Below, piece by piece: positions 1 through 64,000 of a DNA stretch of 64,000 nucleotides. The stretch is from Cellulosimicrobium sp. Marseille-Q4280 (lineage in GTDB: Bacteria; Actinomycetota; Actinomycetes; Actinomycetales; Cellulomonadaceae): contig NZ_CALPBY010000001.1 in assembly GCF_943181405.1 (NCBI RefSeq), positions 806,001 to 870,000 of the forward strand. The letters are read 5' to 3'. Position numbers and translations under genes: made by a program. The notes under the pieces are model-generated. The model was not told where the DNA came from. It did not search any database and was given only the letters and a program-made list of their open reading frames with translations. Within the stretch, counting starts at the first letter, position 1, and every line of letters starts with the position of its first letter.

Positions 1-912
1 CGCGCGTACTACCGCAACCTCAGCCGCGCGCGTCACTCGCACGTGGAGCTGCGACGCAACGTCCACCGTCTGGAGAAGGGGATCCTCATGGAGCCCCGCC
101 GGGAGGTGTTCGCCCGCGACTACATCGAGGAGACGGTCGACTTCTACGGGCTCGCCGTCCGCGGCCGTGGACCCGGCACGGGGATCGACGACGTCGAGCT
201 GCGCTGGGCCGATGCCGTGCTCGCGGAGTACTTCTCCGTCGTCGCGCCCGGTGAGCCCGTGGTGGACCGCGCCCGCGCCGCCTACGAGGCGTTGCCCAAG
301 CCGGACGGCGTCGTCGTGGACCGCCCGCTCTTCCCGTACGCGCAGTCCGACATCAAGCGCAGCGACGTCTCGTACGACGACCTCCTGGCGCTCGCCCACC
401 AGCGCCGCTCCGTCCGGTGGTTCGAGGACCGCCCGGTGCCGCGCGAGCTCATCGACAAGGCGCTCGTGGTCGGTCGCGAGGCTCCCACCGCCTGCAACCG
501 GCTGCCGTATGAGTTCCTCGTCTTCGACGACGCGGACGCCGTGCAGAAGGTTGCCTCGATCCCCTTCGGCGCGGGCGGCTACGGGCACCAGATCCCCACC
601 GTCATCGTCGTGAAGGGGCGCTTCGACTCCTACTTCTCCCCCCGCGACAGGCACGTGCCGTACGTCGACGCGTCCTTGGCCGCGATGGGCTTCATGCTGG
701 CGCTCGAGACCCTCGGTCTCTCCTCCAGCGTCATCAACTGGCCGGACTTCGAGCCGCTCGAGATGAAGATGCAGAAGACCCTCGGCCTCGCCCCGTACGA
801 GCGCGTCGTCTTTCTCATCGCCGTCGGATACCCCCGGCCCGACGCCCTCGTCGCCTCCTCCCCGAAGAAGTCCTTGGACGTGATGCGTTCGTTCAATGCG
901 CTGGCCGAGTGA
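1..912 (+). CDS. Nitroreductase-family protein of a polysaccharide locus (5' partial)
   Basis: The reading frame is open from base 1 and continues upstream of the visible GTG at 43, so the 5' end is outside the window. The visible part starts with an HRLEKGILM segment, often seen ahead of nitroreductase domains in surface-polysaccharide clusters. A nitroreductase fold follows, with RRSVRWFEDRPVP and APTACNRLPYEF, the usual FMN/NAD(P)H-contacting motifs. The C-terminal part carries the ALETLGLSSSVINW and VGYPRPDA segments typical of the family. The substrate is unknown; a redox step on a sugar, or a cofactor role, is inference. The stop overlaps the next gene by 17 bp, so the two are translationally coupled. 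Confidence 0.8.
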   Translation, partial: RAYYRNLSRARHSHVELRRNVHRLEKGILMEPRREVFARDYIEETVDFYGLAVRGRGPGTGIDDVELRWADAVLAEYFSVVAPGEPVVDRARAAYEALPKPDGVVVDRPLFPYAQSDIKRSDVSYDDLLALAHQRRSVRWFEDRPVPRELIDKALVVGREAPTACNRLPYEFLVFDDADAVQKVASIPFGAGGYGHQIPTVIVVKGRFDSYFSPRDRHVPYVDASLAAMGFMLALETLGLSSSVINWPDFEPLEMKMQKTLGLAPYERVVFLIAVGYPRPDALVASSPKKSLDVMRSFNALAE

Positions 913-1873
913 CAGGGTGGCGTCGGTCTCGGGAGGTCGGCGCAGAGCGCTCCGTATCGCGCTGACGGTCGTCGTCGTCGCGGTCGTCGGCTACTTCTTC
1001 GGCCGGTCGCTCCTCGACAACATCGACGCCGTCCGCGACATCGACTTCACCCTGGACGGGTGGATCGTCGCCTCGGTGCTCCTCTTCGCCTGGGCAGTCG
1101 TCGTCTCCGGCCAGCTCTGGGGCAGGATGACCTCCGAGCTCTCAGGGCACCGCGTCCCGGCGCTCGAGGCGATCCGCGTCCACTCGTTGTCCTGGCTGCT
1201 CAAGTACGTACCCGGCCAGGTCGGGTCCGTGGTCAACAAGGTGGCGTGGGCCAAGGACGTCGGGATCTCGCGCACCCTCGTCACGCTGACGTTCGTCTAC
1301 GAGAACGTCTTCCTGCTCGTCGGTTCCCTCGTCCCGCCGACCGTGGTGCTCCTCGCGATGGGGACGTTCGACGTCAGCGGGAACGGGATGCTCGTCCTCG
1401 CCCTCGTGTCGCTCGTCCCGCTCCTCGCGCTGACGAACCGCCGGTTCTTCCGCTGGGCGTCGAACCTGCTCGCTCGCCGGACGCTCAAGCGGGAGATCCC
1501 GCACGAGTACTTCCTCACCTCGCGCCAGTCGCTGCGCTTCCAGGTCCTCTACCTGCTCCCGCGCGTCGTCAACGGGGTCGGTGTCGTCGCGATCGCGATC
1601 TCGATGATCGACCCTCCGGCGTCCACCTACCTCCCCCTCGCGTGCGCGTACATCATCGCGGGCGCCGTGGGGATCCTCGCCGTGTTCGTGCCGAGCGGCA
1701 TCGGTGTCCGCGAGTCGGTGTTCGTGCTCCTGGCCACGCCGTACGTCCCCGTCGAGCAGGCCATCGTCCTCTCCCTGGCCGCGCGGCTCCTGGCGACGCT
1801 CGCCGACGCCGTCGTGGCAGCCCTCTACCTCGCGCTCAGAGCGCTCTCACACCGCAAAGGACACACAGCATGA
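896..1873 (+). CDS. AglD/UPF0104-type integral membrane protein
   Basis: A 325-residue hydrophobic protein with about seven to eight membrane segments, the first near residues 20-37. It resembles the lysylphosphatidylglycerol synthase transmembrane-region/AglD family; the SWLLKYVPGQVGSVVNKVAW stretch and the later FVPSGIGVRESVFVLL stretch are diagnostic. Relatives are found beside glycosyltransferases and are thought to act in lipid-linked sugar handling, but the activity is not established. The ATG at 896 overlaps the upstream gene; a GTG at 917 is an alternative start. The stop forms an ATGA overlap with the pyruvyl transferase gene, so this is an operon member. Confidence 0.8.
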   Translation: MRWPSDRVASVSGGRRRALRIALTVVVVAVVGYFFGRSLLDNIDAVRDIDFTLDGWIVASVLLFAWAVVVSGQLWGRMTSELSGHRVPALEAIRVHSLSWLLKYVPGQVGSVVNKVAWAKDVGISRTLVTLTFVYENVFLLVGSLVPPTVVLLAMGTFDVSGNGMLVLALVSLVPLLALTNRRFFRWASNLLARRTLKREIPHEYFLTSRQSLRFQVLYLLPRVVNGVGVVAIAISMIDPPASTYLPLACAYIIAGAVGILAVFVPSGIGVRESVFVLLATPYVPVEQAIVLSLAARLLATLADAVVAALYLALRALSHRKGHTA

Positions 1874-3096
1874 GGATTGCGATCATCGGTTCGGCCTTCT
1901 CGGGCAACAAGGGTGCATCGGCGATGCTCGAGAGCTCCGTGCAGCACCTGAGCGCGCGTGACGAGGAGGCCCGGTTCGTCCTCCTCAGCATGTACCCCGA
2001 CTCCGATCGTCGTCTGAACCCGTTCGGCAACGTGCGCGTCATGCGCGCGGACCCGGTGCGCCTCGGCGTGCTGATCAACGGCGCGGCGCTGCTCCACCGT
2101 CTCCTGCCGCCGGCACGCGCCGCGATCCGCCGGGCGGTGCCCGAGGTGCGCGCGCTCGCGGAGAGCGACGTCCTCCTCGACGAGGGCGGCATCACGTTCG
2201 TCGACGGCCGCGGGAAGTTCCTCATCTACAACGTCGCCAGCATCCTGCCCGCGCTGTTCGTCGGCACGCCCGTGGTGAAGGTCGCCCAGGCGATGGGACC
2301 CTTCGAGAGCGCGCTGAACAAGCTGGCCGCGCGGGCGATCCTGCCTCGGATGGCGGCCATCGTCTCGCGCGGCGCGATCACCCACGAGCACCTCGTCGGC
2401 CTCGGCCTGAAGAACGTGCACGCGGGTGCCGACCTCGCGTTCACGCTCGAGGTCGGTCCCGACGACGTCGCGGCGGCCGAGTCGGCGGTCGACCCGGCCT
2501 TCTTCGCCGACGGCGACGTCGTCGGCTTCTCCCCCAGCGCCGTGCTGGCGAAGTCCGCCGCGGCACGTGGCGAGGACTACGTCGGCCAGGTCGTGGCGCA
2601 GATCGACCACATCACGCAGACCCTCGGCCGCAAGGTCTTCCTCGTCGCCCACAGTGCACGCGCGCACACCGACAAGGTGCACAACAACGACCTCCCGCTG
2701 TGCCGGGAGATCGCCGCGCGGGTCGCCGACCCGGAGCGCGTGCTCTTCGTCGACGACGAGCTCAGCTCGCAGTCGCTGCGGCACCTCATCTCGCGGTGCG
2801 ACGTGTTCGTCGCGTCGCGCTTCCACGCGATGGTGTCGTCGCTGTCCACCGAGGTGCCGACGCTGGTGATCGGCTGGAGCCACAAGTACCGGGAGGTCCT
2901 GGACATGTTCGGGCAGTCCCGGTTCGCGGTCGGGCACAAGGAGCTCACGGACGACGTCTTCCGGTCCCTCCTGGCCGACCTGCTGGCCGACCGCGAGGCC
3001 ATCCACGAGGAGATCGCGACGGCGCTCGTCGACGTGCGTCGCACGGCGTTCCAGCAGGTCGAGCTGATCGAGGAGATCGCGCGCGGGCGGGCGTAG
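1870..3096 (+). CDS. Polysaccharide pyruvyl transferase family protein
   Basis: A 408-residue protein beginning MRIAIIGSAFSGNKGASAML, the characteristic N-terminus of PS_pyruv_trans (CsaB/EpsO-like) enzymes. The C-terminal half has VFVASRFHAMVSSLSTEVP, matching the conserved R-x-H region near the active site, and then IGWSHKYREVL. Family members transfer a pyruvate ketal from phosphoenolpyruvate to a sugar of an extracellular or secondary cell-wall polysaccharide. The ATG is embedded in the stop of the previous gene (ATGA), which fixes the start. Its presence implies that the product of this locus is pyruvylated and acidic; this is inference from the family, since the acceptor sugar cannot be read from sequence. 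Confidence 0.88.
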   Translation: MRIAIIGSAFSGNKGASAMLESSVQHLSARDEEARFVLLSMYPDSDRRLNPFGNVRVMRADPVRLGVLINGAALLHRLLPPARAAIRRAVPEVRALAESDVLLDEGGITFVDGRGKFLIYNVASILPALFVGTPVVKVAQAMGPFESALNKLAARAILPRMAAIVSRGAITHEHLVGLGLKNVHAGADLAFTLEVGPDDVAAAESAVDPAFFADGDVVGFSPSAVLAKSAAARGEDYVGQVVAQIDHITQTLGRKVFLVAHSARAHTDKVHNNDLPLCREIAARVADPERVLFVDDELSSQSLRHLISRCDVFVASRFHAMVSSLSTEVPTLVIGWSHKYREVLDMFGQSRFAVGHKELTDDVFRSLLADLLADREAIHEEIATALVDVRRTAFQQVELIEEIARGRA

Positions 3097-3169
3097 CTCC
3101 GGTCGTGGTCGTGCGACCCGGGCGCCTCGGTCCGTCGCGAGGGCTGACCGGAAGGCCGTCGTGAGCATC

Positions 3170-3175
3170 TAGGCT
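3170..3175 (+). promoter_or_regulatory. -10 box for the 3183 glycosyltransferase
   Basis: TAGGCT lies 7 nt before the GTG at 3183, with no ribosome-binding site between, so the transcript would be leaderless. It sits in the 86-nt gap after the pyruvyl transferase gene and suggests a new transcription unit starts here. Confidence 0.6.
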
Positions 3176-3182
3176 GGGCCGC

Positions 3183-4307
3183 GTGCCTTCCCGCCCCGTG
3201 CTCCGTGTGACGCTCACCGTCGAACAGCTGTGGCAGCCCGTCCCGGGCGGCTCCGGGACCTACGTGCGCGAGCTGACGCAGGGCCTCGCGGCGCGTGGGG
3301 ACGTGTCGGTTGCGGGCGCTCGTGCCCGTGGCGGCTCGGCGGGAGCCCACGGCCTGCCCCCGGCCATGCCCGTGCACCGGTCCGCGCTTCCCCGCCCCGT
3401 GCTCTACGAGGCCTGGTCCCGCTGGCGGCGGCCCCGGCTCGCCGGTCCACGCCCCGACGTCATCCACGCGACGACGTGGGCGGTCCCCCCGCCCTCTGCG
3501 CCCCTCGTCGTGACGGTGCACGACCTGGCGTTCCGCCGCGCGCCGGAGCACTTCACCCCCCGGGGGGTCCGGTTCTTCGAGCGTGGCCTCGACATCGTCC
3601 GGCACGAGGCGGCGGTGGTCGTGACGCCGTCCGACGCGACGAGGCTCGACTGCCTCGACGCCGGCATCGAGGACTCCCGGATCCGGGTCGTCCCTCACGG
3701 CGCGGGCGGCCTCCCCGTGACGGAGACCGAGGTCGACCGGTTCCGCCGGCGGTACGCGCTGGAGCGGCCGTTCGTGCTCTGGTGCGGTGCGCTGGAGCCA
3801 CGCAAGAACGTCGCGGGCCTCGTCGACGCCTACCGGCTCCTGGCCGCGCGCGGCGCCGACCTCGACCTCGTCCTGGCAGGCCCGCCGGGTTGGGGGGACG
3901 CCGAGCACGACGTCGCGTCCCGGCTGGCGGCCGTCCCCGCCGACCGGGTCCACCGCCTGGGTCCGCTGAGCGTGCACGACCTCCACCTCGCGTACGCCGC
4001 CGCGCGCGTCTTCTGCTTCCCGTCGTGGTGGGAGGGTTTCGGCATGCCGGTGCTCGAGGCCCAGTCGCACGGGACTCCCGTCGTCACCTCCCGCGGCACG
4101 TCGATGGCGGAGGTCGGCGGCGACGGCGTGGTCCTCGTCGACCCGGCCGACCCGGACGCGATCGCCGAGGGGATCGAGCACGCGGCCGGCGAGGGGCACG
4201 ACGTGCTCTCCCGCGCCGCCGTGGAGAACGCCGCCCGGTACACGTGGGAGCGCTCGGCCGCGGCGCACGTCGAGGCGTACCGCGACGCGCTGGGGGTGGT
4301 CGCATGA
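3183..4307 (+). CDS. Glycosyltransferase family 4
   Basis: A 374-residue GT-B enzyme. The N-terminal acceptor domain has the glycine-rich PGGSGTYVRELTQGLAARG loop, and the C-terminal donor domain has GALEPRKN and then the EGFGMPVLEAQ acidic motif (E-x7-E) that contacts the nucleotide-sugar. No signal peptide or membrane segment is seen, so it should act on the cytoplasmic face. The GTG start is chosen because a TAGGCT box precedes it by 7 nt. The stop overlaps the next gene as ATGA. Donor and acceptor are not deducible; mannosyl or rhamnosyl transfer would fit the GDP-sugar genes nearby. Confidence 0.88.
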   Translation: MPSRPVLRVTLTVEQLWQPVPGGSGTYVRELTQGLAARGDVSVAGARARGGSAGAHGLPPAMPVHRSALPRPVLYEAWSRWRRPRLAGPRPDVIHATTWAVPPPSAPLVVTVHDLAFRRAPEHFTPRGVRFFERGLDIVRHEAAVVVTPSDATRLDCLDAGIEDSRIRVVPHGAGGLPVTETEVDRFRRRYALERPFVLWCGALEPRKNVAGLVDAYRLLAARGADLDLVLAGPPGWGDAEHDVASRLAAVPADRVHRLGPLSVHDLHLAYAAARVFCFPSWWEGFGMPVLEAQSHGTPVVTSRGTSMAEVGGDGVVLVDPADPDAIAEGIEHAAGEGHDVLSRAAVENAARYTWERSAAAHVEAYRDALGVVA

Positions 4308-5335
4308 CCGGCCCGTCGGCGCCCAGGGTGCGAGCCGTCGTCGTCACCTGGAACGGTGCGGACCTCCTGCGCGAGTCGCTCCCGTCGCTGCTCGCCCAGG
4401 ACGTCGCCGACGGGGAGCTCGACGTCCTCGTCGTGGACAACGGCTCGTCGGACGGGACGCTCGCGATGCTCGCCGCCGAGTTCCCGACGGTCCGGGTGGT
4501 CGCGAGCCCCGAGAACCTGGGCTTCGCAGGAGGGGCCGAGCTCGGTCTCCGGGACCTCGACGCCGAGTACGCCGTGCTGCTCAACAACGACGCCCGCTTC
4601 GAGCCGGACGCGGTGCGGAAGCTGGTCGAGGTCGCCGACGCCGAGCCCACGGTCGGCGCCGTGACGGCGAGGATCCTCCTCACGGAGCCCGACGCGCTCG
4701 GCCGGACGCTCATCAACTCGACGGGCAACGTCGTCCGGCCCGACGGCGCGGGCGGCGACCGGGACTGGCTCGCCGTGGACGGCACGGTCGACCCGGACCC
4801 CGACGTCTTCGGGTTCTGCGGTGGCGCGGCCCTCCTGCGGGCCGCCGCGCTCCGCGACGTCGGGTCGTTCGACCCCTGGCTGTTCCTCTACTACGAGGAC
4901 ACCGACCTCTCGTGGCGGCTGCGCGCGCACGGATGGGCGGTGCGCTACTGCGCGGCCTCGGTCGCGCACCACCGGCACGCCGCCAGCAGCGACACGACCA
5001 GCCCGCTGTTCCGCTACTACAACACGCGCAACTCCCTCGTCGTCCTCGGCCGGCACGCACCGCTGACCGTGGTCGCGCGGTCCTCCGCGCGCCAGGTCGC
5101 CGCGGCGGTCGTGCACAGCCTCCGCCGTTCCGAACGACCCGCCGTGACCGCCGCGCGGCGGCGCGCCGTCCTCGACGCCGTGCGCCGCGCACCGACGACC
5201 CTGCGCGAGCGGCGGCACCTCTGGCGCGGAGCGGCACGTGCCCGCGCGCAGGTGTTCCGGACCGCGTCGGCACGAGGTGCCCGCTCGGAGGCCCCTCCCC
5301 CGCCCCCTTCCGTCCAGAACCAGGAGATCACGTGA
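4304..5335 (+). CDS. Glycosyltransferase family 2 (rhamnosyltransferase-like)
   Basis: A 343-residue GT-A enzyme with VVVTWNGADLL at the start, VVDNGSSDGT, NLGFAGGAELGL and the metal-binding LLNNDARF motif, then FDPWLFLYYEDTDLSWRLR. This motif order is typical of WbbL/RfbN-like rhamnosyl or galactofuranosyl transferases. The ATG at 4304 overlaps the preceding stop by 4 nt. The C-terminal 60 residues are basic and Arg/Ala-rich, possibly a membrane-surface contact. The stop overlaps the GTG of the next gene, so 3183, 4304 and 5332 form one coupled operon. Confidence 0.87.
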   Translation: MTGPSAPRVRAVVVTWNGADLLRESLPSLLAQDVADGELDVLVVDNGSSDGTLAMLAAEFPTVRVVASPENLGFAGGAELGLRDLDAEYAVLLNNDARFEPDAVRKLVEVADAEPTVGAVTARILLTEPDALGRTLINSTGNVVRPDGAGGDRDWLAVDGTVDPDPDVFGFCGGAALLRAAALRDVGSFDPWLFLYYEDTDLSWRLRAHGWAVRYCAASVAHHRHAASSDTTSPLFRYYNTRNSLVVLGRHAPLTVVARSSARQVAAAVVHSLRRSERPAVTAARRRAVLDAVRRAPTTLRERRHLWRGAARARAQVFRTASARGARSEAPPPPPSVQNQEIT

Positions 5336-7716
5336 CCGTCGTCGTCGTCGCCACCGCACCCACGTTCGCCGCGGCCCGCGCGACGGTCCGGTCCGTCGGG
5401 CGTGCCGCCCCGAGCACCCCCGTCGTCGTCCTCGCCCTCGACGAGGGCTACGTGCCTGCGCGCGACGAAGAGGTGCGACGCCCCGAGGACGTCGTCCCGG
5501 ACGCGGAGCTGCACCGCTGGGCGGCTCTGCTCACGGAGGACGGGCTCGTGCGGCTCCTCGGCGTGCGCCTCGCCGCCGATCTCCTCGCCGCGGGACGCGA
5601 GGTCCTCCTGGTCGCCGCAGGCGTGGTCCTGCTCTCCTCCCCGGCGCGGATCACGGGCCTCGTCGGAGAGACCGGGCTCGTGCTCCTCAGCCGGACGACG
5701 GACCCCCTGGCACGCCTACCCCTGGACACCGCGGCGTCGCTCGTCCCCGGTCCGCGTCTGGCCTCCGAGCTGATCGCGCTGGGGCCGACGGTCCTGCCAG
5801 CGCTCCCGTCGCTCGTCCGTCTGCTCGAGTCGTGGGAGGTGGGCGACGCCGCCCTGGACCTCTTCGCGATGGCGGTGCCCGTGACCGTCGTGCGCGACGA
5901 CGCCGCGCTCGTGACCCGCTGGAACACGCCGTCCACGGCGCGTTTCGACGAGGAGGGCGCCGTCCTGCGCCGGGACGGTCGGGACGTCGTCGCGCTGGAC
6001 CTCGGCGGCCTCGACCCCGCACGGCCCTGGCTCTTCGACGCCCGGAGCGACGACCCGCCGATGCTCCTGCTCAGCGAGCACCCGGCGCTCGTGCGCCGGT
6101 CCGCCGCCGAGGCCGAGGAGCGTGGGCGGGACGTCCGCCCGGCGAGCCGGCGGTTCTCCACGACCGCGTCGGGCACCCCGCTCCACCCGCACCTTCGCCA
6201 CGTCTTCCGGCGGGCCGCGTCCGCGGGCGGGACGTTCCCCGACCCCTTCGCCGCCGGGGCCGCGCAGGCGCTGACCGGATGGCTGCTCGACGTGCTCCCG
6301 ACGGGTCATGACGCCGGCGTGGCTCGCTATCTCGCGGCGGCGTACGACGACCGAGACGACCTGCGGGCGGCCTTCCCGCTGGTCCCCGGGCCCGACACCC
6401 CCGCACTGGCGGCCTGGGCGCTGGCGAGCGGGGTCGGCGAGGAGGCCTACGACGCGGGGCTGATGCGGGACGCCGCGAGAGCCACGGCCGACGCGCAGCG
6501 GACGGCCCCCCTGCGTCAGCAGGGCCACCACCCGCACGGGGTCAACCTCGTCGGATACCTCACGGGTGAGCTCGGGGTGGGCGAGTCGGCGCGCCTCGTC
6601 GAGCAGGCGCTCACGGCGGGCGGCGTCCGGCACTCCACCGTGTCCGTGGCACGGAACCTCCAGAGCCGAACCTCGGCCGCCTACGAGGCGTCCCAGGACA
6701 ACGAGGTCTTCGACATCACGCTGCTGTGCGTCAACGCCGACCAGACCCCGGAGATCGCGGCCGCCGTCGAGACCCTCACCGCGGGGTCCCGGCGGATCGG
6801 CATGTGGTACTGGGAGGTCGAGTCGTTCCCTGCCGACCACGCCGCGGCGTTCGAGCACGTCGACGAGGTGTGGACGGCCACGGACTTCGTGCGCGACGCC
6901 GTCGCCGCCGTCTCACCGGTACCCGTCGTCACCATGCCGCCGCCCCTGCCGCAGCGGTCGCCCGAGCGCCCGGCGCTCCCCGAGGGTCTCGGCATCCCCT
7001 CCGGTCGTCCGTACTTCCTCTTCGCCTTCGACTACCTGAGCACCGTGGAGCGCAAGAATCCCTGGGCGGTCGTCGACGCGTTCCGGTCCGCCTTCGCACC
7101 CGGCGAGGGACCGGTGCTGGTGCTCAAGACCATCAACGCCGACAAGCGACCAGCCGACGCGGAACGACTTCGGCTCCTCGTCGCGGGGGACCCGGACGTC
7201 GTGCTGCTCGAGGGGTACCTCTCCGCTGCCGAGCGGGACGCCCTCGCGGCCCGCTGCGCGTGCTACGTCTCTCTCCACCGGTCCGAGGGGCTGGGCCTGA
7301 CCATCGCCGAGGCGATGGCGTGGGGCCGACCGGTCATCGCCACGGCGTACTCGGGCAACATGCAGTTCATGACCGAGGAGAACTCGTTCCTCGTGCCGTG
7401 GACGAGCACGCCGATCCCCGAGGGGGCCGACCCGTATCCCGCGGGGAGCCCCTGGGCGGAGCCCGACGTGGCCGCCGCCGCCGCGCACATGCGGACGGTC
7501 GTCGACGACCCGGAGCGAGCGCGAGCGGTCGGTCGGCGGGCGGCGGAGGACATCCGGACCTTGCACTCTCCCGGGGTCGCGGGGCGCCGGATGGCCGAGC
7601 ACCTGGCCGGTCTGCACGGGGCGAGCAGGAACCTCGACCAGCGGCTCACGTCGCTGCGCGACGTCGTCGCCCGCCGGGGGCGGGCGCTGCGGGGATCCCT
7701 CCCCTTCACACGGTGA
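5332..7716 (+). CDS. Two-part glycosyltransferase (unknown N-terminal region plus GT4)
   Basis: A 794-residue protein, about twice the usual GT4 length. The first ~380 residues begin VTVVVVATAPTFAAARATVR and look like a degenerate nucleotide-sugar-binding fold without a convincing DxD motif. From about residue 400 a GT4 module runs through GVNLVGYLTGELGVGESARL, YFLFAFDYLSTVERKNPWAV and SEGLGLTIAEAMAWGRPV (donor-binding acidic motif). The GELGVGESAR signature is common in actinobacterial cell-wall glycosyltransferases. Translation probably couples through the GTGA overlap with the previous gene. The transcript should end at the hairpin just downstream. The role of the N-terminal half is not recognised. 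Confidence 0.8.
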   Translation: MTVVVVATAPTFAAARATVRSVGRAAPSTPVVVLALDEGYVPARDEEVRRPEDVVPDAELHRWAALLTEDGLVRLLGVRLAADLLAAGREVLLVAAGVVLLSSPARITGLVGETGLVLLSRTTDPLARLPLDTAASLVPGPRLASELIALGPTVLPALPSLVRLLESWEVGDAALDLFAMAVPVTVVRDDAALVTRWNTPSTARFDEEGAVLRRDGRDVVALDLGGLDPARPWLFDARSDDPPMLLLSEHPALVRRSAAEAEERGRDVRPASRRFSTTASGTPLHPHLRHVFRRAASAGGTFPDPFAAGAAQALTGWLLDVLPTGHDAGVARYLAAAYDDRDDLRAAFPLVPGPDTPALAAWALASGVGEEAYDAGLMRDAARATADAQRTAPLRQQGHHPHGVNLVGYLTGELGVGESARLVEQALTAGGVRHSTVSVARNLQSRTSAAYEASQDNEVFDITLLCVNADQTPEIAAAVETLTAGSRRIGMWYWEVESFPADHAAAFEHVDEVWTATDFVRDAVAAVSPVPVVTMPPPLPQRSPERPALPEGLGIPSGRPYFLFAFDYLSTVERKNPWAVVDAFRSAFAPGEGPVLVLKTINADKRPADAERLRLLVAGDPDVVLLEGYLSAAERDALAARCACYVSLHRSEGLGLTIAEAMAWGRPVIATAYSGNMQFMTEENSFLVPWTSTPIPEGADPYPAGSPWAEPDVAAAAAHMRTVVDDPERARAVGRRAAEDIRTLHSPGVAGRRMAEHLAGLHGASRNLDQRLTSLRDVVARRGRALRGSLPFTR

Positions 7717-7761
7717 GGGCGGGCGCGGCGCGCCGTGGCGCTCCGCACCCGCCCTCACCGT
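7710..7761. terminator. Bidirectional terminator between convergent genes
   Basis: Inverted arms of 17 nt (7710-7726 and 7745-7761) pair with one G-U-type mismatch around an 18-nt loop. The element begins within the last codons of the plus-strand gene and lies 20 nt beyond the stop of the minus-strand gene, so it can serve both. Confidence 0.7.
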
Positions 7762-7780
7762 CCGGTCAGGCGGCGTCCGG

Positions 7781-10267
7781 TCAGGACGACGGGCCGAGAG
7801 CCCTTCGCACGCGCCCGCCCGCACGTCGTGCGACCTCACCGATGCCCCCGGCGCGCAGGTAGTCCCGGGCCAGGGCGAGGTCCGCACGGAGCCCGCCTCG
7901 ACGCTCGAAGCCACGGGCCACGGTCTCCGGTTCCCCCAGGTCGTAGTGGAGGTCGGCCGCCCGGCGCGGGAACCGGCAGAAGTCGACGAGCGGACGAAGC
8001 ACCTCGGCCCAGCGGTACGACTCCGCGAAGCCCTTCACGTTCTCCCGTGCGGCGGCGATCGCCACGTCGTCGAACAGGTAGGTCTCGAGCGCCGCCTCGA
8101 GCGCCTCGACGTCCTCCGGGGGGACCGCGGCACCCAGGCCGTGCTCGGTGATGAGGCCGCCGAAGGTGTCGCCGCTCGTCGCGACGATCGGCAGCTCGGC
8201 CCAGAGGTAGTCGAGGATGCGCGTACGGAAGCTGAACGCCGTCTCGACGTGGTGGAAGTGCGTCGAGACGCCCAGGTCCGCGTCGAGCAGGTAGTCGGCT
8301 CGTTCGCCGTACGGGACCCATCCCTCGTTGAAGAAGATGTGCTTGCCCGTCAGGCCGAGCTCGTCGGAGAGCTGCTGGAGCTCCCAGGCGATCCGCATGT
8401 CCGGCACACCAGGGTTGGGGTGCTTCAGCCCGAGGAAGTACAGGCGCACCTCGGGGTGGCGGCGACGGAGCCGGTCGACCGCGCGCACGAGGGTCAGGGG
8501 GTCGAACCAGTTGTAGACGCCGCCGCCCCAGAGGATGACCTTGTCGTCCGGACCGATGCCCGGGACGGTGCCCTTGATGGCGTGCCGGCGCTGCACCGGG
8601 TTCTCGTCGGCGATGCCGAACGGGACGACGGCGATGAGCGAGTCGAGGCTCTCGTCCTCGTCGTAGACGGCCGCGTTCACCCGGCCCTGGCCGGCCATCT
8701 GCCCGAGCCAGAAGTCACGCTGCTTCTCGGAGGCGCACAGGACGAAGTCCGCCCGCGCGAGCTGCTCGTTGAGCACGCGGGTCGTCTCCCGGATCGAGCG
8801 GTCCCGACCGCTCGGACCGAGGTCCTTCGCCTGCTCGAGCTGCTCGAGGTGCATGGGGTCGTAGACGTCGGCGACGAGGATCTTCGAGCTCTCCTTGAGC
8901 CAGGGCGCGCCCTCGAGGAGGAAGCCCTGGAAGACGATGACGTCCGCCCAGTCGGTCTGCTTGCGCAGCTCCCAACCGTGCGCGTGCACGACGTCGAACT
9001 CGGGGGACTCCACCTTGACGCCGGCCGTCGACAGGAGCCGCACCTCGGCGACCGGGGCGAGGGCGTGCGCGATCTCCCACGCACGGATCGCCGGGCCGGC
9101 CATCCGCTCCAGGAGGGGCTCGCCGGTCACGACGAGCACGCGCTGCCGCGACACGAAGTGCTCGTCGATCCCGAAGGCCTCGACGAGGTCGTGGTGCGCC
9201 GTCAGGTAGCTCTCGATCGCGTAGGCCGGCTCGATCGCGTGCCGGAACAGCGGGAAGAGCTCGCGGTCCGAGCGTCGACGTCGTGCCTGCAGGTCCCTGC
9301 GGGACTCCGCGAGCGACGGGAGCTGCTCGACGAAGTAGTCGATGGCCAGCGGGCCCGTGAGCGCCATCTTCTCGATCTCGACGGTGGCGACGTCGTCGCC
9401 GCCGGGCGACCGCTGCAGGTCGAGCATCGTGGCGTCCGTGCCGGTGCGCGCGACCGACCGACGGACGGCGAGCGCCATCGCGGCCGGGAGGGCGCGCGCG
9501 AGCGACTCGTCGTCGAGGTTCTTGTACATCGAGAGCAGCGCGTTGCGCTCCAGGAGGTACGACTCCCGGTAGTTCCCGAACTTCTTCATCGTGACGTGGT
9601 GCTTGTGGTACGCCACGGACCCCGGGACGTACCGCACGCGGTAGCCGAGCAGGTTGAGACGCCAGCCCAGGTCCACGTCCTCGTAGAACATGAAGAACCG
9701 CTCGTCGAACCCGCCGACCTCGCGGTACAGCGCAGCGGGGACGAACATCGCCGCACCCGTGCCGAAGAGGACGTCCTTCGGCACGTCGTACTCCGCGGAG
9801 TCGGGCCACTCCGCCTCGCGCTTGTAGCCCATGCCGTACCAGGTGAGCGACCCGTCGACGTAGTCGACGAGCTTGCCCTCCCAGTCCAGGACCTTCGACG
9901 CGACCGCACCGATCGACGGGTCGGCGCTCATCGCCTCGACCGCCGCGGTGATCCATCCCGGACCGGGGCGGGCGTCGTTGTTGATGAAGCCGACCCACTG
10001 TCCCGTGGCGTGCGCGACGCCGGTGTTGCACCCGCCGGCGAAACCGAGGTTGCCGCCCGACTCCACGACCTTCGCGTGCGGCACGGCCGCACGGATCCGC
10101 TCGGCGCTCCCGTCCTGCGAGTCGTTGTCGACGACGATCAGCTCGAGCCGCTCGCTCGGCCAGTCGACCTCGTCGAAGGCCCGGAGGCACGTGATCGTGT
10201 CGTCCGCGCCCTTGTAGTTGACCAGGACGACGGAGACCACACCGTCGCGCACTGTCGGCTCGTTCAC
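7781..10267 (-). CDS. Bifunctional-looking GT2-GT4 glycosyltransferase fusion
   Basis: An 828-residue protein with two glycosyltransferase modules. Residues ~10-260 are GT2 (VVLVNYKGADDTI, VVDNDSQDGS, NLGFAGGCNTGV, FINNDARPG and MFYEDVDLGWRL). From about residue 370 a GT-B/GT4 module follows, with VLVVTGEPLLERMAGPAIRA, WGGGVYNWFDPLTLV and a RTRILDYLWAELPIVATSGD donor loop. The linker contains a charged RRDLQARRRRSDRE stretch. Start is GTG, 7 nt after the stop of the upstream dehydratase gene, so it is the third gene of a minus-strand operon with the two GDP-sugar enzymes. It may add two successive sugars; that is inference. Confidence 0.85.
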   Translation of the reverse strand: MNEPTVRDGVVSVVLVNYKGADDTITCLRAFDEVDWPSERLELIVVDNDSQDGSAERIRAAVPHAKVVESGGNLGFAGGCNTGVAHATGQWVGFINNDARPGPGWITAAVEAMSADPSIGAVASKVLDWEGKLVDYVDGSLTWYGMGYKREAEWPDSAEYDVPKDVLFGTGAAMFVPAALYREVGGFDERFFMFYEDVDLGWRLNLLGYRVRYVPGSVAYHKHHVTMKKFGNYRESYLLERNALLSMYKNLDDESLARALPAAMALAVRRSVARTGTDATMLDLQRSPGGDDVATVEIEKMALTGPLAIDYFVEQLPSLAESRRDLQARRRRSDRELFPLFRHAIEPAYAIESYLTAHHDLVEAFGIDEHFVSRQRVLVVTGEPLLERMAGPAIRAWEIAHALAPVAEVRLLSTAGVKVESPEFDVVHAHGWELRKQTDWADVIVFQGFLLEGAPWLKESSKILVADVYDPMHLEQLEQAKDLGPSGRDRSIRETTRVLNEQLARADFVLCASEKQRDFWLGQMAGQGRVNAAVYDEDESLDSLIAVVPFGIADENPVQRRHAIKGTVPGIGPDDKVILWGGGVYNWFDPLTLVRAVDRLRRRHPEVRLYFLGLKHPNPGVPDMRIAWELQQLSDELGLTGKHIFFNEGWVPYGERADYLLDADLGVSTHFHHVETAFSFRTRILDYLWAELPIVATSGDTFGGLITEHGLGAAVPPEDVEALEAALETYLFDDVAIAAARENVKGFAESYRWAEVLRPLVDFCRFPRRAADLHYDLGEPETVARGFERRGGLRADLALARDYLRAGGIGEVARRAGGRVRRALGPSS

Positions 10268-10274
10268 GTCGGCG

Positions 10275-11240
10275 TCAGCCCTTTCCTGCGAGGGCGAGGT
10301 CGTGGTCGACCATCCGCCCCACGATCTCGTCGAATCCTACGGTGGGCGCCCAGCCCAGGACGGAGCGCGCCCTCGAGGCGTCGCCCACCTGCTCGGCGGC
10401 GTCCGCGGGTCGGACGAACCGCTGGTCGACCTCGACGTGCGAGCGCCAGTCCTCGATCCCGGCGCGCTGGAGCGCGACGCGGACGAAGTCCTCGACCGAG
10501 TGCGTCGCACCCGTCGCGACGACGTAGTCGTCGGCCTCCGCGTGCCGGACGGCGCGCACCATGGCGTCCACGTAGTCCGGCGCCCAGCCCCAGTCGCGGC
10601 GGACGTCGAGCCGCCCGAGCGTCACGACCCCTCCGCCGTCCCGGGCGATCCGCGCGGCGGCCGCGGTGATCTTCCGGGTCACGAAGGACTCGGGCCGCCG
10701 GGGTGACTCGTGGTTGTAGAGCACGCACGTCGAGACCGCGAGACCGCGACCGCGGTAGACCGCCGCCGACTGGTGCGCGTAGGCCTTGGCCGCGCCGTAC
10801 GGCGACAGCGGACGGACCGAGGTCTGCTCGTCCTGGGGCGTGCGGTCGGGCGACCCGAAGATCTCCGCGCTCGACGCCTGCAGGACGCGCACCGGCCGCC
10901 CGGACGAGTCCTGCGCGCGACGCGCGGCCTCGAACAGGGCCACGGCCCCCAGACCGCTCACGCTGCCGGTCTCCACCGGGTGGTCCCACGAGTACGCGAC
11001 GGAGCTGATGCCGCCCAGGTTGTAGATCTCGTCCGGCCGGACGTCCTGGACGATCCGGGCGACGCCCTCGGCGTCCCGGAGGTCCCCGACGTGGACCTCG
11101 ACCCCCTCCGGGACGGAGGTCCCGGCCGGGGTCGACGTCGAGTGCACGATGCCGTGGACCTCGACGCCCTCGGCCACGAGACGCTCGGCGAGGTAGGAGC
11201 CGTCCTGACCGGTGACGCCGGTCACGAGGGCTGTCGTCAT
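10275..11240 (-). CDS. GDP-mannose dehydratase-like SDR (Gmd paralogue or Rmd)
   Basis: A 321-residue extended SDR beginning MTTALVTGVTGQDGSYLAER, with the nucleotide-binding GxxGxxG at residues 8-14. The catalytic set is present: QASSAEIFG (Ser123/124, Glu126) and SPYGAAK (Tyr148, Lys152). The GQDGSYL motif is Gmd-like, but the protein is paired with a full Gmd 5 bp upstream. Since Gmd-Rmd pairs make GDP-D-rhamnose, this copy may be the 4-keto reductase or a divergent second dehydratase; sequence alone does not settle it. The ATG follows the gmd stop closely, indicating co-transcription. Confidence 0.78.
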   Translation of the reverse strand: MTTALVTGVTGQDGSYLAERLVAEGVEVHGIVHSTSTPAGTSVPEGVEVHVGDLRDAEGVARIVQDVRPDEIYNLGGISSVAYSWDHPVETGSVSGLGAVALFEAARRAQDSSGRPVRVLQASSAEIFGSPDRTPQDEQTSVRPLSPYGAAKAYAHQSAAVYRGRGLAVSTCVLYNHESPRRPESFVTRKITAAAARIARDGGGVVTLGRLDVRRDWGWAPDYVDAMVRAVRHAEADDYVVATGATHSVEDFVRVALQRAGIEDWRSHVEVDQRFVRPADAAEQVGDASRARSVLGWAPTVGFDEIVGRMVDHDLALAGKG

Positions 11241-11245
11241 CCCCG

Positions 11246-13286
<2,041 letters not shown>

Positions 13287-13290
<4 letters not shown>

Positions 13291-14795
13291 CCTCACCCGC
13301 GACCGGCGCCGCGCGCTACCTGGACGCGCTCGACCGTCGGCTCGCGAGCGCGGCGGAGATCGTCCTCGGTACCGAGGGCAGCCCTGTCGACGGGCCGCCC
13401 GGGACCACGGCGGCGCAGCTGCTCCCGCTCCTCGTCGCTGCCGCACGGCTCGACGAAGCCGGGGACGACGTCCGCTGGCTCGTGCTCGTCGCCGTGTTCG
13501 CGCGATACCCCACGTCGGACGAGTTCGTCGCGTTCCGACGCTCGCTCGAGCTCGACGCGCCCGAGTCCGTTGAAGCGGACCTCCTGGCCACGGCGATGCG
13601 CAACCCTGCCCGTCACGCCGACGGACCGATGGTCATCGTCCGCTCGGTGGTCGTCGAAGTGAACTACAGCGCTCGCCACGACCACCACACCGGCATCCAG
13701 CGGGTCGTGCGCGAGACGGTGCCGCGGTGGGCCGACCACCACGAGGTCACCATCACCGCGTGGGGTGACGACAACGCGGCGCTCCGCACCCTGGCGCCTC
13801 GCGAGAGGGCTCGCGTGCTGTCGTTCGGCCAGGACACTCCGCTGCTCGAGTCGGAGACGGACTACGTCCACACGGTCGTGGTCCCCTGGCACACGCGAGT
13901 CCTGCTTCCGGACGTGCCCGTCGGGGCCGCGAGCGACGTCCTCGCGACGCTCGCTCGGTGGTCGGGCAGCACGGTCGGGCTGGTGGGCTACGACCTCATC
14001 CCCATCACGAGCGCGGACCTCCGTCCGTGGGGTGAGGCGAACGGGACGGCAGGGCTCCTGCACGTGGTCAAGCACGCCGACCGCGTGGCGTGCATCAGCC
14101 GTTCCGCGTCGGCGGAGTTCCGCGGTTTCGTGGAAGCCCTCCCGGCGCAAGGTCTCGTCGGACCGCACGTCGACGAGGTCCAGCTACCGGCCATCTCCTC
14201 ACCGATGCCGGGCTCGGGCCTCGCACGCCCCGCGTCCGTACGCCCCGTCGTGCTCTGCACCGGTACGCGCGAGCCCCACAAGAACCACCGCGCCGTCGTC
14301 CACGCCGCCGAGCGCCTGTGGCGCGAGGGCGTGGACTTCGAACTCCGCCTCGTCGGCGGGTTCGGCTGGTCCGACGACCCGCTGGGCGACGCCACCGCGC
14401 GGCTCCGGGCCGAGGGCCGACCGCTCGTCGAGCTGGGCCGCGTCAGCGAGCAGGTCCTGTGGGATGAGCTGCGAGCGGCCGACGCGGTCGCGTTCGTCTC
14501 GCTGCACGAGGGCTACGGCCTCCCGATCGCCGAGGCGCTCTCGGTGGGTACTCCGGTGCTGACCACGGCCTACGGCAGCCAGGCGGAGGTCGCCGCCGAC
14601 GGCGGGTGCGTGCTGGTCGACCCGCGCGACGACGACCAGGTGACCGAAGGACTGCGCAGGCTCGTGACCGACGGCGACCTGCGCGAGCGGCTCAAGGACG
14701 AGGCGCGGAACCGTCCGGAACGGACGTGGGACGACTACGCCGCCGACCTGTGGGACTTCCTGACAGGAGCGGAGCCGCCGAAGGGGGAGCACTGA
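13287..14795 (+). CDS. Glycosyltransferase family 4, tandem copy A
   Basis: A 502-residue protein. The first ~115 residues have no recognised domain. From about residue 120 the protein reads HHTGIQRVVRETVPRWADHH, a segment shared with the next gene, then the GT-B donor domain with TGTREPHKNHRAVVHAAERL and EGYGLPIAEALSVGTPVLTT. A GTG start inside the upstream stop (GTGA) fixes the 5' end. It is clearly paralogous to the following gene, with equal length and the same motif order. It presumably adds one sugar to the lipid-linked or cytoplasmic glycan; the donor is unknown. Confidence 0.86.
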
Positions 14796-16312
14796 TGACG
14801 CCGACGAGAGTTCGGATCTGGCGACGGTCCGACCGCAACCAACCGCACATCGGCGCCGACACCGTCGCGGCGTGGTCCCGACGGGTCCCGATTCTCGCGG
14901 CGGCGCTCGACACCGCGGCAGAGGTTCCGGAGGTCTCCCCCGAAGCTGTCCGAGACGCCGTCCTCAGGATCGTCGACGCCTCCGATCCGGCACAGGTGTG
15001 GCTGGCCCTCGCTGTCCTCTCCGCGACCCTGCCCGACGACACCACCGTCATCGAGACGTCGCGGGCGAGCGAGTCGGACCCGTCCGCGCTGGTGCGCCGG
15101 CTCGGTCTCCTCACCACCGCGGAGTCTGCGCGGCGACGCGTCAGGGTGGAGTCGGATCGCACCGTCGTCGACGTCGCCCACACCGCGTCGACCACCCTCA
15201 TGACGGGCATCCAGCGCGTGGCCCGCGAGTCGACGCGGCGATGGCTCGCGCACGACGTCCTGCTCGTCTCCTGGAGCGCCGATCTCGATGCGGTCAGGGA
15301 GCTCACGCCCGCGGAGCACGACCGCATCGTCCGCGCAGCGGCTGCGGTGGAGGACGAGCGCTCCGAGACGGAGCAGACGTTCGTCGTCCCCTGGCGGACC
15401 ACGTACGTCCTGCCCGAGCTGGCGATCGACCAGGCGAGGACTGAGCGTCTCCGGACGCTCGCGCGATTCTCGGGCGGTGAGTTCACCGCCATCGGCTTCG
15501 ACCTCATCCCGCTCACCACCGGTGAGACGACTGCGCCGGGGATGCCCGGTGCGTTCGCCGGCGCGATGACCGTGCTGCGTCACGGCGCGCGGGTCGCGCC
15601 GATCTCGCGGGCCGCTGCTGTGGAGTACGCGGGGTGGCGGACCATGCTCGGCGCGACGGGCCTCGGTGGACCGGTGATCGAGCCCGTGCTCCTGCCGGCC
15701 GAGGCACCGCCGTCGACCGAGAGCGATCTCGCGGACGCGTCCGAGCGTTTCGTCGTCGGCACACTTCCCCTCGTGCTGGTCGTCGGGAGCCACGAGCCGC
15801 GCAAGAACCATCGGGCGGTGCTGCACGCGGCCGAGGTCCTGTGGCGCGAGGGCAACGAGTTCTCGCTCACGTTCGTCGGGGGCAACGCATGGCGCAGCGA
15901 GGACTTCACCCAGCGGCTGCGCACTCTCCAGCAGCAGGGCCTGCCGGTGGAGTCGGCGTCCCGTGTACCGGACCGGCTCCTCTGGGCCGCCTATCGTCTC
16001 GCCCGGTTCACCGTCTTCCCGTCGCTCAACGAGGGCTACGGCCTCCCCGTCGCGGAGTCGCTCGCCGTCGGGACCCCGGTGGTCACCTCGGCGTTCGGTA
16101 GCATGGCGGAGATCGCCGACGGTGGCGGGGCCCTCCTGGTCGACCCTCGCGACGACGTCTCGCTGCGAGACGGCATGCGTGCCCTCCTCGCCGACGACTC
16201 GACGCTCCTCCGGCTCCGTGCCGAGGCGGCCACACGGTCGATCCGCACGTGGGACGAGTATGCGGAGGATGTGTGGCGCTTCCTCGTGGAGGGCGCTCCC
16301 CCGGCCCCGTGA
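14795..16312 (+). CDS. Glycosyltransferase family 4, tandem copy B
   Basis: A 505-residue paralogue of the preceding gene, sharing LMTGIQRVARESTRRWLAHD, SHEPRKNHRAVLHAAEVLW and EGYGLPVAESLAVGTPVVTS at matching positions. The N-terminal ~125 residues are again without a recognised domain and differ more than the catalytic part. The start overlaps the upstream stop as TGATG. Copies A and B probably arose by tandem duplication and may have diverged in linkage or acceptor. It is followed at 62 nt by the Wzm gene, which has its own promoter-like box. Confidence 0.86.
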   Translation: MTPTRVRIWRRSDRNQPHIGADTVAAWSRRVPILAAALDTAAEVPEVSPEAVRDAVLRIVDASDPAQVWLALAVLSATLPDDTTVIETSRASESDPSALVRRLGLLTTAESARRRVRVESDRTVVDVAHTASTTLMTGIQRVARESTRRWLAHDVLLVSWSADLDAVRELTPAEHDRIVRAAAAVEDERSETEQTFVVPWRTTYVLPELAIDQARTERLRTLARFSGGEFTAIGFDLIPLTTGETTAPGMPGAFAGAMTVLRHGARVAPISRAAAVEYAGWRTMLGATGLGGPVIEPVLLPAEAPPSTESDLADASERFVVGTLPLVLVVGSHEPRKNHRAVLHAAEVLWREGNEFSLTFVGGNAWRSEDFTQRLRTLQQQGLPVESASRVPDRLLWAAYRLARFTVFPSLNEGYGLPVAESLAVGTPVVTSAFGSMAEIADGGGALLVDPRDDVSLRDGMRALLADDSTLLRLRAEAATRSIRTWDEYAEDVWRFLVEGAPPAP

Positions 16313-16328
16313 GGCCGGACGGCACGAC

Positions 16329-16334
16329 TACTGT
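16329..16334 (+). promoter_or_regulatory. -10-like box ahead of the ABC exporter
   Basis: TACTGT, 40 nt before the ATG at 16375, in the 62-nt gap after the tandem glycosyltransferases. It could give the exporter genes an additional start site. Confidence 0.4.
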
Positions 16335-16374
16335 AGGGCGACCTCACGGAACCCCCCGACCGATCAGGACGGCG

Positions 16375-17277
16375 ATGAACGACCAGCGCTCTGCGCGCGC
16401 CTCGACGCTCGAGGCCGAACCCTTCCGCCCCGCGGGACCGCGTCCCGGCTTCATCGGTGGCACCGTCCAGTCGATCCGCGACATCGTGGCGCACCGGGAG
16501 CTCCTCGGGCTGCTCACCCGGCGCGAGATCAAGGCGCGCTACAAGGACAGCGTGCTCGGCTTCTTCTGGAGCCTCGCCCGGCCCCTCGCGATGCTCATGG
16601 TCTACTGGGTGGCGATCGGCAAGTTCCTCGGGGCCGAGCGCGCCATCCCCGAGTTCGCCATCTACATCTTCACCGGCCTGACCGCCTGGCAGCTCTTCTC
16701 CGACATCGTCCTCACCGGTACGGGCTCGATCGTCGCGAACTCCGGTCTCATCAAGAAGGTCTACGTCCCGCGCGAGGTCTACCCGCTCTCGGCCGTCGGC
16801 TCCGCGCTGTTCAACTTCGTGATCCAGCTCGGGATCCTCATCGCCTTCACCGTCGTGCGCGGGCAGTTCCCCGTCGGCGCCCGATGGCTCTACTTCGTGC
16901 TGGCCCTCGCGGTGCTCGTCACCTTCGCGACCGCCGTCGCGCTGTTCCTGGCCGCGGTGAACGTGTACCTGCGCGACGTGCAGTACCTCGTCGACATCTC
17001 GCTCATGCTGCTCTTCTGGGCGTCGCCGATCGTCTACTCCTGGAGCCAGGTGTCGCAGTATCTCGACGGGGTCCTCGAGACGATCTACCTGGCGAACCCC
17101 ATGACGCAGGTCATCCTGGCCTTCCAGCAGACCTTCTGGGTCGCCGGCGACGGCCAGTCCGTGCCCCCGAACCTGGGGACGAACCTTCTCATCATGCTGG
17201 GTGTCTCCGTCGTCCTCCTCTGGCTCGGTCAGCGCACGTTCGCCCGCCTCCAGAGCAACTTCGCGCAGGAGCTGTGA
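16375..17277 (+). CDS. wzm: Polysaccharide ABC exporter permease (Wzm-like)
   Basis: A 300-residue ABC2-type permease with six predicted membrane helices from about residue 65 on. The amphipathic N-terminal segment LLGLLTRREIKARYKDSVLG, followed by FFWSLARPLAMLMVYW, is typical of Wzm/TagG/KpsM proteins. It forms the channel that moves an undecaprenyl-linked polymer across the membrane. The ATG at 16375 has AGGA upstream. The stop overlaps the start of the ATPase gene (TGATG), so subunits are made in equal amounts. The length is normal for the family. Confidence 0.92.
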   Translation: MNDQRSARASTLEAEPFRPAGPRPGFIGGTVQSIRDIVAHRELLGLLTRREIKARYKDSVLGFFWSLARPLAMLMVYWVAIGKFLGAERAIPEFAIYIFTGLTAWQLFSDIVLTGTGSIVANSGLIKKVYVPREVYPLSAVGSALFNFVIQLGILIAFTVVRGQFPVGARWLYFVLALAVLVTFATAVALFLAAVNVYLRDVQYLVDISLMLLFWASPIVYSWSQVSQYLDGVLETIYLANPMTQVILAFQQTFWVAGDGQSVPPNLGTNLLIMLGVSVVLLWLGQRTFARLQSNFAQEL

Positions 17278-18572
17278 TGAGCACCCCCGTCATCCGCATC
17301 GACGACCTGTCCAAGCGCTTCGTCATCCGCAAGGAGAAGTCGCTCAAGGAGCGACTCGTCAACTTCGGGCGGTCCAACAAGCACAAGGACGACTTCTGGG
17401 CACTGCGTGACGTGTCGATGGAGATCGACTCCGGCTCAACGGTCGGGCTCGTCGGCCCCAACGGGTCCGGCAAGAGCACGCTGCTCAAGATGATCGGCGG
17501 CATCCTGCAGCCCACCACGGGCACGGTGAGCCTGCGGGGCCGGCTCGCGGCCCTCCTCGAGCTGGGGGCCGGGTTCCACCCCGACCTCACGGGCCGCGAG
17601 AACGTCTACCTCAACGCGTCGATCCTCGGGCTCTCGCGCGAGCAGACCGACGGCTACTTCGACGCGATCGTGGACTTCTCGGGCATCGAGAAGTTCATCG
17701 ACACGCAGGTGAAGTTCTACTCCTCCGGCATGTACGTCCGCCTCGCCTTCGCCGTGGCCGTGCACGTCGACCCCGACATCCTGCTCGTCGACGAGGTGCT
17801 GGCCGTCGGGGACGAGCCGTTCCAGCGCAAGTGCATGGACCGCATCCGCCAGTTCCAGCACGACGGCCGCACGATCGTCTTCGTGAGCCACTCGCTCGAC
17901 CAGGTGGCCGACCTGTGCGATCGCGCGGTGGTGCTGGAGCACGGACACGTCATCGCCGACGGCGAACCTCGTGAGGCGCTTCGCACACTCCGCACCGAGT
18001 TCGACCAGATCCGCCAGGACGACGTCCAGAGAGAGCAGAGCCGCCGCGAAGAGCAGCGCGGAGGCGCGGACCGTGGTGGAACAGAGCCTGGAACAGACCG
18101 GGTTCTCGTGCGCTCGGTAGCGATCCTGGACCAGGAGGGTCTGCCGGTGACCTCCGTCGATCAGGGTGACGACGTTACGATCAGAGTGACCGTCGACTCC
18201 GCCGACCCCGTGAGCGGGATCGTGGTGGGTACCGGTTTCGACACGGTCCTCGGGGTCAACGTCTACGGTACGAACACTGACCTGCTCGGTACGCGACTCC
18301 CTGACTTCTCCGGTGAGCTCAGCGTCGACTTCCACTTCTCCGACGTCCATCTCGGAGAGGGCGCGTACACCGTTCACGGCGCGGTGGCAGCCGAGAGCGG
18401 CGTCGAGCTGCACCGCCTGCGTGACGCGGGATCGCTGCACGTACAGACCGACGGCTCCGCCATCGGCGTGACGTGGCTCGACGCCCGCACGAGCTGGTCC
18501 ACCGAGTTCAGCTCATCGTCCCAGTCGACACGCGGTCCGGCACCGACTGCGATGGGCTCCTTCGATGCTTGA
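17277..18572 (+). CDS. wzt: Polysaccharide ABC exporter ATPase with C-terminal binding domain (Wzt-like)
   Basis: A 431-residue protein. The ABC domain has Walker A GPNGSGKST at residues 60-68, the degenerate signature YSSGMYVRLAF seen in Wzt/TagH, and Walker B ILLVDEVLAVGDEPFQ. After a charged linker rich in Arg, Gln and Glu (~residues 240-270) comes a beta-rich domain of about 140 residues beginning VRSVAILDQEGLPV, which matches the Wzt C-terminal carbohydrate-binding domain. That domain recognises the terminal modification of the glycan, so export here probably needs a finished chain. The stop overlaps the next gene by 8 nt. Confidence 0.92.
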   Translation: MSTPVIRIDDLSKRFVIRKEKSLKERLVNFGRSNKHKDDFWALRDVSMEIDSGSTVGLVGPNGSGKSTLLKMIGGILQPTTGTVSLRGRLAALLELGAGFHPDLTGRENVYLNASILGLSREQTDGYFDAIVDFSGIEKFIDTQVKFYSSGMYVRLAFAVAVHVDPDILLVDEVLAVGDEPFQRKCMDRIRQFQHDGRTIVFVSHSLDQVADLCDRAVVLEHGHVIADGEPREALRTLRTEFDQIRQDDVQREQSRREEQRGGADRGGTEPGTDRVLVRSVAILDQEGLPVTSVDQGDDVTIRVTVDSADPVSGIVVGTGFDTVLGVNVYGTNTDLLGTRLPDFSGELSVDFHFSDVHLGEGAYTVHGAVAAESGVELHRLRDAGSLHVQTDGSAIGVTWLDARTSWSTEFSSSSQSTRGPAPTAMGSFDA

Positions 18573-20691
18573 GCTGCTGCTGCTCACCGTCGTCTTGGCG
18601 CTGATCTTTCTCGTCGTCGGCTTCCCCCTGGCTGTCGCGATTGGATCAGGCCGCGACGGCGTCGTCGCGACGGCCACGGACGCGGGACTGCTCGGCGCCA
18701 CCTTCCTGCCCCTCGCGATCGTCCTGTGGGACTGGCTAGGGGTGTTCGGTGCCGCACTAGGCATCGTGTCGTGGGGGGCCGCGATCCTGTACGCGAAGTG
18801 GCGGCGGATGCCCTTGCCCTTCAAGCATGTTCGCTTCCCGGGCGTACCGCTAGTCGCAGCCGTGGCCGTCATCCTCACGGCGGGGACACTCCTGCGGCTG
18901 AGGGACGTCTCCTTCCTGCCGTGGCTCGGCGACATGGGCGCCTACGTGAACTGGGCCAACGAGCTCGTTCGAACAGGTTCGCTCGACGCGAGCTGGCCTC
19001 CCCTTTTCTCGGCATACCTGGCCGTCCCGTCCTTCCTCTTCGGCCCAGAACACGCCGCGTCGGCTGTGCTTTTCGCAGGAGTCATCCTGCTGGCCGCGGT
19101 CCCGAGACTGCTCGTCGCCCTCGGCGTCAACCGGTGGTTCGCCGTCGCGGCCCTGGCAGCTCTCGCCGTCAGCCCGCACGCCGTCTGGTACTCGTCGTTC
19201 ACCGCGTCGGAGTCGCTGGCGGCCCCACTCTTCCTGCTCTGGCTCGTCCTCCTGCTCAAGATCCTTGGCAGGCCCGGCGGCGACGCCGGACTCACGACCG
19301 TTCTCGGCTTGCTGTTCCTGTCCATGTGCATGCTTCGTGGTAGCGCCCCTCTCCTCTTGCTGCCGCTGCTCGCCGTGTGGTTGCTCACGTTGCTCGTCGG
19401 ATCTTTTCGGGCGTCTCGTCGAAGTGCGTGGTTGGTCGTCGCTGGCGCCACCACTGCGGCTTCTGTGTCGTATGCGTACGGGATCTCGCAGATCCACCGG
19501 TACTACGTCGACATGCAGCTCACCGAGATGCTCCCAGGGCGCGTGTGGGAGCGTCTCTCCGCTGCAGGCCTCTTCGACCTAACGCCGCAGACGTACGCGT
19601 GCTTGGTCCTCGTCCCTGCGTTCTTCTGGGCCGTCGGCCGGTGGATGCGCCCGGGCGCGCTCGCAGAAGCGACACCACGCCTACGGGTCGCCCTCGGGGC
19701 AGCACTCTCGATCCTCTGGCTGACGCTCGTCGCCTGGATGGCTTTGAAGGCAGGGGACGTGTCCGCCATCCTCGGACGCATGGGCTGGGCCGGCGTCCTG
19801 ATCGCCGGACTGGCGCCACTAGCCTCCGCTTTCCGGTCCCCGCGTGCCCAGCTAGTCGTCGTCGTCGCCACGCTGTCCTCGCTCCAGTTCCTCGTTCTCC
19901 ACGATCATCGGCTCGGTGGTCAGCGGGCACACACGTTCTTCCTCTACTGGGACCGATACCTTGTCAGCGAGCTGCTTCCAACCCTCTACGTCTTCGTCTT
20001 CGCAACCGTCGGCTGGGGAGCCGCCTACCTCGTCTCCTCCCGTCGCCGTCCCGGTACGGCGCACGCCGACCTGGCCGAGCACACTGGGACCGTGACGACG
20101 ACCAATCTCCGTGCAGAGGGGGGGTGGCGTCTGCCGGCGATCGCCGCCGTCACGGCCCTGGCAGTCGCCGCACCCGGGCTCACTGCAATTCCCCCGATCA
20201 TGCGGGGGACGACACTGGACGGCTCTTTCGATCTCATCCAGGATCTCGACGACGTCGGGGACGCCGACGTGCCCGTCGTCTGGTCCGCCAACGGGCCAGG
20301 CCTCCCGGAGGGTCACTTCTTCCCCAACACCCGCATGGCCTTCGCGCGTCCGCTCGAGTACACGTTTGGCCGCGACGTCCTCAACGATCCCGCCGCTGGG
20401 GACTTCGATCCTGATGAAGTTGTCTCGGCGGCATCCCTCGACCGATATGCGGCATGCTCCGGTAGCCGCACGCTCACCGTCATCGAGGCCGACGCCGGCG
20501 GCACGGACCTCGATGCGCGACTCGCCGACTCTGATCTCGCGGCTTCTCATGTGGCAGAGGTCTCCGGCGTTGTCGAGCTGCTCCATCAACCCGCGAGCTC
20601 GGGCTGGATCGATGTCGACTACACGTTCGACGTGTGGACAGTGGAGGTCGCCCGAGAACCCACGATCTTCCCTGCTGACTGCGACAGCTAG
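18565..20691 (+). CDS. GT-C-like multi-spanning membrane protein A
   Basis: A 708-residue protein with about 12-14 hydrophobic helices and an external C-terminal domain of ~130 residues. The loop after the early helices reads WLGDMGAYVNWANELVR, then WPPLFSAYLAVPSFL. An acidic residue in the first external loop followed by aromatic/Pro residues is the usual mark of GT-C, lipid-phosphosugar-using glycosyltransferases. The start overlaps the Wzt stop. Base use is visibly less GC-rich than in flanking genes (a sampled 60-base row at 19381 has 35 G/C). The exact family is not recognised, so a sugar-transfer function on the outer face is inference. Confidence 0.65.
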   Translation: MLELLLLTVVLALIFLVVGFPLAVAIGSGRDGVVATATDAGLLGATFLPLAIVLWDWLGVFGAALGIVSWGAAILYAKWRRMPLPFKHVRFPGVPLVAAVAVILTAGTLLRLRDVSFLPWLGDMGAYVNWANELVRTGSLDASWPPLFSAYLAVPSFLFGPEHAASAVLFAGVILLAAVPRLLVALGVNRWFAVAALAALAVSPHAVWYSSFTASESLAAPLFLLWLVLLLKILGRPGGDAGLTTVLGLLFLSMCMLRGSAPLLLLPLLAVWLLTLLVGSFRASRRSAWLVVAGATTAASVSYAYGISQIHRYYVDMQLTEMLPGRVWERLSAAGLFDLTPQTYACLVLVPAFFWAVGRWMRPGALAEATPRLRVALGAALSILWLTLVAWMALKAGDVSAILGRMGWAGVLIAGLAPLASAFRSPRAQLVVVVATLSSLQFLVLHDHRLGGQRAHTFFLYWDRYLVSELLPTLYVFVFATVGWGAAYLVSSRRRPGTAHADLAEHTGTVTTTNLRAEGGWRLPAIAAVTALAVAAPGLTAIPPIMRGTTLDGSFDLIQDLDDVGDADVPVVWSANGPGLPEGHFFPNTRMAFARPLEYTFGRDVLNDPAAGDFDPDEVVSAASLDRYAACSGSRTLTVIEADAGGTDLDARLADSDLAASHVAEVSGVVELLHQPASSGWIDVDYTFDVWTVEVAREPTIFPADCDS

Positions 20692-20764
20692 GGCGTCTAC
20701 CTACCGACGGGTTCCCCCGTCAACAAGAAGCAGTCGGAAGCGCGTCGGACGTCACTGTCACGCT

Positions 20765-22879
20765 ATGAAATACGGTGCGCGGCGGTCCCCGCAAGCCGCC
20801 CCGCTCGCGTCCGCCCAGGAACATTCCCACCATGGGTTGGTGGACCCCCCCGACATTCGGACCTCGGAACGGCGACGACGCGCAGCTTCGACACTTGTCA
20901 CAGCTCCGGATCGGGTCGCCACCGTTCTGCTGATGCTGAGCATCGTGGTTTCGGTCGCGGTGCTCGTCGAGGTGTTCCGGCCGCTCGTTGTCGTCCCCCT
21001 CACACTCGTTCTCGTCGCCGTCACGTGGAAGGTCGTCCCCTCCTCCCTCGAGCCGACCCGGCGAGCAGTGGCTGGAACCCTTACGGCGCTAGGGATCGTC
21101 GTGGCGTGGTTCGTCGTCAACGTTCCGTTCGCCGCACGGTTCGTCGTCGTGACGCGCGACCCGGGATTCCTCACGCTCGAGGCGTTCTGGCTCTCGCGCA
21201 ACGAGTCGCCTGATCTCCCGCTGACCAACTCTTCCGACCTCCTGGCCACGATCGAGGGGGTGAAGGTCGCGTCGGCCGCGTACTCGGTCAACGGTGACGT
21301 CCTCAACGTCCAGGGCGCCAAGCTGCTTCCCGGGATCCTCGCCGTCGGAGGATGGGTCGGCGGCGACGTCGGGGTCCTGATTGGGAATCTCATCGTGGGC
21401 GGCGTGGCACTCCTGGCGGTCTACTCCTTCGCCCGTCGGCTCGTCGGGCCTCTCTGGGGGCTGGTACCGCTCTTCGTACTGGCAGCCAGCGTGCCGTTCG
21501 CCGCCTTCACCCGCGCTGCGTACACCGAGCCGCTCACCGTCGCGCTCGGCTTCGCCGGCCTGACGATGGCCTGGTCCGCGGTCTCCGCACGCTCGCTGGT
21601 GCAGTATGCGGGCGCGGGCGCCCTCATCGGCGCCACGGCCCTCGCGCGCGTCGACGGCGCGGCGCAGGTCATCGGTCTCGTCGCGGCACTCGGAACCGCC
21701 TCCGCATGCGCGCTCCTCCCGATGGTGCGCCGGCCCCTCGCACGTGGACTCGTCGCCGCCTCCGCCGCCGCGCTCATCCTCGTTGGACTGGGCTTCCTCG
21801 ATCTCGCCGTCCACAGCCCCAACTACCTCTCGAACCTCAGTGGACAGGTAACCATGGTCGCCCGGGCTCTGGCCTTCACCCTTGTCGGGGCCGCGGTGCT
21901 CAATGTGCCACGCGTCTGGTCCCCGCTCGCACGAGTCGTCTTCCGATCGCGGCGAGGGCTCGCCTGGGGAGCGGCAAGCGTTGTCGTGCTCCTCGCCGTC
22001 GTCCTGGCGAGCCGGCCGCTCTGGATGGAGAACCACCACACCCCGGCAGGGAGCCCCTACGCCCAGTTCCTCGAGGAGATCCAGGCGCTGGAAGGTCTCC
22101 CGCTCGACGGGAGCCGGTCGTACGACGAGATGTCCGTCAACTGGCTGACGTGGTACTTCGGGCCTCCGATGGTGATCCTCGCGTTCTCCGGTCTGGCGAT
22201 CGCGACCTATCGCGCGATCCGACGACGCGACCCGCGATTTCTCGTGTTCGTCGGGGTCGTCGCCGCACCGAGCGCGCTCTACCTGTGGCGTGTCAGCATC
22301 ACACCCGACCAGGTGTGGGCGATGCGACGGTTCCTTCCGGTCACCATCCCCGGGTTTCTCGTGGCCGCGACCCTGGCCATCGTGGTGCTCTGGGGACTCG
22401 CCCAACACTGGGCACGAGCCGTCGCAGTCCTCGGAACCGTGACGGTCGTCGTCTGGCCGCTCGTCACGTGGGGGAATCTCTTCACCGTCGTCGAGCAGGA
22501 CGGCCGTTACGGTGAGGCGCGGGCGGTCTGCGACGCCGTGGGCGGGCGCCCGATCGCGGTGGTGGGCTCTCCGCTCCCGTATGAGGCGACCCTGCTCAGC
22601 ATCTGCGGTACGGATGCCGTCGCCGTCGCCTCCGGTGCACCGGAGACGCTTGCACGTGTCCGCGACGCGTGGGGCGGTCAGGTCTCGGTCGTGGCTTTCC
22701 GCGGCGACGCCCTGCCCTGGGCCGGGACGGTCCCCCCTCCGCTGCGCACGACGACCGAGACGACCTGGGAGCGCACCCTCGAGCGATTACCGGACGACGC
22801 CCTGACCTCTCAGTCGCAGGTGTGGGTAGGACACGTCCAGCCGGACGGCAGTGTGGTTCCGGCACCGGCAGCGCCCTGA
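20765..22879 (+). CDS. GT-C-like multi-spanning membrane protein B
   Basis: A 704-residue protein with a cytoplasmic N-terminus of ~60 residues, about 12 membrane helices, and a C-terminal soluble tail of ~120 residues. The first large loop carries TLEAFWLSRNESPDLPL and later SPYAQFLEEIQALEG, and a GAKLLPGILAVGGWVGGDVG segment resembles GT39-type lipid-linked mannosyltransferases. A CACTGT box lies 6 nt before the ATG, so it may be leaderless. Like its neighbour it has lower GC. The two probably work on the same exported glycan; they are similar in size and layout but not obviously close paralogues. Confidence 0.65.
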   Translation: MKYGARRSPQAAPLASAQEHSHHGLVDPPDIRTSERRRRAASTLVTAPDRVATVLLMLSIVVSVAVLVEVFRPLVVVPLTLVLVAVTWKVVPSSLEPTRRAVAGTLTALGIVVAWFVVNVPFAARFVVVTRDPGFLTLEAFWLSRNESPDLPLTNSSDLLATIEGVKVASAAYSVNGDVLNVQGAKLLPGILAVGGWVGGDVGVLIGNLIVGGVALLAVYSFARRLVGPLWGLVPLFVLAASVPFAAFTRAAYTEPLTVALGFAGLTMAWSAVSARSLVQYAGAGALIGATALARVDGAAQVIGLVAALGTASACALLPMVRRPLARGLVAASAAALILVGLGFLDLAVHSPNYLSNLSGQVTMVARALAFTLVGAAVLNVPRVWSPLARVVFRSRRGLAWGAASVVVLLAVVLASRPLWMENHHTPAGSPYAQFLEEIQALEGLPLDGSRSYDEMSVNWLTWYFGPPMVILAFSGLAIATYRAIRRRDPRFLVFVGVVAAPSALYLWRVSITPDQVWAMRRFLPVTIPGFLVAATLAIVVLWGLAQHWARAVAVLGTVTVVVWPLVTWGNLFTVVEQDGRYGEARAVCDAVGGRPIAVVGSPLPYEATLLSICGTDAVAVASGAPETLARVRDAWGGQVSVVAFRGDALPWAGTVPPPLRTTTETTWERTLERLPDDALTSQSQVWVGHVQPDGSVVPAPAAP

Positions 22880-22921
22880 CCGCCGCCCGCCCGTCCGACT
22901 GCCAAACCGACGGCGGCTTCG

Positions 22922-25180
22922 TCACTCGGGGAACCGGCGGAGTGCGAGGTTGCGGTACTCGACCGAGCCCGCGATCCCCTCCCGCACCGCGCCCTCACCA
23001 CGCGTGAGCAGCACACCACCCCAGTACGACTTACCCCCGAAGTCCGGCGCGCGCCCGAGGAACACCTCGTAGTACCCGCCCGCCCGGTTGTTCGCCGCCT
23101 CCCGCGAACCCCAGACCCCCGACGCCACCGCAGCACGACCCGACGACGCGATCCGCCCACGCCAGTTCGCCACCTCCGACGCCGACGCCGACCGCCCGAG
23201 CATCACCTGGTACAACCGCCGCACGAACGCGTCGTCGTTGCCCCCCGACCGCTGGTAGAACTCCGGCGTCCGGTAGAACAACAACGCCACAGCGTCCACC
23301 GAGATGTCCCCCGACATCACACCCCGCGTCCAGCTGTTCAACCCCGCAGCATCCGGCTGACGACCGAGCACGTCCACGTACGCTTCGCGAACCCGCAGCC
23401 GCACGTACTCCTCCGACCGTGTCAAGGAGCGCACCACCGACTCCCGGCTCGTCCCCGACGCCAGCTTCGACGTCCACGTCGTCAACCCCGACGAGTCCGC
23501 CGCACGACCCAGCAGGTCGTCGTACAACGCCCGCACCACGGACCGCGCCTGGTTGAACGCCGCACCGTAGCCGTACGCGGTCGCACGGTCCCGGATGGAC
23601 TGCAGGTGCGTGTAGCCGACCTGACCGGGGCAGGCGGTGTAGGCGACGTCACGGTGACCGAACGTCGTGGGCAGGGTGACCGTCGTCCCCGCCGGGTAGC
23701 GGGAGTTCTCCCCGCCGCGTGTCGTGTAGCTCATGAACACGTCGGGGCGCACCCCGTAGGCGCCGAGCCGGAACCCGACGACGTGCGCCACGGCCTGGAC
23801 CGCAGCGTTGCTCGGGGCGACGCTCGAGTGGTCGCCGAGGAACGCGATGCCCACGGTCGACGTGTTGAAACCGCCCGCGTGCACGCCGATGATCGGCTTC
23901 GTCATGCTGTTCGCGCGGCCCTCGTAGACGTTTCCCCACTTGTCGACGACGAAGTTGTACCCGAGGTCGCACCACCCGCGGGTGTTGATGTGGTACGCCT
24001 GGTCGTTGCGGATGACCTGCATCGCCTGGGCGACGGACGTGTAGGAGTTGGGGTTCGCCGTGTGGTGGATGACGGCACCCACCAGGCGTGAAGCGGTGTC
24101 CGGGGTGCATGCCTGAGGAGCGGCTCCCCACCCTCCTCGGGAGATGACCGCCGGCCCGGCCGCAGCGGTCGCGACCGTGGCGCCGGCGCTCTCCACGAAG
24201 AGCGCGTTCGTCGTGACCGCCTCGCCCGTGGACGCGGCACCGGCCACCTCGGCCGCCGGGACCTCGGTCGGCTCGGGGGTGGAGATGAGCGTCAGACGGA
24301 CGTCGGCCGGCAGCTCCTCCACCGCGTCGACGGTCGCCACCTGGACGGCGTCCGACTCACCGACGTACATCGTCCCCGTACCGGACCGGGTCTCGACCTC
24401 CGCGTCGACCGTGCCCGCGTCCGGCTGCTCGTCGGCGACCTCGAGATGCTGCCAGCCAGTCCAGTCCCCGTCCTGCGACCGGGTCCGTACCTGGAGCTCG
24501 GGCACCTCGACCGTCAGGTCGTCGGGCCAGGAGACGGCGACCGTCTGGAAGCCCTCGTTCTCCACGACCGGTCCCGCGGCGACGTCGTCCACGGCCTCGA
24601 GCTCGAGCTCGTCACCGGGGGCGACGGGCTCGGCCGGCTCGGCCGGAGGATCCGCCAGCGCCGGCTCGTCCGAGGGAGCAGCGCCGTCCTCGGCCTCCTC
24701 GGCGGCCTCGCTCTCGCCGGAGTCGTCGCTCGGAGCCTCGCTCTCCGGGCTCCCGCTCTCAGGAGCCTCACCGTCCGGGGCCTCACCGTCGGGCACCTCA
24801 CCGTCCGGGGCCTCACCGTCCGGGGCCTCACCGTCGGGCACCTCACCGTCCGGGGCCTCACCGTCGGGCACCTCACCGTCAGGCGCCGCGCTCTCAGCGG
24901 TCTCGCCCGTGGCCGGAGCTCTCCGTGCCCCCGCCTGCGTCTGGGGGTCGGGCACGGAGACGTCCACGGCGAGCGGGTACTCGTCGATCCGGGGCTCCAC
25001 GGACGCGTCCGCCGTGGGCAGCGCCGTCGCCGGAAGGAGCGGGGCCGGCACGGTCGGAGCGGGCAGGGACGGAGCGGAGGCGGTCGGACGCTCGACGGGC
25101 GCGACCATGGGCGGCCCGAACAGGGGCACCACCAAGGACGCGACGGCGACGAACGCGGGAACCACGGCTGGCGACACCAT
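22922..25180 (-). CDS. Secreted PGRP-type amidase with DUF4214 repeats
   Basis: A 752-residue exported protein. The start is the ATG at 25180, which has a GAGGAG ribosome site; a longer reading from a TTG at 25219 is less likely. A hydrophobic N-terminus acts as signal or anchor. Then come a Pro/Gly/Glu repeat region (~residues 85-155), a beta-rich part, and a PGRP/amidase_2 domain (~350-525) with ligands VIHHTANPNSY and FGHRDVAYTACPGQ and the motif YNFVVDKWGNVYEGR. The C-terminus (~535-752) contains about four LGR-x-D-x-x-G-x-x-W units typical of DUF4214. It should cut or bind peptidoglycan outside the cell. The adjacent sugar genes suggest a cell-wall role, not a phage lysin. Confidence 0.88.
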   Translation of the reverse strand: MVSPAVVPAFVAVASLVVPLFGPPMVAPVERPTASAPSLPAPTVPAPLLPATALPTADASVEPRIDEYPLAVDVSVPDPQTQAGARRAPATGETAESAAPDGEVPDGEAPDGEVPDGEAPDGEAPDGEVPDGEAPDGEAPESGSPESEAPSDDSGESEAAEEAEDGAAPSDEPALADPPAEPAEPVAPGDELELEAVDDVAAGPVVENEGFQTVAVSWPDDLTVEVPELQVRTRSQDGDWTGWQHLEVADEQPDAGTVDAEVETRSGTGTMYVGESDAVQVATVDAVEELPADVRLTLISTPEPTEVPAAEVAGAASTGEAVTTNALFVESAGATVATAAAGPAVISRGGWGAAPQACTPDTASRLVGAVIHHTANPNSYTSVAQAMQVIRNDQAYHINTRGWCDLGYNFVVDKWGNVYEGRANSMTKPIIGVHAGGFNTSTVGIAFLGDHSSVAPSNAAVQAVAHVVGFRLGAYGVRPDVFMSYTTRGGENSRYPAGTTVTLPTTFGHRDVAYTACPGQVGYTHLQSIRDRATAYGYGAAFNQARSVVRALYDDLLGRAADSSGLTTWTSKLASGTSRESVVRSLTRSEEYVRLRVREAYVDVLGRQPDAAGLNSWTRGVMSGDISVDAVALLFYRTPEFYQRSGGNDDAFVRRLYQVMLGRSASASEVANWRGRIASSGRAAVASGVWGSREAANNRAGGYYEVFLGRAPDFGGKSYWGGVLLTRGEGAVREGIAGSVEYRNLALRRFPE
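24766..24885. repeat. 15-bp tandem repeat (8 units) inside the amidase gene
   Basis: The core CCGTC recurs at 24771, 24786, 24801, 24816, 24831, 24846, 24861 and 24876, an exact 15-nt period. It encodes PDGEA/PDGEV units on the minus strand. Copies alternate between two near-identical versions, consistent with slippage or unequal exchange. It is in frame, so copy-number changes keep the protein intact. Confidence 0.9.
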
Positions 25181-25247
25181 CGGCACTCCTCGGCGTGAAC
25201 GGTTTGTACACGAAGTCAACGCCAGGTCCTCACCCTCGGCAAGGTGA

Positions 25248-26324
<1,077 letters not shown>

Positions 26325-26330
26325 GGCCTT

Positions 26331-26361
26331 CCGGCGGGTCCGCCACCGGCGGACCTGCCGG
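26331..26361 (+). terminator. rmlB terminator
   Basis: A 14-bp stem (26331-26344 with 26348-26361) with one G-U pair and a 3-nt loop, 6 nt after the rmlB stop. Confidence 0.8.
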
Positions 26362-26440
26362 CGCTGACGGCGTCGGCGTTCTCCACGATTCCTCTACCCA
26401 CCGGGTCCTGGGGCGACGCAGAACGGTGACCTCCACCGCC

Positions 26441-26446
26441 TATGCT
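26441..26446 (+). promoter_or_regulatory. -10 box of the LCP operon
   Basis: TATGCT, 8 nt before the GTG at 26455 with no ribosome site between; leaderless pattern. Confidence 0.6.
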
Positions 26447-26454
26447 CATCGGTC

Positions 26455-27744
26455 GTGAGCTCTCGGAATCGCGGTCGCACAGCACCGCACCGACCCCGGA
26501 CCGCGGGCGGTCCGGCGCATGCGCGACGCCTGCCGTCGAGGTCGGTGCTGCGGGTGCTGGCGCTGTGCGTGACCGCGTGCGTGGCGTTCGCGGGCGTCGG
26601 CGGCGCGACCGCTCTCTCGCGGTTCACGGGGAACGTCGACGACGTCGACGCCGACACCCTGCTGGGCGACGACCGCCCCGAGGCCAGCACGCCCGATCCT
26701 GAGGACCCGAACGCCGGCACTCCCTTGAACATCGTCCTCATGGGCAGCGACGACCGGTCGGGAGCCAACGCAGGCCTCGTAGCCGACGACACCGAGGGCA
26801 TGCGCTCCGACACGACGATGATCCTGCACATCTCCGCCGACCGGTCACGCGTCGAGCTCGTGTCGGTCCCGCGCGACTCGACGGTCGACGTCCCGTCGTG
26901 CCCGACGACGTCGGGCACGACGACGAACCCGATGTCGGGCACGAAGTTCAACTCCGCCTTCGCGGCCGGCGCGGACCTCGGCGGCGACGTCGCCTCCGGC
27001 GCCCTCTGCACGATGCGCACGATCGAGAGCCTCACGGACGTCCGGATGGACGGCTTCGTCGTCATCGACTTCGCCGGCTTCCAGGCGATGATCGACGCGC
27101 TCGGCGGCGTCGAGCTGTGCATCCCCGAGGCGGTGCACTCGCCGAAGGCCAACAACCTCACGCTCCCCGCCGGGGTGCAGATGCTCGACGGCGGGACCGC
27201 GCTGAGCTACGCCCGTGCACGCACCGGGCAGGGCCTCGGCGACGGCTCGGACCTCGGCCGGATCGGTCGTCAGCAGGAGCTGATGGCGGCGCTCGTCCGC
27301 ACCGTGCTCGGGAAGAACCTCCTGACCGACGCCGGTGCGCTGGTGCAGTTCCTCGACGCGGTGACGAGCTCGTTGACCATGAGCGACAACTTCTCGTCCG
27401 TGACGGGACTCGCCGGACTGGCCTACAGCGCCAAGGGCATCGACCTTGGCAGCATCACCTTCATGACGGTCCCGAACGGCACCGACCCGACAAATCCCAA
27501 CAACGTGGTGTGGACGTCCGACGCGGACCAGCTCTGGGACAACCTGAAGAACGACCGCCCGGCCGGAGCGACCGAGCAGGCCGGCGGCGAGCAGGATGCC
27601 GGTTCGTCCGACGCCACGCCCCAGACCGGCACCGGTCCGGCCGGGCCGGAGGACGCGACCGAGACGGCACCGGCCCCGGCCGAGACGAAGGACGCCGGCG
27701 AGGAGGCGTTCTCCGCGCAGGACGTCACGTCAGTGTGCGGGTGA
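26455..27744 (+). CDS. LytR-CpsA-Psr (LCP) family glycopolymer ligase 1
   Basis: A 429-residue protein with a basic cytoplasmic N-terminus and one membrane helix (~residues 30-52); the rest is outside. LCP motifs in order: NIVLMGSDDRSG, MRSDTTMILHI, ELVSVPRDSTVDV, KFNSAFAAG, DFAGFQAMIDALGGVELCIP and SYARARTGQGLGDGSDLGR, keeping the acidic and arginine residues that bind the polyprenyl-pyrophosphate substrate. LCP enzymes transfer glycopolymers from lipid carrier to peptidoglycan. The C-terminal ~70 residues are low-complexity Ala/Glu/Pro/Thr. It is followed after 6 bp by a second LCP gene. Confidence 0.92.
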   Translation: MSSRNRGRTAPHRPRTAGGPAHARRLPSRSVLRVLALCVTACVAFAGVGGATALSRFTGNVDDVDADTLLGDDRPEASTPDPEDPNAGTPLNIVLMGSDDRSGANAGLVADDTEGMRSDTTMILHISADRSRVELVSVPRDSTVDVPSCPTTSGTTTNPMSGTKFNSAFAAGADLGGDVASGALCTMRTIESLTDVRMDGFVVIDFAGFQAMIDALGGVELCIPEAVHSPKANNLTLPAGVQMLDGGTALSYARARTGQGLGDGSDLGRIGRQQELMAALVRTVLGKNLLTDAGALVQFLDAVTSSLTMSDNFSSVTGLAGLAYSAKGIDLGSITFMTVPNGTDPTNPNNVVWTSDADQLWDNLKNDRPAGATEQAGGEQDAGSSDATPQTGTGPAGPEDATETAPAPAETKDAGEEAFSAQDVTSVCG

Positions 27745-27750
27745 GCGCCG

Positions 27751-29214
27751 ATGACGCACGAGGGTACTGATCCGGGGCGACGCCCACCGAGCTTCACGCC
27801 GCAGGGCGGGAGGTCGCCACGTCCGTCGTCGGTCGACGACGCCATCACGATCGGCAACAGCGGTCAACGCCCCGCACCGGTGCGAAGGACGGTGGCCGAC
27901 GACGCCGTGCGCCCCGAGCCGCGCATCCGACGCCAGTCGTCGCGAGAGGTCCCCGTCACGCCGACGCGCTCCTCGACACCCCCGCCCGCACGGCCCGCAC
28001 GGCCGGTAAGCAGCGCGGCGTCCGCGTCCGCACTCCCGCCGTCCGTGGCGCCGGAGCGTACGCCCCAGCGACGGACGCCGTCGACCCGCGTCTCGTCGTC
28101 ACCCCGCATCTCGTCGTCGCCTCGCGTCTCGTCGTCATCGCACGCATCGAGCAGCACGGCCTCGCCGGCTCGGCGTCCGGGCACGTCCCCGGCGCCTCCG
28201 GGTCGCCCGCCCGCGGGCAGCCCCAGACCGACGTCGCCCGCCGGGGCTCCGCGCGGGCGTGGCACCATCCGTGTGCGCAAGGGCCGCGTCGCCGTGCTCG
28301 TCGCCTGCGTCGTGCTCGTCGGGCTGCTCGCCTGGCCGATCGGCCTGCTCGTGTGGGCGAACGGCAAGATCCAGCACGTCGAGGCGCTCTCCGGTGCGGC
28401 CGGGACGCCGGGGAACACCTACCTGCTCGCGGGATCGGACGCGCGCGGCGAGGTCGTCGGCGAGGACGGCACCGAAGGCGCGAGGACGGACACGATCCTC
28501 CTCCTGCACGCTCCGTCGAGCGGGCCTGCGGCACTGATCAGCCTGCCTCGCGACACGTACGCCGAGATCCCGGACAACGGCGCCAGCAAGCTGAACTCGG
28601 CGTACTCCTGGGGCGGCGCACCGCTCCTGGTCCGCACGGTCGAGCAGCTGACCGGGCTCACGGTCGACCACTACGTGGAGATCGGGTTCGGCGGCGTCCA
28701 GGGAGTCGTCGACGCCGTCGGCGGCGTGGAGCTGTGCCTCGACTACGACGTCAACGACCCCAACAGCGGCCTCGTCTGGGCCGCCGGGTGCCACGTGGCC
28801 GACGGGACCACGGCGATCGCCTTCTCGCGCATGCGCTACTCCGACCCGAAGGGCGACATCGGTCGCGCCGAACGTCAGCGACAGGTGATCGGGGCCGTCA
28901 CCTCGAAGGCGGCCGACCCGGGCATCCTCTTCCGGCCGGCCGACCAGGTCTCGTTGCTCGACTCCGGGCTCGGCGCGCTCACGGTCGACGAGAGCACGGG
29001 GATCGTCGACCTGGGCAAGATGGCTCTCGCGTTCCGCGCTGCGAACGGCCCCGACGGCATCACGGGCACGCCACCCATCAGCAACCCCGACTACCGTCCC
29101 GGGAACGTCGGCTCCACGGTGCAGCTCGACCCGGAGCTCGCACCGCAGTTCTGGGAGGACATCCGCGACGGCAACCTCCCGCCCGGACAGGTCGGCGGGC
29201 TCCCCCAGCCGTAG
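27751..29214 (+). CDS. LytR-CpsA-Psr (LCP) family glycopolymer ligase 2
   Basis: A 487-residue protein. The cytoplasmic N-terminus is very long (~175 residues), rich in Pro, Ser and Arg with an SSSPRISSSPRVSSS run, then one membrane helix (~residues 176-200). The LCP domain follows: LLAGSDARGE, ARTDTILLLHA, LISLPRDTYAEIP, KLNSAYSWGG, GFGGVQGVVDAVGGVELCL and SRMRYSDPKGDIGRAERQ. The disordered N-terminus could be a phosphorylation or interaction region; that is inference. The gene lies 6 bp after LCP 1, and the pair ends the surface-polymer region, fitting attachment of its product to peptidoglycan. Confidence 0.92.
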   Translation: MTHEGTDPGRRPPSFTPQGGRSPRPSSVDDAITIGNSGQRPAPVRRTVADDAVRPEPRIRRQSSREVPVTPTRSSTPPPARPARPVSSAASASALPPSVAPERTPQRRTPSTRVSSSPRISSSPRVSSSSHASSSTASPARRPGTSPAPPGRPPAGSPRPTSPAGAPRGRGTIRVRKGRVAVLVACVVLVGLLAWPIGLLVWANGKIQHVEALSGAAGTPGNTYLLAGSDARGEVVGEDGTEGARTDTILLLHAPSSGPAALISLPRDTYAEIPDNGASKLNSAYSWGGAPLLVRTVEQLTGLTVDHYVEIGFGGVQGVVDAVGGVELCLDYDVNDPNSGLVWAAGCHVADGTTAIAFSRMRYSDPKGDIGRAERQRQVIGAVTSKAADPGILFRPADQVSLLDSGLGALTVDESTGIVDLGKMALAFRAANGPDGITGTPPISNPDYRPGNVGSTVQLDPELAPQFWEDIRDGNLPPGQVGGLPQP

Positions 29215-29240
29215 CCCGGACCGCAGCTCGGACCACGCCC

Positions 29241-29278
29241 CGGGCGCCCGGACGTCGCGGCACGTCTCGAGGCGCCCG
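29241..29278. terminator. Weak convergent terminator
   Basis: 8-bp arms CGGGCGCC (29241-29248) and GGCGCCCG (29271-29278) with a smaller 5-bp hairpin inside, located between the stops of the plus-strand LCP gene and the minus-strand lipoprotein gene. Confidence 0.5.
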
Positions 29279-29821
29279 TCAGCCCTCCGGACGCGCCGTC
29301 GCCCGGCCCGGCAGCTCGGAGGACGCGACGAGCTCGACCCGCTCGACCACGACGTCGAGGGGGTCGTCGGGAAGGTCGGGCACGGAGATCGCGAAGACCG
29401 CCGGGGCCAGGTCGTCCGTGCAGACGCGGTCCGTCCCCTCCTGCTCGGCGTCCTCGGCCGTGTACGACGCCACCTCGAGGACGTACGTCTCGCCGGCCCA
29501 CCGGCCCGCACGCGGGGTGACAGGGCAGGACGAGCTGCCGCGGGTGACGACGAGAAGCTCGTTCCCCTCGCCGCCCCGCAGCACGACCGGCGACGAGTCG
29601 TCGTCCGACGTGATGTCCGACGCACGGTCCACGGCGTCCTGGAACACGGGGTCCTGAGGGTCGACCACGGCGACCGCGAGCTCGGCGGTCACGCTCGGTC
29701 CCTCGTCTCCCTCGGTCCCGGCCGTGGGACCGCAGCCGACGACGGCCACCGCGAGCAGCCCGGCGGCGGCGACCACGCCTGCTCGGGCGGCTGCGACGCG
29801 GAGGTCTCGCTGCACGTCCAT
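29279..29821 (-). CDS. Putative lipoprotein
   Basis: A 180-residue protein with a lipoprotein signal: a basic start, a hydrophobic core and a VAVVGC lipobox with Cys30 as the lipidation site. The mature part is acidic, with two further Cys residues (in SSSCPVT and TDRVCTDD) that may form a disulfide, and no recognised domain. It lies 61 nt downstream of purE on the same strand, so it may be read from the purKE transcript, although no function link is evident. It should sit on the outer face of the membrane. Function unknown. Confidence 0.7.
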   Translation of the reverse strand: MDVQRDLRVAAARAGVVAAAGLLAVAVVGCGPTAGTEGDEGPSVTAELAVAVVDPQDPVFQDAVDRASDITSDDDSSPVVLRGGEGNELLVVTRGSSSCPVTPRAGRWAGETYVLEVASYTAEDAEQEGTDRVCTDDLAPAVFAISVPDLPDDPLDVVVERVELVASSELPGRATARPEG

Positions 29822-29882
29822 ACCCTGCCTGTGTCGGCCGGCCAGGCGATCTTGCCGACGACGCCGCGCGACCGTGGTCCGG

Positions 29883-30398
29883 CTACCGCGTCCGCGACTC
29901 CCGCAGGCGTGCGCCCTTCGCGCGCGCCTGGTCTGCCAGGTCCTCCTGGAACGCCACCATCCGCTCGCGCAGTCGCGCCGCGGCGTCGTCGGTCCCCGAC
30001 GCGAGGATGCGCGCGGCGAGCAGGCCGGCGTTGCGCGCCCCGCCGATCGACACGGTCGCGACCGGGACGCCCGCGGGCATCTGCACGATGGACAGCAGCG
30101 AGTCCATGCCGTCGAGGTGCTTGAGCGGCACGGGGACTCCGATCACGGGCAGCGGCGTGACGGCGGCGAGCATGCCCGGCAGGTGGGCCGCGCCCCCGGC
30201 GCCGGCGACGATGGCGCGCAGGCCGCGCTCGGACGCGGAACGCCCGTAGTCGATCATCTCGACCGGCATGCGGTGCGCGGAGACGACGTCGACCTCGACC
30301 GGCACGTCGAACTCGGCCAGGGCGTCGGCGGCAGCCTGCATGACGGGCCAGTCGGAGTCGGACCCCATGACGATGCCGACGATCGGGTTGTCGCTCAT
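29883..30398 (-). CDS. purE: N5-carboxyaminoimidazole ribonucleotide mutase
   Basis: A 171-residue class I PurE. It begins [20 protein letters not shown] with the phosphate/CAIR-binding GSDSDW motif, then VVSAHRMP (the catalytic-site His) and [17 protein letters not shown]. It converts N5-CAIR to CAIR in purine synthesis. Its ATG lies 2 nt after the purK stop, so both come from one mRNA. Length is normal. Confidence 0.96.
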
Positions 30399-30400
30399 GG

Positions 30401-31681
30401 TCAGTGCTCCTCGTCCGAAGGGTTCGCGGTCTGCGACCCGGGGTTCTCGCCGCGCAGGATCGCGGCGGCGGCGAGCGCACGACGGCGCACGTCGTCCAGG
30501 TCGTCGCCGCTCACGTTGACGTGCCCGAGCTTGCGGCCGGGCCGCACGCCCTTCCCGTAGAGGTTCACCTTCGCGTCCGGGAAGGCCCCCAGCACGTCGG
30601 GGAGCGCGTCGGTGAGCTCGTCCAGCGCAGAGCCGAGCACGTTCGCCATGACGGTCCACCGGGCGCTCGGCGCGGTGTCGCCGAGCGGGAGGTCGAGGAC
30701 GGCGCGCAGGTGCTGCTCGAACTGGCTCGTCACGGCGCCGTCGATCGTCCAGTGCCCGGAGTTGTGCGGGCGCATCGCCAGCTCGTTGACGAGGATGCGC
30801 GACGGCGCGGCGTCGCCTGCACCGCCGGCCCCGGCCGCGTCGGCCGGCACCTCGAACATCTCGACAGCGAGCACGCCGGTCACGCCGAGCCCCTCGGCGA
30901 TGCGCACGGCGGCGTCCCGGGCCCGCTCGGCGTCCTCGGCCGAGAGGTCCGGCGCCGGGGCGATCACCTCCGCGCACACCCCGTCGCGCTGGATCGACTC
31001 GACGACGGGCCAGGTACGGACCTCGCCGCGACCGTCCTCGCCGCCGGACGGGCGTCGTGCGACGAGCACGGCGAGCTCGCGCGCGAACGAGACCTTCTCC
31101 TCGACGAGGAGCGCCGGCCCGCCGGCCGCGGCGGCGTCGATCCACTCGACAACCTGCTCGGCCCCGCCGCCGGCCGTCGACACGACCCGCACGCCCTTGC
31201 CGTCGTAGCCGCCGCGCGACGTCTTGACGACGGCCTCGCCGCCGACCTCGGCGAGGAACGCGGTGAGGGCGGCGCGCGCGGCGTCGGGCGCGGTCGGCAG
31301 CGCCGCCCAGCGCGGGCACGGGGCGCCGAGCTCCGTGAGCCGGCGCCGCATGACGATCTTGTCCTGCGCGTGCACGAGCGCGTCGGGCCCGGGACGCACG
31401 GGGGTGCCGTGCTCGAGCAGGTCGGTGAGCAGGGCGTTCGGCACGTGCTCGTGCTCGAAGGTGAGCACGGCCGCGGCCTCGCCCCCGGCCGGTGCGATGA
31501 GCGCCCGGATCGCCGCCTCGTCCGACGCCACGCCCACGGGGGTGTCGGTCACGACCTGGGCCGCCGACGTGTCGGGCGCCTCGACGAGCACCCGCAGGTG
31601 CACACCGAGCTCCCCCGCCGCCGGGGCCATCATCCGTGCGAGCTGTCCGCCGCCGACCACGGCGATCACTGGTGCTGCCAC
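30401..31681 (-). CDS. purK: N5-carboxyaminoimidazole ribonucleotide synthase
   Basis: A 426-residue ATP-grasp enzyme beginning with [23 protein letters not shown]-grasp features include [14 protein letters not shown], the LLVEEKVSF loop and LAVEMFE followed by [18 protein letters not shown]. It carboxylates AIR to N5-CAIR using ATP and bicarbonate. The start is taken as the GTG at 31681, because a TAGGGT box lies 8 nt upstream; a second GTG at 31687 is possible. It is divergent from a GtrA-like gene and forms an operon with purE. It is somewhat longer than typical because of small Ala/Gly insertions. Confidence 0.95.
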
Positions 31682-31689
31682 GTGCACCC

Positions 31690-31695
31690 ACCCTA
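31690..31695 (-). promoter_or_regulatory. -10 box of purK-purE
   Basis: TAGGGT on the minus strand, 8 nt before the GTG at 31681; leaderless pattern. The divergent gtrA-like box is 63 nt away. Confidence 0.5.
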
Positions 31696-31757
31696 GTGCC
31701 TGTGCGCGACCGCACCCACCGGCACCCACCGCCCCGCACGCTCCCAGGCACCCCGGG

Positions 31758-31763
31758 TAGCCT
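31758..31763 (+). promoter_or_regulatory. -10 box of the GtrA-like gene
   Basis: TAGCCT, 6 nt before the ATG at 31770, without a ribosome site; leaderless pattern. Confidence 0.55.
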
Positions 31764-31769
31764 CGGTCC

Positions 31770-32258
31770 ATGGCCCCCGGCACCAGCGCCCCGCGACAGC
31801 GGTTCGCCGACCGCGTGCGCGAGCTCGCGAAGTTCGGCTCCGTCGGCGCGCTCGCGTACGTCGTGGACCTCGGGCTGTTCAACCTGCTGAGCTTCGGCCC
31901 GGGCGAGGTGCTCGGCCACAAGCCCCTGACCGCGAAGGTCGTCTCCGTCGCCGTGGCGACGCTCGTCTCCTGGCTGGGCAACCGCTACTGGACCTTCTCC
32001 GCACGCCGCACGGAGACGCGCGGCCGCGAGCTCACGGCGTTCGTCGTCGTGAACGTCGGCGGGATGCTCATCGCCGTGGGGTGCCTCGCGTTCTCCACGT
32101 ACGTCCTGGGCCTCACGTCGCCACTCGCGAAGAACGTGTCCGCGAACGTCGTGGGCCTGGCCCTGGGCACGGCGTTCCGCTACCTGGCGTACCGGCACCT
32201 CGTCTTCACCGGGTCGGCAGAGCCCGTCGAGGACGCAGAACCCGCCCGGGTCGGCTGA
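31770..32258 (+). CDS. GtrA-family membrane protein
   Basis: A 162-residue protein with four membrane helices. Motifs are [19 protein letters not shown] near the start, [12 protein letters not shown] between helices 2 and 3, and [11 protein letters not shown] at the end, all typical of GtrA. Family members are thought to move lipid-linked sugars or help surface glycan modification. It is often beside purK/purE in this group of actinobacteria, so the location alone does not tie it to the polysaccharide locus 2.5 kb away. Confidence 0.88.
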
Positions 32259-32280
32259 CCGCCTCCGCCGCGCGAGCGCG

Positions 32281-32328
32281 GCGGAGGGTGCCGGCTCAGC
32301 GCGCCGGCGGAGGGTGCGGGCTCAGCGC
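32281..32328. repeat. 26-bp tandem duplication at the 3' end of the kinase gene
   Basis: A 22-nt segment at 32281-32302 recurs at 32307-32328 with one mismatch (offset 26 nt). The second copy holds the stop codon of the histidine kinase on the minus strand. The other lies just beyond it. Confidence 0.75.
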
Positions 32329-33647
32329 CTGCGCCGACGGCGCCGTGACGGCACGGCGGTGCCGGTCGGCAGCACGACCCGCGGGTCGAGCCGGCGCGGC
32401 ACGCCGGCGAGGAAGAGCGCGAAGACCGGCGGGCGGCGCTGGGCGAGCTCGAGGCGACCGCCGTCGGACGCAGCCAGGTCGCGCGCGAGGGCGAGCCCGA
32501 GCCCGGTACCGGCCCCGGACGTGACCTCACGCTCGAAGATCCGCGGTGCGAGGTCGTCGGGGACGCCCGCGCCCTCGTCGGACACCTCGGTGACCACCGC
32601 CCCGCTGGTGCCGGACGGACGCGCCCGCACCGTCGTCGTGCCGCCGCCGTGCTTGAGCGAGTTCTCGATGAGGGTCGCGAGCACCTGGGCGAGCGCCCCG
32701 GGCGTCGCGAGCACCTGGTAGTCGGGCGGCACGTCGACGACGAGCCGGCGTCCCGCCTTCTGGAAGGTCGGGACCCACTCCTCCTCCTGCTGGTGGACGA
32801 CCTCGAGGAGGTTGACGGCCTCGGTCGTGCCGCCCTGCGCCTGGCGCGAGGACTGGAGCAGGTCGTCGACGACCCCCACGAGCCGCTCGACCTGCTCGAG
32901 CGAGATGCGGGCCTCCTCCTGCACGGCCGGGTCGTCGGACGCGAGCGAGATCTCCTCGAGGCGCATGCTCAGCGCGGTCAGCGGGGTACGGAGCTGGTGC
33001 GACGCGTCCGCGGCGAACTGCCGCTCCGCCGCGAGGCGTCCCGCGAGCCGGTCCGAGCTGCGGGCCAGCTCCGCGGCGACGAGGTCGATCTCCTCGACCC
33101 CGGAGGGCTCCAGACGCGGTCGCACCTGTCCCGAGCCGAGCTGCTCCGCGGAGGCGGCGAGGTACACGAGCGGCGCGGAGAGCCGGTTCGCCTGCCAGAC
33201 GGCCATGACGATCCCCGCGGCGAACGCCACGACGGCGGCCGCCACGACGAGGATCACGATCTGGGCGGCACGCCAGTAGGCCTCCCAGTAGGAGATCTCG
33301 ACGACGATCAGGGCCCCCGACTCCGAGGTCGTGGCCGTGCGGATCGCGCGACCCGTCACCTCCTCGCCGGCACGCAGGAGGGTGCCGTCGGGAAGCTGGA
33401 CGTAGACCGACGCCGGGATGTCGTTGCCGGCGCCCTGCACGGCCTCCTCGATGGTCACGTCCGGGATCTCCTCGCCCGCGTCGACGCGCCTGTCGACCCG
33501 GGTGGCGAGACGGTCAGCGCGCGCCTGCACGTCGTCGGCCTCGCCCTGCAGGACGAACTGCGCGCCGAAGAACGCGAGGGGGAACCCCAGCAGGATCACG
33601 GCGACGGCGACCGCCGCCACCGTGGCCTGCAGCATCCGGCGCCGCAC
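32322..33647 (-). CDS. OmpR-associated sensor histidine kinase
   Basis: A 441-residue membrane kinase with helix 1 (~8-30), an external sensor of ~95 residues, helix 2 (~127-150) and HAMP. The dimerisation/phosphoacceptor motif is ASHQLRTPLTAL (His217), followed by an N-box IENSLKHGG, VSDEGAGVP and GTGLGLALARDLA. The C-terminus ends in a run of eight arginines. The GTG at 33647 is preferred for its AAGGAG; an ATG at 33635 also fits. It lies 30 nt after its cognate response regulator on the same strand. The signal is unknown. Confidence 0.92.
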   Translation of the reverse strand: MRRRMLQATVAAVAVAVILLGFPLAFFGAQFVLQGEADDVQARADRLATRVDRRVDAGEEIPDVTIEEAVQGAGNDIPASVYVQLPDGTLLRAGEEVTGRAIRTATTSESGALIVVEISYWEAYWRAAQIVILVVAAAVVAFAAGIVMAVWQANRLSAPLVYLAASAEQLGSGQVRPRLEPSGVEEIDLVAAELARSSDRLAGRLAAERQFAADASHQLRTPLTALSMRLEEISLASDDPAVQEEARISLEQVERLVGVVDDLLQSSRQAQGGTTEAVNLLEVVHQQEEEWVPTFQKAGRRLVVDVPPDYQVLATPGALAQVLATLIENSLKHGGGTTTVRARPSGTSGAVVTEVSDEGAGVPDDLAPRIFEREVTSGAGTGLGLALARDLAASDGGRLELAQRRPPVFALFLAGVPRRLDPRVVLPTGTAVPSRRRRRRR

Positions 33648-33677
33648 GCTACTCCTTGCCCTCCACGACCCGGTGGA

Positions 33678-34361
<684 letters not shown>

Positions 34362-34367
34362 TCGCTC

Positions 34368-34373
34368 ATGCTA
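34368..34373 (-). promoter_or_regulatory. -10 box of the OmpR-type two-component operon
   Basis: TAGCAT on the minus strand, 6 nt before the ATG at 34361; leaderless pattern. Confidence 0.55.
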
Positions 34374-34453
34374 GGGCATCAGTACGACTTCGGTCCCCTC
34401 GTGCAGCGCCTCCTGTCCGACCGTGGTCGGACGTCACACGGACCCCTCCTGCC

Positions 34454-34459
34454 TAGGCT
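34454..34459 (+). promoter_or_regulatory. -10 box of the NarL-type two-component operon
   Basis: TAGGCT, 6 nt before the ATG at 34466; leaderless pattern. Divergent from the box at 34368. Confidence 0.6.
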
Positions 34460-34465
34460 GGTCGC

Positions 34466-35958
34466 ATGGGATGGTACGCGCGGCTCGGGCAGTGGAACGA
34501 GGAGCACCGCTTCGGGGTCGACCTCACCCTCACGCTGCTCGTCGCGGTCGTCTTCGTCCCGTCCTCCGCCGCCTTCGCGCCGAACGCCGGGACCGTCGGC
34601 GCAGACCTCAGCGGTGGATGGGGTGCGGTCTGGGCCACGCTGCTCCTCGCGCCGCTGCCCTGGCGCCGCGTGCGCCCGGTCGCGTCGGCCGTCGCGGTCT
34701 TCGCCGTGGCGCTGCTGCACCTGCTCGCCGGCTACCTCCTGCTGCTGCCCGCGGACTTCGCCGTGCTCGTCGCCCTGTACTCCGTGACGGTCTACGGGCC
34801 GCGCTGGGCCCACCGCACGGCGATCGTCTCGGCGCTCGTGGGCGCGGTCGTCCTCGGCCTGGCGCTCGGGCTGCGCTCCGGCAGCCTCGCGGACCTGGCG
34901 ACCATGGTCTTCTTCACGTCCGCCTTCGGCGGCATGACGTTCCTCGCCGTGTGGGCGTTCGGACTCGTGCGCCGCTCGCGGCGCGAGACCATCGCCGCGC
35001 TCGTCGACCGGGCGGAGCGGCTCGAGGTCGAGCGCGACCAGCAGGCACGGATCGCCACCTCCGCGGAACGGGCGCGCATCGCGCGCGAGATGCACGACAT
35101 CGTGGCGCACTCCCTGTCCGTGATCATCGCCCAGGCCGACGGCGGCCGGTACGCCGCCGCCTCCGACCCGGCTGCGGCACAGCGCGCGCTGACGACCGTC
35201 TCCGAGACGGGGCGGGCCGCGCTCGCCGACATGCGCCGACTGCTCGGCGTGCTGCGCACCGAGGCGCCGCGTCCGTCCGGCGCCCCGGTCGCGGGGCCCG
35301 GCGCGCCCAGGGCCGCCCTCCCGGCCGCGGACGCGACGCCGGCCGGCGGGGAGCCGCCCGCGACCCTCCCGACGCTCGAGACGACGCCGCAGCCGGACAC
35401 GGCCGACCTCGAGACCCTCGTCGCGCAGGTGCGCGACAGCGGCCTGCGCGTGTCCCTCGTCCGCGTCGGCCAGGCGCGACCTCTGCCCCCCGGCGCCGGC
35501 CTCACGGTCTACCGGGTGTGCCAGGAGGCGCTGACGAACGTCCTCAAGCACGCCGGGCCCGACCCGACGGTCACGGTCGTCGTGCGCTGGGACGCGACCT
35601 CGCTCTCGCTCCTCGTCGAGGACGACGGCCGCGGCGCGGCCGCGGAACCCCCGGGCGCAGCGCCGGGGCGGTCGGGCGGCTACGGCCTGCTCGGGATGCG
35701 CGAGCGCGCCGCCCTGTTCGGCGGGAGGGTGACGACCGGTCCGCGGCCGGCGGCGGGTCCCGCGCCCACCCCCCCTCCCCCCTGCCTCCGGGCACTCGCC
35801 GGGGCGCGGGGCCCAGGGGGTCGGCGCGGACGCGGGTCCCCCTACCGCCGCTCCCTCCTCGCGCGACCCCCGCGACGCCCGCGAGCCCTGCGGGGCCCGC
35901 GCCGGCGACCGGTCCGGCGAGCACTCTGCCCACCCCCACGACCGACAGGACGCCATGA
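34466..35958 (+). CDS. NarL-type sensor histidine kinase, frameshifted near the 3' end
   Basis: The N-terminus has about five membrane helices (residues 20-170). Then come a coiled segment and the HisKA_3 motif ARIAREMHDIVAHSLSVII (His210), an N-box VCQEALTNVLKHAG, VEDDGRGA and GYGLLGMRERAALFGG. After GPRP at about 35750 the frame no longer matches the family. The -1 frame gives GGGSRAHPPSPLPPG, resembling the normal last strand, and ends at 35958, overlapping the next start as ATGA. In the unshifted frame the protein would run to 36505, over most of the response-regulator gene, which is implausible. One base seems missing between about 35745 and 35785, near a C7-T-C6 run. The catalytic boxes lie before the shift. 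Confidence 0.85.
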
Positions 35959-36683
35959 CCGACGCCACCGCCCTCCTCCCGTCCGACGAGCCCGCGAGCG
36001 CCCCGGTGCGCGTCGCCCTCGTCGACGACCAGCAGCTCGTGCGCGCGGGGTTCCGCATGGTCATCGACTCCCAGCCCGACCTGCAGGTCACGGTCGAGGC
36101 GGGCGACGGCCTGCAGGCGCTGCGGCTCCTCGCCGACCACCCGGTCGACGTCGTCCTCATGGACGTGCGCATGCCGCACCTCGACGGCCTGCAGACGACG
36201 GCACGGCTCACCGCGGCCGCCGCCGAGGGAGCGCACGTGCCCCGCGTCATCGTCCTCACGACGTTCGACCTCGACGAGTACGTCCTCGAGGCGATCCGGA
36301 CCGGCGCGAGCGGCTTCCTGCTCAAGGACGCCCCGCCGGAGGAGATGCTCGCGGCCATCCGCACGGTGCACCGCGGGGACGCGGTGATCGCGCCGTCCTC
36401 GACACGACGCCTCCTCGAGCACCTCGTCACGGCGCTGCCCGCCGAGCAGGTCGCGGACTCCCCCGCGCACGCGGCCGTCGAGGGCCTCACGGAGCGCGAG
36501 CGTGAGGTGCTCCTGCTCATGGCGCGCGGCCGGTCCAACACGGAGATCGCGAGCGACCTGTTCGTCGCCGAGGCCACGGTCAAGACCCACGTCGGCCGGA
36601 TCCTCGCCAAGCTCGGCGCGCGCGACCGGGTCCAGGCCGTCGTGACCGCGTACGAGACCGGCCTCGTCCGCCCCGGGGCCTGA
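35955..36683 (+). CDS. NarL/LuxR-type response regulator
   Basis: A 242-residue regulator. Receiver: VALVDDQQLVRAGFRMVI, phospho-acceptor Asp70 in VLMDVRMPHLDG, and LLKDAPPEEMLAAI. The C-terminal HTH reads LTEREREVLLLMARGRSNTE and VKTHVGRILAKLGARDR. Start ATG at 35955 overlaps the corrected stop of the kinase gene by 4 nt, the usual coupling for such pairs. The following ABC transporter (38214 on) would be the natural target, but an unrelated gene and repeats now lie between them. Confidence 0.95.
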   Translation: MTDATALLPSDEPASAPVRVALVDDQQLVRAGFRMVIDSQPDLQVTVEAGDGLQALRLLADHPVDVVLMDVRMPHLDGLQTTARLTAAAAEGAHVPRVIVLTTFDLDEYVLEAIRTGASGFLLKDAPPEEMLAAIRTVHRGDAVIAPSSTRRLLEHLVTALPAEQVADSPAHAAVEGLTEREREVLLLMARGRSNTEIASDLFVAEATVKTHVGRILAKLGARDRVQAVVTAYETGLVRPGA

Positions 36684-36695
36684 CGCCACCCGCGC

Positions 36696-36741
36696 CTGTC
36701 AGCGATCCACGGGCCCCGGGACCGGCTCGGTGCTGACAGCT
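36696..36741. repeat. 46-nt palindromic repeat, copy 1a
   Basis: Ends are perfect 8-nt inverted arms CTGTCAGC (36696-36703) and GCTGACAG (36732-36739). It matches copy 2a (37941) at 37 of 46 positions and is followed by a 15-nt spacer and copy 1b. Confidence 0.85.
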
Positions 36742-36756
36742 CGAGACGCGATGCGA

Positions 36757-36802
36757 CGGTCAGCGCTCCACCGGTCTCCGCGTCGGTGGGCCGCTGACAA
36801 CC
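36757..36802. repeat. 46-nt palindromic repeat, copy 1b
   Basis: 7-bp inverted arms GTCAGCG and CGCTGAC near the ends. The right end GCTGACAACC is identical in copy 2b. It ends 14 nt before the stop of the minus-strand AbiEi/DUF559-like gene. Confidence 0.8.
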
Positions 36803-36815
36803 TCAGGGTCCTCCG

Positions 36816-37766
36816 CTACGCCGCGAGCGCGAGCCGTGCGAGGTGGTGCCGGACGATCGCGAGCACGCGCTCCGGCTCCCGCCGCGCGGCCATCGCCGGG
36901 AGACGCAGCCGGACGGTGCGCGCGTCGCCGCCGCCCAGCTCGGCGTCGCGCAACAGGTCGTCGTACCAGCGTCGGCGGTCGATGTGCCCGACGCCGTCGA
37001 TCTCCACGACGAGCCGCCGCCCACCGGGCAGCCTCCACTCGACGTCGAGGAACCGCCACCGCCCGCTCGCGTCGCGCCGGCGGGACTGGCGAACCGGTTC
37101 CGGCAGCCCTGCCCGGCGGCACAGCCGTGCGAAGTCGATCTCGGCGAGCGAGTCCGTCCCGCCCGCGACGTCGCCGAGCGCGTGCCGCATCGTCCGTCGG
37201 TGTCGCACCGCGCCCACCTCGTCCAGCTTCTCGAGCAGCGCGCCGGGCGTCGTGAGGCGCTGCTGGACGACGGCCGCCATCAGTCCCGCGGCGGTCCGCC
37301 ACGACGGCTGCCACGCCGCGGCGTCGACCGCCGCGCGCTCGACGACGTGGACGGGCAGCCCGTCGAGGTCGCCGACGTCGGCGGTCGCCGGACGCCGCGA
37401 CTCGTGCACGACGAGCCACGGCGCGCGGTCCGCCCGCTGACCTCGCGCGATCACGAGATGGACCGGTGCCCGGTCCCAACCCGTCAGTCCGTGCAGAGCC
37501 AGGGCGGTCCACGCACCGATCGCCGCGTCCGGTGGCGCACCGAGGACGGCGGCCCAGAGCCGGGCCTCCCGGACGAGAGGGCCTCGGTGCAGCACGAGCA
37601 CGTCCCGGCTGACGCGTCGCCACCTGCGGGCACGCTCCTGGTGGGCGATCTCGTCGCAGGTCACGCCGAGAAGCGTCAGCTGCGCCCGCGCCACCACCCC
37701 GTGCTGCCGGGACGCGAGCCCGCGCAGCCCGGTGACGTCGTCGAGAAAGCTCGCTCGTCCGCTCAT
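36816..37766 (-). CDS. AbiEi/DUF559-like protein with a predicted endonuclease-fold C-terminus
   Basis: A 316-residue soluble protein. The N-terminal ~170 residues resemble the winged-helix start of AbiEi-like antitoxins (RQHGVVARAQLTLLGVTCDE, then RDVLVLHRGP). The C-terminal ~110 residues have the DUF559/Vsr-like pattern: SLAEIDFARLCRRAGLPEP, FLDVEWRLPGGRRLVVEIDG and YDDLLRDAEL, with acidic residues placed as in PD-(D/E)XK-type nucleases. Such proteins are common in actinobacteria and their role is unproven. A CACGAT box lies 7 nt before the ATG. The gene sits between two copies of a 107-bp paired-palindrome element and between a two-component system and an ABC transporter, so it looks like an insertion. 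No toxin partner is visible. Confidence 0.75.
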   Translation of the reverse strand: MSGRASFLDDVTGLRGLASRQHGVVARAQLTLLGVTCDEIAHQERARRWRRVSRDVLVLHRGPLVREARLWAAVLGAPPDAAIGAWTALALHGLTGWDRAPVHLVIARGQRADRAPWLVVHESRRPATADVGDLDGLPVHVVERAAVDAAAWQPSWRTAAGLMAAVVQQRLTTPGALLEKLDEVGAVRHRRTMRHALGDVAGGTDSLAEIDFARLCRRAGLPEPVRQSRRRDASGRWRFLDVEWRLPGGRRLVVEIDGVGHIDRRRWYDDLLRDAELGGGDARTVRLRLPAMAARREPERVLAIVRHHLARLALAA

Positions 37767-37773
37767 GGGCGCG

Positions 37774-37779
37774 ATCGTG
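37774..37779 (-). promoter_or_regulatory. -10 box of the DUF559-like gene
   Basis: CACGAT on the minus strand, 7 nt before the ATG at 37766; leaderless pattern. Confidence 0.45.
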
Positions 37780-37940
37780 CCCGTGCTCGACGTTCCGGTC
37801 GTGCCCCGGGGGGCGGCACTGTGGAGAAGAAGGTCGCCGACCGCTCCTGTGGACGGCGGCGGTCCGCGGGATCCCGCCGTCGGTCAGTCCCTCACGGCGA
37901 CGAGAGCGTCCGGGCCAGCGGCGCCGTCGGGATACCGGAC

Positions 37941-37986
37941 CTGTCAGCGCTCCCCCGGCCCGCAGACCCGCTCAGGGCTGACAGCT
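37941..37986. repeat. 46-nt palindromic repeat, copy 2a
   Basis: Perfect 8-nt arms CTGTCAGC (37941-37948) and GCTGACAG (37977-37984). Same length as copy 1a and followed by the same 15-nt spacer length before copy 2b. Confidence 0.85.
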
Positions 37987-38001
37987 GAGAGGCCCGCGAA
38001 C

Positions 38002-38047
38002 CTGTCAGCCGCCCACGGGTCTCCATACCTCCTGGACGCTGACAACC
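38002..38047. repeat. 46-nt palindromic repeat, copy 2b
   Basis: 7-bp arms TGTCAGC and GCTGACA; the right end GCTGACAACC matches copy 1b. It completes a 107-bp element whose geometry equals that at 36696-36802. Confidence 0.8.
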
Positions 38048-38132
38048 GCGGGGCGTCGCGTACGACCACGGGATGACAGCCCGCCCGTGAGGTCCCGACC
38101 GACGCCGGACGCGACGACGGCGGGCCGGTCCG

Positions 38133-38168
38133 TAGCGTCGAGGACGTTACCCGGGCGACGTCCCGGGT
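38133..38168 (+). promoter_or_regulatory. Promoter and candidate operator of the ABC transporter
   Basis: TAGCGT -10 box at 38133-38138, then a perfect 7-bp inverted repeat ACCCGGG/CCCGGGT (38149-38155, 38162-38168) just after the expected start site. The repeat may bind a regulator such as the nearby NarL-type protein; that is inference. Confidence 0.4.
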
Positions 38169-38213
38169 GCACCTCTCGAGACATCCGCACAGCAGCTGAC
38201 ACCAGGAGACGAC

Positions 38214-39074
38214 GTGGACACGACCGTGTACCGACCCGCCGAGCCCGCACCCGACGGCGGCCCCGGAGCGAGGACGGCCGGCCCAGCGGTGCGCGCCCGC
38301 GCGCTGCGCAAGACCTATGGCACGGGCGAGGCGGTCGTGCGCGCGCTCGACGGTGTCGACGTGGACTTCGAGCGCGGGCACTTCACCGCGATCATGGGCC
38401 CCTCGGGCTCGGGCAAGTCGACGCTCATGCACCTGCTCGCCGGGCTCGACTCCGCGACGGACGGGCACGCGTTCATCGGCGACACCGACGTCACGCGCCT
38501 CAACGACAACGCGCTCACCCAGCTGCGCCGCGACCGCGTCGGCTTCGTGTTCCAGTCGTTCAACCTCCTGCCGATGTTCACGGCGGAGCAGAACATCACG
38601 CTGCCGGTCGAGCTCGCGGGCGGCACCGTCGACCGCGCGTGGTTCGACACCCTGGTCAGCACGCTCGGCCTCCAGGCACGCCTCACGCACCGCCCGAGCG
38701 AGCTCTCGGGCGGCCAGCAGCAGCGCGTCGCCATCGCGCGGGCGCTCATCGCCGCCCCGGAGGTCGTGTTCGCCGACGAGCCGACGGGCAACCTCGACTC
38801 GCGCTCCGGCGCGGAGGTGCTGAGCTTCCTGCGCCGCAGCGTCCGCGAGCTCGGCCGCACGATCATCATGGTCACGCACGACCCGGCGGCGGCGGCGTAC
38901 GCGGACCGCGTCGTGCTCATCGCCGACGGCCGCATCGCGGGCGACATCGCCGACCCGACGCCCGAGTCGGTGCTCGCCGGCCTCGACGCGCTGCGCACGC
39001 TCGAGGTCGCCGGACCGGACGAGCGCGGCGACGTCGCGGCAGCGGGTGCGGCCACGGGGACGGTGCGCGCCTGA
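38214..39074 (+). CDS. ABC transporter ATPase (MacB/LolD type)
   Basis: A 286-residue ATPase. Walker A is GPSGSGKST (residues 62-70), the Q-loop region FVFQSFNLLPMFT, signature LSGGQQQRVAIAR, and Walker B VVFADEPTGNLD. The GTG start has AGGAGA upstream. It powers the FtsX-type permease encoded next, with which it overlaps by one base (TGATG). Such pairs work as mechanotransmission systems rather than classical importers, often against antibiotics or envelope stress. Acts at the inner face of the membrane. Confidence 0.94.
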   Translation: MDTTVYRPAEPAPDGGPGARTAGPAVRARALRKTYGTGEAVVRALDGVDVDFERGHFTAIMGPSGSGKSTLMHLLAGLDSATDGHAFIGDTDVTRLNDNALTQLRRDRVGFVFQSFNLLPMFTAEQNITLPVELAGGTVDRAWFDTLVSTLGLQARLTHRPSELSGGQQQRVAIARALIAAPEVVFADEPTGNLDSRSGAEVLSFLRRSVRELGRTIIMVTHDPAAAAYADRVVLIADGRIAGDIADPTPESVLAGLDALRTLEVAGPDERGDVAAAGAATGTVRA

Positions 39075-41626
39075 TGCTCCGCCTGACCCTGGCGCAGATG
39101 CGCCGCAGCCTGGGCCGCCTCACCGCGGCCGGCGTCGCGATCGTCATCGGGACGGCCTTCGTCACGGCGACGCTCATCGCGGGCAACGTCATCACCCGGA
39201 CCACCAACGACTCGATCGCCGCGCAGTTCGCGGACGCCGACCTCGTGGTGTCCGCACCTGCCGACCTCACCGCCGCGGACGTCGACGCGCTCGCCGCCGT
39301 CGAGGGAGTCCAGGCGGTCGACGCCGTACAGCTGACCTACCTGGACCTGTCCAACGGCTCGAAGCGCGTCTTCCAGATGGGGATCCCGACACCGTCGGAC
39401 CCGCGGTTCCAGGCGCTGGAGGTCGTCGAGGGCTCGCTCCCGAGCGCGCCCGGACAGCTCGCCCTGCCCGAGAGCGTCGCCGAACGCCTCGACGTCTCGG
39501 TGGGCGACACCGTCGTGAGCCTGCGCAACGTGTGGGACGACTCGGCACCCGACGGCGGCGCGTACGAGGAGCTCCGCGACGAGCTGACGGTCGTCGGCAC
39601 GACGGACGACCCGTACGGCGCGTACGCCCAGATGGGCGGTGCGGCCGTCCTCTCCGCCGCGGACGTCGCCGCGTGGGAGGCCGCGCAGCGGTCGGCCGAG
39701 GACGCCGAGCGCACGTACTCCGCCGCGATGGTCGGGCTCGCGCCCGGCACGGACCTCGAGGCGGTGCGCGCCGCGCTGGTCGCGCAGGGTCCGGACGGGT
39801 CGCGGGCCGTCACGCCGTCCGAGCACGCGCAGGACGTCGCGCGCAGCATGACGGGAGACCGCGACGTGTTCACGTTCGTCATCCTCGGCTTCGCCGCGGT
39901 CGCGCTGATCGTCGCCGCGCTCGTCATCGCGAACACGTTCCAGGTGCTCGTCGCCCAGCGCACCCGCACGCTCGCGCTGCTGCGCGCCGTCGGGGCGAAC
40001 AAGGCGCAGCTCGCGCGCTCGGTGCTCTCGGAGGCGACGATCCTCGGCGTGGCGTCGTCGGTGGGCGGCGTCCTGGTGGGCGCCCTGCTCACGCAGGTCG
40101 CGCTGCTCGTCGCCCGTGGCGCCGACCTCGGCGTGCCCGTCCCCTCGACGATCACCGTCACCCCGGCGGTCGTGCTCGTGCCGCTCCTCGTGGGCACGCT
40201 CGTCACGCTCGTCGCCTCCCTGGCACCGGCCCGCGCGGCGACCCGCGTCGCGCCGCTCGAGGCCCTGCGCCCGGCCGACGCCCCGAGCGTGCGCGGCGGC
40301 GGACGCGTGCGCCTCGTGCTCGCGTCCCTGCTCACGCTCGGTGGCGCGGCGCTCCTCGCGGGCGGGATCGTGCTGGGTGCGAACAGCCCCGAGGCGGGGA
40401 TCCTCGTCGGTGTCGCGGGCGGCGCGCTGTCGTTCGTCGGCGTGCTCGTCGGTGCCGTGTTCTGGCTGCCGAAGGTCGTCGCGCTCGTCGGCCGCCTCCT
40501 CGCGGGCACCGGGTCGACGGCGCGCCTCGCCGCGGCGAACACCCTGCGCAACCCGCGGCGAACCACGGCGACGAGCACCGCGCTGCTCATCGGCGTCACG
40601 CTCGTCGCGATGATGTCCACAGGTGCCGCGAGCGCCCGGTCGAGCCTCGACTCCGCCCTCGACGACCAGTACCCCGTGGACGTGATGGTCGCGGCCGACA
40701 ACTACGGGTCGACGGACCAGCCCGTGCCCGACACGGTCGTGCGGGCGGTGTCCGAGGTGGACGGTGTCGCGGGGGTCGTCGGGCTCACCGGGACGGAGGT
40801 CACGCTGCCCGACGGGAGCTACGCCTCGGTGCACGGCGTGGAGCCCGCGGAGGCGCTCGACGTCGTCCGCTCGCCCGAGACGCTCGAGGCGTTCGGCGAG
40901 GGCACGGTCATGGTGCCCGAGTACTCCGCCGAGTCGTACGGCGTCACCGACGGCGACGAGCTGACGCTCACCGGACCGACCGGCGAGACGGTCGAGCTCA
41001 CGGCCCACGTCGGGGCGATCGGCGACCGCTGGCTGATGACGACCGCCGACGCCCTGGCCGTCGACCCCTCGGCCGTCGTCTCGCGGCTGTGGGTCGGCCT
41101 GGGCTCGCCGGACGACGCGATGCAGGTCGTGCCCGCGATCCAGGACGCGATCGTCGGGACGGACGCGCCCGTGGAGGTGATCGGCGTCGCGGTCGAGCGC
41201 GCGACGATGCAGCAGGTCATCGACACGATCCTCGCGGTGATCGTCGGGCTGCTCGCCGTGGCGGTCGTCATCGCGCTCATCGGCGTGGCGAACACGCTCT
41301 CGCTGTCCGTCATCGAGCGGCGCCGCGAGTCCGCGACGCTGCGCGCGATCGGGCTCAGCCGTTCGCAGCTGCGCTGGATGCTGGCGCTCGAGGGCATGCT
41401 CATCGCGGGCGTCGGCGCGCTGCTCGGGATCACGCTCGGCGTGCTCTACGGCTGGGCGGGGTCGGCGACCGCGCTGAGCATCATGGGCGACGTGTCGCTC
41501 ACCGTGCCGTGGCGGGACATCGTGCTCGTGCTCGTCGTGGCGCTCGTGGCCGGCCTGGTGGCGTCCGTCGTCCCCGGCCGGACGGCGGCCCGGACGTCGC
41601 CGGTCGCGGCGCTCGCGGTGGACTGA
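39074..41626 (+). CDS. FtsX/MacB-type ABC transporter permease
   Basis: An 850-residue permease with two FtsX repeats: a first helix at ~16-38, an external domain of ~200 residues, three helices at ~265-410, two more at ~430-485, then a second external domain and three final helices (~710-850). Conserved intracellular segments include LVAQRTRTLALLRAVGAN and VIERRRESATLRAIGLSRSQ. The paired layout is usual for actinobacterial proteins of this type. The ligand is unknown; envelope stress or peptide sensing with the NarL system is inference from gene order. A long hairpin ends the transcript. Confidence 0.93.
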   Translation: MLRLTLAQMRRSLGRLTAAGVAIVIGTAFVTATLIAGNVITRTTNDSIAAQFADADLVVSAPADLTAADVDALAAVEGVQAVDAVQLTYLDLSNGSKRVFQMGIPTPSDPRFQALEVVEGSLPSAPGQLALPESVAERLDVSVGDTVVSLRNVWDDSAPDGGAYEELRDELTVVGTTDDPYGAYAQMGGAAVLSAADVAAWEAAQRSAEDAERTYSAAMVGLAPGTDLEAVRAALVAQGPDGSRAVTPSEHAQDVARSMTGDRDVFTFVILGFAAVALIVAALVIANTFQVLVAQRTRTLALLRAVGANKAQLARSVLSEATILGVASSVGGVLVGALLTQVALLVARGADLGVPVPSTITVTPAVVLVPLLVGTLVTLVASLAPARAATRVAPLEALRPADAPSVRGGGRVRLVLASLLTLGGAALLAGGIVLGANSPEAGILVGVAGGALSFVGVLVGAVFWLPKVVALVGRLLAGTGSTARLAAANTLRNPRRTTATSTALLIGVTLVAMMSTGAASARSSLDSALDDQYPVDVMVAADNYGSTDQPVPDTVVRAVSEVDGVAGVVGLTGTEVTLPDGSYASVHGVEPAEALDVVRSPETLEAFGEGTVMVPEYSAESYGVTDGDELTLTGPTGETVELTAHVGAIGDRWLMTTADALAVDPSAVVSRLWVGLGSPDDAMQVVPAIQDAIVGTDAPVEVIGVAVERATMQQVIDTILAVIVGLLAVAVVIALIGVANTLSLSVIERRRESATLRAIGLSRSQLRWMLALEGMLIAGVGALLGITLGVLYGWAGSATALSIMGDVSLTVPWRDIVLVLVVALVAGLVASVVPGRTAARTSPVAALAVD

Positions 41627-41670
41627 CGCGCCACGGACGTCCTGGTCCGTGCCCGGACCGGACGTCCGGC

Positions 41671-41706
41671 GGACGCCCCTGCGGACAGTTGTCCACAGGG
41701 GCGTCC
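41671..41706 (+). terminator. Terminator after the ABC transporter
   Basis: 17-nt arms (41671-41687, 41690-41706) with one mismatch and a very short loop, 45 nt after the permease stop. The right arm contains TTGTCCACA, a DnaA-box match, probably by chance. Confidence 0.75.
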
Positions 41707-41737
41707 GTCGTCCCGGCGCGGGTGGCGTCCCAGGCGG

Positions 41738-41743
41738 CAGGAT
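41738..41743 (+). promoter_or_regulatory. -10 box of the FtsK/EccC-like gene
   Basis: CAGGAT, 6 nt before the GTG at 41750; leaderless pattern. Confidence 0.5.
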
Positions 41744-41749
41744 CGGCAC

Positions 41750-44700
41750 GTGCCCGCCCCGACCGCTCCCGCTCCCCCGCAGCCCGCCCCTGCCCGGGCG
41801 GCTCTCCCTGCTCCCGGGGTGGCGGGCGCCGCCGCGCGGGTGACCCTGCGGCCGGGCACGGACCTGCTGCTCGACGTCGGCGTCCGCCTCGGCGACGCAC
41901 GACAGGCCCTCGCCGACCTGACGTGCCGGCCCGAGCTCCTCACCGCACCGCTGCGCGTCGACGGCGTCCGCGTCGACGACGACCAGCGGTGCGGCACCCG
42001 ACCCCTCCTCCCCGGCGCCACGCTCGCGACGGACGACGCGCGTGAGGACGCCGCACGCCCGTGGGCCGCGGACGTCCTCGCCGCGCCGTGGCACGTCGCC
42101 GTGGTGGGCGGCCCTCGCGCCGGCCGGCTGGTGCCGGTCACGCCCCCGGCCGCGCCGGGCCGGCAGTCCGGGGCGCGGACACCGGACGGCCTCGTCGCGG
42201 TCGACGCGCTCGAGGTGCGGTCGACCCGGGTCCGGCGGGGACACGTCGTGCGGGTCCGTGGCCCGCGGGGCGCGTTCCGGGTGCGGGCCGCCGACCCGGC
42301 CCGGCCCGCCGCCCGGGGCTCGGGGCGCCGGCGCCGCCTCTCGCCGAGGTGGGCGACACGCTGGCGCGAGGGGCACGTCGTCGTGCACGGCTCGACGACC
42401 TACGCGCTGCGGCCTCGCCCGCGCCTCGAGCACGCGCCCCGTGTGCCGCCCTCGGACGCGGTCGCGGTCGCGGGGACGACCGCGGGCCCCGAGGCGTCGC
42501 GCCGCTGGAGCACGCACCTCGCGACGGCGCTCACCCCGGCCGTGGCGTCGCTCGCGCTCGCGGTGACGTTCCGCCAGCCGCTGTACGCGCTGCTCGCCCT
42601 CGTCGGTCCGCTCGCCCTGCTGCTGCCGGCGCTCCTGGACGCCCGACGTCGTCGCACCGCCGGGCGCGACGCCGGCGACGGACCCGGGACGGGTCCCGGC
42701 GGCGTCCCGGGCCCCGGGCGGGGCGGCGTGCCGGCCGCGGCTGCCGGCGGGGCCGCGGGGGCTCGGTCCCCCGACCCTCTGCGGCCCCGCCCCGCCGACG
42801 TGCTCACCTGGGCAGCGGTCGCCCACCTCGCCCCCGACGACACCGTGCAGGCCGTTCCCGGCCGTGCGGTCGTCGATCATGGCCCCCCTGCCGGCCCACC
42901 GGCGGGCCGACCGACCGGGTCGACGCCGGGGTCCACCACGGACGACGGGCTCGGCGTCCGGCTGCCGGACGGCTGCATCGCGGTGGTCGGCCCGCGGAAC
43001 GCGGCCCTCGCGGCAGCACGCGCCGTGCTCGCCGAGCTGCTGACCTCCGGGGCCGCCCCGACGGTCCGGCACGGACCGGGTGCGGCGTCCGACTGGTCCT
43101 GGTGCCGGTGGCTGCCGCGGAGCACGCTCGTGCGGAGCCTCGACGACGCCGCGGCCGCTGCCGCTGCCGCGAGGCTGCTCGTCGTCGACGGCGACCTCGC
43201 GCCCGGCGAGCTCGCTGCCGCGTGGGAACGGCTCGGCCCTGCGGGGGCACGCCTGGTCCTCGTCGCGCGCGACGTGCAGGCCGTGCCCGCGTGGTGCCGC
43301 ACCGTCCTGGCGGTCGGCGGCGACGACGCCGTGCTCACCGGGGCGGACGGCGTCGGCACGACGACCCCGTACGTCGGCGTGGACGTCACATGGGCCCAGG
43401 AGCTCGCCCGTCACCTCGCGGCGGCCGAGCACCTCGGCCGGCTCCGTGCGCCCGGCGTCGCGACGGTCCCCGACGGCTGCGACCCTGCGGCGTCGACCCT
43501 CCCCGACGACGTCTCCCTGGGAGCTCTCCTCGGTGCACCGGCGGCGCCCGAGCCGGTCGGCGCGACGGTCGCGTGGGTCGCCGACCGCTGGCGGCGCGCC
43601 GCGACGCGCGACGGCCGAGGCCTCCCGGTCCCGCTCGGCGTCGGCCCGGGCGGTACGCCGGAGGTCGTCGACCTCGTCGCCGACGGTCCGCACGTGCTCG
43701 TGGCAGGCACGACGGGCGCGGGCAAGTCCGAGCTCCTCCAGTCCCTGGTCGCGGGTCTCGCGCTCGGACGCTCGCCGGCCGAGCTGACGTTCGTGCTGGT
43801 CGACTTCAAGGGCGGCGCGAGCTTCGGTGAGTGCGGGAGGCTGCCGCACGTCGTCGGTCAGGTGACGGACCTCGACGCAGGTCTCGCCGGGCGGGCGCTC
43901 GCCGGTCTGCGGGCGGAGCTCCGCCGTCGGGAGCGCGTCCTCGCCGCGGCGGGCGCCGCGAGCGTCGACGACGTGCCCGCGGGCACGCTCCCCCGGCTGG
44001 TCGTGGTCATCGACGAGTTCCGCGCGCTCGCCGACGAGCTGCCCGAGTTCCTCCCGGGCCTCCTGCGCGTCGCCGCCCAGGGCCGCTCGCTCGGCGTGCA
44101 CCTCGTGCTCGCGACGCAGCGCCCCGCCGGTGCGGTGAGCGCGGACGTGCGCGCCAACATCACGCTGCGGCTCGCGCTGAGAGTCGTCGACGCCGCGGAC
44201 TCGCGCGACGTCGTCGAGTCGCCCCACGCGGCGCTGATCCCCACCGGGACACCGGGGCGGCTCGTGCTGCGCCGCGGCGCCGCCCCACCCGTCGCGCTCC
44301 AGTGCGCGCGGGCCGGGGCACCGGTCCCGGTGCCGACGGCCGGGGTCCGTGCTGCCCCGGGCTGGGGCGCCACCACGCTCCCGGCCGACGACGCCCTCGC
44401 GCGCGGCGGGGGCGAGGGCACCCCGGCGCCGGACACCCTCGCACGGCTCGTCGACGCGGCCCGCACCGTCGCCGCCAGTGCGGGGATCACGACACCCGGC
44501 CCGCCGTGGCTGCCCGCGCTGCCGGAACAGGTCCGCGCGCGGGACCTCGGCGCCCTGGGCGCCCTGAGCGGTCCGGTCGACGCCCGGCGCGAGCCCAGCG
44601 GTCCGGTCGGCCCGGACACCGAGGGCGCCCTCGGGACGGACGCTCGCGCGACGCTGCCCCTGGCTCTCGGCGACGACCCCGACCACCAGCGTCGCGTCGT

Positions 44701-46030
44701 CGTCGGATGGGACCCGCGGGACGGCCACCTCGCCGTCCTCGGACGCGCGCGCTCCGGACGGACGACGACCCTGGTCGCCCTCGCGCACGCCGCCCTCGCG
44801 CAGGGCTGGCACGTCCACGCCGTCGGAGCGCGGCTCGGCGAGATCGCGGCGCACCCCGCCGCCGGGACCGTGGTCGACCGCTCCGACGCCCGGCGCGTCG
44901 CGCGGCTGCTGCGCCTCCTCGCGCAGCACGACGACGGACAGGACCGACCCGTCGGGGCGCTCGGCACGGCGCCCACCCTCGTCCTCGTCGACGACGTCGA
45001 GGCGGTCCGTTCGACGCTCTCGGCGCTCGCGGGGGGCGCAGGGGCCGACCTGCTCGCCGAGGCGCTCACGGAATCCGGCGCGGCCTTCGCCGTCGCCGGG
45101 TCCGGGCCGACCGTCGCCGGTCTGGCCGCGTGCATCGGGGTCCGCACGGTCCTGTCGTCCCGCGACCGCCACGACGACGTGTCCCTCGGCGTCCCCGCCC
45201 CGCTGGCGGGGCGAGGCGGCCCTCCCGGCCGGGCGGTGTGGATCGGCCCGGGGGAACCCCTCGTCTGCCAGGTCGTCCTGCCGGACGTCGACCCGGCGGA
45301 CCCCGGCCTGGTGGACCCCGGCCCGTTGCGCCTCGCCGTTCTGCCGACGACGATCCGCGAGAGCGCGCTGCACGTGGCCGACCGTCCCCGCGTCCCAGGC
45401 CTGCCCGACGAGGTGCCCGTGGGGATCGGTGGTGACGACGCGTCCGTGCTCACGCTCGACGCGAGCCGCGGCGCCCTGGTCGTCGGTCCGCCCGGCAGCG
45501 GGCGCACGACCGCGCTCGTGCTGCTCGCCCGGCACGCACGGACCGTGGGCGTGCTGCGCGGGGTCCTCGCGCGCGACCGCTCGCTGCAGGACGTCGCGGG
45601 GCCGGGCGTCGCCGTCGGCGGACGCTTCTCGCCGGCCGAGGTCGGCCGCGTCCTCGATGCGGTCGTCGCGTCGGGTACGACGCCGGGGGCCTCCGGGGCT
45701 CCTGTCCTCGTCGTCGACGACATCGACCAGCTCGCCCAGCTGTGCGTGCTCGAGGCGGACCGCGTCGCGGCGCTGTGCCGCGAGGACGTGCGCCTCGTGG
45801 CGTCCGCGGCCACCGGGTCGGCGGTCATGGCGATGCGGGGTCCGCTCGCCGAGCTGCGCGCACGACGCTCGGGGATCGTCCTCGCGCCGGCGGAACGAGG
45901 GAGCGGCGAGGTCTTCGGTCACGACCTGTCGTGGCTCGCCGACCCAGGACGTCCCCGACCGGGGCGAGGCGTCCTCGTCGAGGGCTCGCGGCTCGCACCG
46001 GTACAGGTCGCGCTCCCCGACGGAGGATGA
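41750..46030 (+). CDS. FtsK/SpoIIIE-type ATPase, EccC/EssC-like, three ATPase modules
   Basis: A 1426-residue protein. The N-terminal ~250 residues are beta-rich and could be FHA-like. A hydrophobic hairpin (~270-300, LYALLALVGPLALLLPALL) should be in the membrane. Module 1 has an intact Walker A GTTGAGKS (653-660) and Walker B LVVVIDEFRAL (Asp755, Glu756), plus VLVDFKGGASF. Modules 2 and 3 have GRARSGRTT (from 998) and GPPGSGRTT (from 1246), where the Walker lysine is arginine, so they are probably inactive. This layout matches type VII secretion motor ATPases. No WXG100, EccB, EccD or mycosin gene is in the window, so it is an orphan here. Confidence 0.85.
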   Translation: MPAPTAPAPPQPAPARAALPAPGVAGAAARVTLRPGTDLLLDVGVRLGDARQALADLTCRPELLTAPLRVDGVRVDDDQRCGTRPLLPGATLATDDAREDAARPWAADVLAAPWHVAVVGGPRAGRLVPVTPPAAPGRQSGARTPDGLVAVDALEVRSTRVRRGHVVRVRGPRGAFRVRAADPARPAARGSGRRRRLSPRWATRWREGHVVVHGSTTYALRPRPRLEHAPRVPPSDAVAVAGTTAGPEASRRWSTHLATALTPAVASLALAVTFRQPLYALLALVGPLALLLPALLDARRRRTAGRDAGDGPGTGPGGVPGPGRGGVPAAAAGGAAGARSPDPLRPRPADVLTWAAVAHLAPDDTVQAVPGRAVVDHGPPAGPPAGRPTGSTPGSTTDDGLGVRLPDGCIAVVGPRNAALAAARAVLAELLTSGAAPTVRHGPGAASDWSWCRWLPRSTLVRSLDDAAAAAAAARLLVVDGDLAPGELAAAWERLGPAGARLVLVARDVQAVPAWCRTVLAVGGDDAVLTGADGVGTTTPYVGVDVTWAQELARHLAAAEHLGRLRAPGVATVPDGCDPAASTLPDDVSLGALLGAPAAPEPVGATVAWVADRWRRAATRDGRGLPVPLGVGPGGTPEVVDLVADGPHVLVAGTTGAGKSELLQSLVAGLALGRSPAELTFVLVDFKGGASFGECGRLPHVVGQVTDLDAGLAGRALAGLRAELRRRERVLAAAGAASVDDVPAGTLPRLVVVIDEFRALADELPEFLPGLLRVAAQGRSLGVHLVLATQRPAGAVSADVRANITLRLALRVVDAADSRDVVESPHAALIPTGTPGRLVLRRGAAPPVALQCARAGAPVPVPTAGVRAAPGWGATTLPADDALARGGGEGTPAPDTLARLVDAARTVAASAGITTPGPPWLPALPEQVRARDLGALGALSGPVDARREPSGPVGPDTEGALGTDARATLPLALGDDPDHQRRVVVGWDPRDGHLAVLGRARSGRTTTLVALAHAALAQGWHVHAVGARLGEIAAHPAAGTVVDRSDARRVARLLRLLAQHDDGQDRPVGALGTAPTLVLVDDVEAVRSTLSALAGGAGADLLAEALTESGAAFAVAGSGPTVAGLAACIGVRTVLSSRDRHDDVSLGVPAPLAGRGGPPGRAVWIGPGEPLVCQVVLPDVDPADPGLVDPGPLRLAVLPTTIRESALHVADRPRVPGLPDEVPVGIGGDDASVLTLDASRGALVVGPPGSGRTTALVLLARHARTVGVLRGVLARDRSLQDVAGPGVAVGGRFSPAEVGRVLDAVVASGTTPGASGAPVLVVDDIDQLAQLCVLEADRVAALCREDVRLVASAATGSAVMAMRGPLAELRARRSGIVLAPAERGSGEVFGHDLSWLADPGRPRPGRGVLVEGSRLAPVQVALPDGG

Positions 46031-46067
46031 CGGCGGTCCGGACCGGCCGGGACGCGGCTGCGCGCCA

Positions 46068-46119
46068 CCGTCGCGCGGCCGTGCGACGGCGCGCGTGTCC
46101 CAGCGACGGCGCGCGTCTC
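46068..46119. terminator. Convergent terminator-like hairpin with a 17-bp direct repeat
   Basis: 7-bp arms CCGTCGC (46068-46074) and GCGACGG (46083-46089). A 17-nt segment at 46083 is repeated at 46103 with one mismatch, giving an alternative right arm. It lies between the stops of the convergent neighbours. Confidence 0.45.
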
Positions 46120-46552
46120 AGGCGGCCGGACGGGCGTCGCGCGTCGTCGCCTCGACCACCGGCCGGAGCATGAGCAGCACGAGCACGACCACGGCGAGCA
46201 CCAGGGCCACCGCGATCCACGCCGACGCCCCGGACTGCAACGAGCTGATCACGACGACGACCTGGAGGATCTGCCAGGTGGCGACGGGGGACCGGGCCCA
46301 CCGGCGGCCCTGCAGCAGCCCGCGGACGCACAGGACGAGGAGTGTCGCGACGCCGAGCGCGAACACCACGAGGAACAGGCTCACGCCGACGGACCGGGAG
46401 CCACCGGCGAGCAGCTCGACGAGCACCACCGCCCCGCCCACGGCGAGCGCGAGGGCCTCGACGAGGACGCCCACGACGAGGGCGACGAGGGCCGGCGGGC
46501 GGTCCCCGGGGCCGGTCTCCGGACGGTCCTGCGGGGCGGGTCGAGGGGGCAC
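46118..46552 (-). CDS. Small membrane protein, function unknown
   Basis: About 144 residues with four hydrophobic helices and a short Pro/Arg-rich N-terminus (PPRPAPQDRPETG). Helices include VALVVGVLVEALALAVGGA and IAVALVLAVVVLVLLML. The start is taken as the GTG at 46552, 8 nt after a TACGCT box; upstream GTG codons are possible. Similar small proteins occur next to FtsK-like or whiB genes in related actinobacteria, but no role is known. It is convergent with the ATPase gene and divergent from whiB. Confidence 0.7.
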   Translation of the reverse strand: MPPRPAPQDRPETGPGDRPPALVALVVGVLVEALALAVGGAVVLVELLAGGSRSVGVSLFLVVFALGVATLLVLCVRGLLQGRRWARSPVATWQILQVVVVISSLQSGASAWIAVALVLAVVVLVLLMLRPVVEATTRDARPAA

Positions 46553-46560
46553 GATCACCC

Positions 46561-46566
46561 AGCGTA
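46561..46566 (-). promoter_or_regulatory. -10 box of the small membrane protein gene
   Basis: TACGCT on the minus strand, 8 nt before GTG 46552. Confidence 0.45.
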
Positions 46567-46619
46567 CGCCGCGACCTGGGCGTTCACTTCCGTGTGACGC
46601 ACACCTCACGATTCATCCA

Positions 46620-46633
46620 GAGGAAACTTCCTC
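46620..46633. promoter_or_regulatory. Perfect palindrome upstream of whiB
   Basis: GAGGAA-AC-TTCCTC, a perfect 6-2-6 inverted repeat in the unusually A/T-rich stretch before whiB. Candidate operator. Confidence 0.45.
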
Positions 46634-46652
46634 GTAACCCCTTGTGCTCGTC

Positions 46653-46667
46653 TTCACGAGGTGTGAA
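46653..46667. promoter_or_regulatory. Second inverted repeat upstream of whiB
   Basis: TTCAC-GAGGT-GTGAA, 5-5-5. It resembles but does not match a CRP/GlxR site in spacing (TGTGA-N6-TCACA). Candidate operator for whiB or the divergent gene. Confidence 0.4.
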
Positions 46668-46773
46668 CCTGGTTCAAGCATCAATTACCCCCCGCTCGGA
46701 ACCTGGCCTTGCGGCGCCCACCGCGCAGCGTCATCACCTGCGTCCAGGTTCCCCCCGCACCAAGGAGATCACC

Positions 46774-47022
46774 ATGGACTGGCGCCACCGCGCAGCCTGC
46801 CTGGACGAAGACCCGGAGCTGTTCTTCCCGATCGGCAACACGGGCCCGGCCCTGCTGCAGATCGAGGAGGCGAAGGCCGTGTGCCGTCGCTGCGACGTCG
46901 TCGACACGTGCCTCAAGTGGGCGATCGAGTCGGGTCAGGACGCCGGCGTCTGGGGCGGCCTGTCCGAGGACGAGCGTCGCGCGCTCAAGCGCCGCACCGC
47001 CCGCGCCCGCCGCGCCGGCTGA
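46774..47022 (+). CDS. WhiB-family iron-sulfur regulator
   Basis: An 82-residue protein with the four [4Fe-4S] ligands Cys9, Cys37, Cys40 and Cys46 (C-x2-C-x5-C), the GVWGG turn (58-62) and a basic C-terminus LKRRTARARRAG. Size and motifs are close to WhiB1/WhmE-like proteins, which bind sigma factor and respond to nitric oxide or redox state. AAGGAG precedes the ATG with good spacing. Two inverted repeats lie upstream and a 19-bp hairpin downstream, so it is monocistronic. Confidence 0.96.
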   Translation: MDWRHRAACLDEDPELFFPIGNTGPALLQIEEAKAVCRRCDVVDTCLKWAIESGQDAGVWGGLSEDERRALKRRTARARRAG

Positions 47023-47053
47023 CGCCCGCCCGCGGAGCAGCACCGCAGCACCT

Positions 47054-47095
47054 TCACGAAGGGCCGCCACCCCACCGGGTGGCGGCCCTTCGTGA
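47054..47095 (+). terminator. whiB terminator
   Basis: Perfect 19-bp stem (47054-47072 with 47077-47095) and a 4-nt loop CACC, 31 nt after the whiB stop. It also faces the end of the convergent kinase gene. Confidence 0.92.
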
Positions 47096-47129
47096 TGGAG
47101 ATGCCCGACGCGATGCCCTGGCTGCACCC

Positions 47130-48626
47130 TCAGGCGTGACGCGACCCCGCGCCGTCACGCAGGACGAGCTGCAGGACGACCTGCGTGCCTCCCCCGGGGC
47201 GCGGACCCCACTCGATCGACCCGCCGAGCTCGTTCGTCACGAGGGTCTGGACGATCTGCGAGCCGAGACCGCTCTTCGCCACCCTGCCCGCGTAGGCGAC
47301 GCCGCCGTCCGGCATCCCGGTGCCGTCGTCGGCGACGACGATGCGCACCGCGGACCCCTCGCGCTCGACCGCCACCTCAACCGTGCCCGACTCCTGCTTC
47401 GCCAGGCCGTGCTCCACGGCGTTCGTGACCAGCTCCGTGAGGACGAGCGCGAGCGGTGTCGCGTCCTCGGCGGGGACGAGCCCGAAGCTGCCCGTGCGGA
47501 CGGTGCGCACGCTCGTGTCGGCGGACGCGACGTCGGCGGCGAGGCGCAGCGCCCGGCCGACCATGTCGTCGAACTCGACCTCCTCGTCGAGGGTCTGCGA
47601 GAGGCCCTCGTGGACCAGCGCGATCGTCGCGACGCGCCGCATGGCCTCCTCGAGGGCCGCGCGGGCCTCCGGGATGTCCATCCGCCGGGCCTGCAGGCGC
47701 AGGAGCGCGGCGACGGTCTGGAGGTTGTTCTTCACGCGATGGTGGATCTCGCGGATCGTCGCGTCCTTCGTGATGAGCTCGCGCTCACGGCGCCGCAGCT
47801 CCGACACGTCACGGCACAGGAGCACCGCGCCGATGCGCTGACCCGACTCCGTGAGCGGCAGCGCCCGCAGCGACAGCGCGACGCGGTGCGCCTCGATGTC
47901 GGTGCGCCACGGCGCTCGTCCCATGACGACGAGGGGCAGGGACTCGTCGACGGTCCGCTCGTGCTCGATGAGGTCGGTCGTCACCTCGACGAGGGACCGG
48001 CCGACGAGCGGACCGATGACGCCGAGGCGGTGGAAGCAGCTCAGGGCGTTGGGGCTCGCGTAGAGCACCTCGCCCTCGGAGTTGAGGCGGATCAGCCCGT
48101 CGCCGACGCGCGGAGCGCCGCGGCGCGGGCCCGTCGCGGCGTTGGGGAACGGGAACTCGCCGCGCGAGATCATCGCGATGAGGTCGTCGGCCGCCTCGAC
48201 GTAGTTGAGCTCGAGCCGGCTCGGTGTGCGCCCGCTGCCGAGGTTGGTCTGGCGCGCGACGACGGCGATGGCACGACCCTCGTGGACGACCGGGATGGCC
48301 TCCTCGCGCACGGCGTACGCCCCGAACCAGCGGGGTTCGCGCGACCGCTGCGAGCGCGCCTCCGTGAGGGCGCGCTCGAGCTGCGGGCGCTGGCCGTCCG
48401 GGGCGTGCGAGCCGACGATGTCGTCGTAGTGAACGGTCGCGCCGGTCGAGGGACGGCACTGGGACACGGCGACGAAGTTGCCGTCCTGCGTGGGGAGCCA
48501 GAGCACCAGGTCGGCGAAGGCGAGGTCGGAGATCACCTGCCAGTCCCCCACGAGCAGATGGAGCCACTCGTTGTCACCGGCGCTGAGGTCGGCGTGGCGG
48601 GAGATGAGGTCACTCATGGCAGACAC
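47130..48626 (-). CDS. pdtaS: PdtaS-like soluble sensor histidine kinase
   Basis: About 498 residues, without membrane helices. Order: GAF-like domain (~20-150), PAS domain (~170-275, GDGLIRLNSEGEVLYASPNA), then HisKA_2 with REIHHRVKNNLQTVAALLRL (His292/293 counted from the ATG at 48617) and an HATPase with LVLTELVTNAVEHG and DDGTGMPDG. This is the layout of PdtaS, whose partner PdtaR is an ANTAR RNA-binding antiterminator; PdtaR is not in the window. A leaderless GTG at 48626 (TACGCT, 7 nt) is preferred; the ATG at 48617 is the alternative. It is near whiB, as in other actinobacteria. Confidence 0.92.
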   Translation of the reverse strand: MSAMSDLISRHADLSAGDNEWLHLLVGDWQVISDLAFADLVLWLPTQDGNFVAVSQCRPSTGATVHYDDIVGSHAPDGQRPQLERALTEARSQRSREPRWFGAYAVREEAIPVVHEGRAIAVVARQTNLGSGRTPSRLELNYVEAADDLIAMISRGEFPFPNAATGPRRGAPRVGDGLIRLNSEGEVLYASPNALSCFHRLGVIGPLVGRSLVEVTTDLIEHERTVDESLPLVVMGRAPWRTDIEAHRVALSLRALPLTESGQRIGAVLLCRDVSELRRRERELITKDATIREIHHRVKNNLQTVAALLRLQARRMDIPEARAALEEAMRRVATIALVHEGLSQTLDEEVEFDDMVGRALRLAADVASADTSVRTVRTGSFGLVPAEDATPLALVLTELVTNAVEHGLAKQESGTVEVAVEREGSAVRIVVADDGTGMPDGGVAYAGRVAKSGLGSQIVQTLVTNELGGSIEWGPRPGGGTQVVLQLVLRDGAGSRHA

Positions 48627-48633
48627 GGACCCC

Positions 48634-48639
48634 AGCGTA
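48634..48639 (-). promoter_or_regulatory. -10 box of pdtaS
   Basis: TACGCT on the minus strand, 7 nt before GTG 48626; leaderless pattern. Confidence 0.55.
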
Positions 48640-48655
48640 GTTGCGCGCGGCCCGT

Positions 48656-48661
48656 TAGAGT
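48656..48661 (+). promoter_or_regulatory. -10 box of the DUF2505 gene
   Basis: TAGAGT, giving a leader of about 40 nt that contains GAGGAGG before the GTG at 48707. The two -10 boxes of this divergent region are only 16 nt apart, so the promoters overlap. Confidence 0.45.
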
Positions 48662-48706
48662 CCCGATGAGCGCCCACGCCCCGGGCGCGTCCCCGAGGAG
48701 GCCCCC

Positions 48707-49216
48707 GTGCACCTGAGCGTCGAGCTGCGCTATCCCGCACCCGTCCACGCGGTCGGCGCGATGCTCGCCGACGAGCCGTTCGTCCGGTGGCGTGCCGAGC
48801 GGTCGGGCGGGCCGGGCGGGGCGGTCGAGCAGGTCGACGTCACGGGCAGCGCCGCGGCGGGGTTCACCGTCGCGGTGCGCCGGGAGCTCCCGACGGACCA
48901 GATCCCGTCGCACGTGCGCACCTTCGTCGGGGGCCGGCTGGAGATCCGCCAGGCGGAGGCGTGGGAGCCGGAGCGCGACGGCACGCGGGCCGGCACCGTG
49001 TCGCTCGAGATCACCGGCGCCCCCGTCCGGCTGACCGGTACGGTCCGGCTCGCGGCGGACCCCGCCGATCCGACGGCCACGGTCCAGACGTACTCGGGGG
49101 AGATCAAGGCCTCGGTCCCGCTGTTCGGAGGTGCGATCGAGGAGGCCGCGGCGGGGGCCGTGCGCGGCGCGCTCGCTGCGGAGGAGCGCGCAGGGCGCGA
49201 GTGGCTCGCCCGATGA
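48707..49216 (+). CDS. DUF2505-family protein
   Basis: A 169-residue soluble protein with alternating beta strands and a final helix (EEAAAGAVRGALAAEERAG). It resembles DUF2505/SRPBCC-like proteins, a START-type hydrophobic-pocket fold: LSVELRYPAPVHAVGAMLAD at the start and TYSGEIKASVPLFGGAIE near the end. No catalytic residues are evident and no function is known. GTG start with GAGGAGG 6 nt upstream. Divergent from pdtaS with overlapping promoters, a conserved-looking arrangement that hints at shared control only. Confidence 0.8.
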   Translation: MHLSVELRYPAPVHAVGAMLADEPFVRWRAERSGGPGGAVEQVDVTGSAAAGFTVAVRRELPTDQIPSHVRTFVGGRLEIRQAEAWEPERDGTRAGTVSLEITGAPVRLTGTVRLAADPADPTATVQTYSGEIKASVPLFGGAIEEAAAGAVRGALAAEERAGREWLAR

Positions 49217-49310
49217 CGACCCGTCGAGCGGTCTCGAACCGGTAACAATTTCGGCCGCATCCCCGGCCGAGGCGCGACGGTTACCCTTCTGACCTGCAAA
49301 GATGCGTCGG

Positions 49311-49324
49311 TGGGAGCGCGACCA
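49311..49324. promoter_or_regulatory. CebR-like operator O1
   Basis: TGGGAGCGCGACCA matches the CebR consensus TGGGAGCGCTCCCA at 12 of 14 positions. It lies 24 nt upstream of the -35 box. Confidence 0.65.
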
Positions 49325-49348
49325 CCGCGCCCCCTCCGCCGACGGCGC

Positions 49349-49378
49349 TTGACACGCCCCACCCGGGCCGAGCACCAT
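49349..49378 (+). promoter_or_regulatory. Promoter of the ceb operon
   Basis: TTGACA (49349-49354), 18-nt spacer, CACCAT (49373-49378). Expected start near 49385, so O2 and O3 lie just downstream, well placed to block initiation or early elongation. Confidence 0.5.
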
Positions 49379-49391
49379 CGAGCCACGTTCA

Positions 49392-49405
49392 TGGAAGCGC
49401 TACCA
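49392..49405. promoter_or_regulatory. CebR-like operator O2
   Basis: TGGAAGCGCTACCA, 12 of 14 to the CebR consensus, with the central AGCGCT intact. Confidence 0.75.
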
Positions 49406-49413
49406 CTCTGGAG

Positions 49414-49427
49414 TGGGAGCGCTGCCA
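49414..49427. promoter_or_regulatory. CebR-like operator O3
   Basis: TGGGAGCGCTGCCA, 13 of 14 to the consensus. Spacing O2-O3 centre to centre is 22 nt, about two helical turns, so two dimers could bind one face. Confidence 0.8.
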
Positions 49428-49454
49428 TCCCGTCCCACCGACAAGGGAGTCACC

Positions 49455-50786
49455 GTGCTGAGCAGCACCCGTACGACCCGCCGGTCCCGCAAGGCGATCT
49501 CCGCCGCTGCGGGCCTCGCGGCCATCACCCTCACCCTCACCGCGTGCTCGAGCGGCACGGGTTCCGACGACGAGACGTCCGGCTCGAGCGACGAGGAGAT
49601 CACCCTCACCGTCGCGACGTTCAACGACTTCGGCTACACCGACGAGCTGCTCGCGGCGTACTCGGAGGAGCACCCCAACGTCACGGTCAAGCAGACGAAG
49701 GCCGCCAAGTCGGAGGACGCCCGCACCAACCTCACGACGAAGCTCGCCGCCGGTGGCGAGGGCCTCGCCGACATCGAGGCGATCGAGGTCGACTGGCTCC
49801 CCGAGCTCATGCAGTACCCGGACCTCTTCGAGGACCTGTCCGACGACGCGCTCGAGGGCCGCTGGGTGGACTGGAAGGTCCAGCAGGCGACGACGACCGA
49901 CGGCAAGCTCATCGGGTACGGCACCGACATCGGCCCGAGCGCGATCTGCTACCGCCAGGACCTCTTCGAGGCCGCCGGCCTCGAGAGCGACCCGGCCGCC
50001 GTCGCCGAGCTGCTCGGTGGCGAGGACGCGACGTGGGACGACTACTTCGCGGCCGGTGCGCAGTTCGTCGAGGCGAGCGACGCGGCCTGGTACGACTCGG
50101 CGATGTCCATCTCGCAGGGCATGGTCAACCAGATCGACAACGCCTACGAGGAGTCCGACGGCACGCCGAAGGACCTCGCGGAGAACACCGAGATCAAGGA
50201 CATCTACGACACGGTGCTCGAGCAGTCGACGACCAACGGCCTGTCCGCCGGTCTCGAGCAGTGGTCCGCCGACTGGGACGCCGCGTTCCAGAACGACGGC
50301 TTCGCCACGATGATCTGCCCGGCGTGGATGACCGGCCCGGTCGAGGAGCGCTCGGGCGGTGTCACCGGCTGGAACGTCGCCGACGTGTTCCCCGGCGGCG
50401 GCCTCAACTGGGGCGGCTCGTTCCTCACGGTCCCGGCCACGGGCCCGAACGCCGAGGCGGCCAAGGAGCTCGCCGCGTGGCTGACCGACCCGGCGCAGCA
50501 GACCACGGCCTTCGAGAACGCGGGCACGTTCCCGTCGCAGGTCGAGGCGCAGGAGTCCGAGGCGGTCCAGTCCTTCACGAACGAGTTCTTCAACGCCGCC
50601 CCGGTCGGTGAGATCTTCGTGAACCGTGCGCTCGCGATCGACGGCGCCCCGTTCAAGGGCGCGAACTACTTCGCGATCCACACGACGGTGCAGGACGGCA
50701 TCAAGCGCGTCGACGTCGAGAAGACCGACGACGCCGCGTCCTCGTGGGACAAGACGCTCCAGTCCTTCCAGGACCTGGGTCTCTGA
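49455..50786 (+). CDS. cebE: Cellobiose/cellooligosaccharide-binding lipoprotein
   Basis: A 443-residue solute-binding protein. The signal peptide has an RRSRK start, a hydrophobic core and the lipobox LTAC (Cys31), followed by a Ser/Gly/Glu linker. The mature protein matches family-1 extracellular sugar-binding proteins, with GYGTDIGPSAICYRQDLFEA and the CPAWMTG / NWGGSFLTVPATG stretches. It is lipid-anchored outside and feeds the CebF-CebG permease. GTG start with GGGAG upstream. The CebR-like operators and the downstream bglC support cellobiose as ligand, as in Streptomyces cebEFG-bglC; exact specificity is inference. Confidence 0.9.
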   Translation: MLSSTRTTRRSRKAISAAAGLAAITLTLTACSSGTGSDDETSGSSDEEITLTVATFNDFGYTDELLAAYSEEHPNVTVKQTKAAKSEDARTNLTTKLAAGGEGLADIEAIEVDWLPELMQYPDLFEDLSDDALEGRWVDWKVQQATTTDGKLIGYGTDIGPSAICYRQDLFEAAGLESDPAAVAELLGGEDATWDDYFAAGAQFVEASDAAWYDSAMSISQGMVNQIDNAYEESDGTPKDLAENTEIKDIYDTVLEQSTTNGLSAGLEQWSADWDAAFQNDGFATMICPAWMTGPVEERSGGVTGWNVADVFPGGGLNWGGSFLTVPATGPNAEAAKELAAWLTDPAQQTTAFENAGTFPSQVEAQESEAVQSFTNEFFNAAPVGEIFVNRALAIDGAPFKGANYFAIHTTVQDGIKRVDVEKTDDAASSWDKTLQSFQDLGL

Positions 50787-50793
50787 CCTGACA

Positions 50794-50827
50794 GGGCCGG
50801 GTCGGCGCGCACGCGCCGGCCCGGCCC
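50794..50827 (+). terminator. Hairpin between cebE and cebF
   Basis: 16-bp stem (50794-50809 with 50812-50827), one U-G pair, very tight loop, 7 nt after the cebE stop. No U-run follows. It likely stops part of the transcription or protects the cebE mRNA, giving more binding protein than permease. Confidence 0.75.
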
Positions 50828-50909
50828 CGCCGTGCGTCCTCGGGCGCACCCACCCCCCCGCCCCGCGTCCCGCGCCCACGACGACGCAGGCCGCCGTACA
50901 GGAACCCAC

Positions 50910-52037
50910 ATGGCCGTCCTCACCCCCACCCAGCCCTCACCAGGGCTCCGCGGGCCGAACGAGCGCGCACCGCGCCGCCTCGGCTTCTCCCAGCGCATGA
51001 GCCGCTGGGACGTCAAGGTGTCCCCCTACCTCTACATCTCGCCGTTCTTCGTGCTCTTCGCGATCACCGGCCTGTTCCCGCTCGTCTACACGGCCGTCGT
51101 GTCCGTGTACGACTGGAACCTCCTGGGTGGCCAGGGCGACTTCGTCGGTCTCCAGAACTACTCCGACGTCCTCGCGCAGCCCACGTTCTGGAAGTCGCTG
51201 CGCAACACGCTGTCGATCTTCGTGCTGTCGTCCGTGCCGCAGGTGATCGCCGCGATCGGGATCGCCGCGCTGCTCGACCAGAACCTGCGCACCGCGACGT
51301 TCTGGCGCATGGGCGTCCTGCTCCCCTACGTCGTCGCACCGGTCGCCGTCTCGATGATCTTCGGTCGCCTCTTCGCCGACCAGTACGGCCTCATCAACGA
51401 GCTGCTGGGCCTCGTCGGCGTCGACCCGGTGCGCTGGCACGCCGACACCTTCGCGAGCCACGTCGCCATCTCGTCCATGGTCAACTTCCGCTGGACCGGC
51501 TACAACGCGCTGATCTTCCTCGCCGCGATGCAGGCCGTGCCGCGCGAGCTCTACGAGGCCGCGATCATCGACGGCGCCGGGCGCGTCCGCCAGTTCTTCT
51601 CCGTCACGGTCCCGCAGATCCGCGCGACGATCATCTTCGTCGTCATCACGTCGACCATCGGTGGCCTCCAGATCTTCGACGAGCCGCGCATGTACGACGC
51701 GCAGGGCCTCGGCGGTGCCGACCGGCAGTGGATGACCACGGTGCTGTACCTGTACGACGTCGCGTGGGGCAACCAGAAGAACTTCGGCCGCGCCGCCGCG
51801 ATCGCCTGGTTGCTGTTCCTCCTCATCCTGCTCATCGGGATGGTCAACTTCCTCGTGACACGACGGATCTCGACCTCGGGAGCGCCCACGGGCGACTCCC
51901 GACGCGAACGCCGACGACGCGCGGCGCGTGCCCGTGCCGAGCTCGCCGCGGCGTCGCAGCCGACCTCCCCCGCCCGTCACGTCGGACCGTCGGCAGGCGG
52001 CTCGACGCCCAGCACCACCGATCGGAGGAAGCGATGA
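50910..52037 (+). CDS. cebF: Cellobiose ABC transporter permease 1
   Basis: A 375-residue MalF-type permease with six helices between about residues 40 and 320. The ATPase-contact EAA loop is ELYEAAIIDGAGRVRQFFSV. The C-terminus has an unusually long Arg/Ala/Ser-rich tail (~50 residues). ATG at 50910 has only a weak AGGAA. The stop overlaps cebG as ATGA. No ATPase is encoded in the operon; in Streptomyces the shared MsiK ATPase serves this system, and the same is likely here. Confidence 0.93.
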   Translation: MAVLTPTQPSPGLRGPNERAPRRLGFSQRMSRWDVKVSPYLYISPFFVLFAITGLFPLVYTAVVSVYDWNLLGGQGDFVGLQNYSDVLAQPTFWKSLRNTLSIFVLSSVPQVIAAIGIAALLDQNLRTATFWRMGVLLPYVVAPVAVSMIFGRLFADQYGLINELLGLVGVDPVRWHADTFASHVAISSMVNFRWTGYNALIFLAAMQAVPRELYEAAIIDGAGRVRQFFSVTVPQIRATIIFVVITSTIGGLQIFDEPRMYDAQGLGGADRQWMTTVLYLYDVAWGNQKNFGRAAAIAWLLFLLILLIGMVNFLVTRRISTSGAPTGDSRRERRRRAARARAELAAASQPTSPARHVGPSAGGSTPSTTDRRKR

Positions 52038-52954
52038 GCTCCGTCCCCGTCGTCGCCCAGACCGCCGGGCCGGGCGCCGCGCGCGCCGCAGCCCGTCGCC
52101 GTTCCGCAGGCAAGAACGTCGGCGGCACCCAGCGTCGTCCTCGCTGGGTCACCTACACGCTGCTCGGCATCGTCCTGCTGATCTCGGTCTTCCCGCTGTA
52201 CTTCACCCTCATCCTGGGGTCGTCGACCCCGGAGGAGATCTCGCGCAACGCCCTGCCGCAGCTCCTGCCGGACTCGAGCCTGTTCACCCAGTTCGGCGAG
52301 GTCATCAGCTCTGACGCGATCAACTTCTGGAAGGCTGCGTGGAACTCCGTCGTCATCGCGGTGATCACGTCGCTGTCCGTCGTGCTGTTCTCGACGCTCG
52401 CCGGGTTCTCGTTCTCCAAGCTCCGGTTCAAGGGGCGCGGACCGCTGCTCGTGTTCGTCATCGCCACGATGGCGGTCCCGACGCAGCTCGGCGTGATCCC
52501 CATGTACATCCTCATGTCGGACCTGGGGTGGATCGGCAAGCTGCAGGCGGTCATCGTGCCGGCGCTCGTCACGGCGTTCGGCGTGTTCTGGATGACCCAG
52601 TACCTCGGTGAGGCGCTGCCGTACGAGCTGATCGAGGCCGCGCGCGTCGACGGCGCGTCGATGTTCCGCACGTTCTGGTCGATCGCCCTGCCCGCGGCTC
52701 GCCCTGCCGCCGCGATGCTCGGCCTGTTCACGTTCGTGCAGCAGTGGACCAACTTCTTCTGGCCGTCCATCGTGCTCAACCAGAGCAATCCAACGCTGCC
52801 CCTAGTCGTCCGGTCGCTGCAGTCGAACTTCTTCGTCGACTACTCGCTCGTCATGGCAGGCATCTTCCTCGTGACGCTGCCGCTCATCGTGATCTTCATG
52901 TTCACGGGGCGCCAGCTCGTCGCGGGCATCATGCAGGGCGCCGTCAAGGGCTGA
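52034..52954 (+). CDS. cebG: Cellobiose ABC transporter permease 2
   Basis: A 306-residue MalG-type permease with six helices and the EAA loop ELIEAARVDGASMFRTFWSI. Strong GGAGGAA ribosome site. It pairs with CebF to form the channel. It starts inside the cebF stop (ATGA) and is followed by an intercistronic hairpin before bglC. Length is normal. Confidence 0.93.
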   Translation: MSSVPVVAQTAGPGAARAAARRRSAGKNVGGTQRRPRWVTYTLLGIVLLISVFPLYFTLILGSSTPEEISRNALPQLLPDSSLFTQFGEVISSDAINFWKAAWNSVVIAVITSLSVVLFSTLAGFSFSKLRFKGRGPLLVFVIATMAVPTQLGVIPMYILMSDLGWIGKLQAVIVPALVTAFGVFWMTQYLGEALPYELIEAARVDGASMFRTFWSIALPAARPAAAMLGLFTFVQQWTNFFWPSIVLNQSNPTLPLVVRSLQSNFFVDYSLVMAGIFLVTLPLIVIFMFTGRQLVAGIMQGAVKG

Positions 52955-52983
52955 CCCGCCCTGCCCGACTCCGTACCCGACTG

Positions 52984-53014
52984 CCGGGCGGGCTCCTGAC
53001 CGGAGCCCGCCCGG
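52984..53014 (+). terminator. Hairpin between cebG and bglC
   Basis: Perfect 13-bp stem (52984-52996 with 53002-53014), 5-nt loop TGACC. Probably attenuates transcription into bglC. Confidence 0.75.
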
Positions 53015-53049
53015 AGGTCCACCCGTACCTCTCGAAGGACAATCGACCC

Positions 53050-54597
53050 ATGAGCCTCTTCGTCCCGTCCACGCCGCTCGCGCCCAACCCGGCGACGGCC
53101 ACCGGCCGCGTCGAGATGCCGCACGGATTCCTCTGGGGTGCCGCGACCGCGTCGTTCCAGATCGAGGGTGCCGGGCAGACCGACGGCCGCAAGGACTCGG
53201 TGTGGGACGCCTTCGCCCGCGTCCCCGGCGCCGTGGTGAACGGTGACGACGGCCTGGTCGCGTGCGACCACTACCACCGGTACCGCGAGGACGTCGCGCT
53301 GATGCGCGAGCTGAACCTCGGCGCCTACCGCTTCTCGAGCTCGTGGGCGCGCGTCCGCCCGGACGGCGGCGCGGTGAACCCGCAGGGTCTCGCGTTCTAC
53401 GACCGCCTCGTCGACGAGCTCCTCGACGCCCAGATCCTCCCGTGGATCACGCTGTACCACTGGGACCTCCCGCAGGCGCTCGAGGAGAAGGGCGGGTGGA
53501 CGAACCGTGACACCGCGTTCCGGTTCGCCGAGTACGCCGTGACGATGCACGAGGCGCTCGGCGACCGCGTCGGGGTGTGGACGACGCTCAACGAGCCGTG
53601 GTGCTCCGCGTTCCTCGGGTACACGGCGGGCGTGCACGCCCCGGGTCGGCAGTCGCGGCCGGACGGTCTCGCCGCCGCGCACCACCTCCTGCTGGGTCAC
53701 GGCCTCGCGGTGCAGGCGCTGCGCGAGCGCGCCCCGCAGGCGAACCTGGGCATCACCCTGAACTTCACGGTGGCGGACCCCGTCGATCCGGCGGACCCCG
53801 CCGACGTCGACGCCGCCCGCCGGATCGACGGCCAGTTCAACCGCGTCTTCCTCGACCCGCTCTTCCGCGGCGCGTACCCGCAGGACCTCCTCGACGACGT
53901 CGCGCCCTACGGGCTGCTCGACCACGTCCGGGACGGCGACCTGGAGATCGTCTCCACCCCGATCGACACGCTGGGCGTGAACTACTACAACGGCGGCGCG
54001 TTCTCGGCCCGACCGCAGGAGTCCGGCTCGGCAGACGGCGGGACGCGCCCCGAGGGCGTGCGCGACGAGGACGCCGGGGCGCAGGACGGCGCCCCGGTGC
54101 GCGAGACGTCGTCGCCCTACCCCGCCGCGGACGGCGTCCACGGCCACTCGCGCGGCCTGCCTCTCACGGACATGGGCTGGGAGGTCCAGCCGGAGGGCCT
54201 GACCCGCCTGCTCACGCGTCTGCAGGAGGAGTACACCGGTCCGCTCGGCGTGAGCATGTACGTCACCGAGAACGGCGCCGCCTACCCCGACGTCGTCGGT
54301 CCCGACGGCTCGGTCGACGACCAGGACCGGCTCGACTTCCTCGACGCGCACCTGCGTGCGACGAAGGACGCGATCGACGCCGGCGCCGACGTGCGCGGCT
54401 ACTTCGCGTGGTCCCTCATGGACAACTTCGAGTGGGCCCTGGGCTACACCAAGCGCTTCGGCATCGTCCGCGTCGACTACGCGACGCAGGAGCGCACCGT
54501 CAAGGCCAGCGGCCGCTGGTACGCACGCGTGGCCGGGACGAACGTCGTGCCCGCTCGGGACGAGCCGGACGACGCACCGGCCGGCGCGAGGCCCTGA
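53050..54597 (+). CDS. bglC: GH1 beta-glucosidase
   Basis: A 515-residue cytoplasmic GH1 enzyme, a (beta/alpha)8 barrel. N-terminal HGFLWGAATASFQIEGA, acid/base Glu182 in TTLNEPWCSAF, nucleophile Glu407 in YVTENGAAYPD, and FAWSLMDNFEWALGYTKRFG near the C-terminus. It hydrolyses imported cellobiose to glucose. A low-complexity insertion (~residues 319-360, Gly/Asp/Ala-rich) between the NYYNGG motif and the last barrel strands makes it longer than usual. AAGGA lies upstream of the ATG. Confidence 0.96.
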   Translation: MSLFVPSTPLAPNPATATGRVEMPHGFLWGAATASFQIEGAGQTDGRKDSVWDAFARVPGAVVNGDDGLVACDHYHRYREDVALMRELNLGAYRFSSSWARVRPDGGAVNPQGLAFYDRLVDELLDAQILPWITLYHWDLPQALEEKGGWTNRDTAFRFAEYAVTMHEALGDRVGVWTTLNEPWCSAFLGYTAGVHAPGRQSRPDGLAAAHHLLLGHGLAVQALRERAPQANLGITLNFTVADPVDPADPADVDAARRIDGQFNRVFLDPLFRGAYPQDLLDDVAPYGLLDHVRDGDLEIVSTPIDTLGVNYYNGGAFSARPQESGSADGGTRPEGVRDEDAGAQDGAPVRETSSPYPAADGVHGHSRGLPLTDMGWEVQPEGLTRLLTRLQEEYTGPLGVSMYVTENGAAYPDVVGPDGSVDDQDRLDFLDAHLRATKDAIDAGADVRGYFAWSLMDNFEWALGYTKRFGIVRVDYATQERTVKASGRWYARVAGTNVVPARDEPDDAPAGARP

Positions 54598-54653
54598 TGA
54601 GCGCCGTGACGCCGTCGCGGCCCGCCCCCGGGCCCGTCACGGCAAGGACGCGG

Positions 54654-54659
54654 GATACT
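54654..54659 (+). promoter_or_regulatory. -10 box of cebR
   Basis: GATACT, 6 nt before the ATG at 54666; leaderless pattern, allowing cebR to be read separately from the operon. Confidence 0.5.
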
Positions 54660-54665
54660 GGTCGG

Positions 54666-55682
54666 ATGAGCACTCCGAGCATCGCCCCGACCTTGGACGA
54701 GGTGGCCCAGGCGGCGGGGGTCTCCCGGTCGACGGCGTCGCGCGCGATCAACGGTGGTCTGCGCGTCTCCCCCGAGGCGCAGGCGGCGGTCGACGCCGCC
54801 GTCGCCGAGCTCGGCTACACGCCGAACCGTGCCGCACGGTCGCTCGTGACGCGCCGCACCGACTCGATCGCGCTCGTGGTCCCCGAGCCCGACGAGCGCA
54901 TCCTGACCGACCCCTTCCTCGCCGGCACGATGCGGGGCGTGAGCGCGGCGCTCGGCGGCACGGACCTCCAGCTCGTCCTCCTGTTCGCCCGCCCGGACGA
55001 GCAGCCCGGGCGGATCGTGCGCTACCTGCGCAGCGGCCACGTCGACGGCGCGATCGTGGCCTCGCACCACCGTGACGACGAGCTCGAGGAGGCGCTGCTC
55101 GCGACGCGCCTGCCCGCGGTGTTCGTCGGTCGCCCGTTCCGTCCGACGCCCGACCTCGTGTACGTGGACGTGGACAACGTCGAGGGCGGGCGGCTCGCCG
55201 CCCGGCGCCTCGTCGAGGCGGGGTGCCGCAGGATCGCCACGATCGCCGGTCCGCAGGACATGACCGCGGGCGTCGACCGGCTCACCGGCTGGCGCGAGGT
55301 GCTGCGCGACGCCGGACTGCCCGACGACGCCGTCGAGGTGGGCGACTTCGCCGCCTCGGGCGGGGCTGCCGCCATGGAGCGGATCCTCGCGGACCACCCG
55401 GACGTCGACGGCCTCTTCGCCGCGTCGGACCTCATGGCCGAGGGAGCGATGCGCGTCCTCGCCCAGCACGGGCGCAGCGTCCCCGGCGACGTCTCCGTGG
55501 TCGGCTTCGACAACCTCGCGAACGCCGCGACGACCTCGCCGCCCCTGACGACGGTCCAGAACCCGATGGTCGAGATGGTGCGCAACGCGACGGACCTCCT
55601 GCTGGACCTCGTCGCGCACCGCTCGGACGAGGTCAGCTCGTGCGTGCTCTCGCCCGAGCTCGTGGAGCGCGCCTCGGTCTGA
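54666..55682 (+). CDS. cebR: LacI-family repressor (CebR-like)
   Basis: A 338-residue regulator. The HTH reads LDEVAQAAGVSRSTASRAING with the hinge YTPNRAARSLVTRRTDSIAL. A periplasmic-binding-like sensor domain follows, with FDNLANAATTSPPLTTV near its end. It should bind the three operators upstream of cebE and release with cellobiose, closing a feedback loop. The ATG at 54666 is preferred for its -10 box; an in-frame ATG at 54597, overlapping the bglC stop, would add 23 residues, so both leaderless and coupled forms are possible. Confidence 0.92.
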   Translation: MSTPSIAPTLDEVAQAAGVSRSTASRAINGGLRVSPEAQAAVDAAVAELGYTPNRAARSLVTRRTDSIALVVPEPDERILTDPFLAGTMRGVSAALGGTDLQLVLLFARPDEQPGRIVRYLRSGHVDGAIVASHHRDDELEEALLATRLPAVFVGRPFRPTPDLVYVDVDNVEGGRLAARRLVEAGCRRIATIAGPQDMTAGVDRLTGWREVLRDAGLPDDAVEVGDFAASGGAAAMERILADHPDVDGLFAASDLMAEGAMRVLAQHGRSVPGDVSVVGFDNLANAATTSPPLTTVQNPMVEMVRNATDLLLDLVAHRSDEVSSCVLSPELVERASV

Positions 55683-55683
55683 C

Positions 55684-55727
55684 GTCGCCGGGGAGGTGCC
55701 CGGGCCACCGGGCACTCCCCCCGACGC
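55684..55727. terminator. Terminator between cebR and putA
   Basis: About 17 bp of stem in two parts (outer CGTCG/CGACG, inner GGGGAG/CTCCCC and TGCCCG/CGGGCA, with one bulged G), 6-nt loop. Just after the cebR stop, 24 nt beyond the convergent putA stop. Confidence 0.75.
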
Positions 55728-55751
55728 GCCGGGATCCTCCCCGACGGGGCG

Positions 55752-58700
55752 TCAGCGTCGCACGTGGCCGTACCGGTGCGTCGTGCGGCTCACGGCCTGC
55801 TCGTGGAGCACCGTGAGCAGCTCGCGCCGACCGCTCGCGACGACGGGGTGGTCGAGCACCGTCACGTCGCCGACGCGACCCGCCGCGGCGTCGTGCAGCC
55901 CCGGCGCCGTCCCGACGACGCGGACCCGCCCGTGCATGCGGCCGTCGGCCACGCGCGCGGCGAAGTCCTCGTCGGTCACCTCCACGGCCCGTGAGGCCCC
56001 GGGCGCCCCGGGCGCGGGGACGACCACGACGGGCACCCCGGCGGTGCGCGCGGCGTGCAGCACGCGCTCGACCTCGACGGCCGGCGCGTCGGACCCCGCG
56101 CGCACGGTGAGGAGCTCGACCGGCCGGTACCGGAAGACGTTCGACTCGGCCTGCAGCCCCGAGGGGTCGTGGGCGGTCGAGAACTCCCGCGCCCACCAGC
56201 GCGCGTCGTCGGTGCTCGCCCACGCGAGCCACCCTTCGGGCGAGACGTCGCGCGCGGGCGGGAGGCCGCCGTCGGGCGCGTCCTGCGGCTGCGTGAGGTC
56301 GCTCGCGACGCCGTCGTCCCACCGGCCGAGCTGCGCCACGTAGTTCGGTCCGCCCGCCTTGGCACCGGGGCCGACGGCCGACTGCTTCCAGCCGCCGAAC
56401 GACTGGCGCTGCACGATCGCGCCCGTGATGTGCCGGTTGACGTACGCGTTGCCCACCTCGACGGCGTCGAGCCAGCGCACGACCTCGTCGTCGTCGAGGC
56501 TGTGGATGCCGCCCGTGAGGCCGAACGGCACCGCGTTCTGCAGCGCGATCGCCTCGTCGAGCGTCGCGGCCGTCATGATGCCGAGGACGGGCCCGAAGTA
56601 CTCGGTGAGGTGGAAGGCCGACCCGGGCCGCACGCCCTCCTTGAGGCCCGGGGTCCAGAGCCGGCCGGTGCCGTCCTCGCCCGCGTCGAGGAAGCGCGGC
56701 TCGACGAGCCACGACTCGCCCTCCTCGAGCGTCGTCAGCGCGCGCAGGAGCTTCCCGGACGCGGCCTCGGTGAGCGGGCCCATGGTGGTCGACAGGTCGG
56801 TCGGCGGGCCGACCACGAGCGAGCGCACCGCGTCGACGAGCTGGCGCCGCACGCGCCGCCCCGTCTCGGTGGCCGGGTCGCCGGCCGATCCGACGAGGAT
56901 CGCGAGCGACGCGGCCGAGCACTTCTGCCCCGCGTGGCCGAACGCCGAGCGCACGAGGTCGGCGACGGCGAGGTCGAGGTCCGCCGACGGCGTGACGACG
57001 AGCGCGTTCTTGCCCGACGTCTCCGCGAGGACCGGGCGCTCCGGCTTCCACCGCGCGAAGAGCTGGGCGGTCTCGATGGAGCCGGTCAGCACGACGCGCG
57101 CCACGCCGTCGTGCGTGACGAGGTGGGTGCCGAGCTCGTCGTCGGGCACGCGGACGTACTGCACGACGTCGTCGGTCGTCGGTGCGCCGGGTCCGGCGCC
57201 CGGACCGTCGACGAGCCCGGCGGCGGCGAAGGGCGCGGGGTCGGCCGCGACGGCGTCGCGCAGGCCCGCGTGGATCGCGTCGACGGCGACCTCGAGGCAG
57301 CGCGGCGTCGGGGGCGCGGGCTTGGCGATCACCGCGGACCCGGCCGCGAGCGCCGCCAGGACGCCGCCGACGGGGATCGCGACGGGGAAGTTCCACGGTG
57401 GCGTCACGAGCGTGACGCCGTCGGGCGTGAACCGCGCCCCCGGGTACGCGCCGGACGCGGGGTCGAGCTCGACGGCCCGGTCCGCGTAGTAGGCGGCGAA
57501 GTCGACGGCCTCGCTGACCTCGGGGTCGGCCTCGGCGACGGTCTTCCCGGGCTCGTGCACCATGGCGGCGACGAGGTCGGTGCGCGCCGCCTCGAGCCGC
57601 CGGGCGACGGCGCGCAGGGCGGCGGCGCGCGCGGCCGGGGCGACCCGGGACCAGGCCTCGGCGGCACGGCCTGCGCGCGCGACGACGTCGTCCACCGCGT
57701 CCGTGGTCGTGAGCTCCGGCGTCCGGACGGGCACGTACCCGCCGCCCGGTCCGGTCACCCGCCGTGCCCAGGCGCGGTGCTCCGCGACGGCCGGATCGGT
57801 GTCGGGCGCGTTGCCGAACCCCGGGTTGTCGCCCGATCCGGTCTCCGATGGCGACACGAGCCGGGGTTCGGCAGGCGCACGGTGCCCGACGGCGGCCGTC
57901 GGTGCGTCAGTCTCCCGGGCACGACGCCGCGGAGTCACGTCGGCCTCGCCGTGGTGGACGCCGTGGTGGACGGACGCGCGGAACGCGTCCTCCTGGCGCT
58001 CCATCGCGCTGCGTCCGTCGCCGGCGAACATCGCGTGGAGGAAGTTCTGCTCGGCGGCGTTCTCCTCGAGGCGTCGCACGAGGTAGGAGATCGCGACGTC
58101 GAAGTCCTCGTCGCGCACGACCGGGGTGTACAGCACGACCCGGCCACCCCTCCCCGCGTGCGGTCCGACGTCCACGCGGTCGCCGGCGACCTCGTCGCGC
58201 ACCGCCCGTGCCTCGCCCGGCGCCATGCCCTGGAGCATCTCGACGTCGAGCGCGTGGCTCACACCGCGCGCCCTCCCGAGCAGGACCGCGAGCGCGACGT
58301 GGAACAGGTTGTGGCTCGCGACGCCGATGCGCACGGCGTCGGTCCGGGGCGCTCGCAGCGCGTGGTCGAGCAGGCGCACGTAGTTCGCGTCGACGTCGGG
58401 CTTGGTCGGGTACGGAGCCAGGGGCCACCCGTGGAGCTCGGCTTCCACCGCCTCCATCGCGAGGTTCGCGCCCTTGACGAGCCGCACCTTGACCGGCGCC
58501 CCGCCTGCGGCGACACGCTCGGTCGCGAACGCGGTCAGCCCGTCGAGCGCGCCGAGGGCGTCGGGCAGGTATGCCTGCAGGACGATCCCGGCCTCGAGGT
58601 CGCGGAGCTCGTCACGGCCGAGGACCGCCCGGAAGACCTCGGTGGTCAGCGCGAGGTCGCGGTACTCCTCCATGTCGAGGTTGAGGAACACGCCGTGGTC

Positions 58701-59408
58701 GCGCGCCGCGCGGTACAGGGGCAGCAGCCGCTCGACGACGCGGTCGCGCGACCCCTCGAGGTCCCACGTCACGAGCTGCGAGGCGACCGACGACACCTTG
58801 ACCGACACGTAGTCCACGTCGGGGCGCTCGACCAGGGCGATCGTCCGCTCGAGGCGCGCACGCGCCTCGTCCTCGCCCAGCACCGCCTCGCCCAGGAGGT
58901 TGACGTTGAGCGCGTACCCCTCGGCCCGCGTCCGGGCGAGGTGCGCGCCGAGCCCCTTCCCGGCGTCGGCCACGAGGTGTCCGACGAGCTGGCGCAGGCG
59001 GACCCGCGCGGCCGGCACCACGACCGACGGCAGCACGGGCGCGACCCCTGCCCCGACACGCAGGAGCGTGCGGTCGACGGGACCCAGGAACGAGCCCGCG
59101 CTGCCCGCGAGCTCGCCGAGCCGCGCGAGGGCACGGGCCGCGACGCGCGCGTCGTGGGGGCGCGCGACGTCGTCGACGAACCGGACCGCGAGCTCGAGCC
59201 CGGCCGGGTCCGAGACGAGCGCACCCAGACGCTCGGCCGTACGACGCTCGCGGGACTGCGTCCGCGCGTCGCCCGGGCTCTCGGTCGCGCCGAGCCAGCG
59301 GCGGGCCAGCGCGACGGCGTCGTCGACGAGGTCCTCGGGCGAGATGATCGTGGTGCCGGCAGCGTCTCCGGGGGTGGGGAGTGGCCGCGCGGTGGCGTCG
59401 TCGCTCAT
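55752..59408 (-). CDS. putA: Bifunctional proline dehydrogenase / P5C dehydrogenase
   Basis: A 1218-residue PutA without an N-terminal DNA-binding domain. The ProDH barrel (~residues 110-480) has FLNLDMEEYRDLALT, VRLVKGANLAMEAVE and EMLQGMAPGE. The aldehyde dehydrogenase part (~580-1060) has VTPPWNFPVAIPVGG, ETSGKNALVV, GHAGQKCSAAS (catalytic Cys) and EYFGPVLGI. It oxidises proline to glutamate with FAD and NAD. The ATG at 59408 has a CACGCT box 6 nt upstream, so the mRNA may be leaderless; longer readings start in the divergent gene. A Gly/Thr/Pro-rich linker joins the domains. Confidence 0.95.
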   Translation of the reverse strand: MSDDATARPLPTPGDAAGTTIISPEDLVDDAVALARRWLGATESPGDARTQSRERRTAERLGALVSDPAGLELAVRFVDDVARPHDARVAARALARLGELAGSAGSFLGPVDRTLLRVGAGVAPVLPSVVVPAARVRLRQLVGHLVADAGKGLGAHLARTRAEGYALNVNLLGEAVLGEDEARARLERTIALVERPDVDYVSVKVSSVASQLVTWDLEGSRDRVVERLLPLYRAARDHGVFLNLDMEEYRDLALTTEVFRAVLGRDELRDLEAGIVLQAYLPDALGALDGLTAFATERVAAGGAPVKVRLVKGANLAMEAVEAELHGWPLAPYPTKPDVDANYVRLLDHALRAPRTDAVRIGVASHNLFHVALAVLLGRARGVSHALDVEMLQGMAPGEARAVRDEVAGDRVDVGPHAGRGGRVVLYTPVVRDEDFDVAISYLVRRLEENAAEQNFLHAMFAGDGRSAMERQEDAFRASVHHGVHHGEADVTPRRRARETDAPTAAVGHRAPAEPRLVSPSETGSGDNPGFGNAPDTDPAVAEHRAWARRVTGPGGGYVPVRTPELTTTDAVDDVVARAGRAAEAWSRVAPAARAAALRAVARRLEAARTDLVAAMVHEPGKTVAEADPEVSEAVDFAAYYADRAVELDPASGAYPGARFTPDGVTLVTPPWNFPVAIPVGGVLAALAAGSAVIAKPAPPTPRCLEVAVDAIHAGLRDAVAADPAPFAAAGLVDGPGAGPGAPTTDDVVQYVRVPDDELGTHLVTHDGVARVVLTGSIETAQLFARWKPERPVLAETSGKNALVVTPSADLDLAVADLVRSAFGHAGQKCSAASLAILVGSAGDPATETGRRVRRQLVDAVRSLVVGPPTDLSTTMGPLTEAASGKLLRALTTLEEGESWLVEPRFLDAGEDGTGRLWTPGLKEGVRPGSAFHLTEYFGPVLGIMTAATLDEAIALQNAVPFGLTGGIHSLDDDEVVRWLDAVEVGNAYVNRHITGAIVQRQSFGGWKQSAVGPGAKAGGPNYVAQLGRWDDGVASDLTQPQDAPDGGLPPARDVSPEGWLAWASTDDARWWAREFSTAHDPSGLQAESNVFRYRPVELLTVRAGSDAPAVEVERVLHAARTAGVPVVVVPAPGAPGASRAVEVTDEDFAARVADGRMHGRVRVVGTAPGLHDAAAGRVGDVTVLDHPVVASGRRELLTVLHEQAVSRTTHRYGHVRR

Positions 59409-59414
59409 CCCCCC

Positions 59415-59420
59415 AGCGTG
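59415..59420 (-). promoter_or_regulatory. -10 box of putA
   Basis: CACGCT on the minus strand, 6 nt before ATG 59408. Confidence 0.45.
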
Positions 59421-59444
59421 CCTCGCCGCGCGCGACCTGTCTTG

Positions 59445-59450
59445 TACGAT
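59445..59450 (+). promoter_or_regulatory. -10 box of the PAS-AraC regulator
   Basis: TACGAT, 10 nt before the ATG at 59461. Divergent from the putA box, with 24 nt between them, so one regulator could act on both. Confidence 0.5.
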
Positions 59451-59460
59451 CCGGGACGAC

Positions 59461-60267
59461 ATGGCACGCCTCCGCGACAACGACGACCCGCTCCGGCACC
59501 CCGCCGGCACGGCGACCGCGGACGCGCTCCTCGCGGCGCTCAGCCCGGCGATGGTCGCGCTCATGGACGAGCTGCCCGACACGATGTTCTGCGCGAAGGA
59601 CGTCACCGGGCGCTACGTCGCGGTCAACCCCGTGTTCGTCGCGCGGACGACCGAGCGCTCGCGCCGCGCCGTCGTCGGGCGGCGCGCCGGAGACCTGTTC
59701 GTGCCGCAGCTCGCGGAGCGCTACGAGCAGCAGGACGCCGAGGTGCTGCGCACGGGCCGCCCGCTGCGCGGCGAGCTCGAGCGCATCCGCCGGCTCGGCG
59801 GCACGTCCGGCTGGTTCCTCACCGCGAAGCTGCCCGTGCACGACGGCGCGGGCCGGCTCGTCGGGCTCGTGTCCGTCTCGCACGACCTGCGGGCGGGCGC
59901 GGCCGACGACGCCACGATGGCCTCGCTGTCCGCGCTCGTCGCAGCGGTCGAGGCGGACCTCGGCGCGCGCTGGACGACGGACCTGCTCGCCGCCGCGGCG
60001 GGCTGCACGCCGTCGACGATCGAGCGTCGCGTGCGGCGGGTCTACGGCGTGACGCCGCGCCAGCTCGTCCTGCGCACGCGCGTCGACCGGGCCACCCGGC
60101 TCCTCGCCGCGCGCGAGGGGACGATCGCCGAGGTCGCGGCGGCGTCGGGGTTCTACGACCAGCCGTCGTTCACGCGCACGTTCGCGCGGCTCACCGGCGA
60201 GACGCCCGCGCAGTACCGCCGCCGGGTGGCGAGGCACGGCGTCGGGCGCGAAGACTGGTGCCCATGA
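59461..60267 (+). CDS. PAS-domain AraC-family regulator
   Basis: A 268-residue protein. A PAS domain (~30-150: LPDTMFCAKDVTGRYVAVN, GLVSVSHDL) is joined to an AraC-type double HTH (~165-260: DLLAAAAGCTPSTIERRVRR, EVAAASGFYDQPSFTRTFAR, GETPAQYRRR). Divergent from putA with nearly overlapping promoters, so it probably controls proline catabolism; this is inference from position. The stop overlaps the aldo/keto reductase start (ATGA). Confidence 0.85.
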   Translation: MARLRDNDDPLRHPAGTATADALLAALSPAMVALMDELPDTMFCAKDVTGRYVAVNPVFVARTTERSRRAVVGRRAGDLFVPQLAERYEQQDAEVLRTGRPLRGELERIRRLGGTSGWFLTAKLPVHDGAGRLVGLVSVSHDLRAGAADDATMASLSALVAAVEADLGARWTTDLLAAAAGCTPSTIERRVRRVYGVTPRQLVLRTRVDRATRLLAAREGTIAEVAAASGFYDQPSFTRTFARLTGETPAQYRRRVARHGVGREDWCP

Positions 60268-61070
60268 CGACAGGACCCAGCACCTCACGACCCGACCTCT
60301 CCGGCATCCCCACCGCGACGCTCCCCGGCGGGGACATCCCGCTGCTCGGCCTCGGCACCTGGCAGTCCGAGGGCGACGACGCCTACCGCTCGGTGCGCCA
60401 CGCGCTCGACGTGGGCTACCGGCACGTCGACACCGCGACGGGCTACGGCAACGAGTCCCAGGTCGGGCGGGCGCTCGCGGAGTCGTCGGTGGACCGCGCC
60501 GACGTCTTCGTCACGACGAAGCTCCCGCCGGACGCGGCCGGGAAGGAGCGCGAGACGATCGAGGCGTCGCTGCGCGACCTCGGCACCGAGTACGTCGACC
60601 TGTGGCTCATCCACTGGCCGCCGTCCGGCGAGGCGTCGCCGTGGGTGTGGGAGCGGTTCGTCGAGCTGCGGAACGAGGGCAAGGTGCGCTCGATCGGGGT
60701 GAGCAACTACTCCGTCGAGCAGGTCGACATCCTCTCCGCGCAGGTGGGCGAGACGCCTGCCGTGGACCAGATCCCGTGGAGCCCCGCGGACTACGACCGG
60801 AAGGTGGCGTCGGAGCTCGCGACGCGCGGCGTGGTGCTCGAGGGGTACAGCCCGTTCAAGCGGACCGACCTCGACGCGCCGGTCCTCGCCGAGGTCGCCG
60901 AGGCGCACGGCGTCACGCCGACGCAGGTCGTGCTGCGCTGGCACCTCGACCACGGCTTCGTCGTCATCCCCAAGTCCGTCACGCCCGAACGCATCGAGGC
61001 GAACTTCCAGGTCACGGGCTTCTCTCTCACGCCCGAGGAGCTCGCGGCGGTCGACGCGCTCGGCGGCTGA
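60264..61070 (+). CDS. Aldo/keto reductase
   Basis: A 268-residue AKR barrel. Catalytic set visible: DTATGYGNES (Asp, Tyr), VTTKL (Lys), LIHWP (His). NADPH-binding loop IPKSVTPERIEANFQV. Resembles 2,5-diketo-gluconate reductase-type AKR5 enzymes; substrate not known. Translation is coupled to the PAS-AraC gene. A 17-bp hairpin lies 93 nt downstream of the stop. Confidence 0.9.
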   Translation: MTTGPSTSRPDLSGIPTATLPGGDIPLLGLGTWQSEGDDAYRSVRHALDVGYRHVDTATGYGNESQVGRALAESSVDRADVFVTTKLPPDAAGKERETIEASLRDLGTEYVDLWLIHWPPSGEASPWVWERFVELRNEGKVRSIGVSNYSVEQVDILSAQVGETPAVDQIPWSPADYDRKVASELATRGVVLEGYSPFKRTDLDAPVLAEVAEAHGVTPTQVVLRWHLDHGFVVIPKSVTPERIEANFQVTGFSLTPEELAAVDALGG

Positions 61071-61163
61071 TCGTGCCTCGCGCGGCCGGCACCGCCTCGC
61101 GGCTGCCGCCACGACACGGCCCGTCGGTCGCGGCGGGCTGCGTGTCCCACCGCCCGCGGTAGC

Positions 61164-61205
61164 GTGATCCCGGGCTCGGCACACCCCCGCCGAGCCCGGG
61201 ATCAC
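61164..61205 (+). terminator. Hairpin between the aldo/keto reductase and glutamate dehydrogenase genes
   Basis: Perfect 17-bp stem (61164-61180 with 61189-61205), 8-nt loop ACACCCCC. It ends 17 nt before the GTG of gdhA, with GGAGG between. It may terminate the upstream operon or, if transcription starts at the TAGCGT at 61160, form the 5' leader of gdhA. Confidence 0.75.
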
Positions 61206-61222
61206 CTCGAACCGGAGGACCA

Positions 61223-62602
61223 GTGACGACGACGTCAGCACCCCAGACGACCCTGCCCACCACGACGGCACCGCCCACCCCCGAGAGCTCGCCGCCCGGC
61301 CACGCGCGCGCCGCAGCGCCCGACGCCGGACCGGCGCGGCGCGCTCACCAGGAGCCTGACGTCGGGTCCGCCCTCGCGACCGCGCACGCGCAGCTCGCCG
61401 GCGCCGTCGGGTTCCTCGGCTACGACGACGGCCTGCACGAGATGCTCGCGACGCCGCGCCGCGAGGTGAACGTCGCCGTCCCGCTGCGCCGCGACGACGG
61501 CCGCACGGTCCTGTTCCACGGCTACCGCGTCCAGCACAACGTGTCGCGCGGGCCCGGCAAGGGCGGGCTGCGCTACTCCCCCGGCGTCGACCTCGACGAG
61601 GTGCGCGCGCTGGCGATGTGGATGACGTGGAAGTGCGCGATCGTCGACCTGCCGTACGGCGGCGCGAAGGGCGGCGTGACGATCGACCCCCGCGAGCACT
61701 CCGACGCCGAGCTCGAGCGCGTCACGCGCCGCTACACGTCGGAGATCATGCCCGTGATCGGGCCCGAGCGGGACATCATGGCGCCCGACATGGGGACGAG
61801 CGAACGGACCATGGCGTGGGTCATGGACACGTACTCGGTGAACCAGGGGTACACGATCCCCGGCGTGGTCACGGGCAAGCCGATCACGGTCGGCGGGTCG
61901 CTCGGGCGCACGACGGCGACCTCGGCCGGCGTCGTGCACGTCACGAGCGCCGCGCTGGCCGAGGAGGACGCCGACCTCTCGGAGATCAGCGTCGCGATCC
62001 AGGGCTTCGGCAAGGTCGGGTCGCACGCCGCGGCGATCTTCGCGGCCCGCGGGGCGCGCGTCGTCGCCGTGTCCGACCAGTACGGCGGCGTGCACGACCC
62101 GGACGGCCTCGACGTGCGCGGCCTGCTCGAGCACGTGGCCGCGACGGGCAGCGTCGTGGGGTTCGAGCGTGGCGAGGCCGTCGACAACGACGCGCTCCTG
62201 GCGCTCGACGTGGACGTCCTCGTGCCGGCTGCCGTCGGCGGCGTGCTGGACGAGGACGCCGCCGGACGCGTCCGAGCGCGGTGGGTCGTGGAGGGTGCCA
62301 ACGGCCCGACGACCGCCGAGGGCGACCGCGTCCTGGCGAAGAACGGCGTGACCGTGGTGCCGGACGTGCTCGCGAACGCGGGCGGCGTCGTCGTCTCCTA
62401 CTTCGAGTGGGTGCAGGCCAACCAGGCGTACTGGTGGACCGCGCAGGAGATCGGGGAGAAGCTGGAGCACCGCATGCAGCACGCGTACGACGAGGTGTCG
62501 TCGTTCGCGCGGCGCGAGGAGCTGAGCCTGCGCGACGCTGCGCTCGTCATCGGCGTGCAGCGCGTGGCGGAGGCGCACCAGATCCGGGGTCTCTACCCGT
62601 AG
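61223..62602 (+). CDS. gdhA: NAD-type glutamate dehydrogenase
   Basis: A 459-residue enzyme. An extra Thr/Pro-rich N-terminus (~40 residues) precedes the core. Substrate/catalytic motifs are GPGKGGLRYSPGVDLDEV and KCAIVDLPYGGAKGGV; the dinucleotide loop is VAIQGFGKVGSHAA, with EGANGPTT after it. It resembles the RocG/GudB hexameric type that releases 2-oxoglutarate and ammonia from glutamate. GTG start with GGAGG. It continues the pathway from PutA, which yields glutamate. Confidence 0.94.
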   Translation: MTTTSAPQTTLPTTTAPPTPESSPPGHARAAAPDAGPARRAHQEPDVGSALATAHAQLAGAVGFLGYDDGLHEMLATPRREVNVAVPLRRDDGRTVLFHGYRVQHNVSRGPGKGGLRYSPGVDLDEVRALAMWMTWKCAIVDLPYGGAKGGVTIDPREHSDAELERVTRRYTSEIMPVIGPERDIMAPDMGTSERTMAWVMDTYSVNQGYTIPGVVTGKPITVGGSLGRTTATSAGVVHVTSAALAEEDADLSEISVAIQGFGKVGSHAAAIFAARGARVVAVSDQYGGVHDPDGLDVRGLLEHVAATGSVVGFERGEAVDNDALLALDVDVLVPAAVGGVLDEDAAGRVRARWVVEGANGPTTAEGDRVLAKNGVTVVPDVLANAGGVVVSYFEWVQANQAYWWTAQEIGEKLEHRMQHAYDEVSSFARREELSLRDAALVIGVQRVAEAHQIRGLYP

Positions 62603-62606
62603 CCCT

Positions 62607-62688
62607 CGAGCACGGGGTTCCCCACCGCCGAGCACGGGGTTCTCGACCGGATCTCGGCCGATCCGGTGGCCGACCCCGTGCTCGGCGG
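62607..62688. terminator. Compound convergent terminator with repeated arms
   Basis: Main hairpin: 16-bp perfect arms 62625-62640 and 62673-62688. Inside it sits a second 7-bp hairpin (62647-62653 with 62660-62666). The left-arm sequence CGAGCACGGGGTTC also occurs once more at 62607-62620. It separates convergent gdhA and the TspO-like gene. Confidence 0.8.
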
Positions 62689-62718
62689 ACGGTCCTGTCG
62701 ACGCCGTGGGGCCTCGGC

Positions 62719-63549
62719 TCAGCCGCGGCGGCGCACCAGGACGGCTCCGATCGCCGCGACGAGCGCGACCGCCGACGCGGCGACGGCCGCCCACGCGACG
62801 GTCGTGTCCTCGAGCGGACCCGTGAACCGCCCGACGGCGACCCACGCGAGACCCCAGGACATGGCGAGGCCGATCCCGAGGGCGAGCGCGCGGCGTCGGG
62901 CGGTGAAAGCCGCCCAGGCCACGGCGAGCACCGCGGCGAGCGCGACCAGGACCACGGACCATCCCGTGGCGCCGAGGCCGAGCTCCCCGACCCCGGCGTC
63001 GGAGAGCGTCGCGGCGACGTTCGCGAGCGTCGCGACGCTCACCCAGCCGGTGTAGAGGCCGACCGTGCCGTCGAGCACGACGGCCTGGACCCGGCTGTCG
63101 GGCGTGCTGCGGACGAGGCGCACGACGATCACGGCGAGGACGGCCAAGAGCGCCGCGATCACCGCGACGCTCGCCGCGAGCCAGCCGGCCTGGACCACGC
63201 CGATCCATGCCGCGTTGAGCACCATCGAGGCGAGCACCCACCACGCGGTCGCGCGCAGGCGCGGCGTCGCAGCGTGGCGCGGGAGCACCTGGTACACCGC
63301 GAACACGAAGAGCCCGAGATAGATCACGGACCAGATGCGGAACGCCGGGTTGTCGGGCGCGACCGGCGTCGCGTCGGCCGACAGCGCTCCCCCGGCGGTC
63401 TGCTCGACGGCGGTGCCGCCGAACGCGCCCGCACCGTACGCGGCGGCGCCGGCGGCGACGAGGGAGCCGACGAGCACGACGACCTGGCGGACCCGGTCGG
63501 TGGTCGTCGGAGGGACGGTCAGGGACGAGGAGGCGGCGGCTGTCGTCAT
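62719..63549 (-). CDS. TspO/MBR-related membrane protein
   Basis: A 276-residue protein with about seven hydrophobic helices. It starts with a Thr/Ser-rich cytoplasmic segment. FRIWSVIYLGLFVFAVYQVL, SMVLNAAWIGV and VGLYTGWVSVATLANVAATL resemble the tryptophan-rich TspO/MBR family, in a longer variant common in actinobacteria. A function in tetrapyrrole or stress signalling would be guesswork. CAGGCT lies 6 nt before the ATG (leaderless pattern), and a perfect 14-bp palindrome sits 19 nt upstream. Confidence 0.75.
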   Translation of the reverse strand: MTTAAASSSLTVPPTTTDRVRQVVVLVGSLVAAGAAAYGAGAFGGTAVEQTAGGALSADATPVAPDNPAFRIWSVIYLGLFVFAVYQVLPRHAATPRLRATAWWVLASMVLNAAWIGVVQAGWLAASVAVIAALLAVLAVIVVRLVRSTPDSRVQAVVLDGTVGLYTGWVSVATLANVAATLSDAGVGELGLGATGWSVVLVALAAVLAVAWAAFTARRRALALGIGLAMSWGLAWVAVGRFTGPLEDTTVAWAAVAASAVALVAAIGAVLVRRRG

Positions 63550-63555
63550 GCCTCC

Positions 63556-63581
63556 AGCCTGACATCACTCAGCATGCTGAG
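63556..63581. promoter_or_regulatory. Promoter and operator-like palindrome of the TspO-like gene
   Basis: The minus-strand -10 box CAGGCT (63561-63556) is followed by the ATG at 63549. A perfect palindrome CTCAGCATGCTGAG covers 63568-63581, just upstream of the -10 box. It is a candidate operator for the divergent pair. Confidence 0.5.
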
Positions 63582-63688
63582 CATCTCGGGGGGAGGCCCG
63601 GTGGACGGCATTCGTCCCGTGACTCCGGGGACCGCTGGTATCCGCGCCAAATCGCCGCACAGGCGCGGCGCACGTGAAAGGCACGCCC

Positions 63689-64000
63689 GTGACCACGACC
63701 CTGCGCGCAGCGCTCTCGGTCCTCCTCCTCGTCGGTTTCTACGTCCTCGCGCTCGGCGCCGTCGTCGGCCTCGGTGCCGCCACCGTCTGGGCCTTCTCCG
63801 AGCACGCCGGGGCCGGTGCGGCCAAGATCGGCTTCCTCACCGTCGTCGTCGCGATCGGCATCCTCGCGGCCCTCTGGCGGGTCGCCCGCGCCGAGAAGCA
63901 CCCGCCGTCGGGCGTCCTCCTCGACGAGCGCGACGCCCCCGAGCTCTGGGCGACCGTGCGCGAGCTCGCGCAGGTCGCCGACACGCGCCCGCCGGACGAG
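63689..64000 (+). CDS. M48-family peptidase-like membrane protein (3' partial)
   Basis: The frame is open from GTG 63689 to the window end (104 codons). It has two hydrophobic helices (VLLLVGFYVLALGAVVGLGA and FLTVVVAIGILAALW), then a cytoplasmic segment HPPSGVLLDERDAPELWATV. This arrangement matches the start of HtpX/M48-type membrane peptidases, which carry an HExxH motif further on, outside the window. AAAGG lies upstream. The protease call rests only on the N-terminal layout. Confidence 0.6.
   Translation, partial: MTTTLRAALSVLLLVGFYVLALGAVVGLGAATVWAFSEHAGAGAAKIGFLTVVVAIGILAALWRVARAEKHPPSGVLLDERDAPELWATVRELAQVADTRPPDE

Follow-up and report, generated by a model that had tools for sequence, protein, structure and literature searches.

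The analysis of the palindromes flanking a gene for an AbiEi-like/DUF559-like protein in the window (i.e., the whole 64,000-nucleotide stretch of DNA analysed) revealed a repeat family whose terminal sequence (the tip) follows the clade of the protein, whose dispersed copies accompany the gene in two clades and which, at two host sites, corresponds to insertions with respect to the congeners. We consider it rather likely that these genes and palindromes represent a dispersed-repeat system resembling the REPIN-RAYT one, built on an unrelated AbiEi/DUF559 protein. A little-characterised protein family, named "antitoxin" in profile libraries, shows in this way a RAYT-like tie to palindromes and a natural specificity code (tip versus clade), so that recognition, cutting and copying can be tested directly.

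The whole unit has the structure doublet-gene-doublet and spans positions 36690-38047, with approximate borders. The gene (36816-37766, minus strand) encodes a protein of 316 amino acids; its neighbours, both named from their sequence, are a response regulator gene on the left (35955-36683, plus strand) and an ABC transporter ATPase gene on the right (38214-39074, plus strand). The doublet downstream of the gene is formed by palindrome 1 (36697-36738), reading TGTCAGC...GCTGACA, and palindrome 2 (36758-36799), reading GGTCAGC...GCTGACA, with one mismatch at its first base, and the upstream doublet by palindromes 3 (37942-37983) and 4 (38003-38044). Each palindrome measures 42 bp tip to tip, with the layout TGTCAGC-N28-GCTGACA, and in both doublets the two members start 61 bp apart and are separated by a spacer of 19 nt. 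The initial annotation described four copies of a 46-nt unit, in two pairs with a 15-nt spacer, around the minus-strand gene; this arrangement is indeed present, and the length and the offset reported here fit those values. A scan of the window for TGTCAGC-N20..40-GCTGACA retrieved three exact matches, versus 0.02 expected from shuffled sequences, and a search for TGTCAGC-N24-32-GCTGACA in the whole 4.86-Mb host genome returned those same three window places only. The statement that the element occurs nowhere else is, hence, correct genome-wide for exact matches to the TGTCAGC tip, but not for its one-letter relative TGTCAGG, which has 33 exact copies. Similarly, the tags described for the two members of each pair (GCT following the first copy and ACC following the other) are found in both window doublets but do not represent a general rule; the idea of conserved tags plus a conserved spacer sequence as a general feature was rejected, failing at other sites, where the spacer length (18-21 nt) is kept and its sequence is not. 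Elsewhere in the window, a very long ORF (41750-46030, plus strand) presumably encodes an FtsK/EccC-like protein, possibly a type VII secretion ATPase.

The N-terminal part of the window protein (residues 6-201; 37164-37751, minus strand) consists of a winged helix and a nucleotidyltransferase-like domain and exhibits the AbiEi fold (Foldseek match, E 5.5e-6), which it has in common with AbiEi antitoxins, including Rv2827c of M. tuberculosis (type IV AbiE). PADLOC also assigns this half to AbiEi, a label that we do not take as a sign of a defence function. The C-terminal part (residues 206-314; 36825-37151, minus strand) is DUF559-like and is probably a nuclease of the PD-(D/E)XK type. Its similarity to DUF559 is weak, being detected at E < 0.01 in 4/23 cases by profile search, with a top score of 20.2 bits (from one order-level relative) that lies below the curated cut-off of 20.6. 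However weak this similarity, the AbiEi fold and the DUF559 resemblance together bear out the label "AbiEi/DUF559-like" that the gene had been given. The C-terminal half also gave a structure match to 3hrl, which we take to be a DUF559 protein, and residues D241, E255, D257 and H261 are invariant in 23/23 aligned relatives. The comparison of the window protein with the sequences of solved structures gave no significant match. DUF559 is linked to Vsr-like endonucleases; the window protein resembles these DUF559/Vsr-like enzymes in the weak profile similarity, in the 3hrl match and in the invariant acidic residues plus H261, and differs from them in the fusion of the predicted nuclease with an AbiEi half and in its association with palindromes.

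The scan of one genome per species revealed nine named relatives (from five genera plus a MAG), and in 9/9 the position of the gene and its neighbours are conserved, the order being histidine kinase, response regulator, the unit, ABC ATPase and FtsX. A TGTCAG-type palindrome adjoins the gene in 9/9 of them and is present on both sides in 8/9; in L078, the gene is broken and the palindrome is found on one side. Loci L082, L088 and L089 are also orthologous in position, and L031, L112, L091, L092, L093, L094, L097 and L100 lie elsewhere. A profile search of the 221 genomes of the family, with scoring limited to the 10 best first-look candidates from each genome, separated a close group, with 24 loci distributed over 22 genomes, from a second clade (10 genomes, E about 1e-50 to 1e-63, one of which also harbors a close gene), below which there is a gap followed by generic genes at 1e-20 or weaker. 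In the wider order, with five candidates scored per genome, homologues at E 1e-12 or better were found in 89/396 genomes. All the close loci (24/24) contain at least one exact TGTCAG-N30-CTGACA, and a tandem-palindrome scan blind to the tip recovered TGTCAG doublets in 17/24 of them; the same scan disclosed in 9/10 loci of the second clade doublets with CGTCCG tips, a palindrome length of 42 bp and an offset of 62-63 bp. Wider offsets (73-94) were observed beside three close genes (L095, L097 and L098).

In a stricter test, palindromes with an identical 7-base tip and an identical length had to be present both upstream and downstream of the gene, at a distance of no more than about 340 bp. Such flanks are present in 16/19 close loci (window and paralogue counted; the misses are L086, L031 and L097), in 10/10 loci of the second clade and in 15/24 order-level loci, the latter being those returned from 79 matching genomes outside the family; the sum is 41/53 loci. 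The figure for the generic loci, some of which (within L118-L121) are cut by contig ends, is 1/7, and the controls gave 0/480 dinucleotide-shuffled flanks of order loci and 2/864 mismatched flank pairs. Loci L090, L099, L101, L113 and L115, whose genes are broken or cut, do not enter the strict close count; an exact TGTCAG palindrome occurs at least once in each of them. In the pairs L078/L099, L079/L113, L080/L101, L081/L115 and L033/L090 the gene is broken or shortened and the adjoining palindromes persist, as if the repeats outlived the gene.

The tip sequence follows the protein clade. On the protein tree, the tip hexamers of the 46 labelled rows fall into 14 states and require 14 changes, compared with 21 changes in the best of 500 label shuffles; the labels were assigned by hand from the scans, and shifted registers of one tip were treated as separate states. 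The seventh tip base alone exhibits no clear pattern on the tree. The order-level loci display many different tips and palindrome lengths ranging from 34 to 50 bp.

The host genome harbors a second homologue sharing 59% identity with the window protein, and the palindromes beside this paralogue read TGTCAGG-N28-CCTGACA. It is this type that is dispersed in the host, the 33 exact copies of TGTCAGG...CCTGACA (N26-30) contrasting with 0 in 16 congeners, whereas exact copies with the window gene's own tip, TGTCAGC, surround the window gene only. Doublets, with offsets of 61-63 bp, account for 22 of the 28 host palindrome sites (those in the stretches around TGTCAGG copies, flanks of both genes included) and are rare in two congeners (3/22 and 3/27 palindrome sites). 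The initial annotation had indicated randomly spaced single copies, in the hundreds, as the picture expected of an ordinary intergenic repeat; this picture did not emerge, the close pairs being regularly spaced, in that copies less than 60 nt apart have an offset of 60-63 bp in 33/33 cases over six genomes.

The distribution of the dispersed copies parallels that of the genes. The sequence TGTCAG-N30-CTGACA occurs in 6-200 copies in 22/22 family genomes with a close gene. Among the 199 genomes where no close gene was detected, 162 have no copies and 17 have at least six; 16 of these 17 belong to genera possessing the gene, as would be expected from gene loss accompanied by repeat decay. As for CGTCCG-N30-CGGACG, 208/211 genomes lacking the second-clade gene contain 0-23 copies, and more than 23 copies are found in 9/10 genomes with this gene versus 3/211 without it, the tenth genome (61% complete) having 23; since the genomes are related and the cut of 23 was picked after viewing the table, the Fisher values overstate the significance. 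The suggestions that the palindromes might be a REP/MITE-like element or the target sites of the encoded protein are both supported by these data, namely, by tips changing with the clade and dispersed copies accompanying the gene.

Some genomes depart from this distribution. G190, G193, G187, G186 and G016 contain 31-109 TGTCAG palindromes with no close gene detected, which points either to a recent gene loss or to an unseen cognate gene; G062, G080 and G096 have an excess of CGTCCG copies (37-60) without the second-clade gene, and G080 harbors a weak homologue (E 3e-21). The inspection by eye of ORFs of at least 100 amino acids between successive palindromes in L035, L040, L045, L050 and L052, from genomes with and without the gene, revealed no hidden cognate gene. 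In two clades with single palindromes, the stretches scanned (0.40 Mb for G549, 0.38 Mb for G261) correspond to roughly one tenth of the respective genome and contain no exact dispersed copy of the two tips, with one looser match in G549; this speaks against the association, although not decisively.

As to how the palindromes are read, the copies were searched by their tips, and the conservation of these is, therefore, in part a consequence of the search; outside the search pattern, C occupies position 17 in 92/92 arms and position 19 in 88/92, and arm positions 8-16 vary. In the host genome the two arms of a copy match at 8.46 positions out of 14, versus 8.81 after shuffling, so that they resemble each other no more than arms taken from different copies do, and in five of five genomes no significant covariation of the arms within copies was found. 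The lack of covariation, along with the invariant position 17, fits monomers bound to double-stranded half-sites and not a selected hairpin. These data bear on the idea that the palindromes are ordinary intergenic hairpins (terminators or RNA stability elements) that flank the gene by chance, an idea to which the GC-richness of the palindromes and the terminator-like hairpin kept at 11/14 empty sites of the congeners lend some credit. However, only one of the four window copies folds, as single-stranded DNA, far better than shuffled sequences (z -4.0, the others ranging from -1.1 to -2.1), no Rfam family exceeds its cut-off in 36500-38300, copies at two sites lie inside ORFs, and terminators need neither common tip letters nor a regular spacing of doublets. 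Selection for an RNA or single-strand hairpin was, hence, rejected on the basis of the absent covariation, the modest folding and the missing Rfam match, and we regard chance flanking by plain hairpins as very improbable.

A doublet of two 42-bp palindromes consists of four half-sites of about 21 bp. According to PMC7319586, AbiEi binds two 23-bp inverted repeats 3 bp apart, Rv2827c binds four inverted repeats in two sets, and proteins of the AbiEi family repress their own promoters through such paired repeats of about 23 bp. The paired repeats upstream of the window gene (37942-38044) are of a fitting size and might represent putative sites of this kind. The gaps given for Rv2827c (13 bp within pairs and 4 bp between them) differ from those of the doublets described here. 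The main rival explanation is, indeed, a regulatory one, according to which the protein is a transcription factor of the AbiEi type, the upstream doublet its own operator and the dispersed copies operators of other genes. The autoregulation just mentioned, the clear AbiEi fold, the behaviour of the arms as independent double-stranded half-sites and the intergenic position of many copies (by rough gene calls) are all compatible with it, but an operator would not readily account for palindromes with the same tip located also downstream of the gene, as in the 41/53 loci of the strict test. Taking into account also the host sites discussed below, we judge it unlikely that the copies act as operators, without dismissing the idea.

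The history of the window locus could be followed in the congeners. The block 36690-38047, including both doublets and the gene, is absent in 14/16 of them, where the neighbouring genes are 205-296 nt apart versus 1530 nt here. At 11 of these 14 empty sites there is a GC-rich hairpin resembling the core of the genus palindrome, which could equally be the plain terminator of the left gene; the empty site of G110 retains a half-palindrome containing GCTGACA, and two sites show neither type of scar. The conserved gene order and the scars in 12/14 empty sites suggest an old resident locus that was repeatedly lost, rather than inserted; in other words, the gene unit looks vertically inherited here. 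This finding is difficult to reconcile with an ordinary mobile-element remnant, in which the palindromes would be the ends of a small transposon, the enclosed gene its transposase and the dispersed copies MITEs. Such a remnant would explain the same palindrome at both ends, the short dispersed derivatives and the absence of the whole block in 14/16 congeners, but the unit occupies one locus in 9/9 named relatives, the empty sites resemble losses with scars, and at one clean empty site, whose flanks have diverged, no target-site duplication was recognised by eye. Moreover, none of the transposase profiles of Pfam, NCBIfam and PHROGs matches the window protein, and the unit differs from IS elements and MITEs in encoding no known transposase family. 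Carriage by plasmids or phages was also considered and rejected: no relative of the window protein was found in 72,556 plasmid records (E limit 1e-15), nor plasmid relatives of L137 (E 1e-8) and L119 (E 1e-6), no relative was confirmed in viral contigs, and there is just one unannotated phage record (MT837139.1:3682-4521) with a relative at 36% identity. A transposon remnant appears, overall, improbable, and the initial suggestion of a small mobile unit ending in the palindromes finds no support at this locus.

Three dispersed host sites were compared with the corresponding regions of the congeners. Site 1 is a single copy in an open ORF, missing in 13/14 congeners, with G110 carrying a TGTCAGC copy there. 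Site 2 lies in a linker where three congeners have TGTCAGC copies and 13 have unrelated or no linker sequence. At site 3, a TGTCAGG doublet is embedded in an oxidoreductase-like ORF, whose frame is kept open and which is 34 residues longer than that of G114; the doublet is missing in 11/11 alignable congeners (five are not alignable). Hence, two of the three sites fall inside open reading frames, and at two of the three a palindrome or a doublet was gained with respect to all or nearly all aligned congeners. Both facts argue against dispersed operators, the differences being gains and not point changes in promoters. The different tips found at the same sites across congeners imply that different dialects reuse or overwrite the sites. 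A hypervariable linker (L201:4102-4206), which in four species hosts palindromes with differing dialects and in 13 contains either no sequence or an unrelated one, suggests the existence of preferred or rewritable sites.

Over 22 hand-picked pairs, co-located copies have a mean similarity of 0.551 to each other, 0.603 to copies of their own genome and 0.516 to the other copies of the other genome. This slightly greater resemblance to the own genome, which also speaks against the operator reading, depends on the species whose inner cores differ and is absent between G121 and G125, which share the core type; the co-located pairs are no more than suggestive of a concerted evolution of the palindromes.

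The interpretation that we prefer, i.e., a REPIN-RAYT-like system based on an AbiEi/DUF559 protein, might work as follows. The AbiEi-like half of each monomer would recognise one half-site of about 21 bp, the outer end of which is the conserved tip (TGTCAGC here), so that a 42-bp palindrome would correspond to two half-sites in inverted orientation, and a doublet, with its two palindromes spaced by about six turns of the helix, would have room for four monomers. The two doublets flanking the gene would represent its home. In the relatives, and through the paralogue in the host, the same type of protein would have spread and maintained palindromes at tens of other sites; the DUF559-like half probably cuts or nicks the bound palindromes, and the subsequent repair might copy one palindrome into another place. 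At the window locus the gene would have been transmitted vertically, and the palindromes would decay after gene loss. A broader proposal, i.e., that AbiEi-DUF559 proteins form a class spanning at least several actinobacterial families, each spreading and homogenising a private palindrome by cut-and-repair copying, is advanced here tentatively and with some doubt.

REP-type palindromes are common in bacteria and, to our knowledge, the HUH transposase RAYT is the only protein tied to them. In REPIN-RAYT systems, as described in PMC3116915 and PMC3733652, dispersed palindromic repeats are over-represented as doublets, and a dedicated chromosomal gene lies near, or is flanked by, the same repeats. 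The system analysed here shares with them dispersed palindromes occurring as doublets and a dedicated gene flanked by its own repeats (41/53 loci), but its protein is AbiEi-like plus DUF559-like and not an HUH/Y1 tyrosine transposase, its palindromes are devoid of the GTAG tag, their arms do not covary as hairpins, and its doublets are two complete tandem palindromes instead of two inverted REPs. The REPs tagged with CGTC are, according to PMC3733652, short dispersed palindromes reported without a dedicated transposase and mainly found in Alphaproteobacteria, with CGTC as an unpaired motif at one end; unlike it, CGTCCG is here the paired tip of one actinobacterial clade. The system also differs from AbiE in the extra DUF559-like domain, in the palindromes, which flank the gene on either side and are also found scattered over the genome, and in the toxin, no gene for which was seen beside the window gene by ORF reading and synteny (window and 9/9 named relatives). 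We assign it neither to REPIN-RAYT, from which it is separated by the protein and by the lack of arm covariation, nor to AbiE, no toxin gene having been seen beside it. Rickettsia palindromic elements (RPE) are short palindromic repeats that are also found in frame inside genes, and we know of no dedicated gene for them; the palindromes described here, likewise short and also located inside genes, are set beside RPE by description only. Among open-licence PMC papers, none was found that connects dispersed palindromes with either AbiEi or DUF559.

Should the window protein prove to bind and copy the palindromes, the system would deserve a class of its own. It would represent a non-HUH counterpart of REPIN-RAYT, whose 42-bp palindromes would rewrite DNA between genes and even within coding sequences; it would also be a candidate mover for REP-like repeats lacking a RAYT. 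A possible function might also be envisaged for orphan AbiEi/DUF559 genes, and caution is advised towards labels such as antitoxin or defence.

Homologues are also numerous outside the family, three to five per genome being found in other families of the order (G261, G245, G276, G341, G428 and G493); in the few flanks examined there, the palindrome tips differ. Lastly, two generic, more distant AbiEi/DUF559-like genes are flanked on both sides by palindromes, namely, GGGGAG-type doublets of 43-45 bp in L119 (1254-1357 and 2550-2666), recovered by the tip-blind scan and having a tip peculiar to this locus, and CAGAGAT palindromes of 56 bp in L120, so that the association with palindromes may extend beyond the family studied in this work.
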